Positions 1 to 64,000 of a stretch of DNA of 64,000 nucleotides are shown here, piece by piece. Positions within the stretch are counted from its first letter, which is position 1; the number at the start of each line of letters is the position of its first letter. Origin of the DNA: Myxococcales bacterium (GTDB taxonomy: Bacteria > Myxococcota_A > Polyangia > Polyangiales > Polyangiaceae); assembly GCA_947473045.1 (NCBI GenBank), contig CANJCO010000020.1, positions 1-64,000 of the forward strand, in the 5' to 3' direction. Position numbers and translations under genes: made by a program. The notes below the pieces were generated by a model. The model made no database searches and was not told where the DNA came from. It saw only the letters and a list, made by a program, of their open reading frames with translations.

Positions 1-2
1 CG

Positions 3-914
3 GTCGCAGCTGCGAGCGTCGACGAAATCTCCGCGACACTCGAGGCGCGCCTGCGGCGAATGGCGTCGCTCGGCGTGGCAACCGTGGAGATCAAGAGCGG
101 CTACGGCTTGCTACCCCGCGAGGAAATCAAGCTGCTCACGGCCATCGCAGCGGCACGCGCGCGCGCCGACCTGCCGAGGGTTGAGGCAACCTATCTCGCG
201 CTGCACGCGATCCCGAAGAGTTGGACCCGAGGACGGGACCACTACGTCGCGAGCGCGGTTGCGCTCGTCGATGAGATTGCCGAGCGCGGGCTCGCGCGAT
301 TCGTCGATGCTTACGTCGATCCGCACGCGTTTTCGGTGCACGAAGCTCGAAAGCTCGGACAAGCTGCGTTGGCGCGCGGCCTGGGCGTGCGGCTGCACGC
401 GGGACAGTTCGGTGACATCGGCGGCGCCGAGCTGGCTGCGGAGCTTGGCGCGCTGAGCGTCGATCACCTTGAGCACGTCAGCGCGCGAGGCATCGAGGCG
501 CTCGCCGGCGCGGACGTCGCCGCTTGCTTGCTGCCCGTCGCCAGCTTCACGCTCGGACAGACCCCGCCGCCTGTAGCCGCGCTGCGCAAGGCGGGCGTTC
601 GTCTCGTCGTCGCAAGCGACGCAAATCCCGGGACCGCGCCCACCGAAAGCCTCCCACTAGCGATCGCGCTCGCGGTGCGCAACTACGGTCTCAGCCCAGC
701 CGAGGCGCTCATCGCCGCCACACGAAACGCGGCGGTTACGCTCCGCGGGCGCGCAACAGGCACCCTGCGCAATGGAGGCCCTGCCGACCTCACCTCCTGG
801 GACCTCCCACATGAGACCTGCATCGCCCAGCCGTGGGGCACCTCACGCGCCCGCCTCGTGCTGCGCGACGGGATCGCGATCGCGAACCTACAAATCCGCG
901 ATCGCCTCGCGTAG
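3..914 (+). CDS. hutI: Imidazolonepropionase, 3' part (5' end outside window)
   Basis: Hydrolyses 4-imidazolone-5-propanoate to N-formimidoyl-glutamate, the third step of histidine breakdown in the cytoplasm. The frame is open from base 3, so the start lies upstream; 303 residues are visible of a family that usually has about 400. Family motifs seen are EIKSGYG, the metal-site stretch LHAGQFGDIGG followed by SVDHLEHVS, and ASDANPGT, which corresponds to the SDxNPGT block of amidohydrolases of this family. The C-terminal tail is complete. Its last 27 bases overlap the 3' end of the convergent aminotransferase gene. No other hut gene is in view, so the rest of the pathway, if clustered, lies to the left. 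Confidence 0.93.
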   Translation, partial: VAAASVDEISATLEARLRRMASLGVATVEIKSGYGLLPREEIKLLTAIAAARARADLPRVEATYLALHAIPKSWTRGRDHYVASAVALVDEIAERGLARFVDAYVDPHAFSVHEARKLGQAALARGLGVRLHAGQFGDIGGAELAAELGALSVDHLEHVSARGIEALAGADVAACLLPVASFTLGQTPPPVAALRKAGVRLVVASDANPGTAPTESLPLAIALAVRNYGLSPAEALIAATRNAAVTLRGRATGTLRNGGPADLTSWDLPHETCIAQPWGTSRARLVLRDGIAIANLQIRDRLA

Positions 915-2063
915 GCGCGCAACGCCCTCAAGGACGCGCGGCAGCGGAGCCGAGGAGTAGCAGAGCCGGGCGCTCGTTGAGAACGCTTCGCCGAACGCCT
1001 CGCCGGGCGCGAGCAAAACGCCGCGAGCAACCGCCAGCTCGAGCAGGCGGCGAAGGGGCCTGCCGCCGAGCAGCTCAGAGAAATCCACGAACAAATAGAC
1101 GCCCCCTTCGGCCGGGCGGAAGCGTGCGCCGGAGCCCTCGAACGCGACAGACACGGAGTCGCGCGCCCGGAGGTAGTCGGCTCGCGCTTCGGCGACCCAC
1201 GCCTCGTCTCCGAGCGCTGCGAGCGCCGACCGCTGCATGAGCACCGGAACGTTGAACACCGAGTGGGTCGAGAGCTTCCGCATCGCAGACACGACGCCAG
1301 CGGGCGCGAGCACGTAGCCGACGCGCGCTCCGGCGAGCGCGTGGCTCTTCGAGAACGAAAACGCGCTGATCGTTCGCTCGGCCATGCCGTCCTCACGCGA
1401 CAGCGCATGGTGGTCGCTCGCGAAAGCATAGTCTGCGTAGACTTCATCGGCGATCACCCACAAGTCGTGCTTGACGGCGAGCCGGCCGATCGCGGCCAAA
1501 TCGCTGCGCGACAGCACGCGCCCGTCGGGGTTGTTGGGCGTAATCATGTAGATTGCACGCGTCTTCGGGGTGAGCGCACGCTCGAAGGCCTCGGCTGCAT
1601 CGGCGTCGCTTTCACGCCGGACCACTTCGATAACCCTCGCCCCGGTGCTGGCGACGATGCCGTGAGCGAGCGGCCAGTAGGGGGCGGCGAGCAAGGCGTC
1701 ATCGCCGGGCCCGAGCACAACGCGAGCGGCGCACGAGAGGGCGTGCGTGGCGCCGACCCCGAGCTGCACGTTTGCGGCGCCCGACATTCCGGCAAACCCC
1801 CTGCCCTTGCTCGCGGCGTAGACGCACAGCGCGTCACGAAGCTCGGCGAGTCCGACTGTGGCGCCGTAAGCGTAGAGGTCTTCGTCGCGCGCGCCGGCGA
1901 GCTGAGCCTCGTAGCGGGCGGCTGCCGGCGGAGCCCGATGCGTATCGCCGATGTGCAGAGGCACGAGATCGCCCCCACCCGCCCGGCGCGACGCGATCGC
2001 GGCCTCCAGCTCTGCGAACATCGACGGACGGATCGCGGTTACGGCAGCAGCGAGGGAGGGCAT
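888..2063 (-). CDS. Class I/II pyridoxal-phosphate aminotransferase
   Basis: A fold-type I PLP enzyme of 391 residues in the aspartate/aromatic aminotransferase superfamily. The PLP lysine lies in the block SFSKSHALAGARVGY, and the upstream blocks TPNNPDGRVLS and VIADEVYADY (the Asp and Tyr that contact the cofactor) are canonical. The ATG at 2063 was chosen because an upstream in-frame TTG adds only ten residues without family character. The amino-acid substrate cannot be read from the sequence. It overlaps the tail of hutI on the other strand. The importer genes follow upstream on the same strand after a short gap, so co-transcription is possible but not shown. Confidence 0.88.
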   Translation of the reverse strand: MPSLAAAVTAIRPSMFAELEAAIASRRAGGGDLVPLHIGDTHRAPPAAARYEAQLAGARDEDLYAYGATVGLAELRDALCVYAASKGRGFAGMSGAANVQLGVGATHALSCAARVVLGPGDDALLAAPYWPLAHGIVASTGARVIEVVRRESDADAAEAFERALTPKTRAIYMITPNNPDGRVLSRSDLAAIGRLAVKHDLWVIADEVYADYAFASDHHALSREDGMAERTISAFSFSKSHALAGARVGYVLAPAGVVSAMRKLSTHSVFNVPVLMQRSALAALGDEAWVAEARADYLRARDSVSVAFEGSGARFRPAEGGVYLFVDFSELLGGRPLRRLLELAVARGVLLAPGEAFGEAFSTSARLCYSSAPLPRVLEGVARLREAIADL

Positions 2064-2117
2064 TGCCTGCAAACGGTAGCAAGCGCCCGCCAAGCGCGCT
2101 GAACTTCGGCAGCAGGC

Positions 2118-3044
2118 TCAGTCGGGATGCCGTCCGAGCCCTGCGGGCGGGGCCGCGACCCACGCGCCTTTGCGCAGCGAAAGCGCCGCGAGGGCAAACA
2201 GCGTCGCCGCGTAAGGGAGCATGGCGACGACATCGTGCAAGGCGCGCGACTCGCCCTGGAGCGAGCCTTCGAGTGCGTCGAGTGCGGCGAACGCAACGCA
2301 CGCGAGCGCGGCGCGTCCGGGGCGCCATCCGGCGACGATGACCGCGGCAAGCGCGATGAAGCCCCGACCGCCGCTCATGCCTGACTGAAATTGGTGTTGT
2401 TCGAACGACAGCGCAGCGCCGCCGAGGCCGGCGAGCGCACCGCCAAGGCAGACCGCGGCGACGCGCGTTCGATCGACATCGACGCCAGCGCTCGCGGCGG
2501 CGAAGGGTGACTCTCCGCACGCCCGCAAGCGCAGCCCGAAACGCGTGCGCGCCAGCACGAACATGACGGCGATCGACGCAGCGACAGAGGCGATAAACAG
2601 GGGGCTCGCGACTGCGCGCACGAGCATCGCCCCACCGCCTGCGCCGGTCGCGCCGAAGCGAAAGCCCTCGATCGACGGAGAGTTGGAGCTCGAGTCGTAG
2701 AGCGCACGAAGCACGACGCGCGTGCCGCCGGCAGCGGCGAGATTGAGCGCGATGCCACTGACGATCGCGTCGATGCGGCCCTTGACGACGAGCAGCGCGT
2801 GAAGCATCCCGATCGCGCCGCCGGCGACCGCGCCGCCCAGCACGCCGAGCAAGGCGCTACCTGTCGCGTGCGCGACCGCGACCGCGGCGAGCGCTCCAGA
2901 GAGGAGCGTGCCTTCGAGCGCGATATTGACCACGCCGCTCCGCTCGCTCACGACCCCGCCTTGCGCCGCACAGATGTAGGGCACGCTCGCGCCGAGCGTC
3001 TGCGCGAGCATCGAAGCGGAGAAAATCGCCGCGAGCGCGCTCAC
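2118..3044 (-). CDS. ABC transporter permease, nucleoside/BMP-type importer (YufQ-like)
   Basis: One of two inner-membrane permeases of a carbohydrate-uptake-2 type importer; family members near the BmpA/NupPQ group carry purine nucleosides. The 308-residue product is almost entirely hydrophobic segments, with the family-typical N-terminal stretch SERSGVVNIALEGTLL. It starts with GTG and overlaps the stop of the neighbouring permease gene by four bases (GTGA), so the two are translationally coupled. The third member of the operon is the ATPase at 4108-5571. No substrate-binding lipoprotein of the BMP family is encoded alongside, so specificity is inferred from permease type only. Confidence 0.87.
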   Translation of the reverse strand: MSALAAIFSASMLAQTLGASVPYICAAQGGVVSERSGVVNIALEGTLLSGALAAVAVAHATGSALLGVLGGAVAGGAIGMLHALLVVKGRIDAIVSGIALNLAAAGGTRVVLRALYDSSSNSPSIEGFRFGATGAGGGAMLVRAVASPLFIASVAASIAVMFVLARTRFGLRLRACGESPFAAASAGVDVDRTRVAAVCLGGALAGLGGAALSFEQHQFQSGMSGGRGFIALAAVIVAGWRPGRAALACVAFAALDALEGSLQGESRALHDVVAMLPYAATLFALAALSLRKGAWVAAPPAGLGRHPD

Positions 3045-4111
3045 GGTTGCGCCTTCGCCGCAGCCGCAGGCCGAGGCATGCGTGCCATGAAGGCCCTCAC
3101 GCGCGCGTCGCCGAGAGCGACCGCGACGATGACGACCGCCTGAACGACCTGCATCGACTCGCGGGGAATGTGAGCGTTGAGCGCGAGGCCTCCCTGATCG
3201 AGCGTACCGAAGAGAAGCGCCGCCAGGATGAGCCCCGACGTGCGGCCGCGGCCGAGAAGCGCGACCGCCAGTCCGGTGAAGCCGGCGCCCGCGCCGAGCC
3301 CGCCCTCATAGTATCCCTTGTAGCCCATCACGGTCGCTGCGCTGGCGAGACCGGCGACGGCGCCCGAGACGATCAGCGCCTCCGCGAGGCGCCGCGGAAC
3401 GGAGATCTTCTCGGCGGCGCAGGCGACAGGGTTCAGCCCGACGAGCCACTGCTCGCGACCCGCGCGGCTGCGGGGCCAGAGCACCGTCGCCAGAAGCAGG
3501 ACCACGAGGGCCACGAAGACCGAGGTGTTCGCCGCGCTACCGCGGAGGCTCGGCAAAAACGCCTCGAGGCGCGGGAGGCGCGCGCCTTTCGCGATGTCAG
3601 CGGAGCGAACGGTGCCCTTCTCGGCGAGACCGAGCCCGAGCGCGACGCCTACGAGCGCGTCGGCAATGCGGTTGGTCATAATCGTGGAGATCACCTCGTG
3701 CGCGCCGAGCTTCGCGCGCAGAAGCGCCGGAACGGCGGCCCAAAGTGCCCCGGCGATTGCAGCGCAGCCGAGCATGAGAGGAACAGCCAGCAGCGCAGGG
3801 GTAGACGCCCCGAGCGAAGCGCCCACGGCGGCGATGACGAGACTCGCGATCGTCATCTGCCCCTCTGCGCCGATGTTGAAGAGCCCCGCGCGCAGCCCGA
3901 TGTGCACCGCGATTCCGCAGAACAGGATGGGCGTCGCCTTGAAGATCACCTGCCCCGCTCCGTACGCCGTTCCCCATGTTCCGCCAACGAGCAGCCCGGC
4001 CATCTCGCGGGGCGACTCACCGTGCAGCCACACGATCACGGCGAAGGCGAGCCACCCGGCGGCGAGGCCCGTCACGACGCTGAGCGCCTCGGCCTCGTGT
4101 TCGCGCTTCAT
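3041..4111 (-). CDS. ABC transporter permease, nucleoside/BMP-type importer (YufP-like)
   Basis: The second membrane subunit of the importer, 356 residues with about ten hydrophobic segments. The block GLRAGLFNIGAEGQMTIA is the hallmark of this permease family, and the loop KLGAHEVISTIMTNRIAD matches the coupling-helix region that docks on the ATPase. The ATG at 4111 overlaps the ATPase stop codon (ATGA), and its own stop overlaps the start of the next permease. All three genes therefore form a tight operon read right to left. Purine nucleosides are the likely cargo from family knowledge; nothing in this stretch proves it. Confidence 0.88.
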   Translation of the reverse strand: MKREHEAEALSVVTGLAAGWLAFAVIVWLHGESPREMAGLLVGGTWGTAYGAGQVIFKATPILFCGIAVHIGLRAGLFNIGAEGQMTIASLVIAAVGASLGASTPALLAVPLMLGCAAIAGALWAAVPALLRAKLGAHEVISTIMTNRIADALVGVALGLGLAEKGTVRSADIAKGARLPRLEAFLPSLRGSAANTSVFVALVVLLLATVLWPRSRAGREQWLVGLNPVACAAEKISVPRRLAEALIVSGAVAGLASAATVMGYKGYYEGGLGAGAGFTGLAVALLGRGRTSGLILAALLFGTLDQGGLALNAHIPRESMQVVQAVVIVAVALGDARVRAFMARMPRPAAAAKAQP

Positions 4112-5571
4112 GCGGCCCCTTCTTCGCCGAGCATGAGCTCACCGAGTCGCTCGTTCGTGGCGCCGGGATCGACTTGCTGGGCGATGCGGCCGCGCACCAT
4201 CACGGCAATGCGATCGGAGAGCGCGCGCAGCTCGTGCAGATCGGAACTGATGACAAGCACGCCCACGCCTCGCGAAGCGGCCGCCCGAATGCGCTCGTGA
4301 ATGAGACGTGCAGCGCCGATGTCGACCCCGCGCGTCGGGTGCGCGGCCACCAGAAGCTTCGCCCGATCGCCGGTGCGCGCGAGGGCGCGCGCGACGACGA
4401 CTTTCTGTTGATTGCCGCCGGAGAGGCCGCGAGCGAGCAACGACGGATCGCCTGGTTCGACCGCTCCGAGGGTCAACCTCGCGTGCGCTGTCGCTCGAAG
4501 CGCAGACGCATCGAGGACGCCGAATCGGCTCAGCGCGGCGTGCTCGCCGAGCACAAGGTTGTCTGCTACCGGAGCGTCGAGCACGAGCCCCTCCTGATGG
4601 CGATCTTCGTGCACCACGCTGGCGGCGGCGACGTCGACGCGCCCTGAATCCGCGTGCTCGAGGCCGGCGATCAGTCGCGTCAGCTCGCGCTGGCCGTTCC
4701 CTTCGACGCCCGCGACGCCCACGATTTCACCGGCGTGCACCTTCAAGGTCAGGCCGCGCAGCGCGCGCCCGAGTCGCACGTCGTCCAGATCGAGCACGAC
4801 CGTCCCGCACGCGCGCGGAGGCGCGGCGGGCTGCGCCGGAGCGTCTTCCCCCATAACCGCCGCGGCTAGCGCGCGAAGCTCGCGCTCCGCGTCGTCGTGG
4901 TCAACATCGCGCGACAGCACGAGCTGACCGTGGCGCATGACCCGCACGGTCTGCGCGTGCGCGACCACTTCATCGAGCTTGTGTGTCACGACGATAACGG
5001 TGCGGCCGGCCGCCACCAGACGCGCGAGCATCTCGTACAGGGCGTCGGCCTCGCGCGGCACAAGCACGGCGGTCGGCTCGTCGAGCACGACGACCCGCGC
5101 GCCTTTGTAGACCACGCGCGCGATTTCGAGGCGCTGCCGGTCACCGATGCCCAGCTCGCGGACCCGCGCCGCAGGGTCGAGCGTCACGCCGAGCTCCCGG
5201 GTGACCTCCGCCAGCCGCCGGCGCGCCTCCGCCTCGTCGAGCAGGCCGCCGCGAAGAGGCTCCGCGCCAAGCATCACGTTTTCGAGCACGGTCATCGCCT
5301 CGACGAGCGCGAAGTGCTGCTGCACCATCCCGATGCCCCGCGCGATGGCGGCGCGCGGCGTGTGGGGCGACAGCGGCTGGCCATCGATCGCAACCGAGCC
5401 CGCGTCAGGCGCGACCAGCCCACAGGCGAGCTTCAGGAGCGTGCTCTTGCCCGCGCCGTTCTCGCCGATCACAGCGTGCAGCCGCCCGCTCTCGAAGCAC
5501 GTCGAGACAGCGTCTACGGCAAGCGTCGCCCCGTATCGCCTGGTGACTGCGCGGGTCGCGAGGACATCCAC
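4108..5571 (-). CDS. ABC transporter ATP-binding protein with two ATPase domains (YufO/RbsA-like)
   Basis: A duplicated ATPase of 487 residues that powers the two adjacent permeases. The first domain has the Walker A GENGAGKSTLLKL, Q-loop MVQQHFALVEAMTVLENV and Walker B VVVLDEPTAVL. The second has the degenerate P-loop GVEGNGQRELTRL, an intact signature LSGGNQQKVVVARAL and the block AHPTRGVDIGA, as usual for RbsA/YufO proteins. The GTG at 5571 was taken as start. A longer frame reaching 5805 would run through the lipoprotein gene upstream and adds low-complexity residues with no homology character. The start lies 13 bases after the stop of that lipoprotein gene, so the two may be co-transcribed. 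Confidence 0.87.
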   Translation of the reverse strand: MDVLATRAVTRRYGATLAVDAVSTCFESGRLHAVIGENGAGKSTLLKLACGLVAPDAGSVAIDGQPLSPHTPRAAIARGIGMVQQHFALVEAMTVLENVMLGAEPLRGGLLDEAEARRRLAEVTRELGVTLDPAARVRELGIGDRQRLEIARVVYKGARVVVLDEPTAVLVPREADALYEMLARLVAAGRTVIVVTHKLDEVVAHAQTVRVMRHGQLVLSRDVDHDDAERELRALAAAVMGEDAPAQPAAPPRACGTVVLDLDDVRLGRALRGLTLKVHAGEIVGVAGVEGNGQRELTRLIAGLEHADSGRVDVAAASVVHEDRHQEGLVLDAPVADNLVLGEHAALSRFGVLDASALRATAHARLTLGAVEPGDPSLLARGLSGGNQQKVVVARALARTGDRAKLLVAAHPTRGVDIGAARLIHERIRAAASRGVGVLVISSDLHELRALSDRIAVMVRGRIAQQVDPGATNERLGELMLGEEGAA

Positions 5572-5584
5572 CGCTCGAACGTTA

Positions 5585-6463
5585 TCACTGCAAGCGCGCT
5601 CGACGGCTGGTGAACGACATGCCGCCGCGATCGTCGCGCACGACGAACCAAAGCAGAACCGGGCGGGCCGCATCGCGCTTGTCGAGCGCGAGCACCGTGA
5701 GCAGCGTTCCGTCGGCGTCGGGACGCTGGAAGTCGTCGCGCAGTTGACCCTGCGAAGTGAAGAAGAATCCGACGAGATCTTCGGTTTGTCCGAAGTATTG
5801 CTCAAAGCTCGCCGCCGCCACGTCGAGCTGCAGGGCGTGCTGCCCCTCGGCGCCGCAGTCGGCCACTGAAGCCGCGTCGCACGATCGGAGCGCCCGCACT
5901 TCGTCTGCCGGCCAGATCACCCCGTCGACGCGCAAGCGCGCGAGCAGCGGGTTGTGGTTTCGGAGCCCTCGCACGACGGTGACGCGCTTTTCGCCCCAGA
6001 CGAAGCCGCTGCGCCCCACGTCCGCTCCGGCGCTATTTTGACAGCGCACCGGCGACAGCGGCGTGCGCTGCGCCGTGATCGTGCCGGCGCAGGCCGCGAA
6101 CACGACGCCAACGGAGCCGACAGGCGCCTCGGGGGGGACAGCGTCGAGCGCGCTGTCGGGAACCGTAAAGCCGAAAGACTCTCCGCTCGTTTGAAACGAA
6201 ATAACCGAGTCGGCACAAGCGCCGATTTCGGCGCTCCCCGGATTCACGCACAGCCCCCAGGCGATCTGCACGGGTCGCCCGTCACCGTTCGGATCGGCCA
6301 GGAGCATTTCGAGGTGCACCGATTCGCCAGGCTCGGCAAACGGCTTGTCGGCCGATACGGCGAGCACCCGCAGCGTATTGACCAAGCTCGGCGGATCGTA
6401 GCTGCTCGCCACGCAACCGCCCGCAAAAATAGCCAAAAACGCGCTCGATCGCCGCAAACTCAC
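5585..6463 (-). CDS. Lipoprotein of unknown function linked to a TonB receptor
   Basis: A 292-residue protein with a short basic N-terminus, a hydrophobic stretch and a lipobox-like FAGGC (Cys17), so it is probably an outer-membrane or periplasmic lipoprotein. No enzyme motif was recognised; the body is beta-rich with several cysteines (Cys-rich loops around residues 70-140). The GTG start overlaps the stop of the TonB receptor gene by four bases (GTGA), which implies coupled translation and a joint role. By analogy with SusD-like or surface partner lipoproteins it could assist ligand capture, but it has no SusD features. It is not a BMP-type solute-binding protein, although it lies just upstream of the importer genes. 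Confidence 0.75.
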   Translation of the reverse strand: MSLRRSSAFLAIFAGGCVASSYDPPSLVNTLRVLAVSADKPFAEPGESVHLEMLLADPNGDGRPVQIAWGLCVNPGSAEIGACADSVISFQTSGESFGFTVPDSALDAVPPEAPVGSVGVVFAACAGTITAQRTPLSPVRCQNSAGADVGRSGFVWGEKRVTVVRGLRNHNPLLARLRVDGVIWPADEVRALRSCDAASVADCGAEGQHALQLDVAAASFEQYFGQTEDLVGFFFTSQGQLRDDFQRPDADGTLLTVLALDKRDAARPVLLWFVVRDDRGGMSFTSRRARLQ

Positions 6464-8802
6464 AGCTCACCCCGCAGACCAAAATTCGGCAAAATAGGCA
6501 GTCCCTTTACCGGTATCGACACCGAGTCGTCGTAGGTTGTCGCATATCCTTCTACGTTGCGACGATTGGTGGCGTTCATGACATCGAGATAGGCGCTCAC
6601 GTTTGCGCCGCGTCCGAGACGCCATTTTTTCTCGACGCGAACGTCCATTGAAAAGAACGCTGGCATCCGCGCAGACAGCACCGGCCGCTGTTCGACGGGC
6701 GAATAGTCGCCCGCGTCCGCGTCGAACGCACCTCCCAGAACGGGCGTAAATGGGTTACCGGTGACGTAGCGCACGCGGGCGCCGATCTCCCACCCCGCCC
6801 CGAGGCGGTAGCTGGCGAGGGCCGACAGCACGTGCGTCTGGTCGTAGGTGAAGGTGGCCAGCGGCAGCTCCGGCAACGCGCGCCGCTCGCTGCGCGAGAC
6901 AGTATAGGCCAGCCACCCCATGAGACTGGCATCCGCCCTGTATTTCAGCAAAAGCTCGGTGCCGTACGCGAATCCGTCGCCCTCGTTTCCATAACGGAAT
7001 CCGCTCGCAGCCGCGCCGTCGGGCCTCCGCGACACGAGGTCGTACAAGCGCTTGTAAAACGGTTCGATCGACAGCTCGACGCGGTGCGCGAGCTCTACTT
7101 CGACGCCCATCGACACCTGTCCGCTGCGCGCGAGGTGAAGGCCAGGCGTGCCGAACTGCGGATCGTTTTCGTAGACTTGCGGCTGCTGCGAATAAAGCCC
7201 CGCAGAGGCCTTGAGCGACAGCTTCGGATCTGCGGACGCGAGGTAACGCGCGGTGGCACGAGGCTGAGCGGCGATGATCGGCACGTCGCTGAAGGACTCT
7301 GCGCGAAGCCCGATGATGAGCTGCAGCGCCGAGGAGGGACGCGCGTCGAGGCTGGCAAATGCGGCGGGATTGACGAAGCCCCAGGTGCGCTGTTGTTCGA
7401 GGCGCTTGCGACCGAACAGCGGCCCGGTGTCGGGCTCGCCGTCGGCGGGGACCGCAGGGAAGCTGAGCCCCAGCTCGTAGCTTCCGCCCTCGACGTCGAG
7501 GCCCGTGAGGAGGCGCAGGCGACGGCTGAGCGGAACGTCGAGCTGCGCTCTGGCCGCGGCGCGGTAGACATCGTTGTGTCCGTCGAGCAAGCGACCGAGG
7601 CTGATAGAGACTGCGTCGTGTCCGAGCGACGCCTGCGCGAGCCAGCGCGCACCGCTCTGCAGCTTGCCGTCTGCGCGCACCGAGCCGCGCCAAAACACCG
7701 TCGCGTTTTGGAGCTCGCCGGTGAAGCCGGGATCGGTCCCCGACGACGGCGGCAGGATGACCGCCAGCCGATCATCCGAGCCGAGGAACGTGGCGCGGAG
7801 CTTGGCGTGAGCGCCCAGGTCGCGCTCGATCATGGCCTGATAGTCGTAATAGACAGGCGCGGCCGTTACGCCGAGCGCGAGTTTGTCGGCCACCAGCGGA
7901 AACCACGCGTCGATGTAGCTGCGCCGCGCGGCGACGAGGACGCGCGTGTGCGGGTCGAGCGCTGTTTCGACGAGCGCGCGGGCATCGAGCAAGTCGACCT
8001 TCGCCACCGCGTGGGTGCCTTCGCGGGTCGGGCTTCGCAACCCGAGATCGATCACTCCACCGATGCCTCGCCCGAAGGAGACGTCATAGTTGCCAGGGTA
8101 GATGTCGAGTCGCTCGACGAGCTCAGTCGGGACGATCGCCGACAGGCCGCCGAAATGAAACGCCAGCGGCACGCTCGCTCCGTCGATGAAGACTTGCGAG
8201 TCCTGCGGCGATGAGCCGCGCAGGATGATCAGACCGCTGAACGCAGGCGCGCGCGCGACTCCGGGCAGCGCCTCGACGGTGCGAATCGCATCGCCTCCGG
8301 TGCCCGGAATCGTCTCGATTTCGCGGTGATCGAGGGTGCGACGCGTTGGGCTCTGCGTGGCCTTGTCGCCGGCGACGTGCACGACCTCGGGATCTGCGAC
8401 CGGGGCGACCGGCGCCGGGAGGATCGGCGCAGCCGGGGGCTCGCGCGGCAGCGGAGTCGCGGGCGCACGCGGGGGGCACGCGAGCGCGATCCTGAGCTTG
8501 ATTCGGCTCCGGATCGCCTTGCCATCGCGCGTCGCCGGACGGAGCCGGTAGCGGCGCGCCGCGTCGAGCGCCACCTCGTCGAGCGCATCGCGGCCCGCCG
8601 CGACGAGGGTCGCGTCGGTGACGAGCCCGCTGGCGTCGACCGTCACAATCACGTCGGCGTCGCGCGCGCTCCCCTCGCAGTCGGCCGCGTAAACGGGCCC
8701 CGCCGCAGTCTCGATGACGGGCGGTGTTATGGCGTCGGCGCTCGCCGTCCCGGCGGCGACAACCACCGTCGCGGCCAGAGCGTAGGCGAGGCAGGTGCGC
8801 AC
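6460..8802 (-). CDS. TonB-dependent outer-membrane receptor with N-terminal TonB-C-like domain
   Basis: An outer-membrane beta-barrel receptor of 780 residues. A signal peptide (about residues 1-20) is followed by a module of about 85 residues resembling the C-terminal domain of TonB, with blocks VIVTVDASGLVTDATLV and ALDAARRYRLRPATRDGK. A Pro/Ala-rich linker comes next, then a plug domain with IETIPGTGGDAIRTVEALPGV and ILRGSSPQDSQVFIDG, then the barrel, ending in the aromatic-rich strand pattern. The GTG at 8802 was chosen because it begins directly at the signal peptide; residues of the longer frame before it are not protein-like. Its downstream partner is the lipoprotein at 5585. The ligand is unknown. 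Confidence 0.85.
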   Translation of the reverse strand: MRTCLAYALAATVVVAAGTASADAITPPVIETAAGPVYAADCEGSARDADVIVTVDASGLVTDATLVAAGRDALDEVALDAARRYRLRPATRDGKAIRSRIKLRIALACPPRAPATPLPREPPAAPILPAPVAPVADPEVVHVAGDKATQSPTRRTLDHREIETIPGTGGDAIRTVEALPGVARAPAFSGLIILRGSSPQDSQVFIDGASVPLAFHFGGLSAIVPTELVERLDIYPGNYDVSFGRGIGGVIDLGLRSPTREGTHAVAKVDLLDARALVETALDPHTRVLVAARRSYIDAWFPLVADKLALGVTAAPVYYDYQAMIERDLGAHAKLRATFLGSDDRLAVILPPSSGTDPGFTGELQNATVFWRGSVRADGKLQSGARWLAQASLGHDAVSISLGRLLDGHNDVYRAAARAQLDVPLSRRLRLLTGLDVEGGSYELGLSFPAVPADGEPDTGPLFGRKRLEQQRTWGFVNPAAFASLDARPSSALQLIIGLRAESFSDVPIIAAQPRATARYLASADPKLSLKASAGLYSQQPQVYENDPQFGTPGLHLARSGQVSMGVEVELAHRVELSIEPFYKRLYDLVSRRPDGAAASGFRYGNEGDGFAYGTELLLKYRADASLMGWLAYTVSRSERRALPELPLATFTYDQTHVLSALASYRLGAGWEIGARVRYVTGNPFTPVLGGAFDADAGDYSPVEQRPVLSARMPAFFSMDVRVEKKWRLGRGANVSAYLDVMNATNRRNVEGYATTYDDSVSIPVKGLPILPNFGLRGEL

Positions 8803-8889
8803 GACGCAAGCCGCTGTAGGCGAAGTGGGCGCCGATGCAAAGCCACGGCAGGCTCGCGCGCGCCGCTGGGGTGCACTAACCTGCCCCGC

Positions 8890-9096
8890 GTGGCTGACCC
8901 GACGACGCACAAACACTTCCTCGAATACCGCGAGCGCTACGTTTACTTCGGGCGCAACAACACGCCGCGCTTCGACTACGACACGTTCGAGGCGCTGCAC
9001 AAAGAGCACGTCGCGCTCGCAGCCAGAGGACGCGCGCGCGACGACGAGGAAGAAGCCCGCTTCGAAGAGCTGGCCGAGGCGCTCTTTCGCGATTGA
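8890..9096 (+). CDS. Small acidic protein of unknown function (68 aa)
   Basis: An open frame from a GTG at 8890 encodes 68 residues, beginning VADPTTHKHFLEYRERYVYF and ending in an acidic, probably helical tail rich in Glu, Asp and Ala. There is no signal peptide or membrane segment. Amino-acid use is protein-like, with many Tyr, Phe, His and Asn in the first 35 residues, which is unusual for a chance frame in DNA this GC-rich. It sits alone between the divergent TonB receptor and the convergent ddl gene. I do not recognise the family and infer no function. Confidence 0.6.
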   Translation: MADPTTHKHFLEYRERYVYFGRNNTPRFDYDTFEALHKEHVALAARGRARDDEEEARFEELAEALFRD

Positions 9097-9124
9097 TGCG
9101 CCGCGATTGAGCCGCCGCGGTTGA

Positions 9125-10150
9125 TCAGCCGGCCGCGGCGCGCTTGATGGCCGACAGCGGCAGCGCTGAGACGTGGGCCGGAGCGCTGGCGTCCTTCGAC
9201 TTCCGACGAGCGACCGGCAGGCCAGCGTGAAGCTTCGCTCCCTCGAGGATGACCTCGCACAGGCTCCCGTAGTCGATTCCGGCGCCCTGCGCGATCTTCG
9301 GCAGCAGCGACGTAGGCGTCATGCCCGGCAGCGTGTTCACCTCGAGCACGTACTCATTTTCGCCCGCCGTCACGAGCAAGTCGACGCGGCAGGCGCCGGT
9401 CACGCCCAGCGCCCGTACGGCGCGCTCGGCGAGGTTCATCACGCCGCGAGCGCGCACCGAAGGCAGGCGCGGAGGTGTGACATATTCCGTCATACCGGGC
9501 GTGTATTTCGCGTGGTAGTCGTACAGACCGCTCTTCGGGACGACCTCGATCGCGCCGAGAACGCGGCCGTCGAGAACGCCCACGTGCACTTCCATCGCCG
9601 TGACGAAGCGTTCGACGAGCGCAGAGTCGTCGTGCTCGAGGGCAGTCGCGATGCCCGCTTGGAGCTCGGAGAGGTTGCAGGCCTTGGTGACGCCAACGCT
9701 CGAACCTTCGGCGCGCGGCTTGACGATCACGGGGAAGCCGAAGCTGCCGTGGAGCTCCTCGAGGTCGTCCAGATCGCTCCGCGAAGCGACGTAGTACGGG
9801 GGCGTCGGCACGTTGTGCAGTCGGAACAGCTCTTTCGCCTTGAGCTTGTCCATGGCGAGCGCGCTGGCGAGCACGCTGGAGCCCGTGTAGGGCACGCCCA
9901 TCAGCTCGAGCAAGCCCTGAATGCAGCCGTCTTCTCCGCCCTTGCCATGGAGGGCGAGAAACGCCACGTCGATCTTCGCGGCGCGAACGAGCTCGTCAAC
10001 GCCGCGCGTCGCCGGGCCAAACGAAATGCGCACCACATCGTGGCCACGCTCTTCGAGAGCGCGTGCCACGCCCTCGCCGGTCCGAAGCGACACATCGCGC
10101 TCAGCGCTCATGCCGCCCATCAGAACCCCCACGCGTCGCATCTTGTTCAT
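9125..10150 (-). CDS. ddl: D-alanine--D-alanine ligase
   Basis: An ATP-grasp ligase that joins two D-alanines for the peptidoglycan pentapeptide, acting in the cytoplasm. The 341 residues show the family blocks LHGKGGEDGCIQGLLE, PYTGSSVLASALAMDK, PVIVKPRAEGSSVG and VLEVNTLPGMTPTSL, the last containing the magnesium-binding Glu and Asn. The ATG at 10150 has a clear ribosome-binding site GGAGAGG just upstream. A longer frame from 10216 adds about 22 residues before this site and is rejected. It stands apart from any mur or fts cluster, downstream of a PP2C phosphatase gene on the same strand. Confidence 0.93.
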   Translation of the reverse strand: MNKMRRVGVLMGGMSAERDVSLRTGEGVARALEERGHDVVRISFGPATRGVDELVRAAKIDVAFLALHGKGGEDGCIQGLLELMGVPYTGSSVLASALAMDKLKAKELFRLHNVPTPPYYVASRSDLDDLEELHGSFGFPVIVKPRAEGSSVGVTKACNLSELQAGIATALEHDDSALVERFVTAMEVHVGVLDGRVLGAIEVVPKSGLYDYHAKYTPGMTEYVTPPRLPSVRARGVMNLAERAVRALGVTGACRVDLLVTAGENEYVLEVNTLPGMTPTSLLPKIAQGAGIDYGSLCEVILEGAKLHAGLPVARRKSKDASAPAHVSALPLSAIKRAAAG

Positions 10151-10376
10151 TGGGTCCTCTCCAGATCGAAGCGCGGAGACTTCATGTCCGCGCGTTCGCC
10201 AGTCTTCCAACTTCAACTTTTAGGCCGAGGCGCGCGGGCCCAAACGTGTGGGAGATCGCGCGCGAGGTGCTCAAAGCCGCGTGTGGTTTGACACACACGC
10301 GTCGTCGCCATGCCTCACATTCGGGGCTATCAGCTGGCGCCGAACCGGGCCAACTTCTTGCGCAAACAATTCGTCG

Positions 10377-11180
10377 TCAGTCGAACTCGACGAGGATCGC
10401 GGTGATGTTGTCCTTGCCGCCGCGCTCGTTGGCGAGGTCGATGAAACGCTTCACCGCTGCCCGACCGCCGAGGTTGATCACGGGGGCGACGTCGGTCTCC
10501 CGCAAGTAACCGTGGAGCCCGTCGGAGCACAGCATAAAGCGGTCACCCGGCTCGATCGGCACGAGGCGCGTATCGACCTCGACGTATTCGCGGTTGCCCA
10601 CGGCGCGCGTGATCACGTTGCGATGGGGCGATACTTTCGCTTCTTCCTCGGTGATCAGGCCTTGTTTCAGCTGCCACGCGATGAGTGTGTGGTCTTCGGT
10701 CAGCTGCTCGACCACGCCCTTCGAGATGCGGTAGATGCGGCTGTCGCCCACCTGCGCGGTCACCGCGAAGCCGCCCGTCACGAACATCGCGCTGATGGTC
10801 GTGCCCATGCCGCTCTTCTCCTGATCGAGCTCGGCGAGCGAAAACACCATATACGTCGCGCTCTGAATGGCGCTTTCCATCATGCGGCAGGTCGCCCGCG
10901 CCGACGCTTCGTCGAGCGGAAGCGAGAGCGGCCTGAGGTCGCGGCTACCGCGCTTCACCATGCCGTAAACCGCGTCGACCGCCTCCTGGCTCGCGACCTC
11001 GCCGGCTGCGTGACCGCCCATGCCGTCTGCGACGACATACAGCCCCAGCGCGTCGTCCATGTAGAACGCGTCTTCGTTGGCCGCACGGCGCCGGCCTACG
11101 TCGGTGAGACCGAAGCCTCCGCGCTTCGTGTAGGTGGCGCCTGCAGCCGTGATTTTCTGGCTCGATCGTCGACTGGCCAT
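10377..11180 (-). CDS. PP2C-family Ser/Thr protein phosphatase
   Basis: A metal-dependent phosphatase of 267 residues that removes phosphate from Ser/Thr-phosphorylated proteins. The blocks GRRRAANEDAFY, VVADGMGGHAAGEVAS, GTTISAMFV, TAQVGDSRIYRI, LTEDHTLIAWQL, ITRAVG, LCSDGLHGYL and GGKDNITAILV cover the conserved motifs in order, including the metal-binding aspartates. The start ATG at 11180 gives a typical bacterial short form with no transmembrane segment. It is divergent from the FHIPEP export-gate gene and upstream of ddl. It is the natural counterpart of the Ser/Thr kinase genes elsewhere in the window (42367-44061), though no direct link is shown. Confidence 0.92.
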   Translation of the reverse strand: MASRRSSQKITAAGATYTKRGGFGLTDVGRRRAANEDAFYMDDALGLYVVADGMGGHAAGEVASQEAVDAVYGMVKRGSRDLRPLSLPLDEASARATCRMMESAIQSATYMVFSLAELDQEKSGMGTTISAMFVTGGFAVTAQVGDSRIYRISKGVVEQLTEDHTLIAWQLKQGLITEEEAKVSPHRNVITRAVGNREYVEVDTRLVPIEPGDRFMLCSDGLHGYLRETDVAPVINLGGRAAVKRFIDLANERGGKDNITAILVEFD

Positions 11181-11284
11181 GGGATGTCATCAGCATATCG
11201 AGCATCTCGCCGGGTGTCGCCTACCGCGTTCCTGGGGCGACGATCTCGGACCAGCCGCGCTTCGCTTTCGGTTAAGATTTCCGG

Positions 11285-13267
11285 GTGAGCAAGGCGGGTC
11301 TCTCGGGCATTCTTCGAAGACAATCCGGCGTCGGCGGCGCTGACATCGCGCTCGCGGGGGTCGTGATTTCGGTCGTCGCGATGATGATCGTGCCATTGCC
11401 GACCTGGCTGCTCGACGTTCTCATCGCGACCAACCTGAGCGTGTCGGTCGCGATCCTTCTGGTGGTGCTCTACGTTCCGGACGCGCTCGCCATCGCGACC
11501 TTCCCGACGTTGCTGCTGCTCACGACCCTCTTCCGGCTCGCGCTCAACGTCTCGTCATCGCGCCTCATCTTGCTCCAGGCCGACGCCGGCGACGTGATTC
11601 GCGCGTTCGGAAATTTCGTCGTCCGCGGCAACTACGTAGTCGGCGGCGTCGTGTTCGTGATCCTCACGGTGATTCAATTCGTCGTGATCGCCAAGGGCGG
11701 CGAGCGCGTGGCCGAGGTCAGCGCGCGCTTCGTGCTCGACGCGATGCCCGGCAAGCAAATGGCGATCGACGCCGAGCTGCGCAGCGGCACGATCGACGGT
11801 CTCGAAGCCCGCAGGCGCAGGCGCGGACTCTCGCGCGAGAGCCAGTTTTACGGCTCGATGGACGGCGCGATGAAGTTCGTCAAAGGCGACGTCATCGCCT
11901 CGCTGATCATCACGCTCGTCAATCTCATCGGCGGACTCGCGATCGGCGTCGCGCAAAAGGGCATGCCCGCGGTGGGCGCGCTCAAGCGCTACGGACTGCT
12001 CACCATCGGCGACGGGCTGGTCTCCCAGATCCCCGCGCTCGTGTTGTCGACCGCAGCCGCCGTGCTCGTGACCCGAACCGCGAGCGAGGAGCCCGACACC
12101 CCCCTTGGCGAGGAGCTGTCGCGCCAGCTGCTGGGCACGCCTCGCGCGCTCAACGTCGCGGCCGTGTTTGTGCTTCTGCTCGCGGCCATCCCTGGGCTGC
12201 CAACAGCGCCGTTTGCGGTGATTTCGGCGGCGCTGTTTGTCGTCGCCCGCGCGCGCACGCGCAAGCTCGCGCGCGACGATCAGCGAGCGGCGACCGAGCC
12301 TCCGGCGCAGACCGAAAAGCGAAGGGGCCCCGCGTTCGTGCCGATGGTTGTGCCGTGGAGCGTGGAGATCAGCGAAGACATCGCGTGGGCGCTCGAGGAC
12401 GCAGCGACAGCCTCCGGCGAGCTACGCGCTGGTCTGCGCGCGCGATCGGTCGGCCTTCGCGACATGTTGTTCGGCGAGCTCGGCGTGCCACTTCCGGCGC
12501 CGCGCGTGCGCACGGCGTCGGGCATGCCGGCGCGGCACGTCGTGATCTCCGTGCACGAAGTGCCAGCGGCGATCATGGCGATCCCGGCGAGCGTCGAGGA
12601 CGATGCAATCGCCGCGCACGTCGAGCGCGCCACGGGCGACGTCTTGCGCGCGCGCGCCGCCGAATTTCTCGGGCTGGCAGAGACGCAGCGACTACTCGAC
12701 GAGCTGGAGCAGTTCGCGCCGGCCACCGTGCGCAACGTCGTACCGAAGCCGGTGAGCCTGCACTTGCTCGCGGACGTGCTGCGCCGCCTGATCGAAGAGC
12801 GGGTCAGCGTGCGCGACTTGCGCGCGATTCTTGAGGCCCTCGCGACCGTGGCCGCGGCTGAAAAGGACCCACTCAACCTCGCCGAGTTCGTGCGCGGCCA
12901 ACTGCGCCGCGCGATCACCTTTAAGCTGACGCGAGGAGCCCCCCATTTGGGAGTATACTTGATCGATCCGCTGATCGAAGAGACCGTTCGCCGCGCGATC
13001 ACGCGCACGCCCAGCGGCGCCTTCCTCACGCTCGCGCCGGCGGCAGCCCGCGACGTGATCGCCTCGCTCAAGCGGGCGATCGCCGAGGGCCGATCCGCAG
13101 GCGACGAAGAGCTGCCCGTCCTGCTCACGCAGCCGGACATCAGGCGGTTCGTGCGCAAGCTGATTGACGTCGAGCTTCCGGATGTCACGGTGGTCAGCTT
13201 CGCCGAGCTGATGCCTGAAGTGTCGCTGCGTCCTGTCGCGCGCGCCCATATGGGCGGCATCGGCTGA
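11285..13267 (+). CDS. FHIPEP-family type III export-gate protein (FlhA/SctV-like), orphan
   Basis: A large inner-membrane protein of the type III secretion/flagellar export apparatus, 660 residues. The N-terminal half has about eight membrane segments and contains the family signature around LFRLALNVSSSRLILL, the cytoplasmic loop after VIAKGGERVAEVSARFVLDA, and FVKGDVIASLIITLVN. The C-terminal half is the cytoplasmic ring-forming domain, including a LHLLADVLRRLIEERVSVRD block and a RRFVRKLIDVELPDVTVVSF block near the end. It starts with GTG at 11285. In flagellar and injectisome loci this gene is normally surrounded by sctRSTU/flhB or fli genes; none occurs here. Whether it is FlhA-like or SctV-like cannot be decided by eye. 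Confidence 0.9.
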   Translation: MSKAGLSGILRRQSGVGGADIALAGVVISVVAMMIVPLPTWLLDVLIATNLSVSVAILLVVLYVPDALAIATFPTLLLLTTLFRLALNVSSSRLILLQADAGDVIRAFGNFVVRGNYVVGGVVFVILTVIQFVVIAKGGERVAEVSARFVLDAMPGKQMAIDAELRSGTIDGLEARRRRRGLSRESQFYGSMDGAMKFVKGDVIASLIITLVNLIGGLAIGVAQKGMPAVGALKRYGLLTIGDGLVSQIPALVLSTAAAVLVTRTASEEPDTPLGEELSRQLLGTPRALNVAAVFVLLLAAIPGLPTAPFAVISAALFVVARARTRKLARDDQRAATEPPAQTEKRRGPAFVPMVVPWSVEISEDIAWALEDAATASGELRAGLRARSVGLRDMLFGELGVPLPAPRVRTASGMPARHVVISVHEVPAAIMAIPASVEDDAIAAHVERATGDVLRARAAEFLGLAETQRLLDELEQFAPATVRNVVPKPVSLHLLADVLRRLIEERVSVRDLRAILEALATVAAAEKDPLNLAEFVRGQLRRAITFKLTRGAPHLGVYLIDPLIEETVRRAITRTPSGAFLTLAPAAARDVIASLKRAIAEGRSAGDEELPVLLTQPDIRRFVRKLIDVELPDVTVVSFAELMPEVSLRPVARAHMGGIG

Positions 13268-13282
13268 CCCGCGCACACGCGG

Positions 13283-14209
13283 TCACATGCGCTGGCGAAC
13301 CATCTTTCGAGGCACGGCGCCGCTGCGCATGATGAGCTGCTTGGCCGCGCGTTCGAGCAGCGGATGAATTTTCTTACCGATGAACATCGCGAGCAGGTGC
13401 GGATGCGTGTCCGCGAGCTTTTTTAGCGCCCGCTCGGCATTTTTCATGTCCTGATTCGCGGCATACGCGAAGGCGCGCGCGCGGTACATCTGAATGCGCA
13501 TCTCGCCCATGCTCTCGTCTTCCGGGTCGAAGAGGTCGAGCGTGTCGACCGCCTTCTTCGCGGCGCCCGTACGGGCCCACGTCTCGGCCGACACTGTCGC
13601 CAGCATGGCGCGCGTCTTGGGCTCCTGCTGCTTGCCGAGCTCGAGTTGATCGACGAGCGCGCGCGCCTTCTGAGGCTCGTTCATGGACAGGTGCAGGTTC
13701 GCCCGCATCGCGCGAACCTGATCGCTCATGCCCGGCAGATTCACTTTGCCCAGGTCGATCGATTCGAGCGTCTCGAGGGCGACCTTCGGATCGTCCTGCA
13801 TCTCGAGCTGCGCGCGAGCAATGAGCGCTTGCGCGTCGTCTTTTTTGAAGCCCGTCTTGAGCTTCTCGAGAGCCTCTTTGCGGCCCTCGGCGGTGTCGGC
13901 TCCGCGGAGAATTGAGCCGAGCGCTTGCGTCTTTTGGACGTAGCGATGAAGCCACGCGCCCGCGCCGACCACGATCGCCGTTACGGCAGCCGCCACGTAA
14001 ATCGGCCACGCAGTGTGCTGCCACGAGTAGAGGCCGCCCGCGAGCACCCAGCCGATCACGACCGCGCCGCCGACGCGAATGTAGAGCTTGCTCATGTCGA
14101 CCGAGGGAGCGTCACCCTGCTGCGACTTGGCGAGCTCCCGCAGCTCGCGCTGCACGTCGCCCTGGCTCTTGTTCTTCCGGGATTTGGTGGGGAGGCTCGC
14201 TTCGGACAC
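13283..14209 (-). CDS. Membrane-anchored TPR-like protein of unknown function
   Basis: A 308-residue protein with a charged N-terminus (about 45 residues, Lys/Arg/Gln-rich), two closely spaced membrane segments (about residues 47-62 and 68-88), and a helical C-terminal part with TPR-like spacing (for example AQALIARAQLEMQDDPKVAL and RAFAYAANQDMKNAERALKK). This suggests a scaffold held at the inner membrane with the repeat domain in the cytoplasm. It is convergent with the export-gate gene and starts with GTG ten bases after the stop of the PerM-like gene, so it is likely in an operon with it. No catalytic motif is visible. Confidence 0.75.
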   Translation of the reverse strand: MSEASLPTKSRKNKSQGDVQRELRELAKSQQGDAPSVDMSKLYIRVGGAVVIGWVLAGGLYSWQHTAWPIYVAAAVTAIVVGAGAWLHRYVQKTQALGSILRGADTAEGRKEALEKLKTGFKKDDAQALIARAQLEMQDDPKVALETLESIDLGKVNLPGMSDQVRAMRANLHLSMNEPQKARALVDQLELGKQQEPKTRAMLATVSAETWARTGAAKKAVDTLDLFDPEDESMGEMRIQMYRARAFAYAANQDMKNAERALKKLADTHPHLLAMFIGKKIHPLLERAAKQLIMRSGAVPRKMVRQRM

Positions 14210-14218
14210 GGCGTGGCT

Positions 14219-15526
14219 CTAGCCCGGCGGAGCGCCTTCTGCAATTGTCGACGCATCGGCGGCGCTGACCGGCGCTGTACGAGCCTCGCGAAAGACCGCG
14301 TCGAAGTGCAGAAACAGGCTCTGCGCGATCGATAGACACGGCACCGCGAGCAGCGCGCCCACCGCGTGGAAGAAGTGCTCGCCGGCGATGAGCGAAAACA
14401 CCACGAGCACCGGATGAATCCGCGCCGAATCTCCCATGATTTTCGGGTTTAGAAGATTCGCCTCGAGCTGATGAATCCCGATGATCCACACCAGCACGAA
14501 CGCGGCGGTGCCGACCGACTGCGTCAGGCCGAGCGCGACCGCCGGAACGCTCGAGATGATCGAGCCGAAAATCGGAATAATCGACAAAACGGTCGCGACG
14601 AGCGCGAGCACCGGCCAGTATTTCAGCCCGACGATCGCGAATCCGACGGCGCTGAGCGCGCCATTGATGACACAGATGATCAACTGCCCCCGCACGACGC
14701 CCGACAGGCCGCGATCGACGCGCGTGAGGAGCGACGAAAATGCGTCGCGGGAACCGGGGGCCAGCAGCGACGCGAAGAAGCCGATCACCTTCTCGCGGGT
14801 GAGCATCAAGTACGCCGAGAGCATGAGCGTGATGCCGAAGACGAAGATCGCCCGAACGAGCGAAGCGACCAGATTTCCGCCCAATTTCAGCAGCTCGAGC
14901 GCGTTCGACTGAAGATAACCGACGGTCTTTTGGCCGGCGTCGTCGACGAGCTTTCCGAGCTCAAATTTTCCGGCAGGAGGCTCTCGCGCGGCGATCGCGA
15001 AGCCCGCTTGACCGCGCGGGACGACCACGAATCCCGCGCCGACCTCGACGGCGTAGCTGCCATCGGCCTGCGGCTTCACCAGCAGCGCCGGCTCGGCTGG
15101 GCGCATCTGCGCATTGGGAGGCTGCAACACGCCCGCGGCCTCGAGGCGGCCCTGCGCGCCGTCGACCCAGTGCTCCTTCACGACCTGCGCCTGCCGGGGC
15201 AGTTCGCGCCGCAGATTGCCAAGCTCGTCCGCTACGCGCGGCGCGCACACACGCACCGCGAGCCCGATCGAGCCGAGCACCGAGACGTACGCGAGCACGA
15301 TCGCAAGACCGCGCCGCACGCCGCGGGCCTCGGCCCACGACACCAGCGGCGTGAGCAGATACGCGAGCACCGCCGCGAGCACGAAGGGGAGCATCACGTC
15401 GCGCGCGGCGAACATGGCGGCAAGCGCGATCGTCGACGCGACCGCGAGAAACACGGGACGCTGCCAGCGGAGCGGCACGAGCCCTTCGTGATTCACGCCA
15501 GTGCCTTTTGGTTCGTGCGCATGCAT
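14219..15526 (-). CDS. AI-2E/PerM-family permease
   Basis: An inner-membrane protein of 435 residues in the family that includes PerM, TqsA and YdiK. Hydrophobic segments occur in the typical 2-1-2-3 pattern, with a soluble loop of about 100 residues after the third segment. The family blocks LLTRVDRGLSGVVRGQLIICVINGALSAVGFAIVG and the C-terminal pair NPKIMGDSARIHPVLVVFSLIAGEHFF are clear. The ATG at 15526 is preferred over an upstream GTG. Some members export autoinducer-2; most have unknown cargo or act as sodium/proton antiporters, so transport of AI-2 should not be assumed. It is followed directly by the membrane TPR gene. Confidence 0.85.
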   Translation of the reverse strand: MHAHEPKGTGVNHEGLVPLRWQRPVFLAVASTIALAAMFAARDVMLPFVLAAVLAYLLTPLVSWAEARGVRRGLAIVLAYVSVLGSIGLAVRVCAPRVADELGNLRRELPRQAQVVKEHWVDGAQGRLEAAGVLQPPNAQMRPAEPALLVKPQADGSYAVEVGAGFVVVPRGQAGFAIAAREPPAGKFELGKLVDDAGQKTVGYLQSNALELLKLGGNLVASLVRAIFVFGITLMLSAYLMLTREKVIGFFASLLAPGSRDAFSSLLTRVDRGLSGVVRGQLIICVINGALSAVGFAIVGLKYWPVLALVATVLSIIPIFGSIISSVPAVALGLTQSVGTAAFVLVWIIGIHQLEANLLNPKIMGDSARIHPVLVVFSLIAGEHFFHAVGALLAVPCLSIAQSLFLHFDAVFREARTAPVSAADASTIAEGAPPG

Positions 15527-15661
15527 GAGACACGCAACTAACACGTCACAGCCGCGCGCGGCGCAAGGCGCCGAAGCGTGCGTCCCCTGCCCCGCGCCAT
15601 CGCGCCCCCAGCGGCCCCCGTGAGCGTGGCCCGGTCAACCGCGCAGCGCCCCCCGCAGCAC

Positions 15662-15702
15662 AAAAAAGCGAAGGCGCGGGGGACATGCCCTCGCGCCTTC
15701 GC
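15662..15702 (-). terminator. Rho-independent terminator of rpsA
   Basis: Read on the minus strand, a 15-bp GC-rich stem with one mismatch (arms 15688-15702 and 15668-15682, five-base loop) is followed immediately by six T residues (A run at 15662-15667 on the plus strand). It lies 24 bases beyond the rpsA stop and is a textbook intrinsic terminator. Confidence 0.88.
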
Positions 15703-15725
15703 CACGCCAGAAGAGGCGGGACCTG

Positions 15726-17474
15726 TCAGTCCTTCTTCTCTTCGCCGATGCCGAGCTTCGCGCCAAGCTTTTGCTTGATCAGCTCGCCAATGGTGCCGCC
15801 GCCCTTGTCGTCCGCGCTCTTCTTGGGAGCCTGCGGGCTTCGCTTCTCGGCCTTCGCCGCAGCGGGACGCTCACCCTCACCGATACGCATCGAAAGCGTG
15901 AGCTTGCGATCCTGCGTGTCGATGTTGGCGATTTCGGCCTTGAGCACGTCGCCGATTTTGTAGGTCTCGACACCCTCCGGCAGGACGAGATCGCCCTGGG
16001 AGACGAGGCCTTCGACGCCGTCGCGGACGCGTACGAATACGCCGTAGTCGACGATGCTAACGACCTTGCACTCTTCGATGACCTTGCCCGGGGGCAGCTC
16101 GTTGAAGATTGAGGGCCACGGATCGTCGTAGAGCTGCTTGATGCCGAGGGACACCTTCTTCTCGTCGTGGTTGATCGAGAGAATGATGGCCTCGACGTCG
16201 TCGCCCTTGTGAAAGAGGTCGGACGGGTTGTTGACCTTGGCCGTCCACGAGAGATCGCTCTTGTGAACCATGCCGTCGACGCCCTCTTCGATGCCGACGA
16301 ATACGCCGTAATCGGTGAGCGAGCGCACCTTGCCGCCGATTTTGTCGCCGGGGTGGTACTTCTCAGTGAAGACGGTCCAGGGATCGGGCTCGAGCTGCTT
16401 GAGGCCGAGCGAGATGCGCTTGGCTTTTGCGTCGACTTCGAGCACCTGGCAGTCGAGCTCTTGCCCAACTTCGAGGAGCTTCGAGGGGTGCTTGACCTTC
16501 TTGGTCCAGCTCATCTCGCTGACGTGGATGAGACCTTCGACGCCCGGCTCGAGCTCGACGAACGCACCGTAATCGGTGATCGACTGAACCTTGCCGTGAA
16601 CGCGCTTGCCCGGCGGATACGCCTCTTCGGCGTGGCTCCAGGGGTCTTCCTGCGTCTGCTTGAGGCCGAGGCTGACGCGCTCGGTCTCGGCGTTGTACTT
16701 GAGCACCTTGACGGTGACCTCGTCGCCGACCTGGAACACTTCGCTCGGGTGGTTGACGCGGCCCCAGCTCATGTCGGTGATGTGGAGCAAGCCATCGATG
16801 CCGCCGAGGTCGACGAAGGCGCCGTACTCGGTGATGTTCTTGATGACGCCCTTGACGACCTTGCCCTCTTCGAGGGTCTCGAGAGTCTTGGTCTTGATCT
16901 CGTCGCGCTCACGCTCCAGCAGCGCGCGGCGCGAAAGCACGATGTTCCCGCGCTTTTCGTGGAACTTGATGAACTTGAAGCTGTAGGTCTGACCGATGAG
17001 CTTGTCGAGGTTGCGGATGGGGCGCAGATCGACCTGGCTGCCCGGCAGAAACGCCTTCACTCCGCCGCGGATGGTGACCGAGAGGCCGCCCTTGACGCGC
17101 TGGGTGATGGTGCCTTCGACGAGCTCGTCGTTCTTGTAGGCTTTGACCAGCTCCTGCCACACCTTGGCCTTGTCGGCCTTCTCCTTCGAGAGGGTGACGA
17201 GGCCGTCATCGTTCTCGCGGCTCTCGATGTAGACTTCGATCTGATCGCCGGCCTTGATATCGGTCGTGCCGTTGGCGTCGAAGAACTCGCTGATCGCGAT
17301 GACGCCTTCGCTCTTGCCGCCGATGTCGATGACGACGTTGTCGCGCTGAACCGCGACGACGGTGCCCATGACGATTTCGCCTTCTTTGACGAAGGCTCCG
17401 CCCAACATGCTCTGCTCGAACAGGGCCGCGAAGCTGTCGTCGCCGCCGGTAAACTGCTCTTCTGTGGTGGTCAC
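15726..17474 (-). CDS. rpsA: 30S ribosomal protein S1
   Basis: Binds mRNA at the ribosome and promotes translation initiation. The 582 residues hold six S1/OB repeats: two divergent ribosome-docking repeats (about 30-180) and four RNA-binding repeats, each with the pattern YGAFV or YGVFV followed by GLIHVSEMSW-like strands, ending in a Lys/Ala-rich tail. The length is that of Gram-negative S1. It lies on the same strand downstream of aroA and cmk, the conserved aroA-cmk-rpsA order, but a lipoprotein gene is inserted after cmk. Its own promoter candidate (17608-17636) and terminator suggest separate, strong expression. Confidence 0.95.
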   Translation of the reverse strand: MTTTEEQFTGGDDSFAALFEQSMLGGAFVKEGEIVMGTVVAVQRDNVVIDIGGKSEGVIAISEFFDANGTTDIKAGDQIEVYIESRENDDGLVTLSKEKADKAKVWQELVKAYKNDELVEGTITQRVKGGLSVTIRGGVKAFLPGSQVDLRPIRNLDKLIGQTYSFKFIKFHEKRGNIVLSRRALLERERDEIKTKTLETLEEGKVVKGVIKNITEYGAFVDLGGIDGLLHITDMSWGRVNHPSEVFQVGDEVTVKVLKYNAETERVSLGLKQTQEDPWSHAEEAYPPGKRVHGKVQSITDYGAFVELEPGVEGLIHVSEMSWTKKVKHPSKLLEVGQELDCQVLEVDAKAKRISLGLKQLEPDPWTVFTEKYHPGDKIGGKVRSLTDYGVFVGIEEGVDGMVHKSDLSWTAKVNNPSDLFHKGDDVEAIILSINHDEKKVSLGIKQLYDDPWPSIFNELPPGKVIEECKVVSIVDYGVFVRVRDGVEGLVSQGDLVLPEGVETYKIGDVLKAEIANIDTQDRKLTLSMRIGEGERPAAAKAEKRSPQAPKKSADDKGGGTIGELIKQKLGAKLGIGEEKKD

Positions 17475-17607
17475 TATGTAGATCCTGACTGGCCGCTCGC
17501 AGGCTTGACTGCCGGCGCGCGGGCTATGGGTTACTCACGGGTGATCGCTTGGCCGTTGACAGGGGCGGAGGACGAACCTCCCCCTGACTGCGGCCGCGGG
17601 GCTTTGG

Positions 17608-17636
17608 TTCGTACGACAGGCGCAGCAGCGTGTCAA
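17608..17636 (-). promoter_or_regulatory. Candidate sigma-70 promoter of rpsA
   Basis: On the minus strand a perfect TTGACA (17636-17631) and TACGAA (17613-17608) are separated by 17 bases. Transcription would begin near 17601, leaving a leader of about 125 bases before the rpsA start. That leader contains a small hairpin with GGAGG/CCTCC arms around 17565-17580. S1 is autoregulated through its leader in enterobacteria; whether this leader does the same is inference. Confidence 0.5.
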
Positions 17637-18586
17637 AGCGGATCGGGAGCTGCGGGCCGCATCGCGTCGTCACCGAGCGCGCCGAGCAGCCATTCCGGCA
17701 GGCTCGCGCGAACGTGAACGACCGAGCCTGCCTGCGCCACCGCGGCCGTAGACAGCCATGCCCAGCGGGGCCCCCCTCGCCTCGTGAACGCCCCGATGAG
17801 GTCGCCTACGAGCCCGCGCGCGCGTTCGGCCTCTGCAGGCGCCGCGTAGGCGAGCTCGAGGGTGACGGCGTCGGTACGTGCGTCTGCAGACGCCCCGGTG
17901 CGAAGCGACAGGTCGAAGCTGCGGAGCTCGCGAAACATCGGCTCGAGCAGGCTTACGTGCGCTCGCGGAGCCATCGCTCGAAGGGCGCCGCCGGAGAGAT
18001 GAAGCGAGACGGGCGCCGGGTCGACGTCGGCGAGCTCGGCAAACACGGGCCTGCCATGTTCGCGACCCAGCGCGCGTCGGAGGCGCTGTTCACCTTCGCC
18101 GGCGCTTATCACCCACGATCGGTCAAGCAGTACGAAAAGCGCGCCCTGCGCCGGAACGAAGTCGAAGGCGTCGGCGTACGCCACACCGAGCGGCGAGCGG
18201 CGCCACTGGGCCGCCCCGTCCGCGCCCGCCGCGCGCGTCGGATCGATGCTGGCCGGAACGCCGCGGAGCACGACGACCGGCGGCGTTTGCGCTTCGAAGA
18301 GCACGACCACCTCGCCCGCAGCGCTGAGCGCGCGAGACACATCGACGCTGGGCGAAAGTGCGCGGCCGCTCAGTGCCACGTCGAGCGCGCGAAGCGCCGG
18401 AGCATACAGCGCGTCGGCGCGAAGTGCGCGCAAGTCGACGCGAAGTACGCCCGCGCCAGGCGAAGCAGCAAGCTCCTGCATCCACGCGCCGCTGAGCGGA
18501 ATTGGCGCCTCGCGCGTCACACCCCGCGCACGCGGAGCGCACGCCGCCGCGACAACCATCGCGAAGGCGGCGACCCTACGAAACAT
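17633..18586 (-). CDS. Lipoprotein of unknown function (between cmk and rpsA)
   Basis: A 317-residue product with a signal sequence and lipobox-like AAAC (Cys16), so it is likely exported and lipidated. The mature part is an alpha/beta protein with phrases such as VLRVDLRALRADALYAPAL and LFVLLDRSWVISAGEGEQRL. The same layout is seen in the lipoprotein at 21866-22846 on the other side of aroA, which suggests distant paralogy. It starts five bases after the cmk stop, so it is co-transcribed with cmk, and the rpsA promoter overlaps its 3' end. No enzymatic motif is recognised. Confidence 0.75.
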   Translation of the reverse strand: MFRRVAAFAMVVAAACAPRARGVTREAPIPLSGAWMQELAASPGAGVLRVDLRALRADALYAPALRALDVALSGRALSPSVDVSRALSAAGEVVVLFEAQTPPVVVLRGVPASIDPTRAAGADGAAQWRRSPLGVAYADAFDFVPAQGALFVLLDRSWVISAGEGEQRLRRALGREHGRPVFAELADVDPAPVSLHLSGGALRAMAPRAHVSLLEPMFRELRSFDLSLRTGASADARTDAVTLELAYAAPAEAERARGLVGDLIGAFTRRGGPRWAWLSTAAVAQAGSVVHVRASLPEWLLGALGDDAMRPAAPDPL

Positions 18587-18591
18587 GCAGA

Positions 18592-19266
18592 CTACATGCG
18601 CTCGCGAACGGCCGCCGCCATGCTCGCGACGACAGCGCTTGCGTCCATCGAAGACGAGTCAACGAGCACCGCGTCATCGGCCTGCTTCAATGGAGCGACC
18701 GCTCGGCCCATGTCCTGCGCGTCGCGCCGAACGACGTCCGCCAGCGTATCGGCGTAGCTCGGCGCATCGCCCTTCGCGACGAGCTCCTCGTGACGCCGCG
18801 ACGCTCGGACCTCCGCCGGCGCGGTGAGAAAGAATTTCACCTCGGCCTCCGGAAAAACGACGGTGCCGATATCGCGCCCCTCGAGCACCACGCCACCTTC
18901 GCGACCGGCGTGGCGCTGCATGTCGAGCAGGGCCGCGCGAACATCGGGGTGCGCAGAAACCGTGCTGGCGCCCATGGCTACGTCAGGGGTGCGAATGTCG
19001 GCCGAGACGTCGCGCCCATCGAGCCAGATGCCATCCGCCGCGAAGCGAATCGCTCCGCGGGCGACGAGCGCGCCGGCGATTTGTCCAACGCGCGCGCCGT
19101 CGTCGTAGGCCGCGCCGGCTTGTTTCGCGGCGAGCGCGACGCAGCGGTAGAGCGCGCCGGTGTCAACCAGCACAAAGCCGAGCGCGTCGGCGAGGCTGCG
19201 CGCAACAGTGCTCTTTCCGGCGCCTGCCGGGCCGTCGATCGCGACGATGGGACGAGTTCGTTTCAC
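18592..19266 (-). CDS. cmk: (d)CMP kinase
   Basis: Phosphorylates CMP and dCMP with ATP in nucleotide metabolism. The 224-residue protein has the P-loop IDGPAGAGKSTVARSLA at its N-terminus, VDTGALYR, and the CMP-binding block VVLEGRDIGTVVFPEAEVKFFLTA, followed by the RxxRR-containing lid (VRASRRHEEL and DVVRRDAQD). It starts with GTG at 19266. It lies 83 bases downstream of aroA on the same strand, in the conserved aroA-cmk arrangement, and is followed at once by the lipoprotein gene at 17633-18586. Confidence 0.94.
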   Translation of the reverse strand: MKRTRPIVAIDGPAGAGKSTVARSLADALGFVLVDTGALYRCVALAAKQAGAAYDDGARVGQIAGALVARGAIRFAADGIWLDGRDVSADIRTPDVAMGASTVSAHPDVRAALLDMQRHAGREGGVVLEGRDIGTVVFPEAEVKFFLTAPAEVRASRRHEELVAKGDAPSYADTLADVVRRDAQDMGRAVAPLKQADDAVLVDSSSMDASAVVASMAAAVRERM

Positions 19267-19349
19267 CCGCCGCCTCTTAGCACCGCGCGCCGCAATTTTC
19301 GACCGCGCGGCGACGCCGGTCGATTCCGGTTTTCCGCCCGACCGGGCAC

Positions 19350-20696
19350 TCAGTGAGCAACGTCGATTCGTGCGCCCAGCGCGCGCAGCGTTCCAACGAA
19401 ACGCGGGAAGCTGGTGGCGATGCAGTCGACGTCTTCGATCGTCGACGGGCCGCTGCCGGCGAGTGCCAGCACAGCCGCAGTCATCGCGACGCGATGATCT
19501 CCGCGACTCGCCACGCGCGCCGGCAGCAGCGGCTCGGTGCGACCCTCGATAACGAGGCCGTCAGGAAGCTCTTCGCAGCCTACGCCGAACGCGCGCAGCA
19601 CGACCGCCATCGTCGCAAGCCGATCACTCTCTTTAACCCGCAGCTCGGCGGCGTCGGAGATGCGCGTTTGTCCGTAGGCGCGCGCGGCGAGCGCACACAG
19701 AACCGGCAGCTCGTCGACCGCCCGCGGCACGAGCTCGCCGCCCACGCGCGCGGCACGCAGCGGCGCTGGCCATGCGTGCAAATCGGCGACGGGCTCACCG
19801 CCTCGCTCGCCGCGCGGTTCGACCACCAAACCCGCGCCCATATCGCGCGAGACCTCGAGAAATCCGGTACGGGTCGGGTTGGTCCCCACCCCGCGAACGG
19901 TAACCCGCGACCCGGGCACCAGCTGCGCCGCGGCGATAAGAAATGCGGCAGCCGAGGCGTCTCCCGGGAGCTCGAGATCGAACGCGGGCATCTGAGCGTT
20001 CCAGCCTGCAGGATCGAGTCGGACGATCGGCCCCATCGTCTCGAGCGGAACCCCCAGCGACAGGAGCATTCGTTCGGTGTGGTCGCGTGAGAGCGTAGGC
20101 TCGCGTACGTAGGTCGGACCGTGGGCGTACAGGCCCGACAGGAGCAGCGCGCTCTTCACCTGAGCGCTCGCAACTTCGCCTTCGTGCTCGAGCGCGCCCA
20201 GATACTCGCCCTCGGGCAAACCCAGCACATCGAGCGGCGCGACGAGGTCGTGCGCCCTCGAAGCGTGAGGCTTTCCGTCGATGCGCGCGCCGCGCCTGCG
20301 GAGCGGGGAGACGACGCGCATCATCGGGCGCATCGACAACGACGCGTCGCCGACCAGCGTGCTGCGGAAGGGCTGCGGCGCCAGCAGGCCGAGCAGGAGC
20401 CGGAGCGTCGTGCCCGAGTTGCCGCAATCGATCGCGGCCTGCGGCGGACGCAAGCCGAACAGGCCCGCCCCGACGACGATGACTTCGCGGTGTGACACCT
20501 CGACCGAAACGCCCATCGCGCGCAGCGCAGCAGCGGTGCGATGGTTGTCGTCACCTGCCGCAAAGCCGCGGATGCGACTCTTTCCGTGACACAGCGCAGA
20601 CAGCATCAGCGCGCGGTGACCGATGCTCTTGTCACTGGGAACCGGAACGCTGCCGGTGAGCGGGCGCGTGGACGGATGAACAATGAGCGACGTCAT
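19350..20696 (-). CDS. aroA: 3-phosphoshikimate 1-carboxyvinyltransferase (EPSP synthase)
   Basis: Transfers enolpyruvyl from PEP to shikimate-3-phosphate, the sixth step to chorismate. The 448-residue protein has VPSDKSIGHRALMLSAL near the N-terminus, DCGNSGTTLRLLLGLL (the form of this motif found in class II enzymes rather than the NAGTAxRPL of class I), AELRVKESDRL and ASRGDHRVAMTAAVL at the C-terminus. The ATG at 20696 was chosen. A longer frame to 21143 runs antisense-like through the neighbouring gene and is not protein-like. It begins a run of aroA, cmk, lipoprotein and rpsA. The chorismate pathway link is echoed by the P-protein-like gene at 22890. Confidence 0.95.
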   Translation of the reverse strand: MTSLIVHPSTRPLTGSVPVPSDKSIGHRALMLSALCHGKSRIRGFAAGDDNHRTAAALRAMGVSVEVSHREVIVVGAGLFGLRPPQAAIDCGNSGTTLRLLLGLLAPQPFRSTLVGDASLSMRPMMRVVSPLRRRGARIDGKPHASRAHDLVAPLDVLGLPEGEYLGALEHEGEVASAQVKSALLLSGLYAHGPTYVREPTLSRDHTERMLLSLGVPLETMGPIVRLDPAGWNAQMPAFDLELPGDASAAAFLIAAAQLVPGSRVTVRGVGTNPTRTGFLEVSRDMGAGLVVEPRGERGGEPVADLHAWPAPLRAARVGGELVPRAVDELPVLCALAARAYGQTRISDAAELRVKESDRLATMAVVLRAFGVGCEELPDGLVIEGRTEPLLPARVASRGDHRVAMTAAVLALAGSGPSTIEDVDCIATSFPRFVGTLRALGARIDVAH

Positions 20697-20713
20697 GCAG
20701 CGGAGCCGAGCTT

Positions 20714-21823
20714 TTAGCGGTGTTTGAGCAGCAGCGAGGCGACCGCTGCGGCCAGCGAAAGCGCGGTGATGACGAGCATGGCGACGAGCATCCACGTCGG
20801 CGCTCCGGCTGCGGGTCGACTGGAGACGGGAGCCTCTTGCGGCGACGCCGGAAGGTGCGGCGGAATTTCGTTGAGCTTCGCCACGCCACCGGCACGCCGG
20901 GCGCGAAGCTCGGCCGCGATCGCTTCGATCTCGCGGATGTCGCTGTTGACAGCCGTGGCTTCTTCGCGAAAAGCCGCCGTTCCTACCGTCCAGGCCTCCT
21001 CGCGCAAGCCCGCGTCGACGATGGAGGCAGTAGCGTCGAGCGGCGAGAGCGCGTCGTGGAGCGCGACGGCGGCAGTGCTGGCGGCCAGCAGCGCGGCGGC
21101 ACCAAAAAAAGCCCCGTCCGAGGTGCTCACATGCGCCTGCCAAACCACGACGCCGCGGTCTGCGTCGACGCGCGCGTCAAGCTCGATCGGGCCAGTCGCG
21201 TACTCGGCATAGGCGTCGATGACCGACGACACGTTGCGCGCGGCACGAAGTCCCGACGCCCGCGCGACGACGATCGCCTTGCCATCCAGCACGCGCCCGG
21301 CAGACAGCTCGAAAAGCACGTTGGGAAGCGCGCGCAGCTCGCAGTGCGCGAGCGCTCCCGCCCACGTCTGAGGCGCGTGCCCGGTGAGCACGCCGGCTTG
21401 CCCCATTTCTCCGAGCGCCAGCCACAGCAGGCGCGCGTTGCCGCACAGGGCCGCGAGCGCGAAACGATCGAGGGGACGCAGCCGCGTCCACTCCTCGGCG
21501 GTTATCGGGCGAAGCGCGGCGAGCGCCTCGTGAAGCTTCTGCGGAACCGCATCGACGGGAGGGTCGGCGACGGGATTGAGCATTCGCAAGCTGCGCAGGG
21601 CGGGCGCGACGAGCGCCTGCACCCGAGGCACGCTCACGTCAGCGAGGACCCCCTCCGCGACGAGCGCGAGGCGCGAGGACACCGCTAGCTGCGCCCACGC
21701 CGAAGGCGGCATCGAGACGCCGGAGCACAGCAGCGCCCTGCGCGCAGCGAGGGGAGGCTGTGCCAGCGCCGTGCCTATCTCTTCGAACGCGTAAATCAAG
21801 GATCGTGACTCCGAATCGAACAA
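20714..21823 (-). CDS. Membrane-anchored fusion of a NAP-like and a degenerate MoaC-like domain
   Basis: A 369-residue protein with three parts. Residues about 8-130 resemble nitrate-reductase-associated protein (NAP): an R-L-L-C-S-G-V helix, a Trp in SAWAQL, and PITAEEWTRLRPLDRFAL. Residues about 150-275 follow the MoaC fold strand by strand, with DGKAIVVARASGLRAARNVSSVI, VVVWQAHVSTSDGAFF and AAVALHDALSPLD in place of the enzyme's GDVxATARIAGIxAAKRT, the VRIxxxxRxTGKTGVEME segment and AALTIYDMCKA. The LCHPL histidine, the GVEME acids and the Lys of DMCK are gone, so catalysis on the pterin precursor is unlikely. A single membrane helix (344-366) ends the protein, placing the domains in the cytoplasm. 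The start codon is TTG at 21823. It precedes aroA by 17 bases. No molybdenum-cofactor gene is nearby. Confidence 0.75.
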   Translation of the reverse strand: MFDSESRSLIYAFEEIGTALAQPPLAARRALLCSGVSMPPSAWAQLAVSSRLALVAEGVLADVSVPRVQALVAPALRSLRMLNPVADPPVDAVPQKLHEALAALRPITAEEWTRLRPLDRFALAALCGNARLLWLALGEMGQAGVLTGHAPQTWAGALAHCELRALPNVLFELSAGRVLDGKAIVVARASGLRAARNVSSVIDAYAEYATGPIELDARVDADRGVVVWQAHVSTSDGAFFGAAALLAASTAAVALHDALSPLDATASIVDAGLREEAWTVGTAAFREEATAVNSDIREIEAIAAELRARRAGGVAKLNEIPPHLPASPQEAPVSSRPAAGAPTWMLVAMLVITALSLAAAVASLLLKHR

Positions 21824-21865
21824 CTCTAGCCGCCAGCGACGCGTTGCGGCGAGCGCAATCGCACC

Positions 21866-22846
21866 CTACGATCCGAGCAGCTGCGGGATCCGAGCGAGGA
21901 AGCCCTGCAGCGACGCGTCGTCGATCGCAAAGGTAACCTGCACGTCGGTGGACCGCGGCGCGATCGTCAAATTCTGCAACTGCGGCAGATTGCCGGTGGC
22001 GACGGCAAATACGTTGGCCAGCTTGCCGAGCTTCTGCAAATTTTCGGCGCCCGCCGATGCCGACGCGTCATCGCCGTAAGTGGCCGTGCCCGCTACCTGC
22101 ACGCCGGGCGGAGCGAAGTTGCCGATCGCCCGAAAGGCTTTGAGTCCCTTCACGAACGAGATAGGCACGGGCCCCATCGACTGCGGCGTGAGGGGTTGAT
22201 TCGCAAAGTCGCCCGCGACCGCAAACGCAGCACCTTTCGTTTCGAGGGTCTCCATCATCCACGGGAAAAACGCCCGGGAAAGCCGGCCGTCTTTCATGCG
22301 TTCGAGCGCGCGGCGCATGCCCGACTCGGTCCCGACGAGGGCGGTGCGCGGCGACACGATCGTAAAGCCAACGTTGCTTACGGTGAAGAGCTTGCGGTCG
22401 GCGTATGTCGAGGCAACGACGAATCCCCCGCCCTTGACCTGCACATGATTGGTCGCCAGCGCCTCGATTTTTGCAGCATCGAAGCGACCCGACAGCACCG
22501 CGACGACATCGAGGCCCTGCGAGGAATAGGAGCCGAAGGTCACGCGATCGACGTCTTTCGAGGGCGAAAGCCCCGACTCTTCACCAAGCGGGAAGAAGCG
22601 CTCGACAAGCTGGCCTGCGAGGCCGCCTGTGGTCTTGCCGTCGACGATCGCGCGAACATCGAACGTGCCCGCGACCACGGGGGAAGATGGCAGGAGCACC
22701 ACCGGATCGCGGTCGATCGCCTCGGAGGCGGACGCACCCTTGACCTCCGTGGGCGCTGCCGCCCCGCCGGCGCCCGCCCCGCCTCCGCAAGCGGTCAACG
22801 CGGTAATTGCGGCAAAAAGCAGGCTCTCGAGCGGGCGTGTTCGCAT
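21866..22846 (-). CDS. Lipoprotein of unknown function (upstream of the NAP/MoaC-like gene)
   Basis: A 326-residue protein with a signal peptide and lipobox LTAC (Cys20), followed by a Gly/Ala-rich linker. The mature domain contains VVAGTFDVRAIVDGK, DVDRVTFGSYSSQGLDVVAV and ATYADRKLFTVSNVGFTIVS, an alternation of strands and helices that parallels the lipoprotein at 17633-18586. The ATG at 22846 was chosen; a longer frame to 23035 overlaps the P-protein gene and lacks protein character. It lies between the P-protein and the NAP/MoaC-like gene on the same strand, with short gaps, so a common transcript through aroA is plausible. Confidence 0.75.
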   Translation of the reverse strand: MRTRPLESLLFAAITALTACGGGAGAGGAAAPTEVKGASASEAIDRDPVVLLPSSPVVAGTFDVRAIVDGKTTGGLAGQLVERFFPLGEESGLSPSKDVDRVTFGSYSSQGLDVVAVLSGRFDAAKIEALATNHVQVKGGGFVVASTYADRKLFTVSNVGFTIVSPRTALVGTESGMRRALERMKDGRLSRAFFPWMMETLETKGAAFAVAGDFANQPLTPQSMGPVPISFVKGLKAFRAIGNFAPPGVQVAGTATYGDDASASAGAENLQKLGKLANVFAVATGNLPQLQNLTIAPRSTDVQVTFAIDDASLQGFLARIPQLLGS

Positions 22847-22889
22847 GGGGTGAACGTTAGTACGCGCCACGGCGGTTGGCGAGATCGGG

Positions 22890-23957
22890 TCAGCGCGTCG
22901 CCGGATACGAGCCGAGCACTTTGAAGAAGCGAGCCTTGCGGCGAACTTCTTCGAGCGCCGTGACGAGCCCGCGATCGGAGGCGTGCCCCGCCACCTCGAT
23001 GAAGAAGAGGTACGACCAGTCGTGCGTCTCCACACTCGCCAGCATGGCCCCTGACGGTCGGGAGTGAATGCGGGTCAGGTTGATGCCGCGCTCGGCAAAG
23101 ACGGCGAGAACGCTGAGCAGCGCGCCAGGAGCGTCGTGCACGCCGAACACGCACGTCGTCGCGTCGTCGCCGCTGCGGCCCGCGCCGCGAGACGACGCGA
23201 TCGCGTAGCGGACCTTGTCGGCGCTCAGCGTCGACAGGCCCCGGCGAGTGGCGACGAGGCCGAAAGCGCAGCCGATCGCTTCGCTGGCGAGCGCCGCGCT
23301 CGCGTCATCCGCTGCAGCACGTTCGCACGCTAGCCGGGGCGACGCTACGTCGATGACCGCGAGCCCGGAGCCGTCGAGCGCGACCTGCGCGAGGGCGTGA
23401 TCGGCAGCAGTCGCGTAGACTTTGAGCGGCGCCCCACCCGAGCCTGGCAGCGAATACAGGTCGAGATCATGCGAGACCTCGACGACGCCCGAGATGCGCA
23501 GATCGCTCTGAATGAGCGCGGCGAGCGTCGCCTTCACGGGGCCGTCGCCCAGGGTCTCGAGCGGCACGACCGCGAACGAAGCCCGCTTGCGCGACACCTC
23601 ATCGAGCGCCTGTTCGGCTGTCTCGCTGGCCACCAGCTCCGCCGCTGCGCCAAACCGCGTTCGCGCCGCGCAATAGCCTCCGCCGCCTGCCGGCCCCGCA
23701 TACGCGACGACCAGCGGGCTCGCGACCGCGACGCACGCCGCATGAACGCGCGTAAAAATGAGGCGAACGTCCTCCGAGGGCATCGCGACGGCGAGCGCTT
23801 CGAGCGCCGCGATCGCGGCCACGTCAGAGGCCGCACCGAGATCTGCCTGAAGCTCCCGGGAAAGCAGCGCGCGCTTGTCGAGCGCGGCCAGAATTTGCTC
23901 GTCGAGGCCCCTCAGAGCGGCACGAGCGTCGTCGACCCTGCGCTTATTCTCAGGCAT
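22890..23957 (-). CDS. P-protein-like: chorismate mutase/prephenate dehydratase with ACT domain, active sites divergent
   Basis: The 355-residue layout is that of PheA. A helical chorismate-mutase domain (about 5-78) comes first, then a prephenate-dehydratase domain (about 82-258) with AGPAGGGGYCAARTRFG, and then an ACT domain (about 266-345) with CVFGVHDAPGALLSVLAVF and IHSRPSG, ending KVLGSYP. In canonical enzymes the dehydratase carries PIENS and NxTRF; here these read PLETL (132-136) and ADKVRY (246-251), so the essential Thr is missing. In the mutase domain the arginines matching E. coli Arg11 and Arg28 remain, but the Lys39 position is Leu and the Arg51/Glu52 region is Ala-rich. The ACT phenylalanine-sensing domain looks intact. 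It may be a regulator or a very divergent enzyme. Confidence 0.8.
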   Translation of the reverse strand: MPENKRRVDDARAALRGLDEQILAALDKRALLSRELQADLGAASDVAAIAALEALAVAMPSEDVRLIFTRVHAACVAVASPLVVAYAGPAGGGGYCAARTRFGAAAELVASETAEQALDEVSRKRASFAVVPLETLGDGPVKATLAALIQSDLRISGVVEVSHDLDLYSLPGSGGAPLKVYATAADHALAQVALDGSGLAVIDVASPRLACERAAADDASAALASEAIGCAFGLVATRRGLSTLSADKVRYAIASSRGAGRSGDDATTCVFGVHDAPGALLSVLAVFAERGINLTRIHSRPSGAMLASVETHDWSYLFFIEVAGHASDRGLVTALEEVRRKARFFKVLGSYPATR

Positions 23958-24047
23958 GACGAAGCCTAACGGCGAGGCGGGTCCGCGTCCAATCGCCGCG
24001 CGCGGACGCGCCTTGCGGCCGGGCGGCGCGCCATGCACTGTTGGGCC

Positions 24048-24722
24048 ATGCGTGCGCTCGAGATGCTGCGCGAGAAATACGCGGAGCTTCGGCTCTTGCG
24101 CACGAGCGCCCTGTCTCGGCAGGAGGCCCGGCCGCGGCTCATTCGCCTCGCGGCGCGCTTTCCAGGAGCGCTGCGCGAACTCGACGCGCTCCCGCTTGAA
24201 GCCGTCGACGCGCGGCTCGAGGCGCTCGACAGCGTGCTCGCCGGCCGTCGCAAACGCGAGCCATGGATGGACGCGACCGCGCGCTTTCATGCGCTATTTC
24301 GCGGCGCGCTGGCCGCGAAACGGTGGCAGGCCAAGGCCCCCCCTTCAGCCCGCTGCGACCGCGCGCGTTTCGAGCGCGACCACGACGACCCCGAGATTCT
24401 TCAGTGGTCCAGCGCGCTTGACGCGATCGCGGCGCCCCCGTCGGGACGCCTCACCGCCGCGATCTTGTCGCGAATGTCTTGCGAGCAGGCTTGTTCAATC
24501 GACGATATTCGCAGGCTCGTTCTGGCGAGCCGCGAAGGGGCCGGCCCCGGACGCGGCTATTCTTTGGACGTCGATGCTGCGGGCGCAGCGGCAGCAGGTG
24601 CTGCAGGGGCGCCGGCCGGGGCGGCCGCGGAGCTGTCGGAGCTCGCCGCAGGCTTCGATTCGCCCGACGACGCGCTGCCGGTCGACGACGCGGACGCCGC
24701 GCCGGGCTTGGCCGACGAGTAA
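24048..24722 (+). CDS. Hypothetical protein, 3' end antisense to fmdB
   Basis: An open frame from ATG 24048 (another ATG lies 15 bases upstream) gives 224 residues. The first 130 are helical and protein-like (MRALEMLREKYAEL, RFPGALRELDALPLEAVDAR, PWMDATARFHALF), with Trp, His and Phe at a rate unlikely for a shadow frame. The last 55 residues are the antisense of the Ala/Ser-rich tail of fmdB and are low complexity. The convergent overlap of 166 bases is unusual, so the true end, or a frameshift, should be questioned. There is no signal peptide or membrane segment. No family is recognised. Confidence 0.55.
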   Translation: MRALEMLREKYAELRLLRTSALSRQEARPRLIRLAARFPGALRELDALPLEAVDARLEALDSVLAGRRKREPWMDATARFHALFRGALAAKRWQAKAPPSARCDRARFERDHDDPEILQWSSALDAIAAPPSGRLTAAILSRMSCEQACSIDDIRRLVLASREGAGPGRGYSLDVDAAGAAAAGAAGAPAGAAAELSELAAGFDSPDDALPVDDADAAPGLADE

Positions 24723-24892
24723 AGGTCGGCGTACCAGCCGCCCCCCTTCAAAATGAAGCTGCCCCCGCTGATTTGGCGCTGGGCGGTGGCCTGCTCACAC
24801 TTGGGGCAGACCGTCGTCGACGGGGCGGAGATCTTCTGGACCTCTTCCCATTGGCTACCGCAGCTCTTGCAGGCGTATTCGTAGGTGGGCAT
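24557..24892 (-). CDS. FmdB-family zinc-ribbon protein
   Basis: A small regulatory-type protein of 111 residues. The N-terminus MPTYEYACKSCGSQWEEVQ and the second pair VCPKCEQATAQRQ form the CxxC-CxxC zinc ribbon typical of FmdB/CxxC_CxxC_SSSS proteins, followed by SGGSFILKGGGWYADLY. The last 45 residues are low-complexity Ala, Ser and Pro. The founder was named as a regulator of formamidase, but most members have no known job. A promoter candidate sits directly upstream (24905-24933), and a near-perfect 22-bp palindrome lies beyond it. Confidence 0.88.
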   Translation of the reverse strand: MPTYEYACKSCGSQWEEVQKISAPSTTVCPKCEQATAQRQISGGSFILKGGGWYADLYSSAKPGAASASSTGSASSGESKPAASSDSSAAAPAGAPAAPAAAAPAASTSKE

Positions 24893-24904
24893 GGCGTCGC
24901 CCCG

Positions 24905-24933
24905 GAAGTATGCCCGGACTGCCCGCATGTCAA
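24905..24933 (-). promoter_or_regulatory. Candidate sigma-70 promoter of fmdB
   Basis: On the minus strand TTGACA (24933-24928) is followed after 17 bases by TACTTC (24910-24905). The start point would be near 24898, only a few bases before the fmdB ATG at 24892. Confidence 0.45.
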
Positions 24934-24953
24934 GGCAAGGCCCCCTGAAAGCT

Positions 24954-24975
24954 GCGATATACACGTGTATTTCGC
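24954..24975. promoter_or_regulatory. 22-bp near-perfect palindrome, likely operator
   Basis: A central perfect 12-base palindrome ATACACGTGTAT (24959-24970) extends to GCGA/TCGC arms with a single mismatched pair. It lies 21 bases upstream of the fmdB -35 element, a position suited to an activator, and about 170 bases before smc. It shares the CACGTG core with parS but not its flanks. It is most likely a dimeric regulator site; the regulator is unknown. Confidence 0.5.
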
Positions 24976-25145
24976 TTGCAAACAGGGGGTCCGGGGCGTA
25001 GCTGTTCCTCTGCGCAGTGACACCATGTGAAGTGACTTTACGCTCTGCATAGGGTCATCATCTGAGCGGCGGAACGACCTCCTCGTTTCCCCTGCCCTTC
25101 GCTGCACGAAATCGAGCGGGCCGGCCCCGCTTGGGGAGACCAGCC

Positions 25146-28100
25146 TTGAAAATTCGCAAGCTCGAGCTGCAGGGGTTCAAATCGTTTGTCGACCGCACGG
25201 TGGTGCGCTTCGACCACGACGTGCTCGGAATCGTCGGCCCCAACGGCTGCGGCAAGTCGAACATCGTCGACGCCATCCGCTGGTGCATGGGCGAGCAGAG
25301 CGCGAAGCACCTGCGCGGCCGCAGCATGGAAGACGTGTTGTTCAGCGGCTCCGAATCGCGCGCCGGCTGCGATCTCGCCGAGGTCACGCTCACGTTCGTC
25401 AACGACGACCCCACCGATCTGCCGATCGAGTTCAAAGACTACGCGGAAATCGCGGTCACCCGCCGACTGCACCGAAACGGCGAGAGCGAATACCTGATCA
25501 ACAAGACGCCGGTGCGCCTGAAGGACATCACCGATCTGTTCCTCGGAACAGGCGTCGGCACCAAGGCGTACTCGATCGTCGAGCAGGGCCGAATCGGTCT
25601 CATCGTGAGCGCGAAGCCCGAAGACCGCCGCATGCTCATCGAAGAAGCCGCGGGCATCACGAAGTACAAGTCGCGCCGCAAGCAGGCCGAAAAGAAAATG
25701 GAGATGACGCAGCAAAACCTGCTGCGCATCGGTGACATCGTCTCGGAAATCGAGCGCAATTTGGGCTCGCTCAAGCGCCAGGCTGCGAAAGCCGAACGCT
25801 ACTTGTCCTACCGCAACGAAGTCGAAGATTTGCAGCTCTTCGACGCCTCCCACCGCTACCTCGAGCTCATCGGATGGACGAAGCTGTTCAGCGGCGACGT
25901 CGCCCGTCACGGTGACGACAACGAGCTGCTTCGCAGCCAGCTCGGCGCGCACGAGGCCGAAATCGAGACGTCCAGGCTCGACGCGATGGTGGCCGAAGAG
26001 GCGCTCGAGAAGGCCCAAAACGACGCGTTCGTTTGCGCGGGAGCGGTTCGCACCGAACAGGCCGCGATCGAGCGCGCGAGCGACAAGCTCGCTGCGCTGC
26101 GCGACCGCGAGGCTCAGGCCGAAGCGGAGGGCGCTTCGCTCGACGGGCAGCGCGCGACGCTCGAGTCGGAACGCGACGGACTGACCCTGGAGGTCGCGTC
26201 TTTCGAAGCCGACGAATCCGTACGCGCAGCCGATCTCGCCGAGCAGGAAGCGAGGCTGGCCGACGCAGTCGCGACGCACCAGCGGGCCGAAGCCCGGGTT
26301 GCCGAGCTGCAGCGCGTCGTGTCTCAAGCGCAGTCCGACATCGCGAGCGCGCAAGCACGCCTCGAGGGCTTCGAACGTCGCCGCGAGGACGCGCAAACGC
26401 GCGCCGACCGCCTCGACGGAGAGCGCGAGCGACTCGAAGGCGATCACCTCGAGGCTGTAGCCAAGGCGCAGGCGCTCGATCGCGAGCTTCACGACTTGCG
26501 CAGCGGCAAGGTCATCACCGAAGAAGAAAAGGTTCGCCTCGAGCAGACGCTTTCCACGCTCCGTCACGACATCACGCAGAGCGAGAAGCTGCTCGACGAA
26601 GCCAAGACTGCGCTGAGCCGAGCGCGATCGCGACTGCACGCGCTGGGCGAGCTGCGATCGCGGCTCGAAGGCGTCGGAGCCGGCGCGAAGGCCCTTATTT
26701 CCAGCCGCGATCCAGCGATCGCTGGCCTCGTGGGCGATCGCCTCGAAGCGCCGCGCGAGCTCACCGCGGCCCTCGCCGGCCTCCTCGGAGAGCGGCTCGA
26801 AGAGATCGTCGTCGAAGACTCGGCGCGTGCGCTCGAGCTGCTCGAAGGCCTCGCCAGAAACAAAAAGGGCCGCGCCACTGTGGTGCCGCGCTTTCCTCGC
26901 TACGTCGCGGGGGCTACTTCGATTGTGCCCGACGTCGAAGGCGTCATCGGACGCCTCTACGATCACCTGCGGTTCGCGGCCGAGGACGAGGCGCTCGTGC
27001 GCTGGCTCGTCGGCGATGCCATCGTCGTCGAGGATGCGAGCGCTGCGCTGCGCGCCCTGGAGCACGTGGGAGCGACCGCGGTCGTCACCCGAAGCGGGAC
27101 CGTATTTTTTCCCGACGGCCGCATCGTCGGAGGCACGAGCGACGAAGTGGCGGCCGGCAGGCTCGACGCTATGCGCGAGATGCACGAGCTCGAGATCGAA
27201 GTCAGGCGCCTCGACACGCTGGCGTCCGAGCGACTCGCGATTCACCAGCAGCTCCGCGCGTCCGTCGTGTCCGCTCAGGCGGCGCTCGAGCACGCGCGCC
27301 AGGAAGCGCATCGCGGTGAGCTGCTCGTCGTCACCTGTGAGAAGGACCTCCGCGCAAACACCACAAAAGCCGAGTCGATCAACGCGCGCCTGACTGTGAT
27401 TCGTCGCGAGGCCGACGAGCTTCGCGCGGCTCTCGCCGCTGCCCTCGACGAGCGCCTGACCGCAGAAGGCCGGCTCGATGCAGCTCGGCAAGCGCGCGAC
27501 GGCGCGACAGGAGAGGTCGCCGCCGCCGAGGCCGAGCGCAGCACCAGCGCAGGCATCGTTACCGGGGAGCGCGACAGCGCGACCGAGCGCAAGGTGCGGC
27601 TCGCCGGCGCACGAGAGCGACTTTCGAGCGCGAAGGGCACGCTGAGTCGCCTCGCCAAGAGCATCGCCGAGCTGACCGACCGTCGCGCACGCATTCATCG
27701 CGAGCTCGAGGAGGGCGCCCGAGCTTTCGGCGAGGCCGCGGCCAACCTGATGCTCCACCGCGAGCAACTGCTCGCATCGACCGACGCAGCGCACTTCGCT
27801 GACGAGACCCTCGCGAGCGCACGCAAGGCCTACGATCAGCTCAAAGCGGTGCTCGCCGAGCACGAGGGGTTGGTCAAAGATCTGCGCGCGAGCGCTGATC
27901 AGGCCCGCGATGCGCTCAACGTCGCGGAGATGAAGCTCCGTGAAAAAGAGATGGAGCTGTCGCACCTCGTCGAGGGCGTGCGCGAGAAATTCCGCGGTCT
28001 TGTGCTCACGCGTGTGGTGGGCGACTACCACCTCCGGCCGCCGCCCGACGAGGAGACGCGCTCGCGGATCTCAGAGCTCACGTCGCTCATCGACCGCATG

Positions 28101-28760
28101 GGATCGGTCAACCTCGAAGCCATGCGCGAACACGAAGAGTCCGAGAAGCGGTATGCGTTCTACACGGAGCAGCGCGCCGACCTCGACAAGGCCCTCGCCG
28201 ATCTGCAGAAGGCGATCGCGCAGATGAACAAAGAGTCGAAGCGCCTGTTTATCGAGACTTTCAACGCCGTAAACGCGAAGTTCGAAGAGATCTTCCCGCG
28301 CATGTTCCGCGGCGGGCGCGCATCGCTGCGCCTGACCAACCCCGAAGACATGCTCGAGACCGGCATCGACATCCTCGCGCAGCCGCCCGGCAAGAAGCTG
28401 TCGTCGATCGAGCTGATGAGCGGCGGCGAAAAGGCACTCACGGCCGTGTCGCTCATCTTCGCGATCTTCCAAGTGAAGCCGTCGCCGTTCTGCATTCTCG
28501 ACGAGGTCGACGCGCCCCTCGATGAGGCGAACGTCGCCCGCTACAATGAGATGGTGCGGAGCATGACCGACAGCTCGCAGTTCATTCTCATCACGCACAT
28601 CAAGCGCACCATGCAGATGGTCGACGTGCTCTACGGCGTCACGATGCAGGAGTCAGGCGTCTCGAGGCTCGTGAGCGTGCGACTCGCCGAAACCGAGACT
28701 TCGGCGCGAACCGATCCGAAGAAGATCGCCCCGCCCGAAGGCCATGTTGCCGTCGCCTGA
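25146..28760 (+). CDS. smc: Chromosome segregation SMC protein
   Basis: A condensin ATPase of 1204 residues that organises and separates chromosomes. The head has LELQGFKSFVDRT, the Walker A GPNGCGKSNIVDAIRW (about 28-43) and MEDVLFSGSE. Two long coiled coils (about 165-500 and 660-1000) flank a hinge around residues 500-640 with the glycine-rich VGATAVVTRSGTVFFPDGRI. The C-terminal head has the signature LMSGGEKALTAVSLIFAIF (about 1087) and Walker B PFCILDEVDAPLDEANVARY. The TTG at 25146 was chosen because GGGGAG lies seven bases before it; an upstream TTG in frame overlaps this site. No scpA or scpB is adjacent. It ends one base before the convergent GH31 gene. Confidence 0.95.
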   Translation: MKIRKLELQGFKSFVDRTVVRFDHDVLGIVGPNGCGKSNIVDAIRWCMGEQSAKHLRGRSMEDVLFSGSESRAGCDLAEVTLTFVNDDPTDLPIEFKDYAEIAVTRRLHRNGESEYLINKTPVRLKDITDLFLGTGVGTKAYSIVEQGRIGLIVSAKPEDRRMLIEEAAGITKYKSRRKQAEKKMEMTQQNLLRIGDIVSEIERNLGSLKRQAAKAERYLSYRNEVEDLQLFDASHRYLELIGWTKLFSGDVARHGDDNELLRSQLGAHEAEIETSRLDAMVAEEALEKAQNDAFVCAGAVRTEQAAIERASDKLAALRDREAQAEAEGASLDGQRATLESERDGLTLEVASFEADESVRAADLAEQEARLADAVATHQRAEARVAELQRVVSQAQSDIASAQARLEGFERRREDAQTRADRLDGERERLEGDHLEAVAKAQALDRELHDLRSGKVITEEEKVRLEQTLSTLRHDITQSEKLLDEAKTALSRARSRLHALGELRSRLEGVGAGAKALISSRDPAIAGLVGDRLEAPRELTAALAGLLGERLEEIVVEDSARALELLEGLARNKKGRATVVPRFPRYVAGATSIVPDVEGVIGRLYDHLRFAAEDEALVRWLVGDAIVVEDASAALRALEHVGATAVVTRSGTVFFPDGRIVGGTSDEVAAGRLDAMREMHELEIEVRRLDTLASERLAIHQQLRASVVSAQAALEHARQEAHRGELLVVTCEKDLRANTTKAESINARLTVIRREADELRAALAAALDERLTAEGRLDAARQARDGATGEVAAAEAERSTSAGIVTGERDSATERKVRLAGARERLSSAKGTLSRLAKSIAELTDRRARIHRELEEGARAFGEAAANLMLHREQLLASTDAAHFADETLASARKAYDQLKAVLAEHEGLVKDLRASADQARDALNVAEMKLREKEMELSHLVEGVREKFRGLVLTRVVGDYHLRPPPDEETRSRISELTSLIDRMGSVNLEAMREHEESEKRYAFYTEQRADLDKALADLQKAIAQMNKESKRLFIETFNAVNAKFEEIFPRMFRGGRASLRLTNPEDMLETGIDILAQPPGKKLSSIELMSGGEKALTAVSLIFAIFQVKPSPFCILDEVDAPLDEANVARYNEMVRSMTDSSQFILITHIKRTMQMVDVLYGVTMQESGVSRLVSVRLAETETSARTDPKKIAPPEGHVAVA

Positions 28761-31313
28761 TCAGTAGCGAACAACCAGCTGATAGCTCGGGGTCGACGCG
28801 ATCTTGACCTCGAGCGTCGCCACGCTCACGCCGCCTCGCGCGACGTTGAGCGTGCCGCCTCCTGAGACCCACGCCCGCACGCCGTCTGCCGTCCGCTGCA
28901 GGCATGGCGCTGCGGGCGCTGCGTTGCAGACGCTGAGCGCGGCGCCGTTCCAGGTCGCCGAGCCGTCTCCGCTTGCGGTCGCGACATCGCCGATCGCCGC
29001 GAGCGAAAACGACGCGCCGTCGGTCTCTGCGAACGCGCCGGCATCGCCCGCGAAGGCGTACACGATGCGATCGGAGTTCACGCTCGACGCGTTCTTCGCG
29101 CTCGACGCTTCTGTCGTGAGCGTCTCGACCCCTTCCGGGTATGTGGGCACGATCGCCCCCGCGCGCGCAAACAGCGGTATTTCCGACATCGCGGCCGCTA
29201 CCTTCACGTGCGTGGCCGGATCGGCTGCCGCGACGGCTGCTCCGCCGAGCCACGGGTACCAGCGCCCCTTCGGCAGAACAACATCGCGCGCGACGGCTCC
29301 TTCGTCGACGACGGGCGCGACAAGCAGGCGCGGCCCGAGGAAATACTCATCGGCGACAGGCCAAAGCGAAGGCTCGCCGGGATGCATCACCGCCAGCGGC
29401 CGGGTGATGGCGACGCCCGTGTCGTGGGCCACCTGAGCGAGGGTGCGCAGGTAGGGCGCAAGCGAAACGTGCAGCCTCGCGTAGCGCGCCCAGTGCTGCA
29501 GAGACTCGTCGTCGCTCTCGAAGCTCCAGTTCGCCTTCGCGAGCGTGCCGTGGTGTGTGCGCATCACCGGACTCAGCGCGCCGAGCTCGGTCCAGCGGAA
29601 AAACAGCTCCTTCGACGACAGGGGGCTGTTGTAGTTCTGGTAGCCGGCGATGTCGCTTCCGGAGGTCGACATGCCCGCGATCCCGGCGCCGATGGCGGAC
29701 GGAACGACGGTCTTGATGCCGTCGTCGGCGGCCCAGTCGGTCTGTTGGTCGCCCGGCCAAAATGCGTCAACGAGCGCCGGCGAGCCGAACCAGCCCGAGC
29801 GCACGAAGTTGAGTCGTTCGATGCCGTCTGCCATGCCGTCGAGCGCGGCGCGCTGCGTCTTCTGCCACTCGACCGGATACGTGTTGTGCCCTTCGAGTCC
29901 CGAGCCCTGCGCGAGCACCGCGTCGGTGGGCATCCACTCGCTGTAGTCGCCCATCCATCCGTCAGCGCCGAGCGCCAGCGCCGCTTTGAGCTTGGAGACT
30001 GCCCAGGCTGCGGCCGCTGGGTTCGTGAAGTCGACGAGCGACGCCTCTTTGAACTTCGCGTCGGTAAAGACGTAAGGCTGGCCCTTGTCGTCCTTGATCA
30101 GCAAGCCGGCGGGCGCTGTCTCGGGCCAGGCGTTGCTGCCCTTTTCGACGAACGAGTTGAAGTAGACGAGCCACTTGAAACCCGCGTCGTGGAGGTCCTT
30201 CGCGACCGCCTCGAAGTCGGGATAGAGCGTGCGGTCGACCTCCCATTCTTCTTTGAGCGCATACCTTCCGACGCCTGTGGCATCGGTCACGAAGTCGCCG
30301 CCGCGCCAGTCCTCCGTCCACAGCACGCTCGACGGGACCCCGTTGTCGCGCAGCTTCTTGGCGACGCGGCGCACGTTCGCGGAGCCGAAGATCGCGTCGT
30401 TCCAGGGTGCAAATGCGAAGGCCGGAGGAACCTTCGGCCGCCCAAAAACAGACGATTTTCGGGTGATCGCGTCGATCGGAGTCGGCCCATAGAAGAGGTG
30501 AAGTCGCACAGGCAGCTCGAGCTGCATGCGGGCGATGTCGTCGCGTTCGCCGCACATGGAAAACGTGGAGAGTCGCACCGTCTCGGCGACTGCCATGAAG
30601 CCGCGGCTCGATAGAAATTCAGGGATGGGCATATACGAGTTGTGCCTGCGACCGACGAGCTGCCAAGCGCCGCGCGGATCGTCAGTAGACATGTCTTTGT
30701 GAATGCCTTCCTCCTGCACCCAAACCGGAATGGTCTCCCCACGCGCGTCGGCGCCCCAGGTCTGCTCGCCGAAGCCAAGGAAGTGGTCGTCTTTGCCGCA
30801 GCGAAAGCCCCATGAAAACCGGCGTTCGGGGCCGTCTGCGGGGGTCACGTCAACGACGAGATGATTGGGGTCCGAGCTCGCGGCAAACGCCAGCTTCGCG
30901 AGGCTGCGCCCGCTACCGTCGAGGAGCGTGACGGGCGCCCCGTCTCCTGCCCACTGCGCCGAGCGCGCGACGCGCCAGTCGGCGGCGGGCACCTCCGTGA
31001 TCTTGAAGCTCCCAAATTGCATTTGGTAGGTCGTCGCGACCTCTCGCACTGCGAACCCGGTCATCGGCGGAGCATCGTCATTGTCGGAAGTGGGAGTACC
31101 CACATCGGAGGAGGCGTCGACCCCTTCGAGCAGGGCGCTGCCGTCCGGGCCCGCGACGGTCAGCTTGGCGGAGTCGGGGGAGAGCGTGATTCGGAACACG
31201 CCAACGTCGGCTCGAACCGCAGGGGTTGGGGTGCGGGCTGACGAGCAGGCCTGGGCCAGGAGCGGAGCGAGGGCTGCGGCCGCGAGGGCGGAATGCCGAA
31301 GGTAGGAGCGCAT
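28761..31313 (-). CDS. GH31 glycoside hydrolase, predicted lipoprotein
   Basis: An exported alpha-glycosidase of 850 residues. A signal peptide ends in a lipobox-like AQAC (Cys23). The beta-sandwich N-domain carries FRCGKDDHFLGFGEQTWG, then the barrel has VLWTEDWRGGDFV, the nucleophile block DGWMGDYSEWMPTDAV, FVRSGWFGSP and WPGDQQTDW with the likely acid/base Asp, then SDIAGYQNY and LGALSPVMRTHHG. Overall it looks closer to YihQ-type sulfoquinovosidases than to classical maltases, but the residues that select the sulfonate could not be verified, so the substrate is open. The ATG at 31313 was chosen; a frame to 32105 runs antisense through the PAS gene. It is divergent from the PAS-MCP pair and convergent with smc. 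Confidence 0.88.
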   Translation of the reverse strand: MRSYLRHSALAAAALAPLLAQACSSARTPTPAVRADVGVFRITLSPDSAKLTVAGPDGSALLEGVDASSDVGTPTSDNDDAPPMTGFAVREVATTYQMQFGSFKITEVPAADWRVARSAQWAGDGAPVTLLDGSGRSLAKLAFAASSDPNHLVVDVTPADGPERRFSWGFRCGKDDHFLGFGEQTWGADARGETIPVWVQEEGIHKDMSTDDPRGAWQLVGRRHNSYMPIPEFLSSRGFMAVAETVRLSTFSMCGERDDIARMQLELPVRLHLFYGPTPIDAITRKSSVFGRPKVPPAFAFAPWNDAIFGSANVRRVAKKLRDNGVPSSVLWTEDWRGGDFVTDATGVGRYALKEEWEVDRTLYPDFEAVAKDLHDAGFKWLVYFNSFVEKGSNAWPETAPAGLLIKDDKGQPYVFTDAKFKEASLVDFTNPAAAAWAVSKLKAALALGADGWMGDYSEWMPTDAVLAQGSGLEGHNTYPVEWQKTQRAALDGMADGIERLNFVRSGWFGSPALVDAFWPGDQQTDWAADDGIKTVVPSAIGAGIAGMSTSGSDIAGYQNYNSPLSSKELFFRWTELGALSPVMRTHHGTLAKANWSFESDDESLQHWARYARLHVSLAPYLRTLAQVAHDTGVAITRPLAVMHPGEPSLWPVADEYFLGPRLLVAPVVDEGAVARDVVLPKGRWYPWLGGAAVAAADPATHVKVAAAMSEIPLFARAGAIVPTYPEGVETLTTEASSAKNASSVNSDRIVYAFAGDAGAFAETDGASFSLAAIGDVATASGDGSATWNGAALSVCNAAPAAPCLQRTADGVRAWVSGGGTLNVARGGVSVATLEVKIASTPSYQLVVRY

Positions 31314-31502
31314 GGTCGGCACTGTATCCGCAGCAGCGGGCCGGCGGCGAGCGTCAATCGGCTGTCGGCCCCGGTGACGCCCGGCCGTGCATCCGCTAAC
31401 GCGGGGCCCCGAATTCCGCGCATATCTCGCCGAATTTGGTGCACAAATTGCGCATTTTGCCCTTGAACGCAAGGTCTGCACGTTCGCGCGGGCGCCGCGT
31501 GC

Positions 31503-31518
31503 TGGCACGAGGGCTGCT
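31503..31518 (+). promoter_or_regulatory. Sigma-54-like -24/-12 element before the PAS-MCP pair
   Basis: The sequence TGGCACGAGGGCTGCT matches the GG-N10-GC rule and most of the TGGCACG-N4-TTGCW consensus, with one mismatch in the -12 half. Transcription would start within a few bases of the ATG at 31533, giving an almost leaderless message, which tempers the call. Confidence 0.35.
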
Positions 31519-31532
31519 GTGCGTTGCGCCCT

Positions 31533-32069
31533 ATGAGCCGAGTAGCCACGGAGCGCGAGCGCACTTTCGACGCCGGCGAGATCATCGTTTCGAAGACCGA
31601 CTTGCGGGGGCGCATCGTGTACGCCAACGACGTTTTTTTGCGCGTCGCCGGGTACGACGAAGGGGAGGTTTTGGGCACACCTCACAGTTTCGTGCGTCAC
31701 CCCGACATGCCTCGCGGAGTCTTCCGGCTGCTGTGGGATACCATTCGCGCCGGCGAGGAGATCTTTGCGTACGTGAAGAATTTTACAAAGAGCGGCGACT
31801 TTTACTGGGTGTTCGCGCACGTGACCCCCACGTTTGACGACGCCGGCACGATCACGGGTTACCACTCGAGCCGGCGCGTTCCGCGGCGCGAGGCCCTCGT
31901 CGAGGTGCAGCGAATTTACGCCGAGATGCGCGCGGCCGAGAGCGCAGTGAGCGACGCCAAGTCGAAAGCGGACGCATCGGTTCAGCTGCTGGGCGAGATG
32001 CTGGCCAAGCGCGGCTTGACCTACGCCGAGCTCATGTTCGAGCTCGAACTCGCTCCGGAGGCCGCATGA
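31533..32069 (+). CDS. Single-domain PAS sensor protein (Aer-type PAS)
   Basis: A 178-residue cytoplasmic protein. Its PAS domain (about 15-125) matches the Aer redox-sensor type: [61 protein letters not shown] and [12 protein letters not shown]. Proteins of this type bind FAD or other small cofactors and report redox or oxygen state. The tail is a helical, probably coiled-coil segment. The ATG at 31533 was preferred over an in-frame TTG nine bases earlier. Its stop overlaps the start of the chemoreceptor gene (ATGA), so together they look like one aerotaxis receptor split into two chains. Confidence 0.85.
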
Positions 32070-33259
32070 ACGCCGTGATGGCGTCGATCGCGCCGCAAGT
32101 AGCAAACGCCCGGCTCCGCGAGGTCGCCGACGTGTGCGAGCGCGCGGCCAGAGGCGATCTGGAGGCGCGCGTGCTCGGAATTACCGAAGACGGCGATCTC
32201 GGTCGGGTGATGCACGCCATCAACCGCATGCTCGATCTCACCGACGCGTTCGTGCGCGAGGCCAGCGCGTCTTTGGCGCACGTTTCGCGCGGCCAGTACT
32301 ATCGCCGCGTGCTCGAAAAGGGCCTGCTCGGGTCGTTTCGAAGGGGCGCGCGCACCCTCAACGAGACGATCTCGGTCATGCAGCAGCGCAGCGCAGAGCT
32401 CGCGCGCATGAAGGCCGAACAGCTCCGTATGGCCGACGAATTCGAGGCGAGCGTAAAGGCCGTCACGGTGCGCGTGAGCGCCGCGGCCGCGTCGCTCGAG
32501 AGCGCCGCCGGGCAGCTCGCCGGGATCGCGGCATCGGTGAGCGGGCAGGCCGGCGAGAGCGCGACGCTGTCGCACGACGCGTGCGCAGCGACGCAGCGCG
32601 TATCGACGACGACGGGCGAGCTCAGGGGCGCCATCGAGCAAATCGCGCAGCGCGCTGCGCTCACCACCACCGCCACGTTCGACGCACTGACCTATACCCG
32701 GTCAAGCGACGAAGCGCTCTCGCGACTGGCCGGCAAGACGCGCTCGATCGGCGATGTCGTGAAGCTCGTCGCGAGCATCGCGAACCAGACCAAACTGCTC
32801 GCACTCAACGCGACGATCGAGGCCGCTCGTGCGGGCGAGGCCGGCCGGGGCTTCGCCGTGGTGGCGAGCGAAGTCAAGACGCTGGCCGGTCGAACCGCGA
32901 CGGCGACCGATGATGTCGAGGCTCACATCGAGGCCGTTCAGGCGGGCACGGGCGAGGTCACCGGGTGCACGCGCGCCATCGGTGCGGCCATCGAGCGCAT
33001 CGACCAAATCGCCCACGACGTCTCCCGCGCCACCGAAGAACAGCTCACCTCGACCGGCGAAATCGCCCACGCAGCGGGCCTCGCGACCGCCGGCACCGAC
33101 GCCGTATCGCGCAAGGTCGAGTCGATCGCGCGCGAGGCCAAGGGCGCGGGCCGGGCGGCCGATGAACTGCTCGGATCGGCCAAGCACCTGTCCCAGCTGT
33201 CGGACGCACTGTCGCGCGATGTCGAAGCGTTTCTGGTGCGCATCCGCTCCGCGACCTAA
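32066..33259 (+). CDS. Soluble methyl-accepting chemotaxis protein
   Basis: A 397-residue chemoreceptor with no signal peptide or membrane segment. An N-terminal HAMP-like stretch ([20 protein letters not shown] and [20 protein letters not shown]) leads into the helical signalling domain. The tip contains [33 protein letters not shown], which contacts CheA and CheW. Because the sensing module is encoded by the overlapping upstream PAS gene, signalling should depend on contact between the two proteins at the HAMP-like end. No che genes are nearby. Confidence 0.9.
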
Positions 33260-33265
33260 GCGCCC

Positions 33266-36200
33266 TCAGTGAAAGTCGCGACTCATGGTCGGCATGGCCT
33301 CGCCGCCGATGGGCAGACGCGCGAGTGACTCGACCACCAGGTGAATCGTCGACTGAGGCCGGGCGTCGCCAGCCGCGACAACAACCTTCGATCGCTCGAT
33401 CGCTCCTCGCGCCAACATCAGCGAGCTCGACGTTGCCACCTTGCGCAGACGCTCGAACACCCGCGCCCAAAGCACCAAATTGATGAACCCAAACTCATCT
33501 TCGAGGGTGACGAACACCACCCCGCTCGCCGTGCCCGGGCGCTGACGACAGATCACGAGCCCTGCTGCGCTTACGCGCGCGCCGTGCGGAACACCCGACA
33601 GCTCCTGAGACGACAAAACCTCGCGACCCATGCGTGAACGCAGCGCGCGCATGGGATGATCGGTGACCGAAAGACCGGTGCGATCAAAGTCGAGCATCAG
33701 CTGATCGACCCGTGACAGCTCCGGCAGCTGCGGCGCGCGATCAGCCGCCGAAACGCCTTGAAAGAGCTCACCGTGCTGAGGCTCGCGGGCCGACCATATG
33801 GCGCGACGCCGGCCCTCCACGAGAGACTCGAGCGCGCCCGCCTCTGCGAGCGCCGACAGCTCGGTGCGCGGCAGGCATGCGCGGCCGCGCACATCTTCGA
33901 CCGACGAAAATGCGCCTTGCGCGCGTGCGGCCTCGACGCGCAGGCCAGTCTCTTCACCAAGCCCCTTCACCTGCCGAAGTCCGAGTCGAATGTTGCCCTG
34001 GTCGAGCGTGCAGTCCCAGTTGCTGTGGGCGACATCGATCGGCAGCGTGGTCACTCCGTGGCGACGCGCATCTTCAAGGATGGTGTTGGCCGAATAAAAG
34101 CCCATCGGCTGACTGTTCACCAGCGCCGCCGCGAAGGCCGCCGGGTGGTGCACCTTCAGCCACGCGCTCGCATACACGAGCAGCGCGAAGCTCGCGGCGT
34201 GGCTCTCAGGAAAGCCATATTCGCCGAAGCCGTGAATCTGCTTGTAGAGCCGCTCTGCAAACTCAGGGCTGATGCCCCGCGCGATGAAGCCCTGTTCGAG
34301 GCGCTCTTTGTGGCGCGCGAGCCTGCCGTTCTTCTTCCAGGCGGCCATGTCGCGTCTGAGTTGATCGGCCTCACCGCCAGTGTAGCCCGCGCCGGCGATG
34401 GCGATCTGCATCACCTGCTCCTGAAACAGCGGCACTCCCAGCGTGCGCTCGAGAATCGGCTGAAGGCACGGATGCGGCGGGTCGATGGGCTCCTCGCCGC
34501 TGCGCCTGCGCAGAAACGGGTGAACCATGCCGCCCTGAATGGGCCCGGGCCGAACGATCGCCACCTCGATGACGAGATCGTAAAAGCTGCGAGGAAGCAG
34601 GCGCGGCAGCATGCTCATCTGCGCGCGGCTCTCGATTTGAAAGACGCCCACGGTATCGGCGGCGCAAAGCGCATCGTAGACGGCCGGATCTTCAGCTGGA
34701 ATGCGCGCGAGCCGGTCGATGGCCGAACCGTCTTTTGAAACGAAGTCCATGGCCTTGCGAATGGCGGTGAGCATGCCGAGCGCGAGCACGTCGACCTTGA
34801 AGAATCCGAGCGCGTCGATGTCGTCTTTGTCCCACGGAATGACGGTGCGCCCGGGCATGGCGGCGGGCTCGACAGGGGCGACCTCGTACAGCGGAGCGGC
34901 CGAAAGCACGAACCCGCCGACGTGAATCGACAGGTGCCTCGGGTAGCCCTGAATGGCCTTCGCGAGCGCGATGCACATCGTCACGCGCCCATCGGAGGCC
35001 TCGAAACCTGCTTCAATCAGGCGCTGCGGCGCGATCTTCTCGGGACCATCCCACCAGGTAACGAGCGACGCGAGCTGCTCGGCCTGCTCAAGCGAAAAGC
35101 CGAAGACCTTGGCGACGTCTTTGAGTGCGCTCTTGCCGCGGTAGGCGATGATCTCGCTGACCATCGCCGCGCGATCGCGGCCGTAGCGCTCGTAAATCTC
35201 CTGAATGACCTCTTCTCGGCGCTCGTGCTCGAAGTCGACGTCAATGTCGGGAGGCTCTCTGCGCTCCTCGGATAAAAATCGTTCGAAAAGAAGACTCGAG
35301 CGCGCTGGATCGACCGCGGTCACGCCGAGGCAGAAGCACACCGCGCTGTTGGCGGCGCTGCCTCTGCCCTGACATAGGATGTCCCGCCGACGCGCCATCT
35401 GCACGATGGTCTCGACGCTGAGAAAGTAAGGCGCGACCTCGAGGCGACCGATGACGCCGAGCTCCTTTTCTATTTGCAGGCGCACCTTCTCGGGCAGCCC
35501 TTCGGGGTAGCGCGAGGCGGCTCCCTCATACGTCTTGCGACGCAGGGCATCGTCGGCGGTCTCTCCCTCGATATCGAGCTCGCACGGAAAGCGGTACGCG
35601 AGCTCTTTCATCGAGAAACGGCACGCGTCGGCGATTTGGCGCGTGCGCGTGAGCCACTCAGGATGCTCGGCAAACAGCGGCGCAAGCTCGCCTTGCCCCT
35701 TCATGCGCGCCTCGGCATTGGGCGCGAGCGAGCGACCCGCGGCGTCGAGCGTGAGGCCCTCGCGAATGCAGTGCAGCACGTCGAGCACTGGCTTGTGCGC
35801 CGCGGTCGCGTAACGAACCGCGTTGTGAACCACGATGGGGACGCCATGCGCGCCGCTCAGCGCCAGCGCGCGGACCACGCGGGCGTCATCGTCGCCGTCG
35901 AGGTGCCGGTGCACACCGATCGACAGGCGCGCACCGAAGGCGCATTTCAATCGCGCGACGTCGTGGCCCGAGATCGCCTCGAGCGTCGTGCACCACAGGC
36001 CCTCGGCGTGCTCGATCAGCGTCTCGAGGCCTACGCCAGCGCGGAGGTTTCGTGGCAGCGACTCGCTGTCTCCGCGGTTGGTCTGAGGCCGACCTCGCGG
36101 ATGCCGAGCGTGGCTCTCGGTGAGCACGCGGCACAGATTGGTGTAGCCTGCATGCGTTTGAACATGCACCAGCAGCGACCATGGCGAAGCGTCGTCGATG

Positions 36201-36490
36201 GTGAGCTCGCAGCCCACCACGATGCGAATACCGGAGCGCGCCGCCTCTTGATGCGCGCGAACAATGCCGTACAGGCCATCGCGATCGACGATGCCTACCG
36301 CGTCGTGCCCGAGCTCGGCGGCGCGGGCGACGATCGCTTCCGGCGACGAACCAGCCTGCAAAAATGAGAAATTCGTGCGGGCGAAGAGCTCTACGTAACC
36401 GGAGCGCGGTCCGGGAAGCCGACGCACTGGAGCAGCAATCCCAGGGTCGACGGGCAGGCGACTGGACGGATCGATTCGCTGCCTGGACAC
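33266..36490 (-). CDS. dnaE2: Error-prone DNA polymerase III alpha subunit, ImuC/DnaE2
   Basis: The catalytic polymerase of the SOS mutasome, working with ImuA and ImuB to copy damaged DNA. The 1074 residues start with a PHP domain ([20 protein letters not shown], with metal-binding His residues largely lost), then the C-family polymerase core with [21 protein letters not shown] and the catalytic [16 protein letters not shown], the block [17 protein letters not shown], a helix-hairpin-helix and a C-terminal OB fold. The GTG at 36490 was chosen because the LexA-like operator ends exactly there, the same geometry as at imuA; a longer frame to 36526 would put the operator inside the gene. It is separated from imuAB by one gene. 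Confidence 0.92.
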   Translation of the reverse strand: [1074 protein letters not shown]

Positions 36491-36507
36491 ACTGAACACA
36501 TTATCAG
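36491..36507 (-). promoter_or_regulatory. LexA-like SOS operator of dnaE2
   Basis: On the minus strand the 17 bases CTGATAATGTGTTCAGT run directly into the GTG start of dnaE2. The same 17 bases precede imuA (40249-40265). They fit the LexA box I recall for Myxococcus xanthus (CTRHAMRYBYGTTCAGS) at 15 of 17 positions. The inner GATAAT can serve as the -10 element, with TTGGGA 15 bases upstream as a weak -35, so repressor and polymerase sites overlap. Confidence 0.75.
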
Positions 36508-36536
36508 TGTTTGTCCCAAATCCCAAATGGGCCGAT

Positions 36537-37874
36537 TCAGTTCGCGTTGCCCATCACAGGCTTGCGGCGCAGGTATTTTGTCGATGTCGCGTTGGGATAC
36601 CCCGCGCGAATTTCCTGAAGGCGCCCCAGTATCCAAGGGCGCTTCATCGATCGGCCGTTTTTCGTGAAGACGATGTCGTCGGCCACGTAGATGGCCGAGT
36701 GCACCAGTTTGCCGGAGCCGTCGGACAGCAGCACGGCGTCGCCATATCTGCGGGCCGAAGCGTCGATCGGCAGGTAGTCGGTGTCGAATGCCTGAGCTGC
36801 GACGGCGTTGTCGAGAAAGGTCGCGCTCGGCTCGGGTAGCGCGAAGTTGAGCGTCGTCCAGTGACAGTTGAGCTGCTCCTCCGTCGCGTTCGGATACGTA
36901 TAAAGCAGCTTCCGCGCAAAGCTGGTGAGCACGTGAGAGACATCGATTTCGCCGCCGGCCGGATCGAGCGCGAGGGAGCGCAAGATGGGCTCGATATTTT
37001 GGCGACGACGATGCCCCGGCGCCCAGTATTCGAGCAGCGGTTCGATCGACTGCCCCGGCGCCACGCGAATGTGCGCGAGCAGCGCTTCGCTGGCGAACAG
37101 CGCGCGCACGAACTTGCGGCGCGCATCGAGCGTGCCCAGCCTGCGACAGACGATCTCGGCGTCGGCGAAGCTCTGCCGGCCGCTGTCTTCGAAGAAAAAC
37201 CTGCGGGCATACGCGCGATCTTCGGGTCGCGCGAGCGCCCCGTCGAGCCACTCGTCTACGTTCGCGGACTGCAGCTTGATCGCCCCTGAAAACTCCATGT
37301 TGTCGAGGCGCGCGAGCAGCGGATAGAGCCGGGCGCGCGCAGGTGCCGGCATCGCCGCACGCGCATCGACCGCAAGCGAGACCGAACATCCAGCCTTCAC
37401 GCAGACGGTCGCCTGATGCATGGCTGAGGCGGTGCGCGGATCGGACAGCGAGATCCCGATCGCGTCGACGCCGCTCGCGTCGTAGCCAGGGAACTCCCAC
37501 GGGCTCGTCAGACGGGAGCAGTCGCCGGAGATGTCGTCGATCGCTTCGACGGCAGGTTCGAGCAGAATGGTGTTGACGCGAAGCTCGCCCCAGGCGCCGC
37601 GGACCCGTTGCTCCCGCGGAGACACTGAAGCGGCAACTTCGGCGGGCGGAGCGTTGGTGACGTTGCCACGGGAGAGCCACGCCCCCGAGAGAGCAGCGGC
37701 GGCGCCGAAGGCAAAAATGAGCCCCCAAATCGCGTAAGGGCGCCCGCCTTCAAGCGGACGCGGCGAAGGCGTGGCAGGGGACGCGAAGGGCGCGGGCGTG
37801 ACAGATCGCTTCTGACGCTGCCCGGGGGGCGCAGGCTCCGAGTTGGGCGGCTCGTGCGGCTCTCGCTTGCTCAT
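36537..37874 (-). CDS. Membrane-anchored cysteine-peptidase-like (NlpC/P60- or transglutaminase-type) protein
   Basis: A 445-residue protein with a Pro-rich cytoplasmic head, one membrane helix (about 47-67) and a large exported domain. Near the C-terminus NCHWTTLNF (Cys337) and, about 55 residues later, GDAVLLSDGSGKLVHSAIYV (His392) followed by DDIVFTKNG give the Cys-then-His order of papain-like NlpC/P60 enzymes. It probably cuts or modifies peptides in the envelope, perhaps peptidoglycan stems. The ATG at 37874 was chosen over an upstream start at 37925. It lies between imuB and dnaE2 on the same strand, with gaps on both sides; a direct role in mutagenesis is not implied. Confidence 0.65.
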   Translation of the reverse strand: MSKREPHEPPNSEPAPPGQRQKRSVTPAPFASPATPSPRPLEGGRPYAIWGLIFAFGAAAALSGAWLSRGNVTNAPPAEVAASVSPREQRVRGAWGELRVNTILLEPAVEAIDDISGDCSRLTSPWEFPGYDASGVDAIGISLSDPRTASAMHQATVCVKAGCSVSLAVDARAAMPAPARARLYPLLARLDNMEFSGAIKLQSANVDEWLDGALARPEDRAYARRFFFEDSGRQSFADAEIVCRRLGTLDARRKFVRALFASEALLAHIRVAPGQSIEPLLEYWAPGHRRRQNIEPILRSLALDPAGGEIDVSHVLTSFARKLLYTYPNATEEQLNCHWTTLNFALPEPSATFLDNAVAAQAFDTDYLPIDASARRYGDAVLLSDGSGKLVHSAIYVADDIVFTKNGRSMKRPWILGRLQEIRAGYPNATSTKYLRRKPVMGNAN

Positions 37875-38040
37875 CGAAAAAACCTGAACTGGCGCGCGGG
37901 CACCAGTACGAACTGTGAATGTCATCGACCTTCAAGCTCGCCACCCAGCTCCGCGCCAAGGCGCGGGGAGACGATTCTTGATGCCTGAAGCTCTGTGCCT
38001 TTAGCCCCGCTGAGCAAGGCACAAAAAAGTTCGCGCGCGT

Positions 38041-39570
38041 TCAATCCATCCAGCCGACAATCAGAGTCTCATTCGAGCTCATCCGCAGCATCGCGCGAGC
38101 CCCGGTGGGCACGACCCATGCGGTCGCCCACTCTGTGCAGTCTGCATGCTTTCCCGGCTTCCACCACTCGATCGATTCACTTCGCAACACGAGCTCATAC
38201 GCCTGCACGTCGGCGGGCCGTGGAGTGCGCGCGAGACGCAGCGGCTCGGCCCCCGTTGCGTGCAGGCGCCGCAGCTCTCGCGGACGCGGCGCGCCGAACG
38301 GCAAGAGCACAGTGCGCTCGGTGATGCGCCACGAGTCGGCCACCGCGAGCGTGCCCACGCAGCCGTCGCCGAGCTCCGCGACCAGCTCCGCGCACAGCCT
38401 CGGCAGCGCGCGCACAGCTTTGGCTTCCGGCTCGAACATCGCCGCAGTTGACAGTGCGCGCACCACCACCTGAGCGGCCGTCAGGGCCACCTGCGCGATC
38501 GGCGCGCGCACGAGCGCCTGATGACCGAGCGCGTCGATGCGCGTACGCAGCACCGAGAGCAGATCAGCCGCGCGACAGAGCGGCGACGGCAGCACCACGG
38601 GAAACGAGGCCGTACGCGCGTCACCGGTCACGAACGCGCGATCATAGGTAAGCGTAAGCACGAGCAGCAGCGCGCCTTCTCCCCTGCCCTCGAGCCGCGC
38701 ACCGATGCGATCGCACAGCGCCTTGGCAACGAAGACGATCTGCTCGGCGCGCTCGATCGCGTACTCGAGCGACAGGCTCTCGGTCGGCGACACCTCGGGC
38801 ACATAGGCGCAGAGCGGAGCGCGATCGTCGCCGTCGATGAGCAGCATCACATCGGCGCACTCGCGCCCAAGCCGAGCCCCGAGCGATGCGCGCGGAACGT
38901 TCGCCAGATCGCGAATGAGACCGAGTCCGAGACTCTCGAGCCACTGCGTCGTCGCGGCGCTCATGGGCAGCGCCGCGATCGGAAGACGGTGAAGCGCCTC
39001 ACGATTTTTTTTCGGAGGAATGACGAGCGCGCGCGGTGACTCGGGGGCAAATCGCGCGACGGCCGCGGCGATGCGCGGACCGCTGGCGATCGCTACGCGG
39101 CAGGCGTGTCCGAGCTGCGCAACGCGCGCCGAGATGAGACCGGCAAGCACCCGCTCGCCCTCGATTTCGCTGCTCGCATGCAAGTGGGCGCACCCGGTGA
39201 CATCGACCCACACGAGCTCGTCGTCGCTCCAGCGCGCGCCGAGCGAAGTTGCTGTGGTGGCTCCGAACGCCAGGCAGGCCTCGGCGATCGCACACAGCGT
39301 CTGTTTGACACGCGCCGCATGCACCACGCGAACGCGCAAATCGGCGGAGCGCGCGCGAGCCGCAGCGACCGTCATTCCGGGTCTCACGCCGAGCTCGACC
39401 GCTTCGGGCGAGACCGCGGAGATGCGCGTATTTCCGAGCACCGAACGCTCATCGCGATCCTGCTGCTGCGTAAGCACAACCGCGAGCGGCGAGGCCGCAG
39501 TCTCGGGCGACCGCAGTCGCGCGAGGTCGACGAGAAGCGAGCGCAGCGCGATGGCAGCAACACGACGCAC
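38041..39570 (-). CDS. imuB: ImuB, Y-family polymerase-like mutasome protein
   Basis: The scaffold of the ImuA-ImuB-DnaE2 mutasome; it binds the beta clamp but is not thought to polymerise. The 509-residue product follows the Y-family order: palm-like N-terminus RSLLVDLARLRSPET without the catalytic Asp pattern, VSPEAVELGVRPGMTVAAAR, DELVWVDVTGCAHLHASSE, then a helix-hairpin-helix around LESLGLGLIRDLANVPRASLGARLG and a little-finger-like domain. The start is GTG six bases after the imuA stop, so the two are one operon controlled by the operator at 40249-40265. The C-terminal tail ends in IVGWMD; a clamp-binding motif was not located with confidence. Confidence 0.85.
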   Translation of the reverse strand: MRRVAAIALRSLLVDLARLRSPETAASPLAVVLTQQQDRDERSVLGNTRISAVSPEAVELGVRPGMTVAAARARSADLRVRVVHAARVKQTLCAIAEACLAFGATTATSLGARWSDDELVWVDVTGCAHLHASSEIEGERVLAGLISARVAQLGHACRVAIASGPRIAAAVARFAPESPRALVIPPKKNREALHRLPIAALPMSAATTQWLESLGLGLIRDLANVPRASLGARLGRECADVMLLIDGDDRAPLCAYVPEVSPTESLSLEYAIERAEQIVFVAKALCDRIGARLEGRGEGALLLVLTLTYDRAFVTGDARTASFPVVLPSPLCRAADLLSVLRTRIDALGHQALVRAPIAQVALTAAQVVVRALSTAAMFEPEAKAVRALPRLCAELVAELGDGCVGTLAVADSWRITERTVLLPFGAPRPRELRRLHATGAEPLRLARTPRPADVQAYELVLRSESIEWWKPGKHADCTEWATAWVVPTGARAMLRMSSNETLIVGWMD

Positions 39571-39576
39571 TGTTGT

Positions 39577-40248
39577 TCAACCCGCGCGGCAAGGGCGCGT
39601 AGAGAACGGAACACGCGCGCTGGCGAGCCCAAGCCTGCCGTGCCGCTCTTTGACCACGCGCACGACAAGCTCATTGGGCGCCCGCTCGACCGCGAGTCGA
39701 AGGGCCACCGGCCAGGGCATCACGCGATGCAGGAGGGAGTCGGAGAGCAGCAGCACGCGCGCTCCATGAGACTCGGCGGACAGCGCGAGCTTGCGCACGA
39801 TGACGTCAGGCGACAGACCGCGCGCGCGAGCTGTTTGCGGCTGCTGCAAGAAGCCGAAGGCGTCGATCACGATGAGATCGAACGCGCCCGACGAGGCCAC
39901 TCGCACACTCACGCGCGCCGCGTCGCGCGACGACGGACGCACCACGAGCAGACGCGCGAGGTCGACTCCGACTTGCGCCGCCCCCGGAGCATGAAGGCTG
40001 TCGCCGAGCTCGACCCACGCACACCAGGCGCGCGCGTCTCGCGTGTGAACCGCGCGAACCGCGGCGAACGCCAGCGCCGACGTACCCAGCGCGCCGTCCG
40101 AAGCCAGCTCCGTCACGCCGGGGGGCAGGCCACCATCGGGCAACATGGCGTCGAGCTCCGGCCACGCGAACGCCAAAGCATCGACGCGAGGCGTCTCGAT
40201 CACGCGAAGGCGCGAATGCAGGGCCAGCAGCGCCGCGGGGAGAGCCAT
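39577..40248 (-). CDS. imuA: ImuA, RecA-like SOS mutasome accessory protein
   Basis: A small RecA/SulA-like protein (223 residues) that pairs with ImuB and DnaE2. It has the conserved ImuA core with ELDAMLPDGGLPPGVTELAS (a RecA-like N-part whose Walker A is degenerate), CAWVELGDSLHAPGAAQVGVD, and the Walker-B-like FDLIVIDAFGFL, ending in LRLAVERAPNELVVRVVKER. The ATG at 40248 directly follows the LexA-like operator, so translation probably starts at the very 5' end of the message. It is followed by imuB after six bases. It is divergent from larE. Confidence 0.82.
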   Translation of the reverse strand: MALPAALLALHSRLRVIETPRVDALAFAWPELDAMLPDGGLPPGVTELASDGALGTSALAFAAVRAVHTRDARAWCAWVELGDSLHAPGAAQVGVDLARLLVVRPSSRDAARVSVRVASSGAFDLIVIDAFGFLQQPQTARARGLSPDVIVRKLALSAESHGARVLLLSDSLLHRVMPWPVALRLAVERAPNELVVRVVKERHGRLGLASARVPFSTRPCRAG

Positions 40249-40265
40249 ACTGAACACATTATCAG
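40249..40265 (-). promoter_or_regulatory. LexA-like SOS operator of imuA-imuB
   Basis: This is the same 17 bases, CTGATAATGTGTTCAGT, as in front of dnaE2, and they also end exactly at the start codon (ATG at 40248). GATAAT within it can act as -10, with TTGCCT 16 bases upstream as -35. The identity of both operators and of their spacing supports joint LexA control and leaderless transcripts. Confidence 0.75.
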
Positions 40266-40356
40266 CTACCCAACTACGAAGGCAAGGCGCCGGGTCACAA
40301 GGCAGACGCCCCGCGGTGCGACGCCGCGCGCGGCCCGCTGTGCTACGAGCGTAGGA

Positions 40357-41199
40357 ATGTCGTCGGAACGTCTCGCCAGCCTCGAGCGCATTGTTCGCGA
40401 GATGGGCTCGGTCCTGGTTTGCTACTCGGGCGGTGTCGACAGCGCGTTCGTGCTCGCCGTCGCCCACCGTGTGCTCGGACCGCAGGCCATCGGTATGACG
40501 GCGGTCAGCCCGAGCCTCGCGCCGTTCGAAAAGGTCGCCGCGATCGAGATCGCAAAACAAATCGGGGCGCGCCACGAGCTGGTCGATTCAAACGAGATCG
40601 ACAACCCCGCCTACCAGGCCAACGGCCCCGATCGCTGCTTCCACTGTAAGAGCGAGCTGTATTCCATCAGCTCGAAGATGAAGGCCGTCTGGGGCAGCGC
40701 CCACGTGGTCAACGGCACCAACCTCGACGACCTCGGCGATTATCGTCCCGGCCTCGAAGCCGCCAAAAATGCGGGCGTTCGCAGCCCGCTCATCGAGGCC
40801 GGCTTCACAAAGCAGGACGTTCGAGCGGCCTCCGCCGAGCTCGGCCTCGCCGTATGGGACAAGCCCGCATCGGCGTGCCTGTCGAGCCGCATTCCGTTCG
40901 GAACGCAGGTCACGCGCGAACGCCTCGCCCAGATCGCCGCGCTCGAAGCGCGCCTCAAAGGGCTCGGGCTCCGCCAGGTTCGGGTGCGCTGGCATCAAGT
41001 CGGGGCCAGCGAAAATAGCGGCGCGCTCGCGCGAATCGAGGTCGATCGGGCCGAGCTCGTGAGCGCTTTCGAGCGCTCCAGTGAGCTGGTCGCCGCAGGC
41101 AAAGACGCGGGCTTTGCGTATGTCACCCTCGATCTGCAGGGATATCGGCAGGGCAGCCACAACGAAGTGCTCGTCGGACGCAATTTGCGCGTCGTATAG
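40357..41199 (+). CDS. larE: LarE-type ATP-dependent sacrificial sulfur transferase
   Basis: A PP-loop enzyme of 280 residues. In the founder, LarE adenylates a carboxylated nicotinate mononucleotide and gives up a cysteine sulfur to build the nickel-pincer cofactor of lactate racemase. The P-loop VCYSGGVDSAFVLAVA, the block RCFHCKSELYS and SACLSSRIPFGTQVT with the candidate sacrificial Cys are seen. The ATG at 40357 follows a purine-rich GTAGGA. LarB and LarC are not encoded here, so the cofactor pathway, if complete, is split over the chromosome, or this member has another sulfur-transfer role. It is divergent from imuA. Confidence 0.87.
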   Translation: MSSERLASLERIVREMGSVLVCYSGGVDSAFVLAVAHRVLGPQAIGMTAVSPSLAPFEKVAAIEIAKQIGARHELVDSNEIDNPAYQANGPDRCFHCKSELYSISSKMKAVWGSAHVVNGTNLDDLGDYRPGLEAAKNAGVRSPLIEAGFTKQDVRAASAELGLAVWDKPASACLSSRIPFGTQVTRERLAQIAALEARLKGLGLRQVRVRWHQVGASENSGALARIEVDRAELVSAFERSSELVAAGKDAGFAYVTLDLQGYRQGSHNEVLVGRNLRVV

Positions 41200-41337
41200 C
41201 GACGTCAAGGGGCCCCGCCAGCCCGCCGCTGCGCACGCGATTGCGCACTGGCTTAAGCTTGTCGAACCGGCAAAAATCTGCGACCAAGGCGACGACAGAG
41301 TCGTTCGGCACGCCTCGTTATTGCCGGTAAGGTGACC

Positions 41338-42333
41338 ATGGAATCAGCACGCCAGAACAAGGAGCTCATCGACGCCACCCGGCCCTTCGCCGTCGAGAGC
41401 AAGCTCAAGAGCTGGTGGTCGCTCGCGAGCACCCTCGCGCTCACCGCAGCCACACTCAGCTGGGCTGCGTGCACGCCTCACTCGATGGCAGGCTGGGCGA
41501 CGCGCCTCATGGCGAGCGCCGTGTCGGGCCTGCTCATCGTCCGCGTGTTCATTCTGTATCATGACTTCCAGCACGGAGCGATTTTGCGGGGCTCGCGGAT
41601 CGCGCGCGCGCTGTTCTGGGTCTACGGCATGCTCATCATGACGCCTCCCAAAGTGTGGAGGGAGACTCACAACTACCATCACGCCAACACCGCAAAGATT
41701 GTCGGCTCCCACGTTGGCTCGTACGCGATGGTGACGACCGGCATGTGGGCAAAGATGAGCCCCGGCGATCAGCGGATGTACAAAATCATCAGGCACCCGC
41801 TGACCATCGTCACAGGCTATTTCACGCTGTTTATGTTCGGCATGGGCGTCTCGCCGTTCTTGCGCGCCCCTAAAAAACACTGGCAGTCGATCGCTGCAGT
41901 GGTGCTGAACGTCGCGCTCTCGGCAGCGCTGGTGTGGAAGTTCGGCTTCGCCACCTTCGCGCTCGCGATGTTTTTGCCGCTGGCCATTTCGATGACCGCG
42001 GGGGGATATCTTTTCTATGCGCAGCACAACTTCCCTGACATTCACGTTCAGCCGCGTGAGTCGTGGTCGTTTACCAACGCCGCGCTCGAATCGTCGAGCT
42101 ACATGCAGATGGGGCCGATCGGCCGGTTTTTCTGCGGAAACATCGGATTTCACCACGTACATCACCTGAACTCGATGATCCCGTTTTACCGGCTTCCCGA
42201 GGCGATGTCCGCGATCCCCGAGCTGGCCACGCCCCACAAAACAAGCTGGTCCCCGCGCGACGTCATCGCGTGCTTCCAGCTCAAACTGTGGGACGCCGAG
42301 CAGGGCAAGATGGTGGGATATCCCAGCCGCTGA
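41338..42333 (+). CDS. Fatty acid desaturase, membrane di-iron type
   Basis: An inner-membrane oxidase of 331 residues that introduces double bonds into acyl chains or modifies related lipids. Three histidine boxes that hold the di-iron centre are in order: HDFQH (about 74), HNYHH (about 110) and HHVHH (about 272), with paired membrane helices between them. The ATG at 41338 has AAGGTG just upstream; an in-frame GTG two codons earlier overlaps that site. Regioselectivity and acyl carrier cannot be read. It has no obvious operon partner and is convergent with the Ser/Thr kinase gene. Confidence 0.88.
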   Translation: MESARQNKELIDATRPFAVESKLKSWWSLASTLALTAATLSWAACTPHSMAGWATRLMASAVSGLLIVRVFILYHDFQHGAILRGSRIARALFWVYGMLIMTPPKVWRETHNYHHANTAKIVGSHVGSYAMVTTGMWAKMSPGDQRMYKIIRHPLTIVTGYFTLFMFGMGVSPFLRAPKKHWQSIAAVVLNVALSAALVWKFGFATFALAMFLPLAISMTAGGYLFYAQHNFPDIHVQPRESWSFTNAALESSSYMQMGPIGRFFCGNIGFHHVHHLNSMIPFYRLPEAMSAIPELATPHKTSWSPRDVIACFQLKLWDAEQGKMVGYPSR

Positions 42334-42366
42334 GAGCCGCGAGCTCGCCTACCCCGAGTGAGACGC

Positions 42367-44061
42367 TCAGGCGGGGAGGTTCGCGTGCACCCGGGCACGC
42401 TCTGCCGCTTCGCGCAGAGCCGCCGACAGCGCGCGGGCATCCGGAAACCGGTGCTTCGGGTCCGGCGCCATGGCCCCTTCAATGATGGCCTGCCAGTGCG
42501 GCGGTATTTTGCGGGCGATCCCGACCGGAACGCCGTCTGCCGGGGTACCCGACGACAAGAACAGTCCGCTGGGAGTTGGCGGAGGCGGCTCGCCCGCGAG
42601 GCACTCGAACATGGTCGCTCCAAGGGCGAACAAGTCACTTCGGGCATCGACCTCGCCGCCGGCCTCCTGCTCGGGAGACATGTACCCGGGGGTGCCCACC
42701 GGCGCGCCCATGCCGGTAATTCGGGTCTCTTCCCACTCGACCCGCGCAATTCCGAAATCGATGAGCTTGATGCGTTCGGAGCCGTCGGGCTGCTTCGCGA
42801 CGAAGATGTTGGACGGCTTGAGATCGCGATGCAAAACGCCGGCGGCATGCACCGCCACCAGCGCGTCGGAGATTTGCAGCGCGTAGGCGAACGCCTCGTG
42901 CTCGCCGATGCGCCCCTGGCTGCGCAGGCGATGGGCCAGCGTCTCTCCGCGGAGCAGCTCCATCACGAGAAAAGAAGTGCCGTCGGCGAGGTGCCCGTGG
43001 TCGATCATCTCGACGACGTTGGTGTGCCACGAAAGCCCGAGAGCCTCCGATTCGCGGCGAAGACGATCGGAGGCCACGGCATCGTGGGCGTTGGCCGCGC
43101 GCAGGAGCTTCACGGCCACTGCGAAGTCGTCCGAGATGCGCCGGGCTTCGTAGATGACTCCGCTCGCGCCAGAGCCCATGCGCGCGTGAACCCGGTATTT
43201 TCCGGCGATGATGCTCCCGTCGATCCGTGTACTTACCACGCGATCGCGCGTCTCTTTGAGGACAAGGCTGCGCTCGAGCGCCAGAACGCGAAGCTGCTGC
43301 GCCGTAAGATCGGCGCGCCTGCTCGCCTCGCGCGCGAAGGTGACTCCGAAGGCTGCGCACACGGCGGCGGTCGTGAGGCTCGCCCCGACGGCCACGCCCT
43401 GCGGCGCGTGCAGCAGCGAGGAGCTCCCTCCCAACGCGGCACCCAGGAGGCCGCCCATCGCCGCAAACTCCGGCAGGCGGGCGCGCTTCCAGCGCACCTC
43501 GTATTCCTGCGACAGCATCGAGGCCTCGGAGACCAGAGAGGCCGTTGCCGTCACGACGCCCGGGCCAAGACCGAACAGCGCAGTCACCGCGCGGAGCTGA
43601 GCTGCGCGCAAGAGCGCGAGGAGGCCGGATTGTTCGAGCGAAGGATCGTGGAGTACGTGCACGCGGCCGCGCCAGTAGCCGCGACGAACCTCGAGCGTCT
43701 GCCACCGCGTCGTGCGCCCGTACTCACTCTCCGAAGCGTCGAGCCGCGAGAAAGCCTGCGCGGGCCCAGTCGTGCCTCGCAGGACGCGGACCCAAAACCC
43801 CAGGTTTTCAGTGGCGATCAGCTGCGGCCAGACGTCGACAATCGCCGCTCTTCCCTCGATGTCGGCGAACTCCGACAACGACAGCGACAGCGCGCCCACG
43901 GTCATGAGCTGCGTCTCGTCTTCGAGCGCGTCGCGCGAAATGCCAATCGCTTTGAGCCAGCCATCGGTTACGACCGGACCGCGCTTGAGGTCGAGCCGGA
44001 GCATCAGCGCCTTGACGAGCGCGACAGCAACCTGTCCGGATGAGAAGCTCGATCGGTGCAT
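42367..44061 (-). CDS. Ser/Thr protein kinase with N-terminal unknown domain
   Basis: A 564-residue kinase with its catalytic domain at the C-terminus (about 275-555). The Gly-rich loop is MGSGASGVIYEA, VAVKLL holds the ATP-binding Lys, HRDLKPSNIFV the catalytic loop, LIDFGIARV the DFG motif, and GTPGYMSPEQ the activation segment, so it should be active. The first 200 residues form an alpha/beta domain, ending in GYWRGRVHVLHDPSLEQSG, that I do not recognise. Two hydrophobic helices (about 180-235) precede the kinase and are probably membrane spans. The reverse layout, kinase C-terminal, is less common than the usual N-terminal kinase. It is divergent from the NFACT-R gene. Confidence 0.9.
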   Translation of the reverse strand: MHRSSFSSGQVAVALVKALMLRLDLKRGPVVTDGWLKAIGISRDALEDETQLMTVGALSLSLSEFADIEGRAAIVDVWPQLIATENLGFWVRVLRGTTGPAQAFSRLDASESEYGRTTRWQTLEVRRGYWRGRVHVLHDPSLEQSGLLALLRAAQLRAVTALFGLGPGVVTATASLVSEASMLSQEYEVRWKRARLPEFAAMGGLLGAALGGSSSLLHAPQGVAVGASLTTAAVCAAFGVTFAREASRRADLTAQQLRVLALERSLVLKETRDRVVSTRIDGSIIAGKYRVHARMGSGASGVIYEARRISDDFAVAVKLLRAANAHDAVASDRLRRESEALGLSWHTNVVEMIDHGHLADGTSFLVMELLRGETLAHRLRSQGRIGEHEAFAYALQISDALVAVHAAGVLHRDLKPSNIFVAKQPDGSERIKLIDFGIARVEWEETRITGMGAPVGTPGYMSPEQEAGGEVDARSDLFALGATMFECLAGEPPPPTPSGLFLSSGTPADGVPVGIARKIPPHWQAIIEGAMAPDPKHRFPDARALSAALREAAERARVHANLPA

Positions 44062-44094
44062 GGTTTTCGCTCGGGTACTATAACGCCGCCGCGG

Positions 44095-45012
44095 ATGCCG
44101 AACACGGAAGAGAACATCGAGCTCGTCGGCGCGCGTGCCGCGGCGCTCGCCGACCTTCAGACCGCGAGCCGCCGCGCCTCGCGACGTGCGACCGCGATCG
44201 GCGGCGATCTTCAGCGAATCGCGGAGGCCCGAGCCCTCGCGGCCAACGCGGCGTGGCTGATCGTCGCCGCGACAAAGGCGGCTCGTGGGAGCGCGCAGAT
44301 CGAAGGCACCGACTGGTCGACCGGAGAGCCCGTCGCGATACGCGTCGCGATCGACCCCTCGCGATCGCCGCGCGAGCAGCTCGAGGCGATGTTTCGGCAC
44401 GCCAAGCGCCTCACGGGGGGCGAAGCGGTCGCCTGCCAGCGCCGCGACGAGGCACTTCGCACGCGCGCCGCGCTCCTCGAATGCGCGCGGCGGGTCGAGA
44501 CCGCAGAGAGCGCCCAGGCCATCGACGAAGCGCTGGCCGAGGCCCGGCGTGCGGCTGCCCGCGACATGCCCAGACGCGCGACATCTCCAGGCCGTCGAGA
44601 CAAACGCGACCAGTCGCTGCCGCCCCACCGCACGTTCACGTCTCAGGCCGGGGAGCTTGTGCTCGTCGGGCGCGGCGCAGCAAGAAACGACGCGCTCACG
44701 TTCCAGATCGCGCGGCCCCATCACCTGTGGATGCACGCGCGCGGCGTTGCTGGGGCCCACGTGATCGTGCCGATCGTTCGGGGACGCGATTGCCCTGCCG
44801 ATCTTCTGATCGATGCAGCGCACCTCGCCGCGCACTTTTCGGATGCGCGAGGCGAAGGCGTGGCAGAGATCATCACGGCCCCTCGCAAATGGGTTCGAAA
44901 GCCGAGAGGCGCAGCGCCTGGCGCCGTCATCGTGGAACGCGAGAAGGTGATTGTCTTGCGCGTCGAACCCGACCGGCTCGCGGGTCTGCTCGCGCGAGAA
45001 GTAATCGGCTAG
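44095..45012 (+). CDS. Stand-alone NFACT-R (RqcH-type) RNA-binding domain protein
   Basis: A 305-residue protein with a helical, Arg/Ala-rich N-terminal half (about 1-190, coiled-coil-like) and a C-terminal NFACT-R domain (about 195-300): PHHLWMHARGVAGAHVIVPI, LAAHFSDARGEGVAEI, PRKWVRKPRGAAPGAVIVER. In RqcH/Fbp homologues this domain binds the stalled 50S-tRNA complex during ribosome rescue. The large NFACT-N and HhH parts of RqcH are missing, so Ala-tailing activity is not assured. The ATG at 44095 is preferred over the track of the same frame further upstream, which overlaps the kinase start. Confidence 0.83.
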   Translation: MPNTEENIELVGARAAALADLQTASRRASRRATAIGGDLQRIAEARALAANAAWLIVAATKAARGSAQIEGTDWSTGEPVAIRVAIDPSRSPREQLEAMFRHAKRLTGGEAVACQRRDEALRTRAALLECARRVETAESAQAIDEALAEARRAAARDMPRRATSPGRRDKRDQSLPPHRTFTSQAGELVLVGRGAARNDALTFQIARPHHLWMHARGVAGAHVIVPIVRGRDCPADLLIDAAHLAAHFSDARGEGVAEIITAPRKWVRKPRGAAPGAVIVEREKVIVLRVEPDRLAGLLAREVIG

Positions 45013-45087
45013 CAGCCGCACCTCAGACGTTGCATGCATAACGCACGGTTCGGGCGCTGACGTGTCGCTACGTGGTAGAACAGGGAG

Positions 45088-47631
45088 ATGGCGCTGGGCG
45101 AACTGATCGGCCGCTGGCTTGGGCGCGTCGAGATCGTCCTCGCCGGGCTCGACGAGCGGCTGCGCGATGGCGAGGACGCGCTGGCTCATGGCGACGCGAT
45201 GCGCGCGCGAGCGGCGGCGCATGCCATCCTCGAACGATTGCCCGGCTCACCTCACGGACTCGCGCTGCTCGCCGACGCCTGTGAGACGGCGGGCCTCGAG
45301 GCCGAGCTCGAGCTGACGCTGGACGAGCTCTCCCACAGGGCGCCATCCCACGCCGAAGTGTGGATACGGCTCGCCGAGGCGCGACGCCGCTCGGGCGCTC
45401 CCGCGGCGCAAACACGGGACGCGTTTGTGCGCGCGCTCGCCGTAGCCGCGCCTGCTTCCGATCCGCGCCGAGGGGCGCTGCTGGCGCTGGCCGATCTCGA
45501 TCTGGAGCTGGGCGATGGCGCGAGAGCCGACCTGTGGCTCGATCGCGTCGCCGAAGATCGCGCGGCCGACGTGTGCCTGCGGCGCGCCGAAGCGCGGCTC
45601 GCAGCGGGCGATGGCCCAGGAGCGCAGGCGTGGCTCGAGCGCGCGGGCGACGATCCGCTCAGCGGAAGGCTCGCCCTCGCGCGCGGCCGAATGTGGGCCG
45701 AGGCGGGCGACGACCGCGCGATCGCACCGCTGCTGCGCGCCATGATCCTCGGCGAGCGTGGCGCGAGCGAGGCGCTGTCGTCGGCGCTCGCGTCGATGAA
45801 TACGACCGAGGAGCTTCGCGCGAAGATCGGTCGCGTCATCGAAGGAACCGAAGAGGCGGCGAGCGCGCGCTGGAGGGCCGCTTTTGCGCGCGCGGAGGGC
45901 CGGCGCGAGGACGCGAAGCAAGCGCTGATCGACGCGATCAAGGGCGGCTCCCAGAGCGCTGCGCGGGCGCTGTTCGACGCGGGCCTCGCAGACGGCGACG
46001 AGGACGCCGTCATCCGCGCGCTCGAAGCGCTGCCGGCCGGCGATCCCAGCGAGGAGATCCGCGACGCGCGCGCCCTCTCCGCCGCGGCGGCTGGCACGGC
46101 CGAGGCCCTCGACGCGATCGCCGGCATCGCTTCACCACGTGTCGCTCGCATCGCGCAGCATCGTCGCGCAGCGCTGATCGCGACGTGGCTCCCCGCCGAT
46201 GCTGCGGCGATGTGGCACGACTTGCTCGCGCGACTCGACGGGCACGCGCGCAGGCTCGGAGATCTCGACTCTGTAGCGGCGCTCGCCGAGCTCTCCGCCG
46301 ATCGGGCGCGACCTCTGCGCATCGCAATCGTCGGCGAGTTCAACGCGGGCAAGAGCACGTTCATCAACGCCCTCATCGGCGAGGACGTCGCCCCAACCGG
46401 GGTGCTTCCAACCACTGCGACGCTCCACCACCTGCGCTACGCGCCCGATCCGATCGCCCGCGTGATTCTCGAGCCCGGCGCGGGCGTGCCCGAGCGAATC
46501 GTCGCTACGAGCGAGCTCCGCGCAACGCTGAAGACCCTCGGTGACGGCGTCGTCCGGCGCGTGGAGATCCTGCTGCCGATCGCGTCTCTCACGCGCGCCG
46601 AAATCCTCGATACGCCCGGCTTCAACGCCCCCGACGCGCGCCACACGCTCGCAGCGCGGCGCGCCTTCGAGGAGGCCGACGTGGCCGTGTGGCTGCTCGA
46701 CGCCAGCCAACCGTTCAAGGACACCGAACGCGCCGTTCTCGAAGACGCAAAACGCGCCGGCCTGCCCGTGCAGATCCTCATCAACAAGGCCGATCGACTG
46801 CGCCCCACCGATCTCGCGCAGGTCCTCGCGTTGGTCTCGCGCGGGCTCGCCGAAATCGGCATGCAGTCCGTTGAGCCGCCGCTCGCGTTCAGCGCAAAGC
46901 TCGCCCTGGCGGGAAAGCTCGGCGACGCGGACGCGCTCGCGCAATCGGGATGGACCGCGGTCGCGAAGCTGATCGACGAGCAGCTCATCGGGCGAAGCGA
47001 GACACTCAAAGAGCGCTCCTTGCGAAGGCGCTTCGGCGAAATCATCGCGCACATGATGAGCGCCGCGGCGACGCGGGCCAGCGCAGAGAGCGAGGCACGC
47101 GCGAGCGCGGAGGCCAAGCGGCGAGCGTTTGCCGCCTGCGCAGCGCGACTCGATCGCGACGGCGAGGCTTCGACGAGCGCGGTGCTCGGCCGACTCAGCG
47201 GCGCGGTCGCAGCGTGGCGCGCGGACGTTGCGCTCGTCGCCACAGGACGCGACCACCGCGACGCATCGAGTGACGCGATCGCCATGCGATACGCCGTAGA
47301 CCGCGCGCTCGCGCATTTGGTAGGTCCTGCCTGTGAGGCGCTGGTGGCCTTGTGCGGCGAAGCCGGTACGGCCCCCGAGCAGTGGCAGCCGCTGTCGCGC
47401 GCGGCCATTCGCGCGGCCGCCTCGTGCGAGTTCTCAGGCGAGGATCGCTGGCTTCGCGGCCTGGCGCAGGCGCTCGTGGCGACCGCCATCGAGACTCTGG
47501 GAGCGCGCGCGATCGAAGCGCATCACAAGGGCGCCGACGCTGGCCTTGCCGACGAGCTCGGCGCCTTCGCGACCCTGCTTGCGCGCGCCGCTGCGAGTCC
47601 GCTTGCAAGCGATGGCGTCGTGGGGCAGTGA
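45088..47631 (+). CDS. Dynamin-like GTPase with N-terminal TPR array
   Basis: An 847-residue protein. Residues about 1-400 are Ala-rich helices with TPR spacing (for example ALADACETAGLEAELELTLDEL), forming a binding array. A dynamin-type GTPase domain follows: G1 IVGEFNAGKSTFINALIG (about 413-430), G2 region PTGVLPTTATLHHL, G3 DTPGFNAPDAR (about 507) and G4 INKADRL (about 565). A long helical C-terminal bundle without obvious membrane spans completes it. Bacterial dynamin-like proteins remodel membranes; here the fused TPR part would bring partners. The start is the ATG at 45088, after GGGAG. The downstream lptA start overlaps or follows within nine bases, so they form an operon. Confidence 0.87.
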   Translation: MALGELIGRWLGRVEIVLAGLDERLRDGEDALAHGDAMRARAAAHAILERLPGSPHGLALLADACETAGLEAELELTLDELSHRAPSHAEVWIRLAEARRRSGAPAAQTRDAFVRALAVAAPASDPRRGALLALADLDLELGDGARADLWLDRVAEDRAADVCLRRAEARLAAGDGPGAQAWLERAGDDPLSGRLALARGRMWAEAGDDRAIAPLLRAMILGERGASEALSSALASMNTTEELRAKIGRVIEGTEEAASARWRAAFARAEGRREDAKQALIDAIKGGSQSAARALFDAGLADGDEDAVIRALEALPAGDPSEEIRDARALSAAAAGTAEALDAIAGIASPRVARIAQHRRAALIATWLPADAAAMWHDLLARLDGHARRLGDLDSVAALAELSADRARPLRIAIVGEFNAGKSTFINALIGEDVAPTGVLPTTATLHHLRYAPDPIARVILEPGAGVPERIVATSELRATLKTLGDGVVRRVEILLPIASLTRAEILDTPGFNAPDARHTLAARRAFEEADVAVWLLDASQPFKDTERAVLEDAKRAGLPVQILINKADRLRPTDLAQVLALVSRGLAEIGMQSVEPPLAFSAKLALAGKLGDADALAQSGWTAVAKLIDEQLIGRSETLKERSLRRRFGEIIAHMMSAAATRASAESEARASAEAKRRAFAACAARLDRDGEASTSAVLGRLSGAVAAWRADVALVATGRDHRDASSDAIAMRYAVDRALAHLVGPACEALVALCGEAGTAPEQWQPLSRAAIRAAASCEFSGEDRWLRGLAQALVATAIETLGARAIEAHHKGADAGLADELGAFATLLARAAASPLASDGVVGQ

Positions 47632-47639
47632 TCGAAGCG

Positions 47640-48110
47640 ATGAGAGCCCGAATCGCCGCCGTGTCCGCGCTCGCGCTGATCGCCCTCACCTCTCCCCCGT
47701 CGAGCGCTGATCCGGTGCTGGCCGTGGGCGGCGACGCGTTGTCGCTGCAGGCTGATCAGCTCGAGGTCGACGTTTCTTCGGGAGAGGCGCTGCTCACCGG
47801 CAACGTCACGCTCACCAAGGGCGACTTGAAGGTCGCCTGTCCGCGCATCGACCTCAAGTTCGACACCGCTCCGCACGTGAAATGGGCGCGCGGCTCCGGC
47901 GGCGTCGCAGCCGACGTTCGCGGCGTGCACGCCGAGGCGGCTGAAGTCGAGCTCGACCTGTCGCGTCAGGTGCTCGATTTGCGCGGCGGCGTGAAGCTCA
48001 CCCGCGGTCAGGGCTGGCTGCAGGCCGATCATGCGTCGATCGACATCGCGAGCGCGAAGGTGACGCTCGCCCAGGTCAAAGGGTCGATCCCCGTACCGCC
48101 CGGGAAATAG
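47640..48110 (+). CDS. lptA: LptA/OstA-type lipopolysaccharide transport protein
   Basis: A periplasmic bridge protein of 156 residues that carries lipopolysaccharide between the two membranes. A signal peptide (1-27, ending SSADP) is followed by a single OstA-fold domain: LSLQADQLEVDVSSGEALLTGNVTLTKGDLKVACPRIDLKF and AAEVELDLSRQVLDLRGGVKLTRGQGWLQADHASID, the repeated strand pattern of beta-jellyroll LptA. The ATG at 47640 was chosen; a GTG at 47628 in frame overlaps the stop of the dynamin gene. lptB follows after two bases. No lptC is adjacent. Confidence 0.82.
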   Translation: MRARIAAVSALALIALTSPPSSADPVLAVGGDALSLQADQLEVDVSSGEALLTGNVTLTKGDLKVACPRIDLKFDTAPHVKWARGSGGVAADVRGVHAEAAEVELDLSRQVLDLRGGVKLTRGQGWLQADHASIDIASAKVTLAQVKGSIPVPPGK

Positions 48111-48112
48111 CC

Positions 48113-48835
48113 GTGACCGACGCGGTGACGCTCGTTGCGCAGGGCCTGAGTGTCACCGCTGCGGGACGCGAGCTCCTGCGCGACGTGAGTCTGTCGGCGC
48201 GCGCTGGCGAGGTCCTGGGGGTGCTCGGGCCGTCGGGAGCGGGCAAGTCGACTTTGTTTCGTGCGCTCTCGGGGGACGGCCCGCTCGCTGCCGGAAAAAT
48301 TCTTTTGAATGGAGTCGACGTGACCGGCTGGCCGCTCTGGCGCCGAGCGCGTGCGGGACTCGGCTATGTGCCGCAGTCGCCGAGCGTGCTCTTCGACTTG
48401 ACGGTCGCCGACAACCTGTCGACCTACTTTCGCATCGCGGGCGTGCAGGGGCAGAGCGTTGAGGACGCCGCCGGTCGCGTGCAGCTCGGCGCGCGACTCA
48501 CGGTCCGCGCAGGCGACCTGTCCGCGGGTGAGCGGCGACGCCTCGAGGTCGCCCGCGCCCTCGTTAACAAGCCGAAATTGCTGATTTGCGACGAGCCCTT
48601 CGCCGGCGTCGATCCGGCCGGAGCGGCGCACATCGCGCGGCTGCTACGCGACGTCGCCAGCGGCGGCGCTGCGGTCGTGCTGGCCGATCACCACGTCGCC
48701 GAGGCGCTACGGACGTGCGACCGGGCGCTGCTGCTGCTCGACGGCTCGATCGCGGTCGACGCGACACCGGAAGGCTTTCGCGAGCATCCGCTGGTTCGCG
48801 GTCGCTATCTCGGCACCTGGACGCCGTCGACCTGA
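48113..48835 (+). CDS. lptB: LptB-type lipopolysaccharide export ATPase
   Basis: The cytoplasmic ATPase that drives lipopolysaccharide extraction by LptFG. The 240 residues show the Walker A GPSGAGKSTLFRAL, Q-loop YVPQSPSVLFDLTVADNL, signature DLSAGERRRLEVARAL (where LptB usually has LSGGERRR), Walker B LLICDEPFAGVDP and H-loop LADHHVAEAL; the FAGVDP and DHHV phrases are typical of LptB. It starts with GTG two bases after lptA. The export permeases are not in the window. Confidence 0.9.
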   Translation: MTDAVTLVAQGLSVTAAGRELLRDVSLSARAGEVLGVLGPSGAGKSTLFRALSGDGPLAAGKILLNGVDVTGWPLWRRARAGLGYVPQSPSVLFDLTVADNLSTYFRIAGVQGQSVEDAAGRVQLGARLTVRAGDLSAGERRRLEVARALVNKPKLLICDEPFAGVDPAGAAHIARLLRDVASGGAAVVLADHHVAEALRTCDRALLLLDGSIAVDATPEGFREHPLVRGRYLGTWTPST

Positions 48836-48862
48836 CGGCGTGAATTATCTTTTGAAAAGAGG

Positions 48863-49438
48863 TCAGCGCGACGCGGTCGCGATGTCCACGCGGCGGTCGA
48901 GCGACCACGACTGCTCGCTCGTTCCGAGAGCGTCAAGCTCGCCGCGCGACGACGGCGCCACGCGCTCGGGAGCGATCCCCAGATCGCGGAGGTAGCGACG
49001 AACCGAGTCCGCCCGGGCCTCGCCGAGTCCGAAGTTGTACTCCGTCTCGCCGCGCGGATCGGTGCGACCCACGAGCGCGAGGCTCCTGCCGCGCAGGGGA
49101 CCGTCGCTCATGCATTTGGCGACCGCCGACAGAATATCGCGGTCCTCGGGAGCCAGCTGCGTCGAGTCGAAGCCGAAGTGCGGCGCGGCCTTGAAAGACG
49201 GAAGCCCGCAAAGCTGCGCGATCTCCGTAGAGACGTGGAGACTCGGGGTAAGCACGCCCATGCCCGCCGCGTCGGCCCCGTCGGCACCCTCGCCCGCCTT
49301 CTTCGCCGCTGCGTCGCCTTGGGCCAGCCGCGTGTCGTGCGACACCAGCGCCTGTCCCGGCGGAAGCTTGGGCGGCGCCGCCGCGCAACCTACGACACTC
49401 AGCATTCCGACGAAGACGAGACCGGTTCGAACCATCAT
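48863..49438 (-). CDS. OmpA/Pal-type peptidoglycan-associated lipoprotein
   Basis: A 191-residue lipoprotein with a signal peptide and lipobox VVGC (Cys18). A flexible Ala/Gly linker leads to the OmpA-C domain (about 75-185): FGFDSTQLAPEDRDIL, LALVGRTDPRGETEYNFGLGEARADSVRRYL and the DIATA end. It tethers the outer membrane to peptidoglycan. The ATG at 49438 has GAGGAG six bases upstream, which decides the start. It is divergent from the gene at 49542 and convergent with lptB, and no tol-pal genes are adjacent, so it is a Pal-like paralogue rather than Pal proper. Confidence 0.87.
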   Translation of the reverse strand: MMVRTGLVFVGMLSVVGCAAAPPKLPPGQALVSHDTRLAQGDAAAKKAGEGADGADAAGMGVLTPSLHVSTEIAQLCGLPSFKAAPHFGFDSTQLAPEDRDILSAVAKCMSDGPLRGRSLALVGRTDPRGETEYNFGLGEARADSVRRYLRDLGIAPERVAPSSRGELDALGTSEQSWSLDRRVDIATASR

Positions 49439-49541
49439 GGCGTACTCCTCAAAGCGAACAACACCCGTACCAAGCAAGTTCTTCCGCGGCCCAATTTCCG
49501 GACCTTTCGCGCCCATGCCGCTTGCGTTACACAGGAGCGCG

Positions 49542-50171
49542 ATGCACCTCGACGCCCTCTTCGAAGACGACACCATCGACATCGCACGCCTCGGAGCCGT
49601 GCTCGACGGCCTGGGCCACGCCGGCCGGGTCGAGAGCATGAACCGCTGGTCGGCAAAGACGCAGGCGCGCCTTTTCGAGGCCGCAAAAGGCCACAAGAGC
49701 CTGTCGCTCGAAGACTTCGTGCCTACTGCAGTCGAGCCGCTCGCCGAGGTCATCCACTGGGGCAAAAACTCGCTCCCGGTCTTCACGCTCTTCCAGAAGC
49801 GCTTCTGTAAGCCGGCGCCCGATCACGGCGCCGCGAAGAGCGAGCTGTGGGGATACAACGAGGGGCATCCTGATCTGCTGTTTCAGGTCAGCCCGTTCAC
49901 CGGCCCGGGCTACTTCGTGGTGCACGCGCCCGAGCGCGACAACGCCGCCGGCGAGATCGACATCGACTACCGAATGATCCCCGGCGGCAAGAGCAGCGCG
50001 TGGCCTGCCATCGTACCGAACGAGGCCCGACTCGGACGCTTCGTCTATGCCGGAATGGTCGACGTCATGCGAGGCATATCCGAGCACGTCAGCATCGGAC
50101 GCGCGATCCGCGGCGGAAAATGGGCCGACGCTTGGTTCGTGCTCTGCCGCGAAGACCGAGCCCCCACTTGA
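49542..50171 (+). CDS. Conserved-looking protein of unknown function
   Basis: A 209-residue cytoplasmic-looking protein starting at ATG 49542 with AGGAG four bases upstream. It is rich in Trp and aromatic residues (LAEVIHWGKNSLPVFTLFQK, VSPFTGPGYFVVHAPERD, IRGGKWADAWFVLCRED), with alternating strand and helix character and no signal peptide or membrane segment. It overlaps the TTG start of the GNAT-fold gene by four bases, so the two are translated together. I do not recognise the family; the codon use and operon coupling argue that it is real. Confidence 0.8.
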   Translation: MHLDALFEDDTIDIARLGAVLDGLGHAGRVESMNRWSAKTQARLFEAAKGHKSLSLEDFVPTAVEPLAEVIHWGKNSLPVFTLFQKRFCKPAPDHGAAKSELWGYNEGHPDLLFQVSPFTGPGYFVVHAPERDNAAGEIDIDYRMIPGGKSSAWPAIVPNEARLGRFVYAGMVDVMRGISEHVSIGRAIRGGKWADAWFVLCREDRAPT

Positions 50172-51355
50172 TCGACGCGGAGACGCAGCAGAGCGTCGAG
50201 CTCAGGGTCGTTCACAGCATTCGGGACATCCCGGAGGCTGACTGGCAGGCGCTCGTGGGCGAGGAAGGGTCGCCCTTCACCGAGTGGACGTGGCTCGACT
50301 GCCTCGAAGAGGCCGGCTGCGTGGGCTCGTCGCGCGGAGAAGCAGCGACCGATCACGCGAGCGGCTGGTACGCGTGCCACCTCGCCCTGTATCGCGGCGA
50401 GCAGCTCATCGCCGCCGCGCCCGCCTATCTCAAAGGCAACAGCGAGGGCGAGTTCGTCTTCGACTGGAGCTGGGCCGATCTCGCGCGCAGAATTCGGGTG
50501 CCCTACTACCCCAAGCTCATCGTCGCCGTTCCGTTCTCACCGGTGACGGGCGAGCGCGTGCTGGTGCGCACGGGCGAAGATCGCGAGGCGCTCACGTCGC
50601 TGATCGCGCGGGCGGTGCGAGACGTGTCGGGCGAGCTGGGCGCGCACAGCGCTCACGTGCTCTTTCCAAACGAAAGCGAGGTTCCATATTGGGAGGCCAG
50701 CGGCTACGCGCGGCGGGTGGGTGTGCAGTACCACTGGCACAACAAGGGATACGCCACCTGGGAAGACTTTCTCGCGAGCTTCAATTCGAAGCGAAGGCAC
50801 CAACTCAAGCGCGAGGCTTCTCAGGCTGAAAAACAAGGCATTTCAATCGAGACGCTCACGCCCGATCGCATCACCCCGGCGATGGTCGATGCGATGTTCG
50901 ATTTCTATGGAGTCACCGTCGACAAGTTCTCGTGGGGACGGCGTTATCTGAACCGCGCTTTTTTTGAGCTCGTGGCTACTCGTTTCAAACGAAATCTTGC
51001 ATGGGTCGTGGCCACCCAGGACGGAGCCCCCATCGCCGGCGCCTTCAACGTCGCGAAGGGCAAACGGCTCTACGGACGCTACTGGGGCGCGAAGGTTGAC
51101 TTGCCGTTTCTGCACTTCAACGTTTGCTACTACCACGGGGTCAAGCATGCGATCGCGCGCGGCCTCGAGGCGTTCGAGCCTGGCGCAGGCGGCGAACACA
51201 AGCGGCCCCGCGGCTTCGAGCCCACGCTGACCCACTCGGCGCACTATCTCGCGGACGCGCGCATGCGCGATATCGTCGGCGAGTTTCTTGTTCGCGAGCG
51301 CGCCGCGATCGAAGCGCACGTCGCCGGCGGCGGCGACGACGACGTCACGACCTGA
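50168..51355 (+). CDS. GNAT-fold N-acyltransferase, peptidogalycan biosynthesis/DUF482 type
   Basis: A 395-residue protein with two GNAT-like halves as in Fem/DUF482 proteins. Clear blocks are TEWTWLDCLEEAGCV, GWYACHLALYRGEQLIAAAP, EDFLASFNSKRRHQLKREA, YGRYWGAKVDLPFLHFNVCYY, and FEPGAGGEHKRPRGFEPTLTHSAHY, the last being the family hallmark. Members are named for peptidoglycan synthesis or recognition, but their reaction is not firmly known. It starts with TTG at 50168 (TTGA overlap with the upstream gene). Its 3' end overlaps the glyoxalase II gene by eleven bases on the other strand. Confidence 0.87.
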   Translation: MIDAETQQSVELRVVHSIRDIPEADWQALVGEEGSPFTEWTWLDCLEEAGCVGSSRGEAATDHASGWYACHLALYRGEQLIAAAPAYLKGNSEGEFVFDWSWADLARRIRVPYYPKLIVAVPFSPVTGERVLVRTGEDREALTSLIARAVRDVSGELGAHSAHVLFPNESEVPYWEASGYARRVGVQYHWHNKGYATWEDFLASFNSKRRHQLKREASQAEKQGISIETLTPDRITPAMVDAMFDFYGVTVDKFSWGRRYLNRAFFELVATRFKRNLAWVVATQDGAPIAGAFNVAKGKRLYGRYWGAKVDLPFLHFNVCYYHGVKHAIARGLEAFEPGAGGEHKRPRGFEPTLTHSAHYLADARMRDIVGEFLVRERAAIEAHVAGGGDDDVTT

Positions 51356-52079
51356 AGCTGTCTTTTGCCTTGCGCCGCGCGCCGAGCTCGCCGGCATCGC
51401 GCGCGCGAACAAACGGATTGCACGCGATTTCGCTCGCCACCGTCGATGGCACCGTAGGTTGCCCCGCCATGCGTCGCTCGCTGGCAGCGACGAGCGCGGC
51501 GGCTACGTCGCGGTTGCCCGGTTCGACGTGGCTCGCGAAGCGCAAGTTGGCTTCCGTGTATTCGTGCCCGCAGTAGACAAGCGTTGCCGGATGCAGCTGA
51601 GAGAGCCTCGCGAGCGACGCGTGCATCATCTCGGGCGTGCCCTCGAAGAGCCTGCCGCAGCCGGCTACGAAGAGCGTATCGCCGGTGAACACCGCCTGCT
51701 GCCCGTCGCCGCTGACGACATAGGCGACGGCCCCGGTCGTGTGCCCTGGAATATGAAGCACGCGAACGTTGAGCAGGCCCAGCTGCCACGCGTCTCCGTG
51801 CTCCACGAAACGCGTCTGCGCAGGAATGCGCCCGCGGTCGGAGCTGTGTCCCAGGACCTCGCTCACGCGGAGCGCCGCGGCTACGGCCTCGTTGCCGCCA
51901 GTGTGATCATGGTGATGATGCGTCGACCAGATCGCCGCTACCCTCCTGCCCGCTCGCGCCACCGCTTCAAGCACGGGCGCGCTGTCGCTCGCATCAACAA
52001 TGGCGCTCTGCCCCGTCGCTTCGCACGTGAGCACGTAGGCATAGTTGTCCGACAAACACGGAACGATCTCGACTCGCAT
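51345..52079 (-). CDS. gloB: Hydroxyacylglutathione hydrolase (glyoxalase II)
   Basis: A metallo-beta-lactamase-fold hydrolase that cleaves S-lactoylglutathione or similar thioesters in methylglyoxal removal. The 244 residues have STHHHHDHTGGN (the HxHxDH metal site), LHIPGHTTGAVAY, FTGDTLFVAGCGRLFEG, and VYCGHEYTEANLRFA, which is diagnostic for glyoxalase II, and a C-terminal helical part. The ATG at 52079 shares its A with the stop of the sulfatase-fold gene, so it is translationally coupled to it. No glyoxalase I is in view. Confidence 0.9.
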   Translation of the reverse strand: MRVEIVPCLSDNYAYVLTCEATGQSAIVDASDSAPVLEAVARAGRRVAAIWSTHHHHDHTGGNEAVAAALRVSEVLGHSSDRGRIPAQTRFVEHGDAWQLGLLNVRVLHIPGHTTGAVAYVVSGDGQQAVFTGDTLFVAGCGRLFEGTPEMMHASLARLSQLHPATLVYCGHEYTEANLRFASHVEPGNRDVAAALVAASERRMAGQPTVPSTVASEIACNPFVRARDAGELGARRKAKDSFRS

Positions 52080-53473
52080 CACGGGCTGCCGTCTGCCTTG
52101 GCCGCGGCGCCCGCGTCCTTCGGCAGATTGTACGCGCCGCCCAAACAGCCTTCCTTGCAGCTGGTAGGCGGCTTGTCTTTCACCGATTTGTCGAGCTCGC
52201 GCAGTCGGCGCGTAAGGTCGTCATAGGCCGGTCCGCGCACGATCGGATGCTCTTCGCCCGGATCGGCCTCGAGGTCGAAAACCTGCAAATACTGGGGCTC
52301 GCCGAACGCGATGACTTTATGGCGATCGTGAATGAGGGCCCTGCGGCGTTGATTGTCACTGGTGGCAGGCAGATCAACCACGACGTCGCGCGCGGGCGCC
52401 TGCGGAGCCGCTCCGTAAATTTCGCCGACCAGACTGCGTCCTTCAAACGACGCCTCGGGCGCCACGCCGAGGGTGTCGAGAATCGTCGGCGCGAGATCGA
52501 TCGCAGACACTGCTCGATCAATTTTCGCTGGAGGCGCTCCCGGCATCACGACCAGCAGCGGCACGCGCACGAGGTTCTCCCACAATTCAAAGCCGTGCAT
52601 GTACTGGTGGTGCTCGCCGAACGCCTCACCGTGATCGGCGGTGACGATGATCGCGGTGCGGGCGGCCCACGGCGCGTTCGCGATGAAATCGAGCAACTTG
52701 CCGATCGAGCGATCGGTGAAGGTGACCTCCGCGTCGTAGCGATCGCGGAGCGACTTGCCGTACGGACCGATGCCCTCGTGCGCCTGATACTGATCGTGCG
52801 GGTCAAGGAAGTGAAACCACGCAAAGAAGCGCGAAGAGGCGTTTCGCGGATCTCCGAGCAGTCGCTCGGCGATCGACTCCAGCGCAGGCGACGTCACGTT
52901 CTCGTCGGTGGTGTTGTTCCACTTCAGACCGGGCACGATCTCGTAGGCATCAAAGCCCTGCCGAAACCCTGCGTCCTTGAAATAGCCGTGCGCGTGGGCC
53001 GCCATCGTGCGCACTCCGGCCTCGCGGAGTCGCTCGGGAAAGAACGTGTTGCTCTCTGCGTACGCGCCGAAAAAATAGCCGTCGCGCGACAGCTCTCCGG
53101 GCAGTCGACCACCGAGCAGTCCGCCCAGGCTCATCGACGTGTAGCTCGAGAGCGCGTAGGCGCGTGCATACTGCACCGATTTTTCCGCCAGCGCCGTGAG
53201 TCGGGGTGCGATCGGTCTCGGGTAGCCAGCCCACGGCATGTCCGCGCGGAGGCAGTCGACCGTGATGAGAATCACGTTCGCGTCGGACGGGGGGCGCGTC
53301 GGAGGCGCGTTCGCCGCCGCATCGGCCGCAGGCGCAGAAACCCCGGAGGGCCCCGCGTCCGCGGCCGGCTCGTTACGACCCGGCGGAGGGGCGCGCTTGC
53401 ACCCGAGCGCCGCGAGGAGCCCGACGAGCGCAACCGAACGCGCGAATGCGCGTGAGCGAGCGATGGTGAGCAA
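52079..53473 (-). CDS. Sulfatase-fold lipoprotein lacking the formylglycine motif
   Basis: A 464-residue alkaline-phosphatase-superfamily protein with signal peptide and lipobox ALGC (Cys25). The metal site is visible: ILITVDCLRADMPWAGY at the N-part, DPHDQY in the middle, VTADHGEAFGEHH with the metal ligands Asp and His, then RVPLLVVMPG. In true sulfatases C/SxPxR supplies the formylglycine; here the equivalent stretch is ALSSYTSMSLGGLLGG, with Thr or Ser and no Pro-x-Arg. It therefore more likely acts as a phosphotransferase or phosphodiesterase of the LtaS/phosphoglycerol type, at the envelope. The start TTG lies six bases after the giant kinase gene. Confidence 0.82.
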   Translation of the reverse strand: MLTIARSRAFARSVALVGLLAALGCKRAPPPGRNEPAADAGPSGVSAPAADAAANAPPTRPPSDANVILITVDCLRADMPWAGYPRPIAPRLTALAEKSVQYARAYALSSYTSMSLGGLLGGRLPGELSRDGYFFGAYAESNTFFPERLREAGVRTMAAHAHGYFKDAGFRQGFDAYEIVPGLKWNNTTDENVTSPALESIAERLLGDPRNASSRFFAWFHFLDPHDQYQAHEGIGPYGKSLRDRYDAEVTFTDRSIGKLLDFIANAPWAARTAIIVTADHGEAFGEHHQYMHGFELWENLVRVPLLVVMPGAPPAKIDRAVSAIDLAPTILDTLGVAPEASFEGRSLVGEIYGAAPQAPARDVVVDLPATSDNQRRRALIHDRHKVIAFGEPQYLQVFDLEADPGEEHPIVRGPAYDDLTRRLRELDKSVKDKPPTSCKEGCLGGAYNLPKDAGAAAKADGSP

Positions 53474-53479
53474 CCGTGC

Positions 53480-56400
53480 TCACGACTCGACGGTGACGCC
53501 GAGACGCTCGCGCACGCTGAAGTACTCCTCGCTCACGCTGAAGAGGACGACCTCCTTCATGCGGTCCTTCGAAGTAACGGCCTCGCCCTCTTCGGTGGCC
53601 CGCATCATTTCGGTGGCGACCGCGAGGTCGTGCGCGAGAACGAAGCCAACGCGATCGGCGGTGAGGTCGATCGCTGCAACCCACTTCTTGAGGTCGAGCG
53701 CGCCGCCGCCCTGAACGAGCTTCGATACGACGCTGGCGAGGCGCTCCTTGTCGGCCGGCGCGAGAGACGCCTGCAGCGCCGCGCTCGCATCTGCCACGGG
53801 CCCCTGCAGGTCTGCGGATATCGGGAACTGCGGCACGCTGAGCTTGATGGCCGCGAAGAGCCAGGCTTTGAGGCCCGTGCCCGTCGGCACGAGGTGACGC
53901 ACGTAGTAGCCGGGCCTGAAGTAGGTGAGATGGCGGCCTGCAATGAAGGCCATCTGCTGCGTCGTGACCTCCGTCTCGAACGCCGCACGCCCGAGCACAA
54001 TCGCCGGCGTGTGCGCGTGCACGAAGCCCAAACCCCCCGGATCGTTGGGATTCTGGAACGCGAGCGGCGCGGCAAATCCGAGCACGCCCTGCACGTAGTA
54101 GAGCGTCTGCGACGCAGGATACATGTGCTGCGAGAGGTCGAGCGCGTAGCGGGGATCGAAGCCCTGCGCTTCGAGCGTCTGCGTGCGCGACACAATGATG
54201 ACCGGCTGAATCAGCGCGAAGATGCGCGTGACGAACGGATCGAGATCGGCGTGCGCCAGCTTCGTCCAATCGTCTTCAGTGAGCGCTGCCTGCGCGGCCG
54301 CGGCGTTGTCGGCCTTGTTGCGACGATAGAAACGCTCCTCGTCTGGCTCGGCGAGATTGAGCACCGCCAGCGCCTGGCACAGGCACCACGCGGGATCGGG
54401 CCGTTTTCCGTCAGTGTAGAGCTTGCGCAGGAGCTTGTAGCTCTCGACGCGGTACGGGTTGCGACGGAGGATTTGCGCCTGCGCCTTGACCGCCTTGTCG
54501 AGGTACTGCCCGACGTCGCTCGCGTAGAGCTCGGCGAGAAGTTCTCCGCGCTCTTTGCTGTCAGGATCGAACGCCTGCGCCGCCTCGTAGGCGTCGATCG
54601 CCATTTCCGGCTCACTGAGCGCGCCCTGATAGAGGGCGCCGAGCTGGTCGAGAACCTTCACGAGCTTGTCGCGATCTTGCGACTGCTTCGCCTGGTCGAG
54701 CTGCACCTTGAGCAGGCGCTCGACGCCATCGTGATCGCCCTTGCGGCGGCGAAGATCGAGCGCGTCATCGAGCGCCTTGGTCAGCGTCGGGTCGAACTCG
54801 AGCGCGCGGTCGTAATAGCGGATCGCCGCTTCGGTATCCCCGAGCTGCCGCGCCGAAACGATAGCTGCAGTCTGCATGTACTTCGCCCGCTGCTTCACGT
54901 CGTCGACGAAGTCAGCGAGGCGCAGGACGACCTCGACGAGCTTCGTCCAGTCCTTCTCTTCCGAGTAGAGCTGCATCAGCCGCGACAGCAGCCGTCGATC
55001 ATCGGGCCTCTCTTCGAGCGCCGCCACATAGCTGCGCGATGCCCCGGCGCGATCGGAGAGCCGCTGCGACTCGATGTCGCCAATCTCGATCAGCAACTCG
55101 AAGCGCTCGGCCCCGACGGCCATCTCAAGGCGACGACGCCTCGTCTTGACGGCGTCACGCCACTCGCCCTTGGCTTCGTAGGCCTTCGAGAGCGCGCGGA
55201 GCGTCTGCGCGCTCGAAGGGTCGGCCTCCTCGGCCGCGACAAGCGGCTTGATCGCCGCGTCGAGATCACCCATTCGGCGCGCGCTCTCTCCGACCCCGTA
55301 GAGCACCTCGGCGCGATCGGCGCCCACCAGTCGCGAGCCGTATTTGTCGAGCAGCTCTTCGTACATCTTGCGGGCCATCGGCGCTTCGCCATGATCGAAC
55401 ACCGCGCGAGCCGCGCGCGTCGCCGTGTCGAGATCGCCGGGCGCGAGCTTCTGGAGCGCCTCGACCGCAGCGAGAACGCGCGGATTGGACGGCGGCAACA
55501 TCGACTTGGCCGCACCGAGGTCAACCGCGGAAGACGACGGCGCCGGCGGGGCCAGCGAAGCCATCGAGGGAGGCGGCAGGAGCGAGGGCCTGGGCGCAGT
55601 GAGCTTGCCCTGTGCCTCGATGTACCGAATCAGAACGCGAACGCCGTCTTCCTTGGCGAGCACGCTCGTGCGACCGGCCAGCGACTCGTAGAATTTCGAC
55701 GCCTCGAGAAAGCGCCCTTCGTCGAACGCGAGATCGCCGAGAACCAGCTGAGCGTCCGCGTTCGTCGCGTCGAGCTCTGCCGCCAATTTGGCCGAGGCCG
55801 CCGCGCGGTGGTCTTCCTTGAGCTGAACGTGGAAGAGCCGGGCGAGCTCGCCGTGCAGGCGCGCTTTGGCCATGTTGCCCTCGGCCACCGCGAGCTCCTG
55901 TTCAATCAGAGACACGACGCTCGAAGCGTCTCCGCGCGCCGCGTAGGCAGCACGCAGCGACGATGAAGCCGAGGCGTCTCGCGGGTTGCTCTCGAGCGCC
56001 AGCTTGTAGCGCTCAATCGCCCCGTCGCGGTCTCCGCGCGTCTCGAGCAACTTCGCGGCTCGCAGCCACTGCTCGGCCTTGAGCTCGGGCGTCTGCGCCT
56101 TCGCTGCGAGCGCTTCGATCGCCGACAGCGCCGCGTGCGCGTCGCCGGAGAGCTCCTTCAAGCGCGCCAGCGCCTCGAGCGCGCCGCCGTGGCCCGGGTT
56201 GATCTCGACGACCTGCTCGTAGGCGCGCATCGCCCGCTCGGGAGAGCCAACCTGCTCTGACAGCGTGCGCGCGCGCTGCAACATCAGCTCGACGCGGCGC
56301 TCGTCATTCGCGGCGATCGCCTCATGGCGCTCGTACACGCGAATCACGTCCTCCCACTTGCCCTGCGCACGATAGTGACGCGCGAGCCCGGAGAGCGCTC

Positions 56401-58903
56401 CGTCGTTCGCGGCGTCGAGCTTGAGGATCTCCTCGAGCGCGAGCGAGGCCTTCTCGTGATCGAAGAACTCCTCATCGTACAGCGCGGCGATGCGCTCGAA
56501 GAGATTGAGCTTCTGACGGGGCGTGGCGGCGACGGCGATCTGCCGCTCGAGAACCTCGAGAAGCTCGCGGAAGTGGCCCTTTTTCGTGAAGATTCGGTCG
56601 AGTCCGCGGAGCGCGCCGAGGTGCTTCGGATCGACCGCGAGCACGGACTCGAAGCGCCGCATTGCTTCGTTGATGTCGGCGAGCTGCACCTCGTAGGCCT
56701 CGGCGATCTTCACGAGCGCGTCGATGCGCTCCTGCCCGCCGCGGGCGTCGGCGCGCCGCTCGAGCAGCGTGACGAACGTCCGGTAATCGCCCGCGGCCTC
56801 CGCGATGCGGGCGAGGGCCTCCCCCGCCTTGGCGTGGCCGGGATCGTCCTGAAGAATCGCGTCGTAGATTTCGCGCGCGCGCTTGGTGTCGCCCAGCCTG
56901 TGTTCATACAGGTCGGCTGCTTCGACCCGCAGGTCGCGCCCGCGCGGAGATGCGCCCGCTGCATCGGCTCGCGTCGAGAGAATATGCGCGAGCTCCGGCC
57001 ACTGCTGCGCCTTGCGGTAAATGCCGGTGACGGCCTCCGCGGCAATCTCACTCGCCGGCTCACTCACGAGAATCTGCTGGTAGGCCATGAGCGCCATGTC
57101 AGCGCGGCCCACTTTCTGGTCGTACCAACGCCCGCACAGCAGCATCAGCGCGTTCTTGTCGGCCGGGGAAGCGTCGCCCTTCACAGCCTCTGTCAGCGAA
57201 GACAGGACCTCCTGCCAGCGCTCGGGGTTTTTGCCCGCGATGTGTTCAACTTCGGCCGCGTACTCGCTGGAGCTGGGCAGTTCGCAGAGCGCCTGCGTAT
57301 AAGCGACGAGCGCCTGTTCGGCGTCGTCGAGCTCGTGGGCCGTGATGCGACCGATCTCGCCCATGAAGCGCGCGCGCTGCTCGTTGGTCGAGGCCTTCTC
57401 GGCCCGCGAGAGCAGCAGCTCGACCACCTCGCCGAATTTTCCCTGGGCCTTGCGGGCCTCTTCGAGGGCGACAACGGCGACCTCATCGTCGGGATCGAGC
57501 TCGGCGATAATCGCGTAGAACTCTTCGGCGCGAGCTTTGTCCTTCTGGTGCTCAAAGATTCGCGCAGCCCGAAAGAGCAAGCTCTTCTTGGTCTCTTTGT
57601 AGTCCGCGGCAGACGTCTCGAGCTGATCGGCCGCCATCGCGAACGCGTCGGCGATCTTCGCGGGCTCCGCCACTCTGTCGACCGCCGTTTCGAGAGCCAT
57701 CGCGGCCTCGGCGTCGTCGGGCGAGGCGACCAGCGCGTCGACCAGCGCGTCGACCGTTTCCTGCGAGAGGAAATCGGCTGCCGAACGCTGGGCCGCGGCA
57801 GGCTTGCCCAGGTTGTCGATCGCCTCGAGCAGCTCCTGAGCGTCGCGAGGACGCGCTGCGGGATCTTTCGCGAGCAGCGACAGAACAAACGCGTCGACGT
57901 CTTTGGCAACCCAACCGCGCGGCGCCTTCGTGCTCGGCGCGTCGGGAACGCTCGTCAGGTGAGCGAGCGCCGCGTCGACCGGATCGTCGCTCGCGAAGAC
58001 CGGCTTGCCGCTGAGCAGCTCGTAGAGCATCGCGCCAAAAGCGTAGACATCGGTGCGGGCGTCCGCCGACTTGCCGCGAACCAGCTCGGGAGCCATCGCG
58101 CGCGCCGAGCCGAACACCGCGACCGTACCGGCAGACAGGCGGGGACGAAGCCGATCGCCGCCGAAATCGACGAGCACGGCACGTAGTCCCTGGCCGCCTT
58201 CGACGCGACCGACGAGCACGTGTTCCATCCGGAGATCGCCGTGAACGAGCTGCGCCTTGTGAAGCGCTGCGAGCGGCTCAAGAATCGCTTTGAGCACCGG
58301 ACGAAGCTCGTTGACGTGCGAAGGGCCGGTGCGCGCGAATCGCGCCGAAAGCGCCTGGCCGTCGACGTTGTCATACGCCACGAAGAACACGCCTTCGTGC
58401 TCCGCAGCCTCGACTCCGGCGGGAAGCCCGTCGTGGGCGACCCGCGCCACGAGCCGGTTGGCCACAAGAAAGCGATTCGCGGCGCGCCGATCACGCGAAG
58501 CCTCTCGGCGGAGCGTCTTGATGAGCCGCTGCGCTCCCGCCTTGCGCGCGAGGTAGCCGACGCCGAGATCGGTCGACGACACCTTCCGCTCAATCGTGTG
58601 CCCGGCAAAGACCTGCCCAACGGAGAGCTCGGACTCGGTCGAAAGCGCCGCCAAATCGCGAGCCTTCGGGTCGACCTCTTTTCGCGAGGCAGCCAGCACG
58701 TCGATCAGCGCATCGAGTTGATCGCGCTGCGCGAGCCAGTCGGTCAGGGCGCGCGCGAAGCTCGCCTTCGCGGTGTGACCGCCGACCGCCTCGGGGTCGA
58801 GCCCCAGCAGGTTTTGAGACATCTGGGTCAGCTCATCAAGCGTGAAGAGACGCTCGAGTTCGCCGCGGAGCAGGTCGATGGAGGAGGTCATTGGGAAGGG
58901 CAT
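53480..58903 (-). CDS. Giant pseudokinase-TPR protein with N-terminal EAD-like domain
   Basis: An 1807-residue cytoplasmic protein. Residues about 5-80 (LRGELERLFTLDELTQMSQN, ARALTDWLAQRDQLDALIDV) have the helical pattern of bacterial effector-associated, death-like domains. A kinase domain (about 100-365) follows: the ATP-site Lys in RLIKTLRRE, the catalytic loop HGDLRMEHVLV instead of HRDLKxxN, VDFGGD at DFG, and MAPELVRGKSADARTDVYAFG. The Gly-rich loop and the metal-binding Asn are missing, so activity is doubtful. About 1200 residues of TPR-type helices and a C-terminal globular part (about 1550-1800) complete it. ATG 58903 was taken; ATG 58891 is an alternative. It heads an operon with the sulfatase-fold gene and gloB. 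Confidence 0.85.
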   Translation of the reverse strand: MPFPMTSSIDLLRGELERLFTLDELTQMSQNLLGLDPEAVGGHTAKASFARALTDWLAQRDQLDALIDVLAASRKEVDPKARDLAALSTESELSVGQVFAGHTIERKVSSTDLGVGYLARKAGAQRLIKTLRREASRDRRAANRFLVANRLVARVAHDGLPAGVEAAEHEGVFFVAYDNVDGQALSARFARTGPSHVNELRPVLKAILEPLAALHKAQLVHGDLRMEHVLVGRVEGGQGLRAVLVDFGGDRLRPRLSAGTVAVFGSARAMAPELVRGKSADARTDVYAFGAMLYELLSGKPVFASDDPVDAALAHLTSVPDAPSTKAPRGWVAKDVDAFVLSLLAKDPAARPRDAQELLEAIDNLGKPAAAQRSAADFLSQETVDALVDALVASPDDAEAAMALETAVDRVAEPAKIADAFAMAADQLETSAADYKETKKSLLFRAARIFEHQKDKARAEEFYAIIAELDPDDEVAVVALEEARKAQGKFGEVVELLLSRAEKASTNEQRARFMGEIGRITAHELDDAEQALVAYTQALCELPSSSEYAAEVEHIAGKNPERWQEVLSSLTEAVKGDASPADKNALMLLCGRWYDQKVGRADMALMAYQQILVSEPASEIAAEAVTGIYRKAQQWPELAHILSTRADAAGASPRGRDLRVEAADLYEHRLGDTKRAREIYDAILQDDPGHAKAGEALARIAEAAGDYRTFVTLLERRADARGGQERIDALVKIAEAYEVQLADINEAMRRFESVLAVDPKHLGALRGLDRIFTKKGHFRELLEVLERQIAVAATPRQKLNLFERIAALYDEEFFDHEKASLALEEILKLDAANDGALSGLARHYRAQGKWEDVIRVYERHEAIAANDERRVELMLQRARTLSEQVGSPERAMRAYEQVVEINPGHGGALEALARLKELSGDAHAALSAIEALAAKAQTPELKAEQWLRAAKLLETRGDRDGAIERYKLALESNPRDASASSSLRAAYAARGDASSVVSLIEQELAVAEGNMAKARLHGELARLFHVQLKEDHRAAASAKLAAELDATNADAQLVLGDLAFDEGRFLEASKFYESLAGRTSVLAKEDGVRVLIRYIEAQGKLTAPRPSLLPPPSMASLAPPAPSSSAVDLGAAKSMLPPSNPRVLAAVEALQKLAPGDLDTATRAARAVFDHGEAPMARKMYEELLDKYGSRLVGADRAEVLYGVGESARRMGDLDAAIKPLVAAEEADPSSAQTLRALSKAYEAKGEWRDAVKTRRRRLEMAVGAERFELLIEIGDIESQRLSDRAGASRSYVAALEERPDDRRLLSRLMQLYSEEKDWTKLVEVVLRLADFVDDVKQRAKYMQTAAIVSARQLGDTEAAIRYYDRALEFDPTLTKALDDALDLRRRKGDHDGVERLLKVQLDQAKQSQDRDKLVKVLDQLGALYQGALSEPEMAIDAYEAAQAFDPDSKERGELLAELYASDVGQYLDKAVKAQAQILRRNPYRVESYKLLRKLYTDGKRPDPAWCLCQALAVLNLAEPDEERFYRRNKADNAAAAQAALTEDDWTKLAHADLDPFVTRIFALIQPVIIVSRTQTLEAQGFDPRYALDLSQHMYPASQTLYYVQGVLGFAAPLAFQNPNDPGGLGFVHAHTPAIVLGRAAFETEVTTQQMAFIAGRHLTYFRPGYYVRHLVPTGTGLKAWLFAAIKLSVPQFPISADLQGPVADASAALQASLAPADKERLASVVSKLVQGGGALDLKKWVAAIDLTADRVGFVLAHDLAVATEMMRATEEGEAVTSKDRMKEVVLFSVSEEYFSVRERLGVTVES

Positions 58904-59239
58904 GGTAGCGGAAAGGTTTCTCCGATTGGGAGAGCAAAAGAAGGCCGCTTGCCGGTCAGCCAATGGCGGCGCCGGCGCGGAGGCCGCTCGCCCGGCCGCA
59001 CGCCGCAAGACACGCGGCCCCGATCGCGAGGCGACGGCCCGCCGGCCAGAGGCGACCGCTGGGCGCCTTGACGGCTAAAAACGAGCGATGTGTGTGCGAC
59101 CGCCGGAGCCGGTGTGCGACAGGGCCGCGACCAGTGAACGCATGTGCCCCGTCGCGCCGGCACGGGGTTGCGCCGGCGAAAGCGCGCATTGCTGACGTAT
59201 TGCTGAGGCGATCGCGCTGCGTCCCCGCAAAAACCCCGA
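58904..59239. other. Gap without a recognisable gene
   Basis: Between the divergent starts of the giant pseudokinase gene and rpsO I see no credible reading frame and no tRNA cloverleaf. The DNA is GC-rich with a tandem-like pair of GTGTGCGAC copies around 59090-59120. It must hold the pseudokinase promoter on the minus strand, but no convincing -10/-35 pair was found for it. Confidence 0.5.
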
Positions 59240-59267
59240 TTGACGAGGCGTTTTATTTTCGTATAGT
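59240..59267 (+). promoter_or_regulatory. Candidate sigma-70 promoter of rpsO-pnp
   Basis: TTGACG (59240-59245) and TATAGT (59262-59267) are separated by 16 bases in a locally AT-rich stretch, upstream of rpsO. Transcription would begin near 59274, about 24 bases before the start codon at 59298. Confidence 0.65.
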
Positions 59268-59297
59268 GCGCCGCCTCGCAAGAAAGACTCGATACCC

Positions 59298-59567
59298 ATG
59301 CCGCTCCACACCGAAAAGAAGTCCGAGCTCATCGGCAAGTTCCGCACCCACGAAACCGACACCGGCTCGCCCGAGGTCCAGATCGCCCTTCTCAGCGAGC
59401 GAATTGGCTACCTCACCGACCACTTCAAGACGCACGCGAAGGATCACCACTCGCGCCGCGGTCTGCTCAGCATGGTCTCGAGGCGCCGCAGTCTCCTCGC
59501 CTACCTCAAGAAGTCCAGCCTCGAGCGCTACCGCAAAGTGGTCAGCGCGCTGAACCTCCGCAAGTAA
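59298..59567 (+). CDS. rpsO: 30S ribosomal protein S15
   Basis: An 89-residue ribosomal protein that binds 16S rRNA early in assembly. The whole protein is family-like: [55 protein letters not shown]. The start ATG at 59298 gives the normal length. It is followed by a terminator-like hairpin and then pnp, the order found in most bacteria, and a sigma-70-like promoter lies just upstream. Confidence 0.96.
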
Positions 59568-59571
59568 CCGG

Positions 59572-59605
59572 AAGGCCCGTTGCAGCGCAGCGGGCCTTTC
59601 TGCTT
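59572..59605 (+). terminator. Intrinsic terminator/attenuator between rpsO and pnp
   Basis: Arms AAGGCCCG (59572-59579) and CGGGCCTT (59591-59598) form a perfect 8-bp stem with an 11-base loop, followed by the T-rich TCTGCTTT. It lies five bases after the rpsO stop. A partial block of read-through into pnp is likely, as in enterobacteria. Confidence 0.75.
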
Positions 59606-59697
59606 TATCGGCGCACCGGGCGCCTGGCTCTTCGATTCCTGCGCACGAACGCTTCGTACGTAGCAACCGAGGACCGAGGCCGAAGGATGCGACCCAA

Positions 59698-59797
59698 GCC
59701 AATCGCCCAGCGATTGGCGTCACCGGCAGGCGCGCAAGTCGAAAGCTGCGCGCCTCCGGCGTTTCGTCGCACGCAGCGACACGCCAGGAATGCATCC
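59698..59797 (+). promoter_or_regulatory. Structured leader of pnp
   Basis: Two strong hairpins precede pnp. The first is a perfect 9-bp stem with a 3-base loop (59698-59706 and 59710-59718). The second is a 9-bp stem extended by four more pairs across a bulge (59728-59736 and 59747-59755). AGGA (59787-59790) then acts as the ribosome-binding site. In E. coli a leader hairpin is the RNase III/PNPase autoregulation target; an equivalent role is inferred here. Confidence 0.5.
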
Positions 59798-62053
59798 ATG
59801 TCCTTTGTACGCGAATCCGTCCTCATCAACGGAAAGCCCCTAACGTTCGAAACCGGTCGCCTCGCCAAGCAGGCGCACGGCTCGATTCTCATCAGCTACG
59901 GCGAGAGCCAGGTGCTCGTCACTGCGGTCAGCGGCGACGAACGCCCCGGCCTCGACTTCTTCCCGCTCACCTGCGAATACGTCGAAAAGACGTACGCTGC
60001 CGGCAAAATTCCGGGCGGCTTCTTCAAGCGCGAGGCGCGCCAGCGCGACGAAGAGATCCTCACCTGCAGGCTGATCGATCGCCCCTGCCGTCCGCTGTTT
60101 CCCGAGGGCTACAAGAGCGACACGCAAGTGATCGCGACCGTGATGTCGAGCGACAAGGTCAACCCGACTGACGTGCTCGCGCTCACCGGCGCCAGCGCCG
60201 CCCTGCACATCAGCGACATCCCGTGGAGCGGTCCGCTCGCCGGAGTTCGCGTCGCCCGCATCAACGGCGAATTCAAGGCGTTTCCGACGCTCGACGAGCA
60301 GGCCACGTCGGATCTCGACATGGTCGTCGCGTGCACCAAAGACGCGATCGTCATGGTCGAAGGCGGCGCTGCCGAAGCGTCTGAGACCGACGTCATCGAC
60401 GCGCTCTGGTTCGCGCACAAAGCGGCGCAACCGATCCTCGACCTGATCGAGCGCCTGCGCGCGGCGGTTGGCAAGGCGAAGCGCGAGTTCGAGCCGAAGG
60501 CGCTCGATGGCGCCATCAAGAGCCGCATCCCCGCGCTGTGCGACGCCAAGATCCTCGAGTCGTCGCTCATCAAGGACAAGAAGGCGCGCTACGACGGTTA
60601 CAAGACCGCGAAGACCGCGATGCTCGACGCGCTCGTCGCCGACCTCGGCGCCGACAAGGTCGCCGCCAACGAGAAGCTGATCAAAGAAGAGTTCGACGAG
60701 CGCAAATACCAGGTCGTGCGCGAGTACGTGCTCGGTCAGCGCAAGCGCATCGACGGGCGCAACATGGATCAGATCCGCCCGATCATGACCGAGGCCGGGG
60801 TGCTCTACCGCACGCACGGATCGGCGCTCTTTCAGCGCGGCGAGACCCAGGCGATCGTCACGACGACCCTCGGAACCTCGGCGGACGAGCAGAAGATCGA
60901 CGCGCTCACCGGCGAGCGCTGGAAGCGTTTTCTGCTCCACTACAACTTCCCTCCTTTCTCGACCGGCGAGACGAAGCCGATGCGCGGCCCAGGCCGTCGC
61001 GAAATCGGTCACGGCGCACTCGCCGAGCGCGCCTTGGTGCGCATGATCCCGGAGGCGGAGAAATTCCCCTACACGATCCGCATCGTGTCCGAGACGCTCG
61101 AGTCGAACGGCAGCTCGTCGATGGCGAGCGTCTGCGGCGGCTCGCTGTCGCTGATGGACGCGGGCGTTCCGATCAAGGCGCCCGTCGCCGGCATCGCGAT
61201 GGGCTTGATCTCCGACGGAAACCTCGAGGATTCGAAGACCCGCATCGCCATTCTGAGCGACATTCTCGGTGACGAAGATCACCTCGGCGACATGGATTTC
61301 AAAGTGTGCGGTACCGCCAAGGGCATCACCGCCATCCAGATGGACATCAAGATCGCCGGCCTCTCACGAGACGTGCTCACCCGCGCGCTCGAGCAGGCGC
61401 GCGAGGGTCGCCTGCACATCCTCGGCAAGATGGCCGAGACGCTCGCCGCCCACCGCCCAGACCTGTCGGCCCACGCGCCGCGCATCACGACGCTCAAGGT
61501 CAAGCCCGACCAGATCCGCGTCATCATCGGCCCCGGTGGCAAGACCATCAAAGGCATCATCGACCAGACCGGCGTCGCCATCGACGTGCAGGACGACGGC
61601 ACCGTGAACATCGCCTCGAGCGACAGCGACGCGGTGAAGAAGGCCCTCGACATCATCAAGGGCCTCACCGCGGAAGTCGAAGTCGGAACGATCTACAAGG
61701 GCGCCGTTCAGCGCATCACCGACTTCGGTGCGTTCGTCGAGTTGCTTCCTGGCACCGACGGCCTGCTCCACATCTCGGAGATGGCCCACACGCGCGTCGA
61801 CCGCGTCACGGACGTGATGAAGGAAGGCGACGTCATCGAGGTCAAAGTGCTGTCGGTCGATCGCGATGGCAAGGTGCGCCTCACCCGCCGCGAGCTGCTT
61901 CCCCTCCCCGAGGGCGAAGAGGGCGAGCGCGCTGCCGAGCGCCTTCGTATGTCGCGCGAGACCGGCGGAGATCGCCCGCCCCCGCGCCGCGATGGTCCCG
62001 GCGGCGGCGGACGTGATCGCGATCGCGGACCGCGCGGTCCCCGTCGCGGCTGA
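59798..62053 (+). CDS. pnp: Polyribonucleotide nucleotidyltransferase (PNPase)
   Basis: A 3'-to-5' phosphorolytic exoribonuclease of 751 residues, part of RNA decay. The two RNase PH domains, joined by a helical domain, carry the blocks GFFKREARQRDEEILTCRLI and FPPFSTGETKPMRGPGRREIGHGALAERAL; GDEDHLGDMDFKVCGTAKGI holds the catalytic acids. A KH domain (IRVIIGPGGKTIKGII, about 572) and an S1 domain (GTIYKGAVQRITDFGAFVEL, about 629) follow, then an Arg/Gly-rich tail (about 710-751) that is longer than usual and may bind RNA. The ATG at 59798 has AGGA upstream. It follows rpsO and ends before a strong terminator. Confidence 0.96.
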   Translation: MSFVRESVLINGKPLTFETGRLAKQAHGSILISYGESQVLVTAVSGDERPGLDFFPLTCEYVEKTYAAGKIPGGFFKREARQRDEEILTCRLIDRPCRPLFPEGYKSDTQVIATVMSSDKVNPTDVLALTGASAALHISDIPWSGPLAGVRVARINGEFKAFPTLDEQATSDLDMVVACTKDAIVMVEGGAAEASETDVIDALWFAHKAAQPILDLIERLRAAVGKAKREFEPKALDGAIKSRIPALCDAKILESSLIKDKKARYDGYKTAKTAMLDALVADLGADKVAANEKLIKEEFDERKYQVVREYVLGQRKRIDGRNMDQIRPIMTEAGVLYRTHGSALFQRGETQAIVTTTLGTSADEQKIDALTGERWKRFLLHYNFPPFSTGETKPMRGPGRREIGHGALAERALVRMIPEAEKFPYTIRIVSETLESNGSSSMASVCGGSLSLMDAGVPIKAPVAGIAMGLISDGNLEDSKTRIAILSDILGDEDHLGDMDFKVCGTAKGITAIQMDIKIAGLSRDVLTRALEQAREGRLHILGKMAETLAAHRPDLSAHAPRITTLKVKPDQIRVIIGPGGKTIKGIIDQTGVAIDVQDDGTVNIASSDSDAVKKALDIIKGLTAEVEVGTIYKGAVQRITDFGAFVELLPGTDGLLHISEMAHTRVDRVTDVMKEGDVIEVKVLSVDRDGKVRLTRRELLPLPEGEEGERAAERLRMSRETGGDRPPPRRDGPGGGGRDRDRGPRGPRRG

Positions 62054-62070
62054 TCCATCACCACGACAAG

Positions 62071-62114
62071 CAGCGGCGGCATGACTCCCGGGTCACGCCG
62101 CCGCTGGCGTTTTG
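62071..62114 (+). terminator. Rho-independent terminator of pnp
   Basis: Perfect 10-bp arms CAGCGGCGGC (62071-62080) and GCCGCCGCTG (62097-62106), with an inner TGAC/GTCA pair, are followed by GCGTTTTG. It lies 17 bases beyond the pnp stop. Confidence 0.8.
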
Positions 62115-62320
62115 TGGCCCTCGTTTCGCGCTTCGACGCCGGCGCTGTCGGGGGGCGCAGTCGCGGGCGCGCCTGGCAGGCCGTTGAAGCAGCGGCCTGC
62201 TAGCCTTTCATCTCGGGGAGGTATGCACCTCCCCGCCCCGAGAAACGCGGTTTTTCGCCGGTCCCCACCCCGCGCAATTGGCTTCGCCAGTTAATATCAG
62301 GGTGCGTTTCGAGCGCCCTG
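62115..62320. other. Intergenic stretch with two hairpins, no gene seen
   Basis: Two inverted repeats stand out: 8-bp arms at 62176-62183 and 62193-62200, and 8-bp arms at 62215-62222 and 62227-62234 flanked by CTCGGGG/CCCCGAG. The latter could end minus-strand transcription from the dehydrogenase gene but lacks a T run. No protein-coding frame is credible. Confidence 0.4.
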
Positions 62321-63277
62321 CTAAGCCTCGAGGCCTACGAGCTTGCGGCTCACGGCAGTCAGACGCAGCGCCGACGCGTCGTCATGGGCGTTCGGGTTCG
62401 GCGAGCGCAGGGGCCACCCGCCCCCGTTCGCGCTCTTGTCGCGGTAGACGCCAAGCTGGCTGAAGAACGCTCCGCTGTGCTCGGTGACCTCAGGCGAAAG
62501 GAGCGCGAAGAGCGTCGACTGAGTGCCCTCCCACGGTTCAATCATGCCGCTCATCCGGAGAAATGGGCGCAGAACGGTGTTCTGTAGCCACACCGGCATG
62601 AACGATCGGACGAGGTTGGTGCGCACCCAGCCCGGGTGCACGCTCACTGCCGTAACGCCCGTGCCGGCCATGCGCGCGGCGAGCTCTCTCGCGTGCAGCA
62701 CGTTGGCGAGCTTCGACTGCGCGTACGCCTCCCATCCATCGTATTTTCGCTGCTCGAAGTGCAGGTCATCGAAGTCGATAGCGCCCTTGCGCCCGTTGGC
62801 CACGTCATGAAAGCAACTCGACACATTGACGACGCGCGCGGGGGCGCTGGTCTGAAGCACGCCGAGGAGCAGCTCCGTCAGCAGGAAGTGGCCCAGATGG
62901 TTGGTACCCAGCTGCGTCTCGAAGCCGTCTTTGGTTTTGCCAGCGGGAGTGTTCATGACGCCCGCGTTGTTGACGAGGCCGTGCAGGCTTTTGTGCCCTG
63001 CGACAAAGGCGCCCGCGAAGCTGCGAACGGAGGCGAGATTGGCCAGGTCGAGTTCCATCACCTCGATGACGCCGCCGACGCCCGCGGCCACGAACTCCGC
63101 CCGCGCGCGCTCGCCCTCTGCTGGCCGACGGCACGCGAGCACGACGTGGGCGCCCTGCCTGGCGAGCTGCCCAACGGTGGTCAGGCCAATGCCTGAATTT
63201 CCTCCCGTGACGACGAACGTCTTGCCGGAGAGATCGCGTGAGAGGAGGTCGGGCGGGCAGAGCAGCGGCTTGGGCAT
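62321..63277 (-). CDS. Short-chain dehydrogenase/reductase, retinol-dehydrogenase-like
   Basis: An NAD(P)-dependent oxidoreductase of 318 residues. The Rossmann motif TGGNSGIGLTT, the structural LVNNAGVMNTP, the catalytic VNVSS serine and YAQSKLAN tyrosine-lysine pair are in order, with SVHPGWVRTNLVRSF closing the cofactor site. Layout and length match animal-type retinol dehydrogenase/WW-oxidoreductase-like SDRs that act on lipophilic alcohols; the true substrate is unknown. The ATG at 63277 was chosen. It is divergent from the TetR gene and probably its target. Confidence 0.88.
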   Translation of the reverse strand: MPKPLLCPPDLLSRDLSGKTFVVTGGNSGIGLTTVGQLARQGAHVVLACRRPAEGERARAEFVAAGVGGVIEVMELDLANLASVRSFAGAFVAGHKSLHGLVNNAGVMNTPAGKTKDGFETQLGTNHLGHFLLTELLLGVLQTSAPARVVNVSSCFHDVANGRKGAIDFDDLHFEQRKYDGWEAYAQSKLANVLHARELAARMAGTGVTAVSVHPGWVRTNLVRSFMPVWLQNTVLRPFLRMSGMIEPWEGTQSTLFALLSPEVTEHSGAFFSQLGVYRDKSANGGGWPLRSPNPNAHDDASALRLTAVSRKLVGLEA

Positions 63278-63313
63278 GATGGGCTTTCGACGGAGGTGAA
63301 ATAGAAGAACGAC

Positions 63314-63340
63314 GGTCTGCTAAATAAGAGACCAGTGGTC
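63314..63340. promoter_or_regulatory. Candidate TetR operator between the SDR and tetR genes
   Basis: Overlapping inverted repeats lie in the 94-base divergent gap: GGTCT (63314-63318) with AGACC (63329-63333), and the 11-base palindrome GACCAGTGGTC (63330-63340). An AT-rich TAAATAA between the arms could be part of a -10 element. This fits autoregulation by the divergent TetR-family protein but is inferred only from position. Confidence 0.35.
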
Positions 63341-63371
63341 GCCTGTCAATGTCGGCTAGCGTGTATTCGTC

Positions 63372-64000
63372 ATGGACGACTTTCTCCGCGCGCGAAAGCC
63401 CGAACAGAAGGAGGAGCGACGCGCTCACCTTCTCGCGACGGCTCGGGCGATGCTCGGCGCCGGTTGCGACGTGGCCGACGTGTCACTGAGCGAAATCGCG
63501 CGGCGCGCGGGCATGGCGAAGTCGAACGTCTATCGCTACTTCGAGACGCGCGAGGCGCTGCTGCTTGCGCTCGTCTGGGACGAATGGGCTGCGTGGTACG
63601 GCGCACTGATCGCGGCATACCGCAAGCCGGGCCGCGGTCATCGCGCGCTCGATGCCCTGATGAAGCAAGTAGCGCAGTCGCTCGCGGCGCGGCCCCTGCT
63701 TTGCGCCCTGACTGCAGCCTTGCCGTCAGTCGTCGAGCGCAATCTAAGCGACGCGACCGTCTTCGATTTCAAGGTTCGGTCGCTCGAATTCTTTGGCGAG
63801 ACAGCCCAATTTTTCGAGCGTTGTGCTCCCGAGGTGGCAGCGGAAAGCTACGCCGCGCTGATTCACGACACCGTCGCGCTGCTGGCCGGCCTTCACGCGT
63901 TTTCGCATCCCGCGCCGAACGTGGCGCGCGTGCTGAAGTCGCCCGAGCTGAAGTTGTTTCGCCGCGATTTTGCGAGCGATCTGGAGCGCATGCTGCTCGC
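63372..64000 (+). CDS. TetR/AcrR-family transcriptional regulator, 3' end outside window
   Basis: A one-component repressor; 209 residues are visible and the frame is still open at the end. The N-terminal helix-turn-helix is clear: an EERRAHLLATARAMLG helix, then SLSEIARRAGMAKSNVYRYF and ETREALLLALVWDEW. The ligand-binding helices follow with a cluster of Trp and Cys. The start ATG at 63372 is the only good one. It is divergent from the SDR gene at 62321-63277, the usual position for a regulator of such an enzyme, and overlapping palindromes lie between them. Confidence 0.87.
   Translation, partial: MDDFLRARKPEQKEERRAHLLATARAMLGAGCDVADVSLSEIARRAGMAKSNVYRYFETREALLLALVWDEWAAWYGALIAAYRKPGRGHRALDALMKQVAQSLAARPLLCALTAALPSVVERNLSDATVFDFKVRSLEFFGETAQFFERCAPEVAAESYAALIHDTVALLAGLHAFSHPAPNVARVLKSPELKLFRRDFASDLERMLL

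Follow-up and report, generated by a model that had tools for sequence, protein, structure and literature searches.

A maintained family of MoaC-fold pseudoenzymes fused to a NAP/NarM-like domain in Polyangiales, with a possible role as phosphothreonine-switched adaptors

Our sequence comparisons indicate that a group of Polyangiales proteins in which a NAP/NarM-like domain is fused to a MoaC fold that has lost its catalytic residues, referred to here as psiMoaC, is a maintained pseudoenzyme family. One member is encoded in the window (i.e., the whole stretch of 64,000 nucleotides analysed here, from a soil bacterium). It seems that an old metabolic enzyme has found a second use in signalling or as a scaffold, and we tentatively propose that psiMoaC may be a pseudoenzyme that works as an adaptor, with phosphorylation of a threonine as its switch and docking to FHA domains as its output. 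The earlier note on this DNA had suggested a new sensing or scaffolding use of the MoaC fold; that suggestion is plausible and now has a concrete form, a phospho-motif together with an FHA partner, but it is unproven. Within the literature collection that we searched, we found no paper joining "MoaC" and "pseudoenzyme".

An open reading frame check of the window confirmed a minus-strand frame at 20714-21823. The TTG at 21799 is the likelier start because the ATG of a same-genus homologue aligns there and a GGAG, read by eye, lies 9 nt upstream; the 361-aa protein from this codon is probably a better choice than one from the frame's listed start at 21823. The predicted product runs from a NAP/NarM-like domain through the MoaC fold and a flexible tail to a C-terminal membrane helix (Table 1).

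Table 1. Features of the psiMoaC gene in the window and of its predicted product.
Feature	Position in window	Strand	Residues and remarks
NAP-psiMoaC gene	20714..21799	-	361 aa; probable TTG start; listed ORF runs to 21823
NAP/NarM-like domain, all-helical	21380..21799	-	aa 1-140; profile matches, model, alignment
MoaC-fold domain without catalytic residues	20990..21361	-	aa about 147-270; Pfam, alignment, AlphaFold2 model
Acidic-Thr-hydrophobic tail motif REEATAVNSD, putative phosphothreonine site	20937..20966	-	about aa 279-288; 14/15 complete tails
C-terminal membrane helix, tail-anchor-like	20720..20800	-	about aa 334-360; AlphaFold2 model and hydropathy

The Pfam MoaC profile matches the window protein over aa 152-273 at 31.7 bits (cut-off 27; 1.8e-7). 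An AlphaFold2 model built from 35 sequences has a mean pLDDT of 88.2, and the stretch from about residue 118 to 270 matches MoaC structures with Z of 14-17 (17.1 against E. coli MoaC, 1ekr), compared with 7.3 for the best non-MoaC fold. A chance likeness to MoaC was rejected on this difference, and the profile match and the model together bear out the MoaC fold read earlier from the sequence. In MoaC, K51, K67, H77, E112, E114, K131 and K147 have catalytic roles, in what we take to be the E. coli numbering, which is consistent with the motif spacing. We found that the window protein lacks the histidine (H77->A), both glutamates (E112->G, E114->A) and the DMCK lysine (K131->S), as the earlier note had said, and further carries K51->D, K67->R and K147->E, while D128 is retained. 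Across an alignment of 16 clade members, K51, K67, H77, E112, E114 and K147 are absent from every protein, K131 is lost in 14 and kept in two, and position 128 is D or E throughout. Whether the loss is fixed in all clade homologues, a question raised at the outset, can thus be answered with yes for the histidine and both glutamates and with no for the DMCK lysine. The 26 controls (ordinary MoaCs and intact fusions) retain the catalytic residues, except for E114H and K147R in one of them (G027). Relative to MoaC (cyclic pyranopterin monophosphate synthase, PF01967), psiMoaC therefore keeps the fold and the Arg59 and Asp128 positions but differs in the six residues absent throughout the clade, in an invariant QxHxS strand of its own and in having no Moco gene neighbours at the loci examined.

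Our tree places the psiMoaC homologues in a single clade (support 100/100) separate from the intact fusions; the clade set comprises 15 proteins and one more, L191, found later by another search. Relatives of the window protein include two kinds of NAP-MoaC fusion, intact and catalytically dead. The intact fusions of Polyangiales, the sister group in the tree, share domain order and core length with psiMoaC but keep the MoaC residues and have no tail motif (described below); of those examined, some have moaA or moaE next to them and one carries MoaE in the same protein. The psiMoaC clade is present in about ten genera and two families, all within Polyangiales, and searches of 290 genomes from the class and 379 from the phylum, both partial samples, did not find it elsewhere; a first scan of genome contigs with the window protein as lone query had given no match. 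Among the 59 closest genomes, each psiMoaC carrier also encodes an intact MoaC or NAP-MoaC, and the intact copy in the window's genome (G000:C47) lies beside moeA. We found 33 invariant columns across 15 divergent clade proteins, including Q221, H223 and S225 of a WQ[A/G]HxS strand that is nearly invariant in the clade and absent from MoaC. The dN/dS ratio was 0.36 and 0.37 in two pairs, one of which, with a dS of 1.08, is near saturation. The ratios indicate purifying selection, and with the invariant columns they show a clade that is maintained rather than decaying.

Directly after the MoaC fold, nearly all clade members carry a motif in which acidic residues precede a threonine and position +2 or +3 is hydrophobic. 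The motif is present in 14 of the 15 members with complete tails, compared with none of 26 MoaC or intact-fusion controls; G262pb is the clade member without it. The motif rule fits 13 of 14 scored members against a shuffle mean of 4.1, and 0 of 20000 shuffles reach 13, a figure that is optimistic because the rule was drawn after viewing the same tails. L191, which came from another search, fits the rule too. In the window protein the motif (TAVN) has no hydrophobic residue at +3, and pLDDT is low around it (residues 276-285). Several short members terminate at or just past the motif, and a linker with a terminal membrane helix is found in six of the 15 complete members, the window's among them, and in none of the other nine. 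The window protein has one predicted hydrophobic helix close to its C-terminal end, followed by few residues, which fits the tail-anchored type, and the hydropathy of its C-terminal 19 residues is 2.45. The initial description of a protein held at the membrane thus suits the window member, which has the helix, but not the family, and a membrane tether was rejected as a defining family trait on the same count.

The neighbours of the window gene are an S1-domain (rpsA-like) gene, cmk, aroA, a lipoprotein-like gene, pheA, a zinc-ribbon gene and smc, with no molybdenum gene and no nitrate reductase gene among them, in agreement with the original observation that molybdenum genes were not nearby. 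No moa, moe or mob gene lies beside any examined locus of the clade, unlike several intact fusions. In the window's genome and in a same-genus relative, the gene is flanked by the lipoprotein-like gene and aroA, and no FHA or kinase gene adjoins it. Two lipoprotein-like genes without a Pfam match (21869-22972 and 17636-18586) flank the aroA-cmk-psiMoaC block, the former being syntenic in G001. Elsewhere in the window there are a PP2C gene at 10380-11180 and Ser/Thr kinase domain matches at 42370-45222 and 53483-59008, but these lie too far from the gene, and are too common in genomes of this kind, to suggest a link. A neighbourhood conserved throughout the clade was rejected since most loci have differing, unrelated neighbours. 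One family member (G285, L128:3007-7607) adjoins apparent NAD-linked hydrogenase genes, of NuoE/NuoF type by Pfam and with subunits assigned by eye.

At a few loci, psiMoaC adjoins a gene for an FHA-ABC exporter, an adjacency that was spotted after the fact. In G009, a PP2C gene, an FHA-ABC-ABC2 gene and psiMoaC lie on one strand with the exporter directly adjacent (27 bp). In G251 and G258, psiMoaC is divergent from an FHA gene, and in G258 the gene starts overlap; this neighbour is FHA-ABC-ABC2 in G258, and in G251 the contig ends inside the FHA gene. The adjacency amounts to two events because G251 and G258 belong to the same genus and are counted once. Ser/Thr kinase domain genes lie near psiMoaC in G017. 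Most genomes of the family encode the FHA-ABC exporter, and in the window's genome its gene is on another contig (G000:C7). A PP2C gene followed by an FHA-ABC exporter gene recurs across the family, in L179, L182, L183, L184, L185 and L188, often preceded by a further gene with an FHA-like match.

A precedent is found in Mycobacterium tuberculosis, where the universal stress protein Rv2623 binds the exporter Rv1747 at FHA I via pT237 (pTRVV) (PMC5549992) and Rv1747 is modulated by PknF (PMC3908365); a comparable phosphosite, ETTS, is present in GarA (PMC12321487). The Rv2623/Rv1747/PknF system combines a non-kinase protein carrying a Thr-x-x-hydrophobic motif with an FHA-ABC exporter, as psiMoaC may do, and the tail motif of the G009 member, TRVF, can be set beside the TRVV of Rv2623. 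Rv2623 differs in being a universal stress protein and no MoaC relative, and for psiMoaC the binding to FHA domains is a prediction.

According to the adaptor model, a NAP-MoaC fusion of molybdenum-cofactor synthesis would have given rise to a Polyangiales paralogue in which the MoaC chemistry was lost but the fold and the NAP domain persisted. A Ser/Thr kinase would most likely phosphorylate the tail threonine, an FHA domain would bind the phosphorylated tail, with the Rv1747-like FHA-ABC exporter as first candidate, and a PP2C phosphatase would reverse the switch. The NAP-psiMoaC body would serve as a regulatory or ligand-sensing adaptor, which in the window's member the tail anchor would keep at the membrane. 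We infer the evolution from an active fusion, the phosphorylation, the FHA binding, the exporter as target and any ligand, as well as an FHA-docking role for the copy in the window's own genome, whose neighbours are not FHA or kinase genes. Counted against this model are the unrelated neighbours of most other copies, the count of two for the adjacency events, the abundance of kinases and FHA proteins in these genomes, the window's TAVN without a hydrophobic +3 residue and the motif-less G262pb. If confirmed, the model would mean that an enzyme of cofactor synthesis has been drawn into Ser/Thr kinase signalling. It would also give FHA-ABC exporters beyond the Actinobacteria a partner that can be tested, and open a way into the NAP domain, for which we found no relative of solved structure.

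An alternative that we consider unlikely is a regulator of molybdenum cofactor synthesis: psiMoaC would assemble with the cell's active MoaC, which functions as an oligomer, or would bind the substrate or the product of MoaC, and would thereby adjust this synthesis, in certain species from the membrane. The retained MoaC fold, the intact MoaC or NAP-MoaC in each carrier of the 59-genome set and the tie of the NAP domain itself to molybdoenzyme maturation are consistent with such a regulator, but the absence of moa, moe and mob genes beside the examined clade loci and the substitution of charged active-site residues throughout the clade argue against it. We assign a similarly low probability to a new enzyme or ligand site on the MoaC fold, in which the clade invariants W220, Q221, H223, S225, R188 and E206 form a different pocket. 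The clade's WQ[A/G]HxS strand speaks for this site; gene context, however, points to no substrate, and the conserved His, Ser and Gln of one strand may be structural or form a binding surface. The adaptor model could accommodate such a site if its role is confined to ligand binding. In a more speculative version, which we regard as a long shot, psiMoaC would sense a pterin or nucleotide in the remodelled pocket and signal to the FHA-ABC exporter via its phosphothreonine tail, coupling envelope export in Polyangiales with the metabolism of the cofactor.

The N-terminal domain of the window protein matches Pfam Nitr_red_assoc at 24.4 bits, under the cut-off of 25, whereas in the genome search it scored 26.2 bits and so passed that cut-off; the NCBIfam NarM match is 1.9e-6 and 28.5 bits against a cut-off of 110 bits. 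In an alignment with standalone NAP proteins, the domain shares the L, P, R and W positions common to NarM/nitrate-reductase-associated proteins (PF09655, TIGR02664), from which it differs in scoring near or below the curated cut-offs and in a gene that is not beside nitrate reductase. Modelled by itself, the domain reaches a pLDDT of 94, and Foldseek gave no PDB match for it at E<=0.001, an absence that does not establish a new fold. The profile matches, though close to or below the curated cut-offs, and the alignment support the NAP-like domain first recognised in front of the MoaC fold; calling its role unknown was too strong, since NCBIfam labels the family as nitrate reductase maturation protein NarM and NAP domains also occur joined to intact MoaC, MoaC-MoaE or MobA. 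A NAP-MoaC-MoaE triple fusion is encoded as one protein at L016:1495-2829 (G023), and a fusion of NAP with a MobA-like nucleotidyltransferase at L029:964-1911 (G048), another link of NAP to the molybdenum cofactor. In G021 and G043, NAP genes that stand alone are close to genes for molybdopterin oxidoreductases.

The NAP profile match and these two standalone loci would suit a purely NarM-like chaperone role, with NAP acting on a molybdoenzyme and the dead MoaC part reduced to a structural spacer or a means of oligomerisation; we find this quite unlikely, as the conserved residues of the MoaC part exceed what a spacer needs and no nitrate reductase gene lies beside any copy examined. A functionless, decaying paralogue is highly improbable and already disfavoured: six or seven catalytic residues are lost, but a dN/dS of about 0.37, the invariant columns, the conserved tail motif and the spread over two families and about ten genera all speak against decay.

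A different degenerate NAP-MoaC protein, with K51P, H77Y, E112D and K147E, is encoded at L093:2077-2949 in G013, where it is the sole MoaC match found; G179 and G278 contain matches as well.
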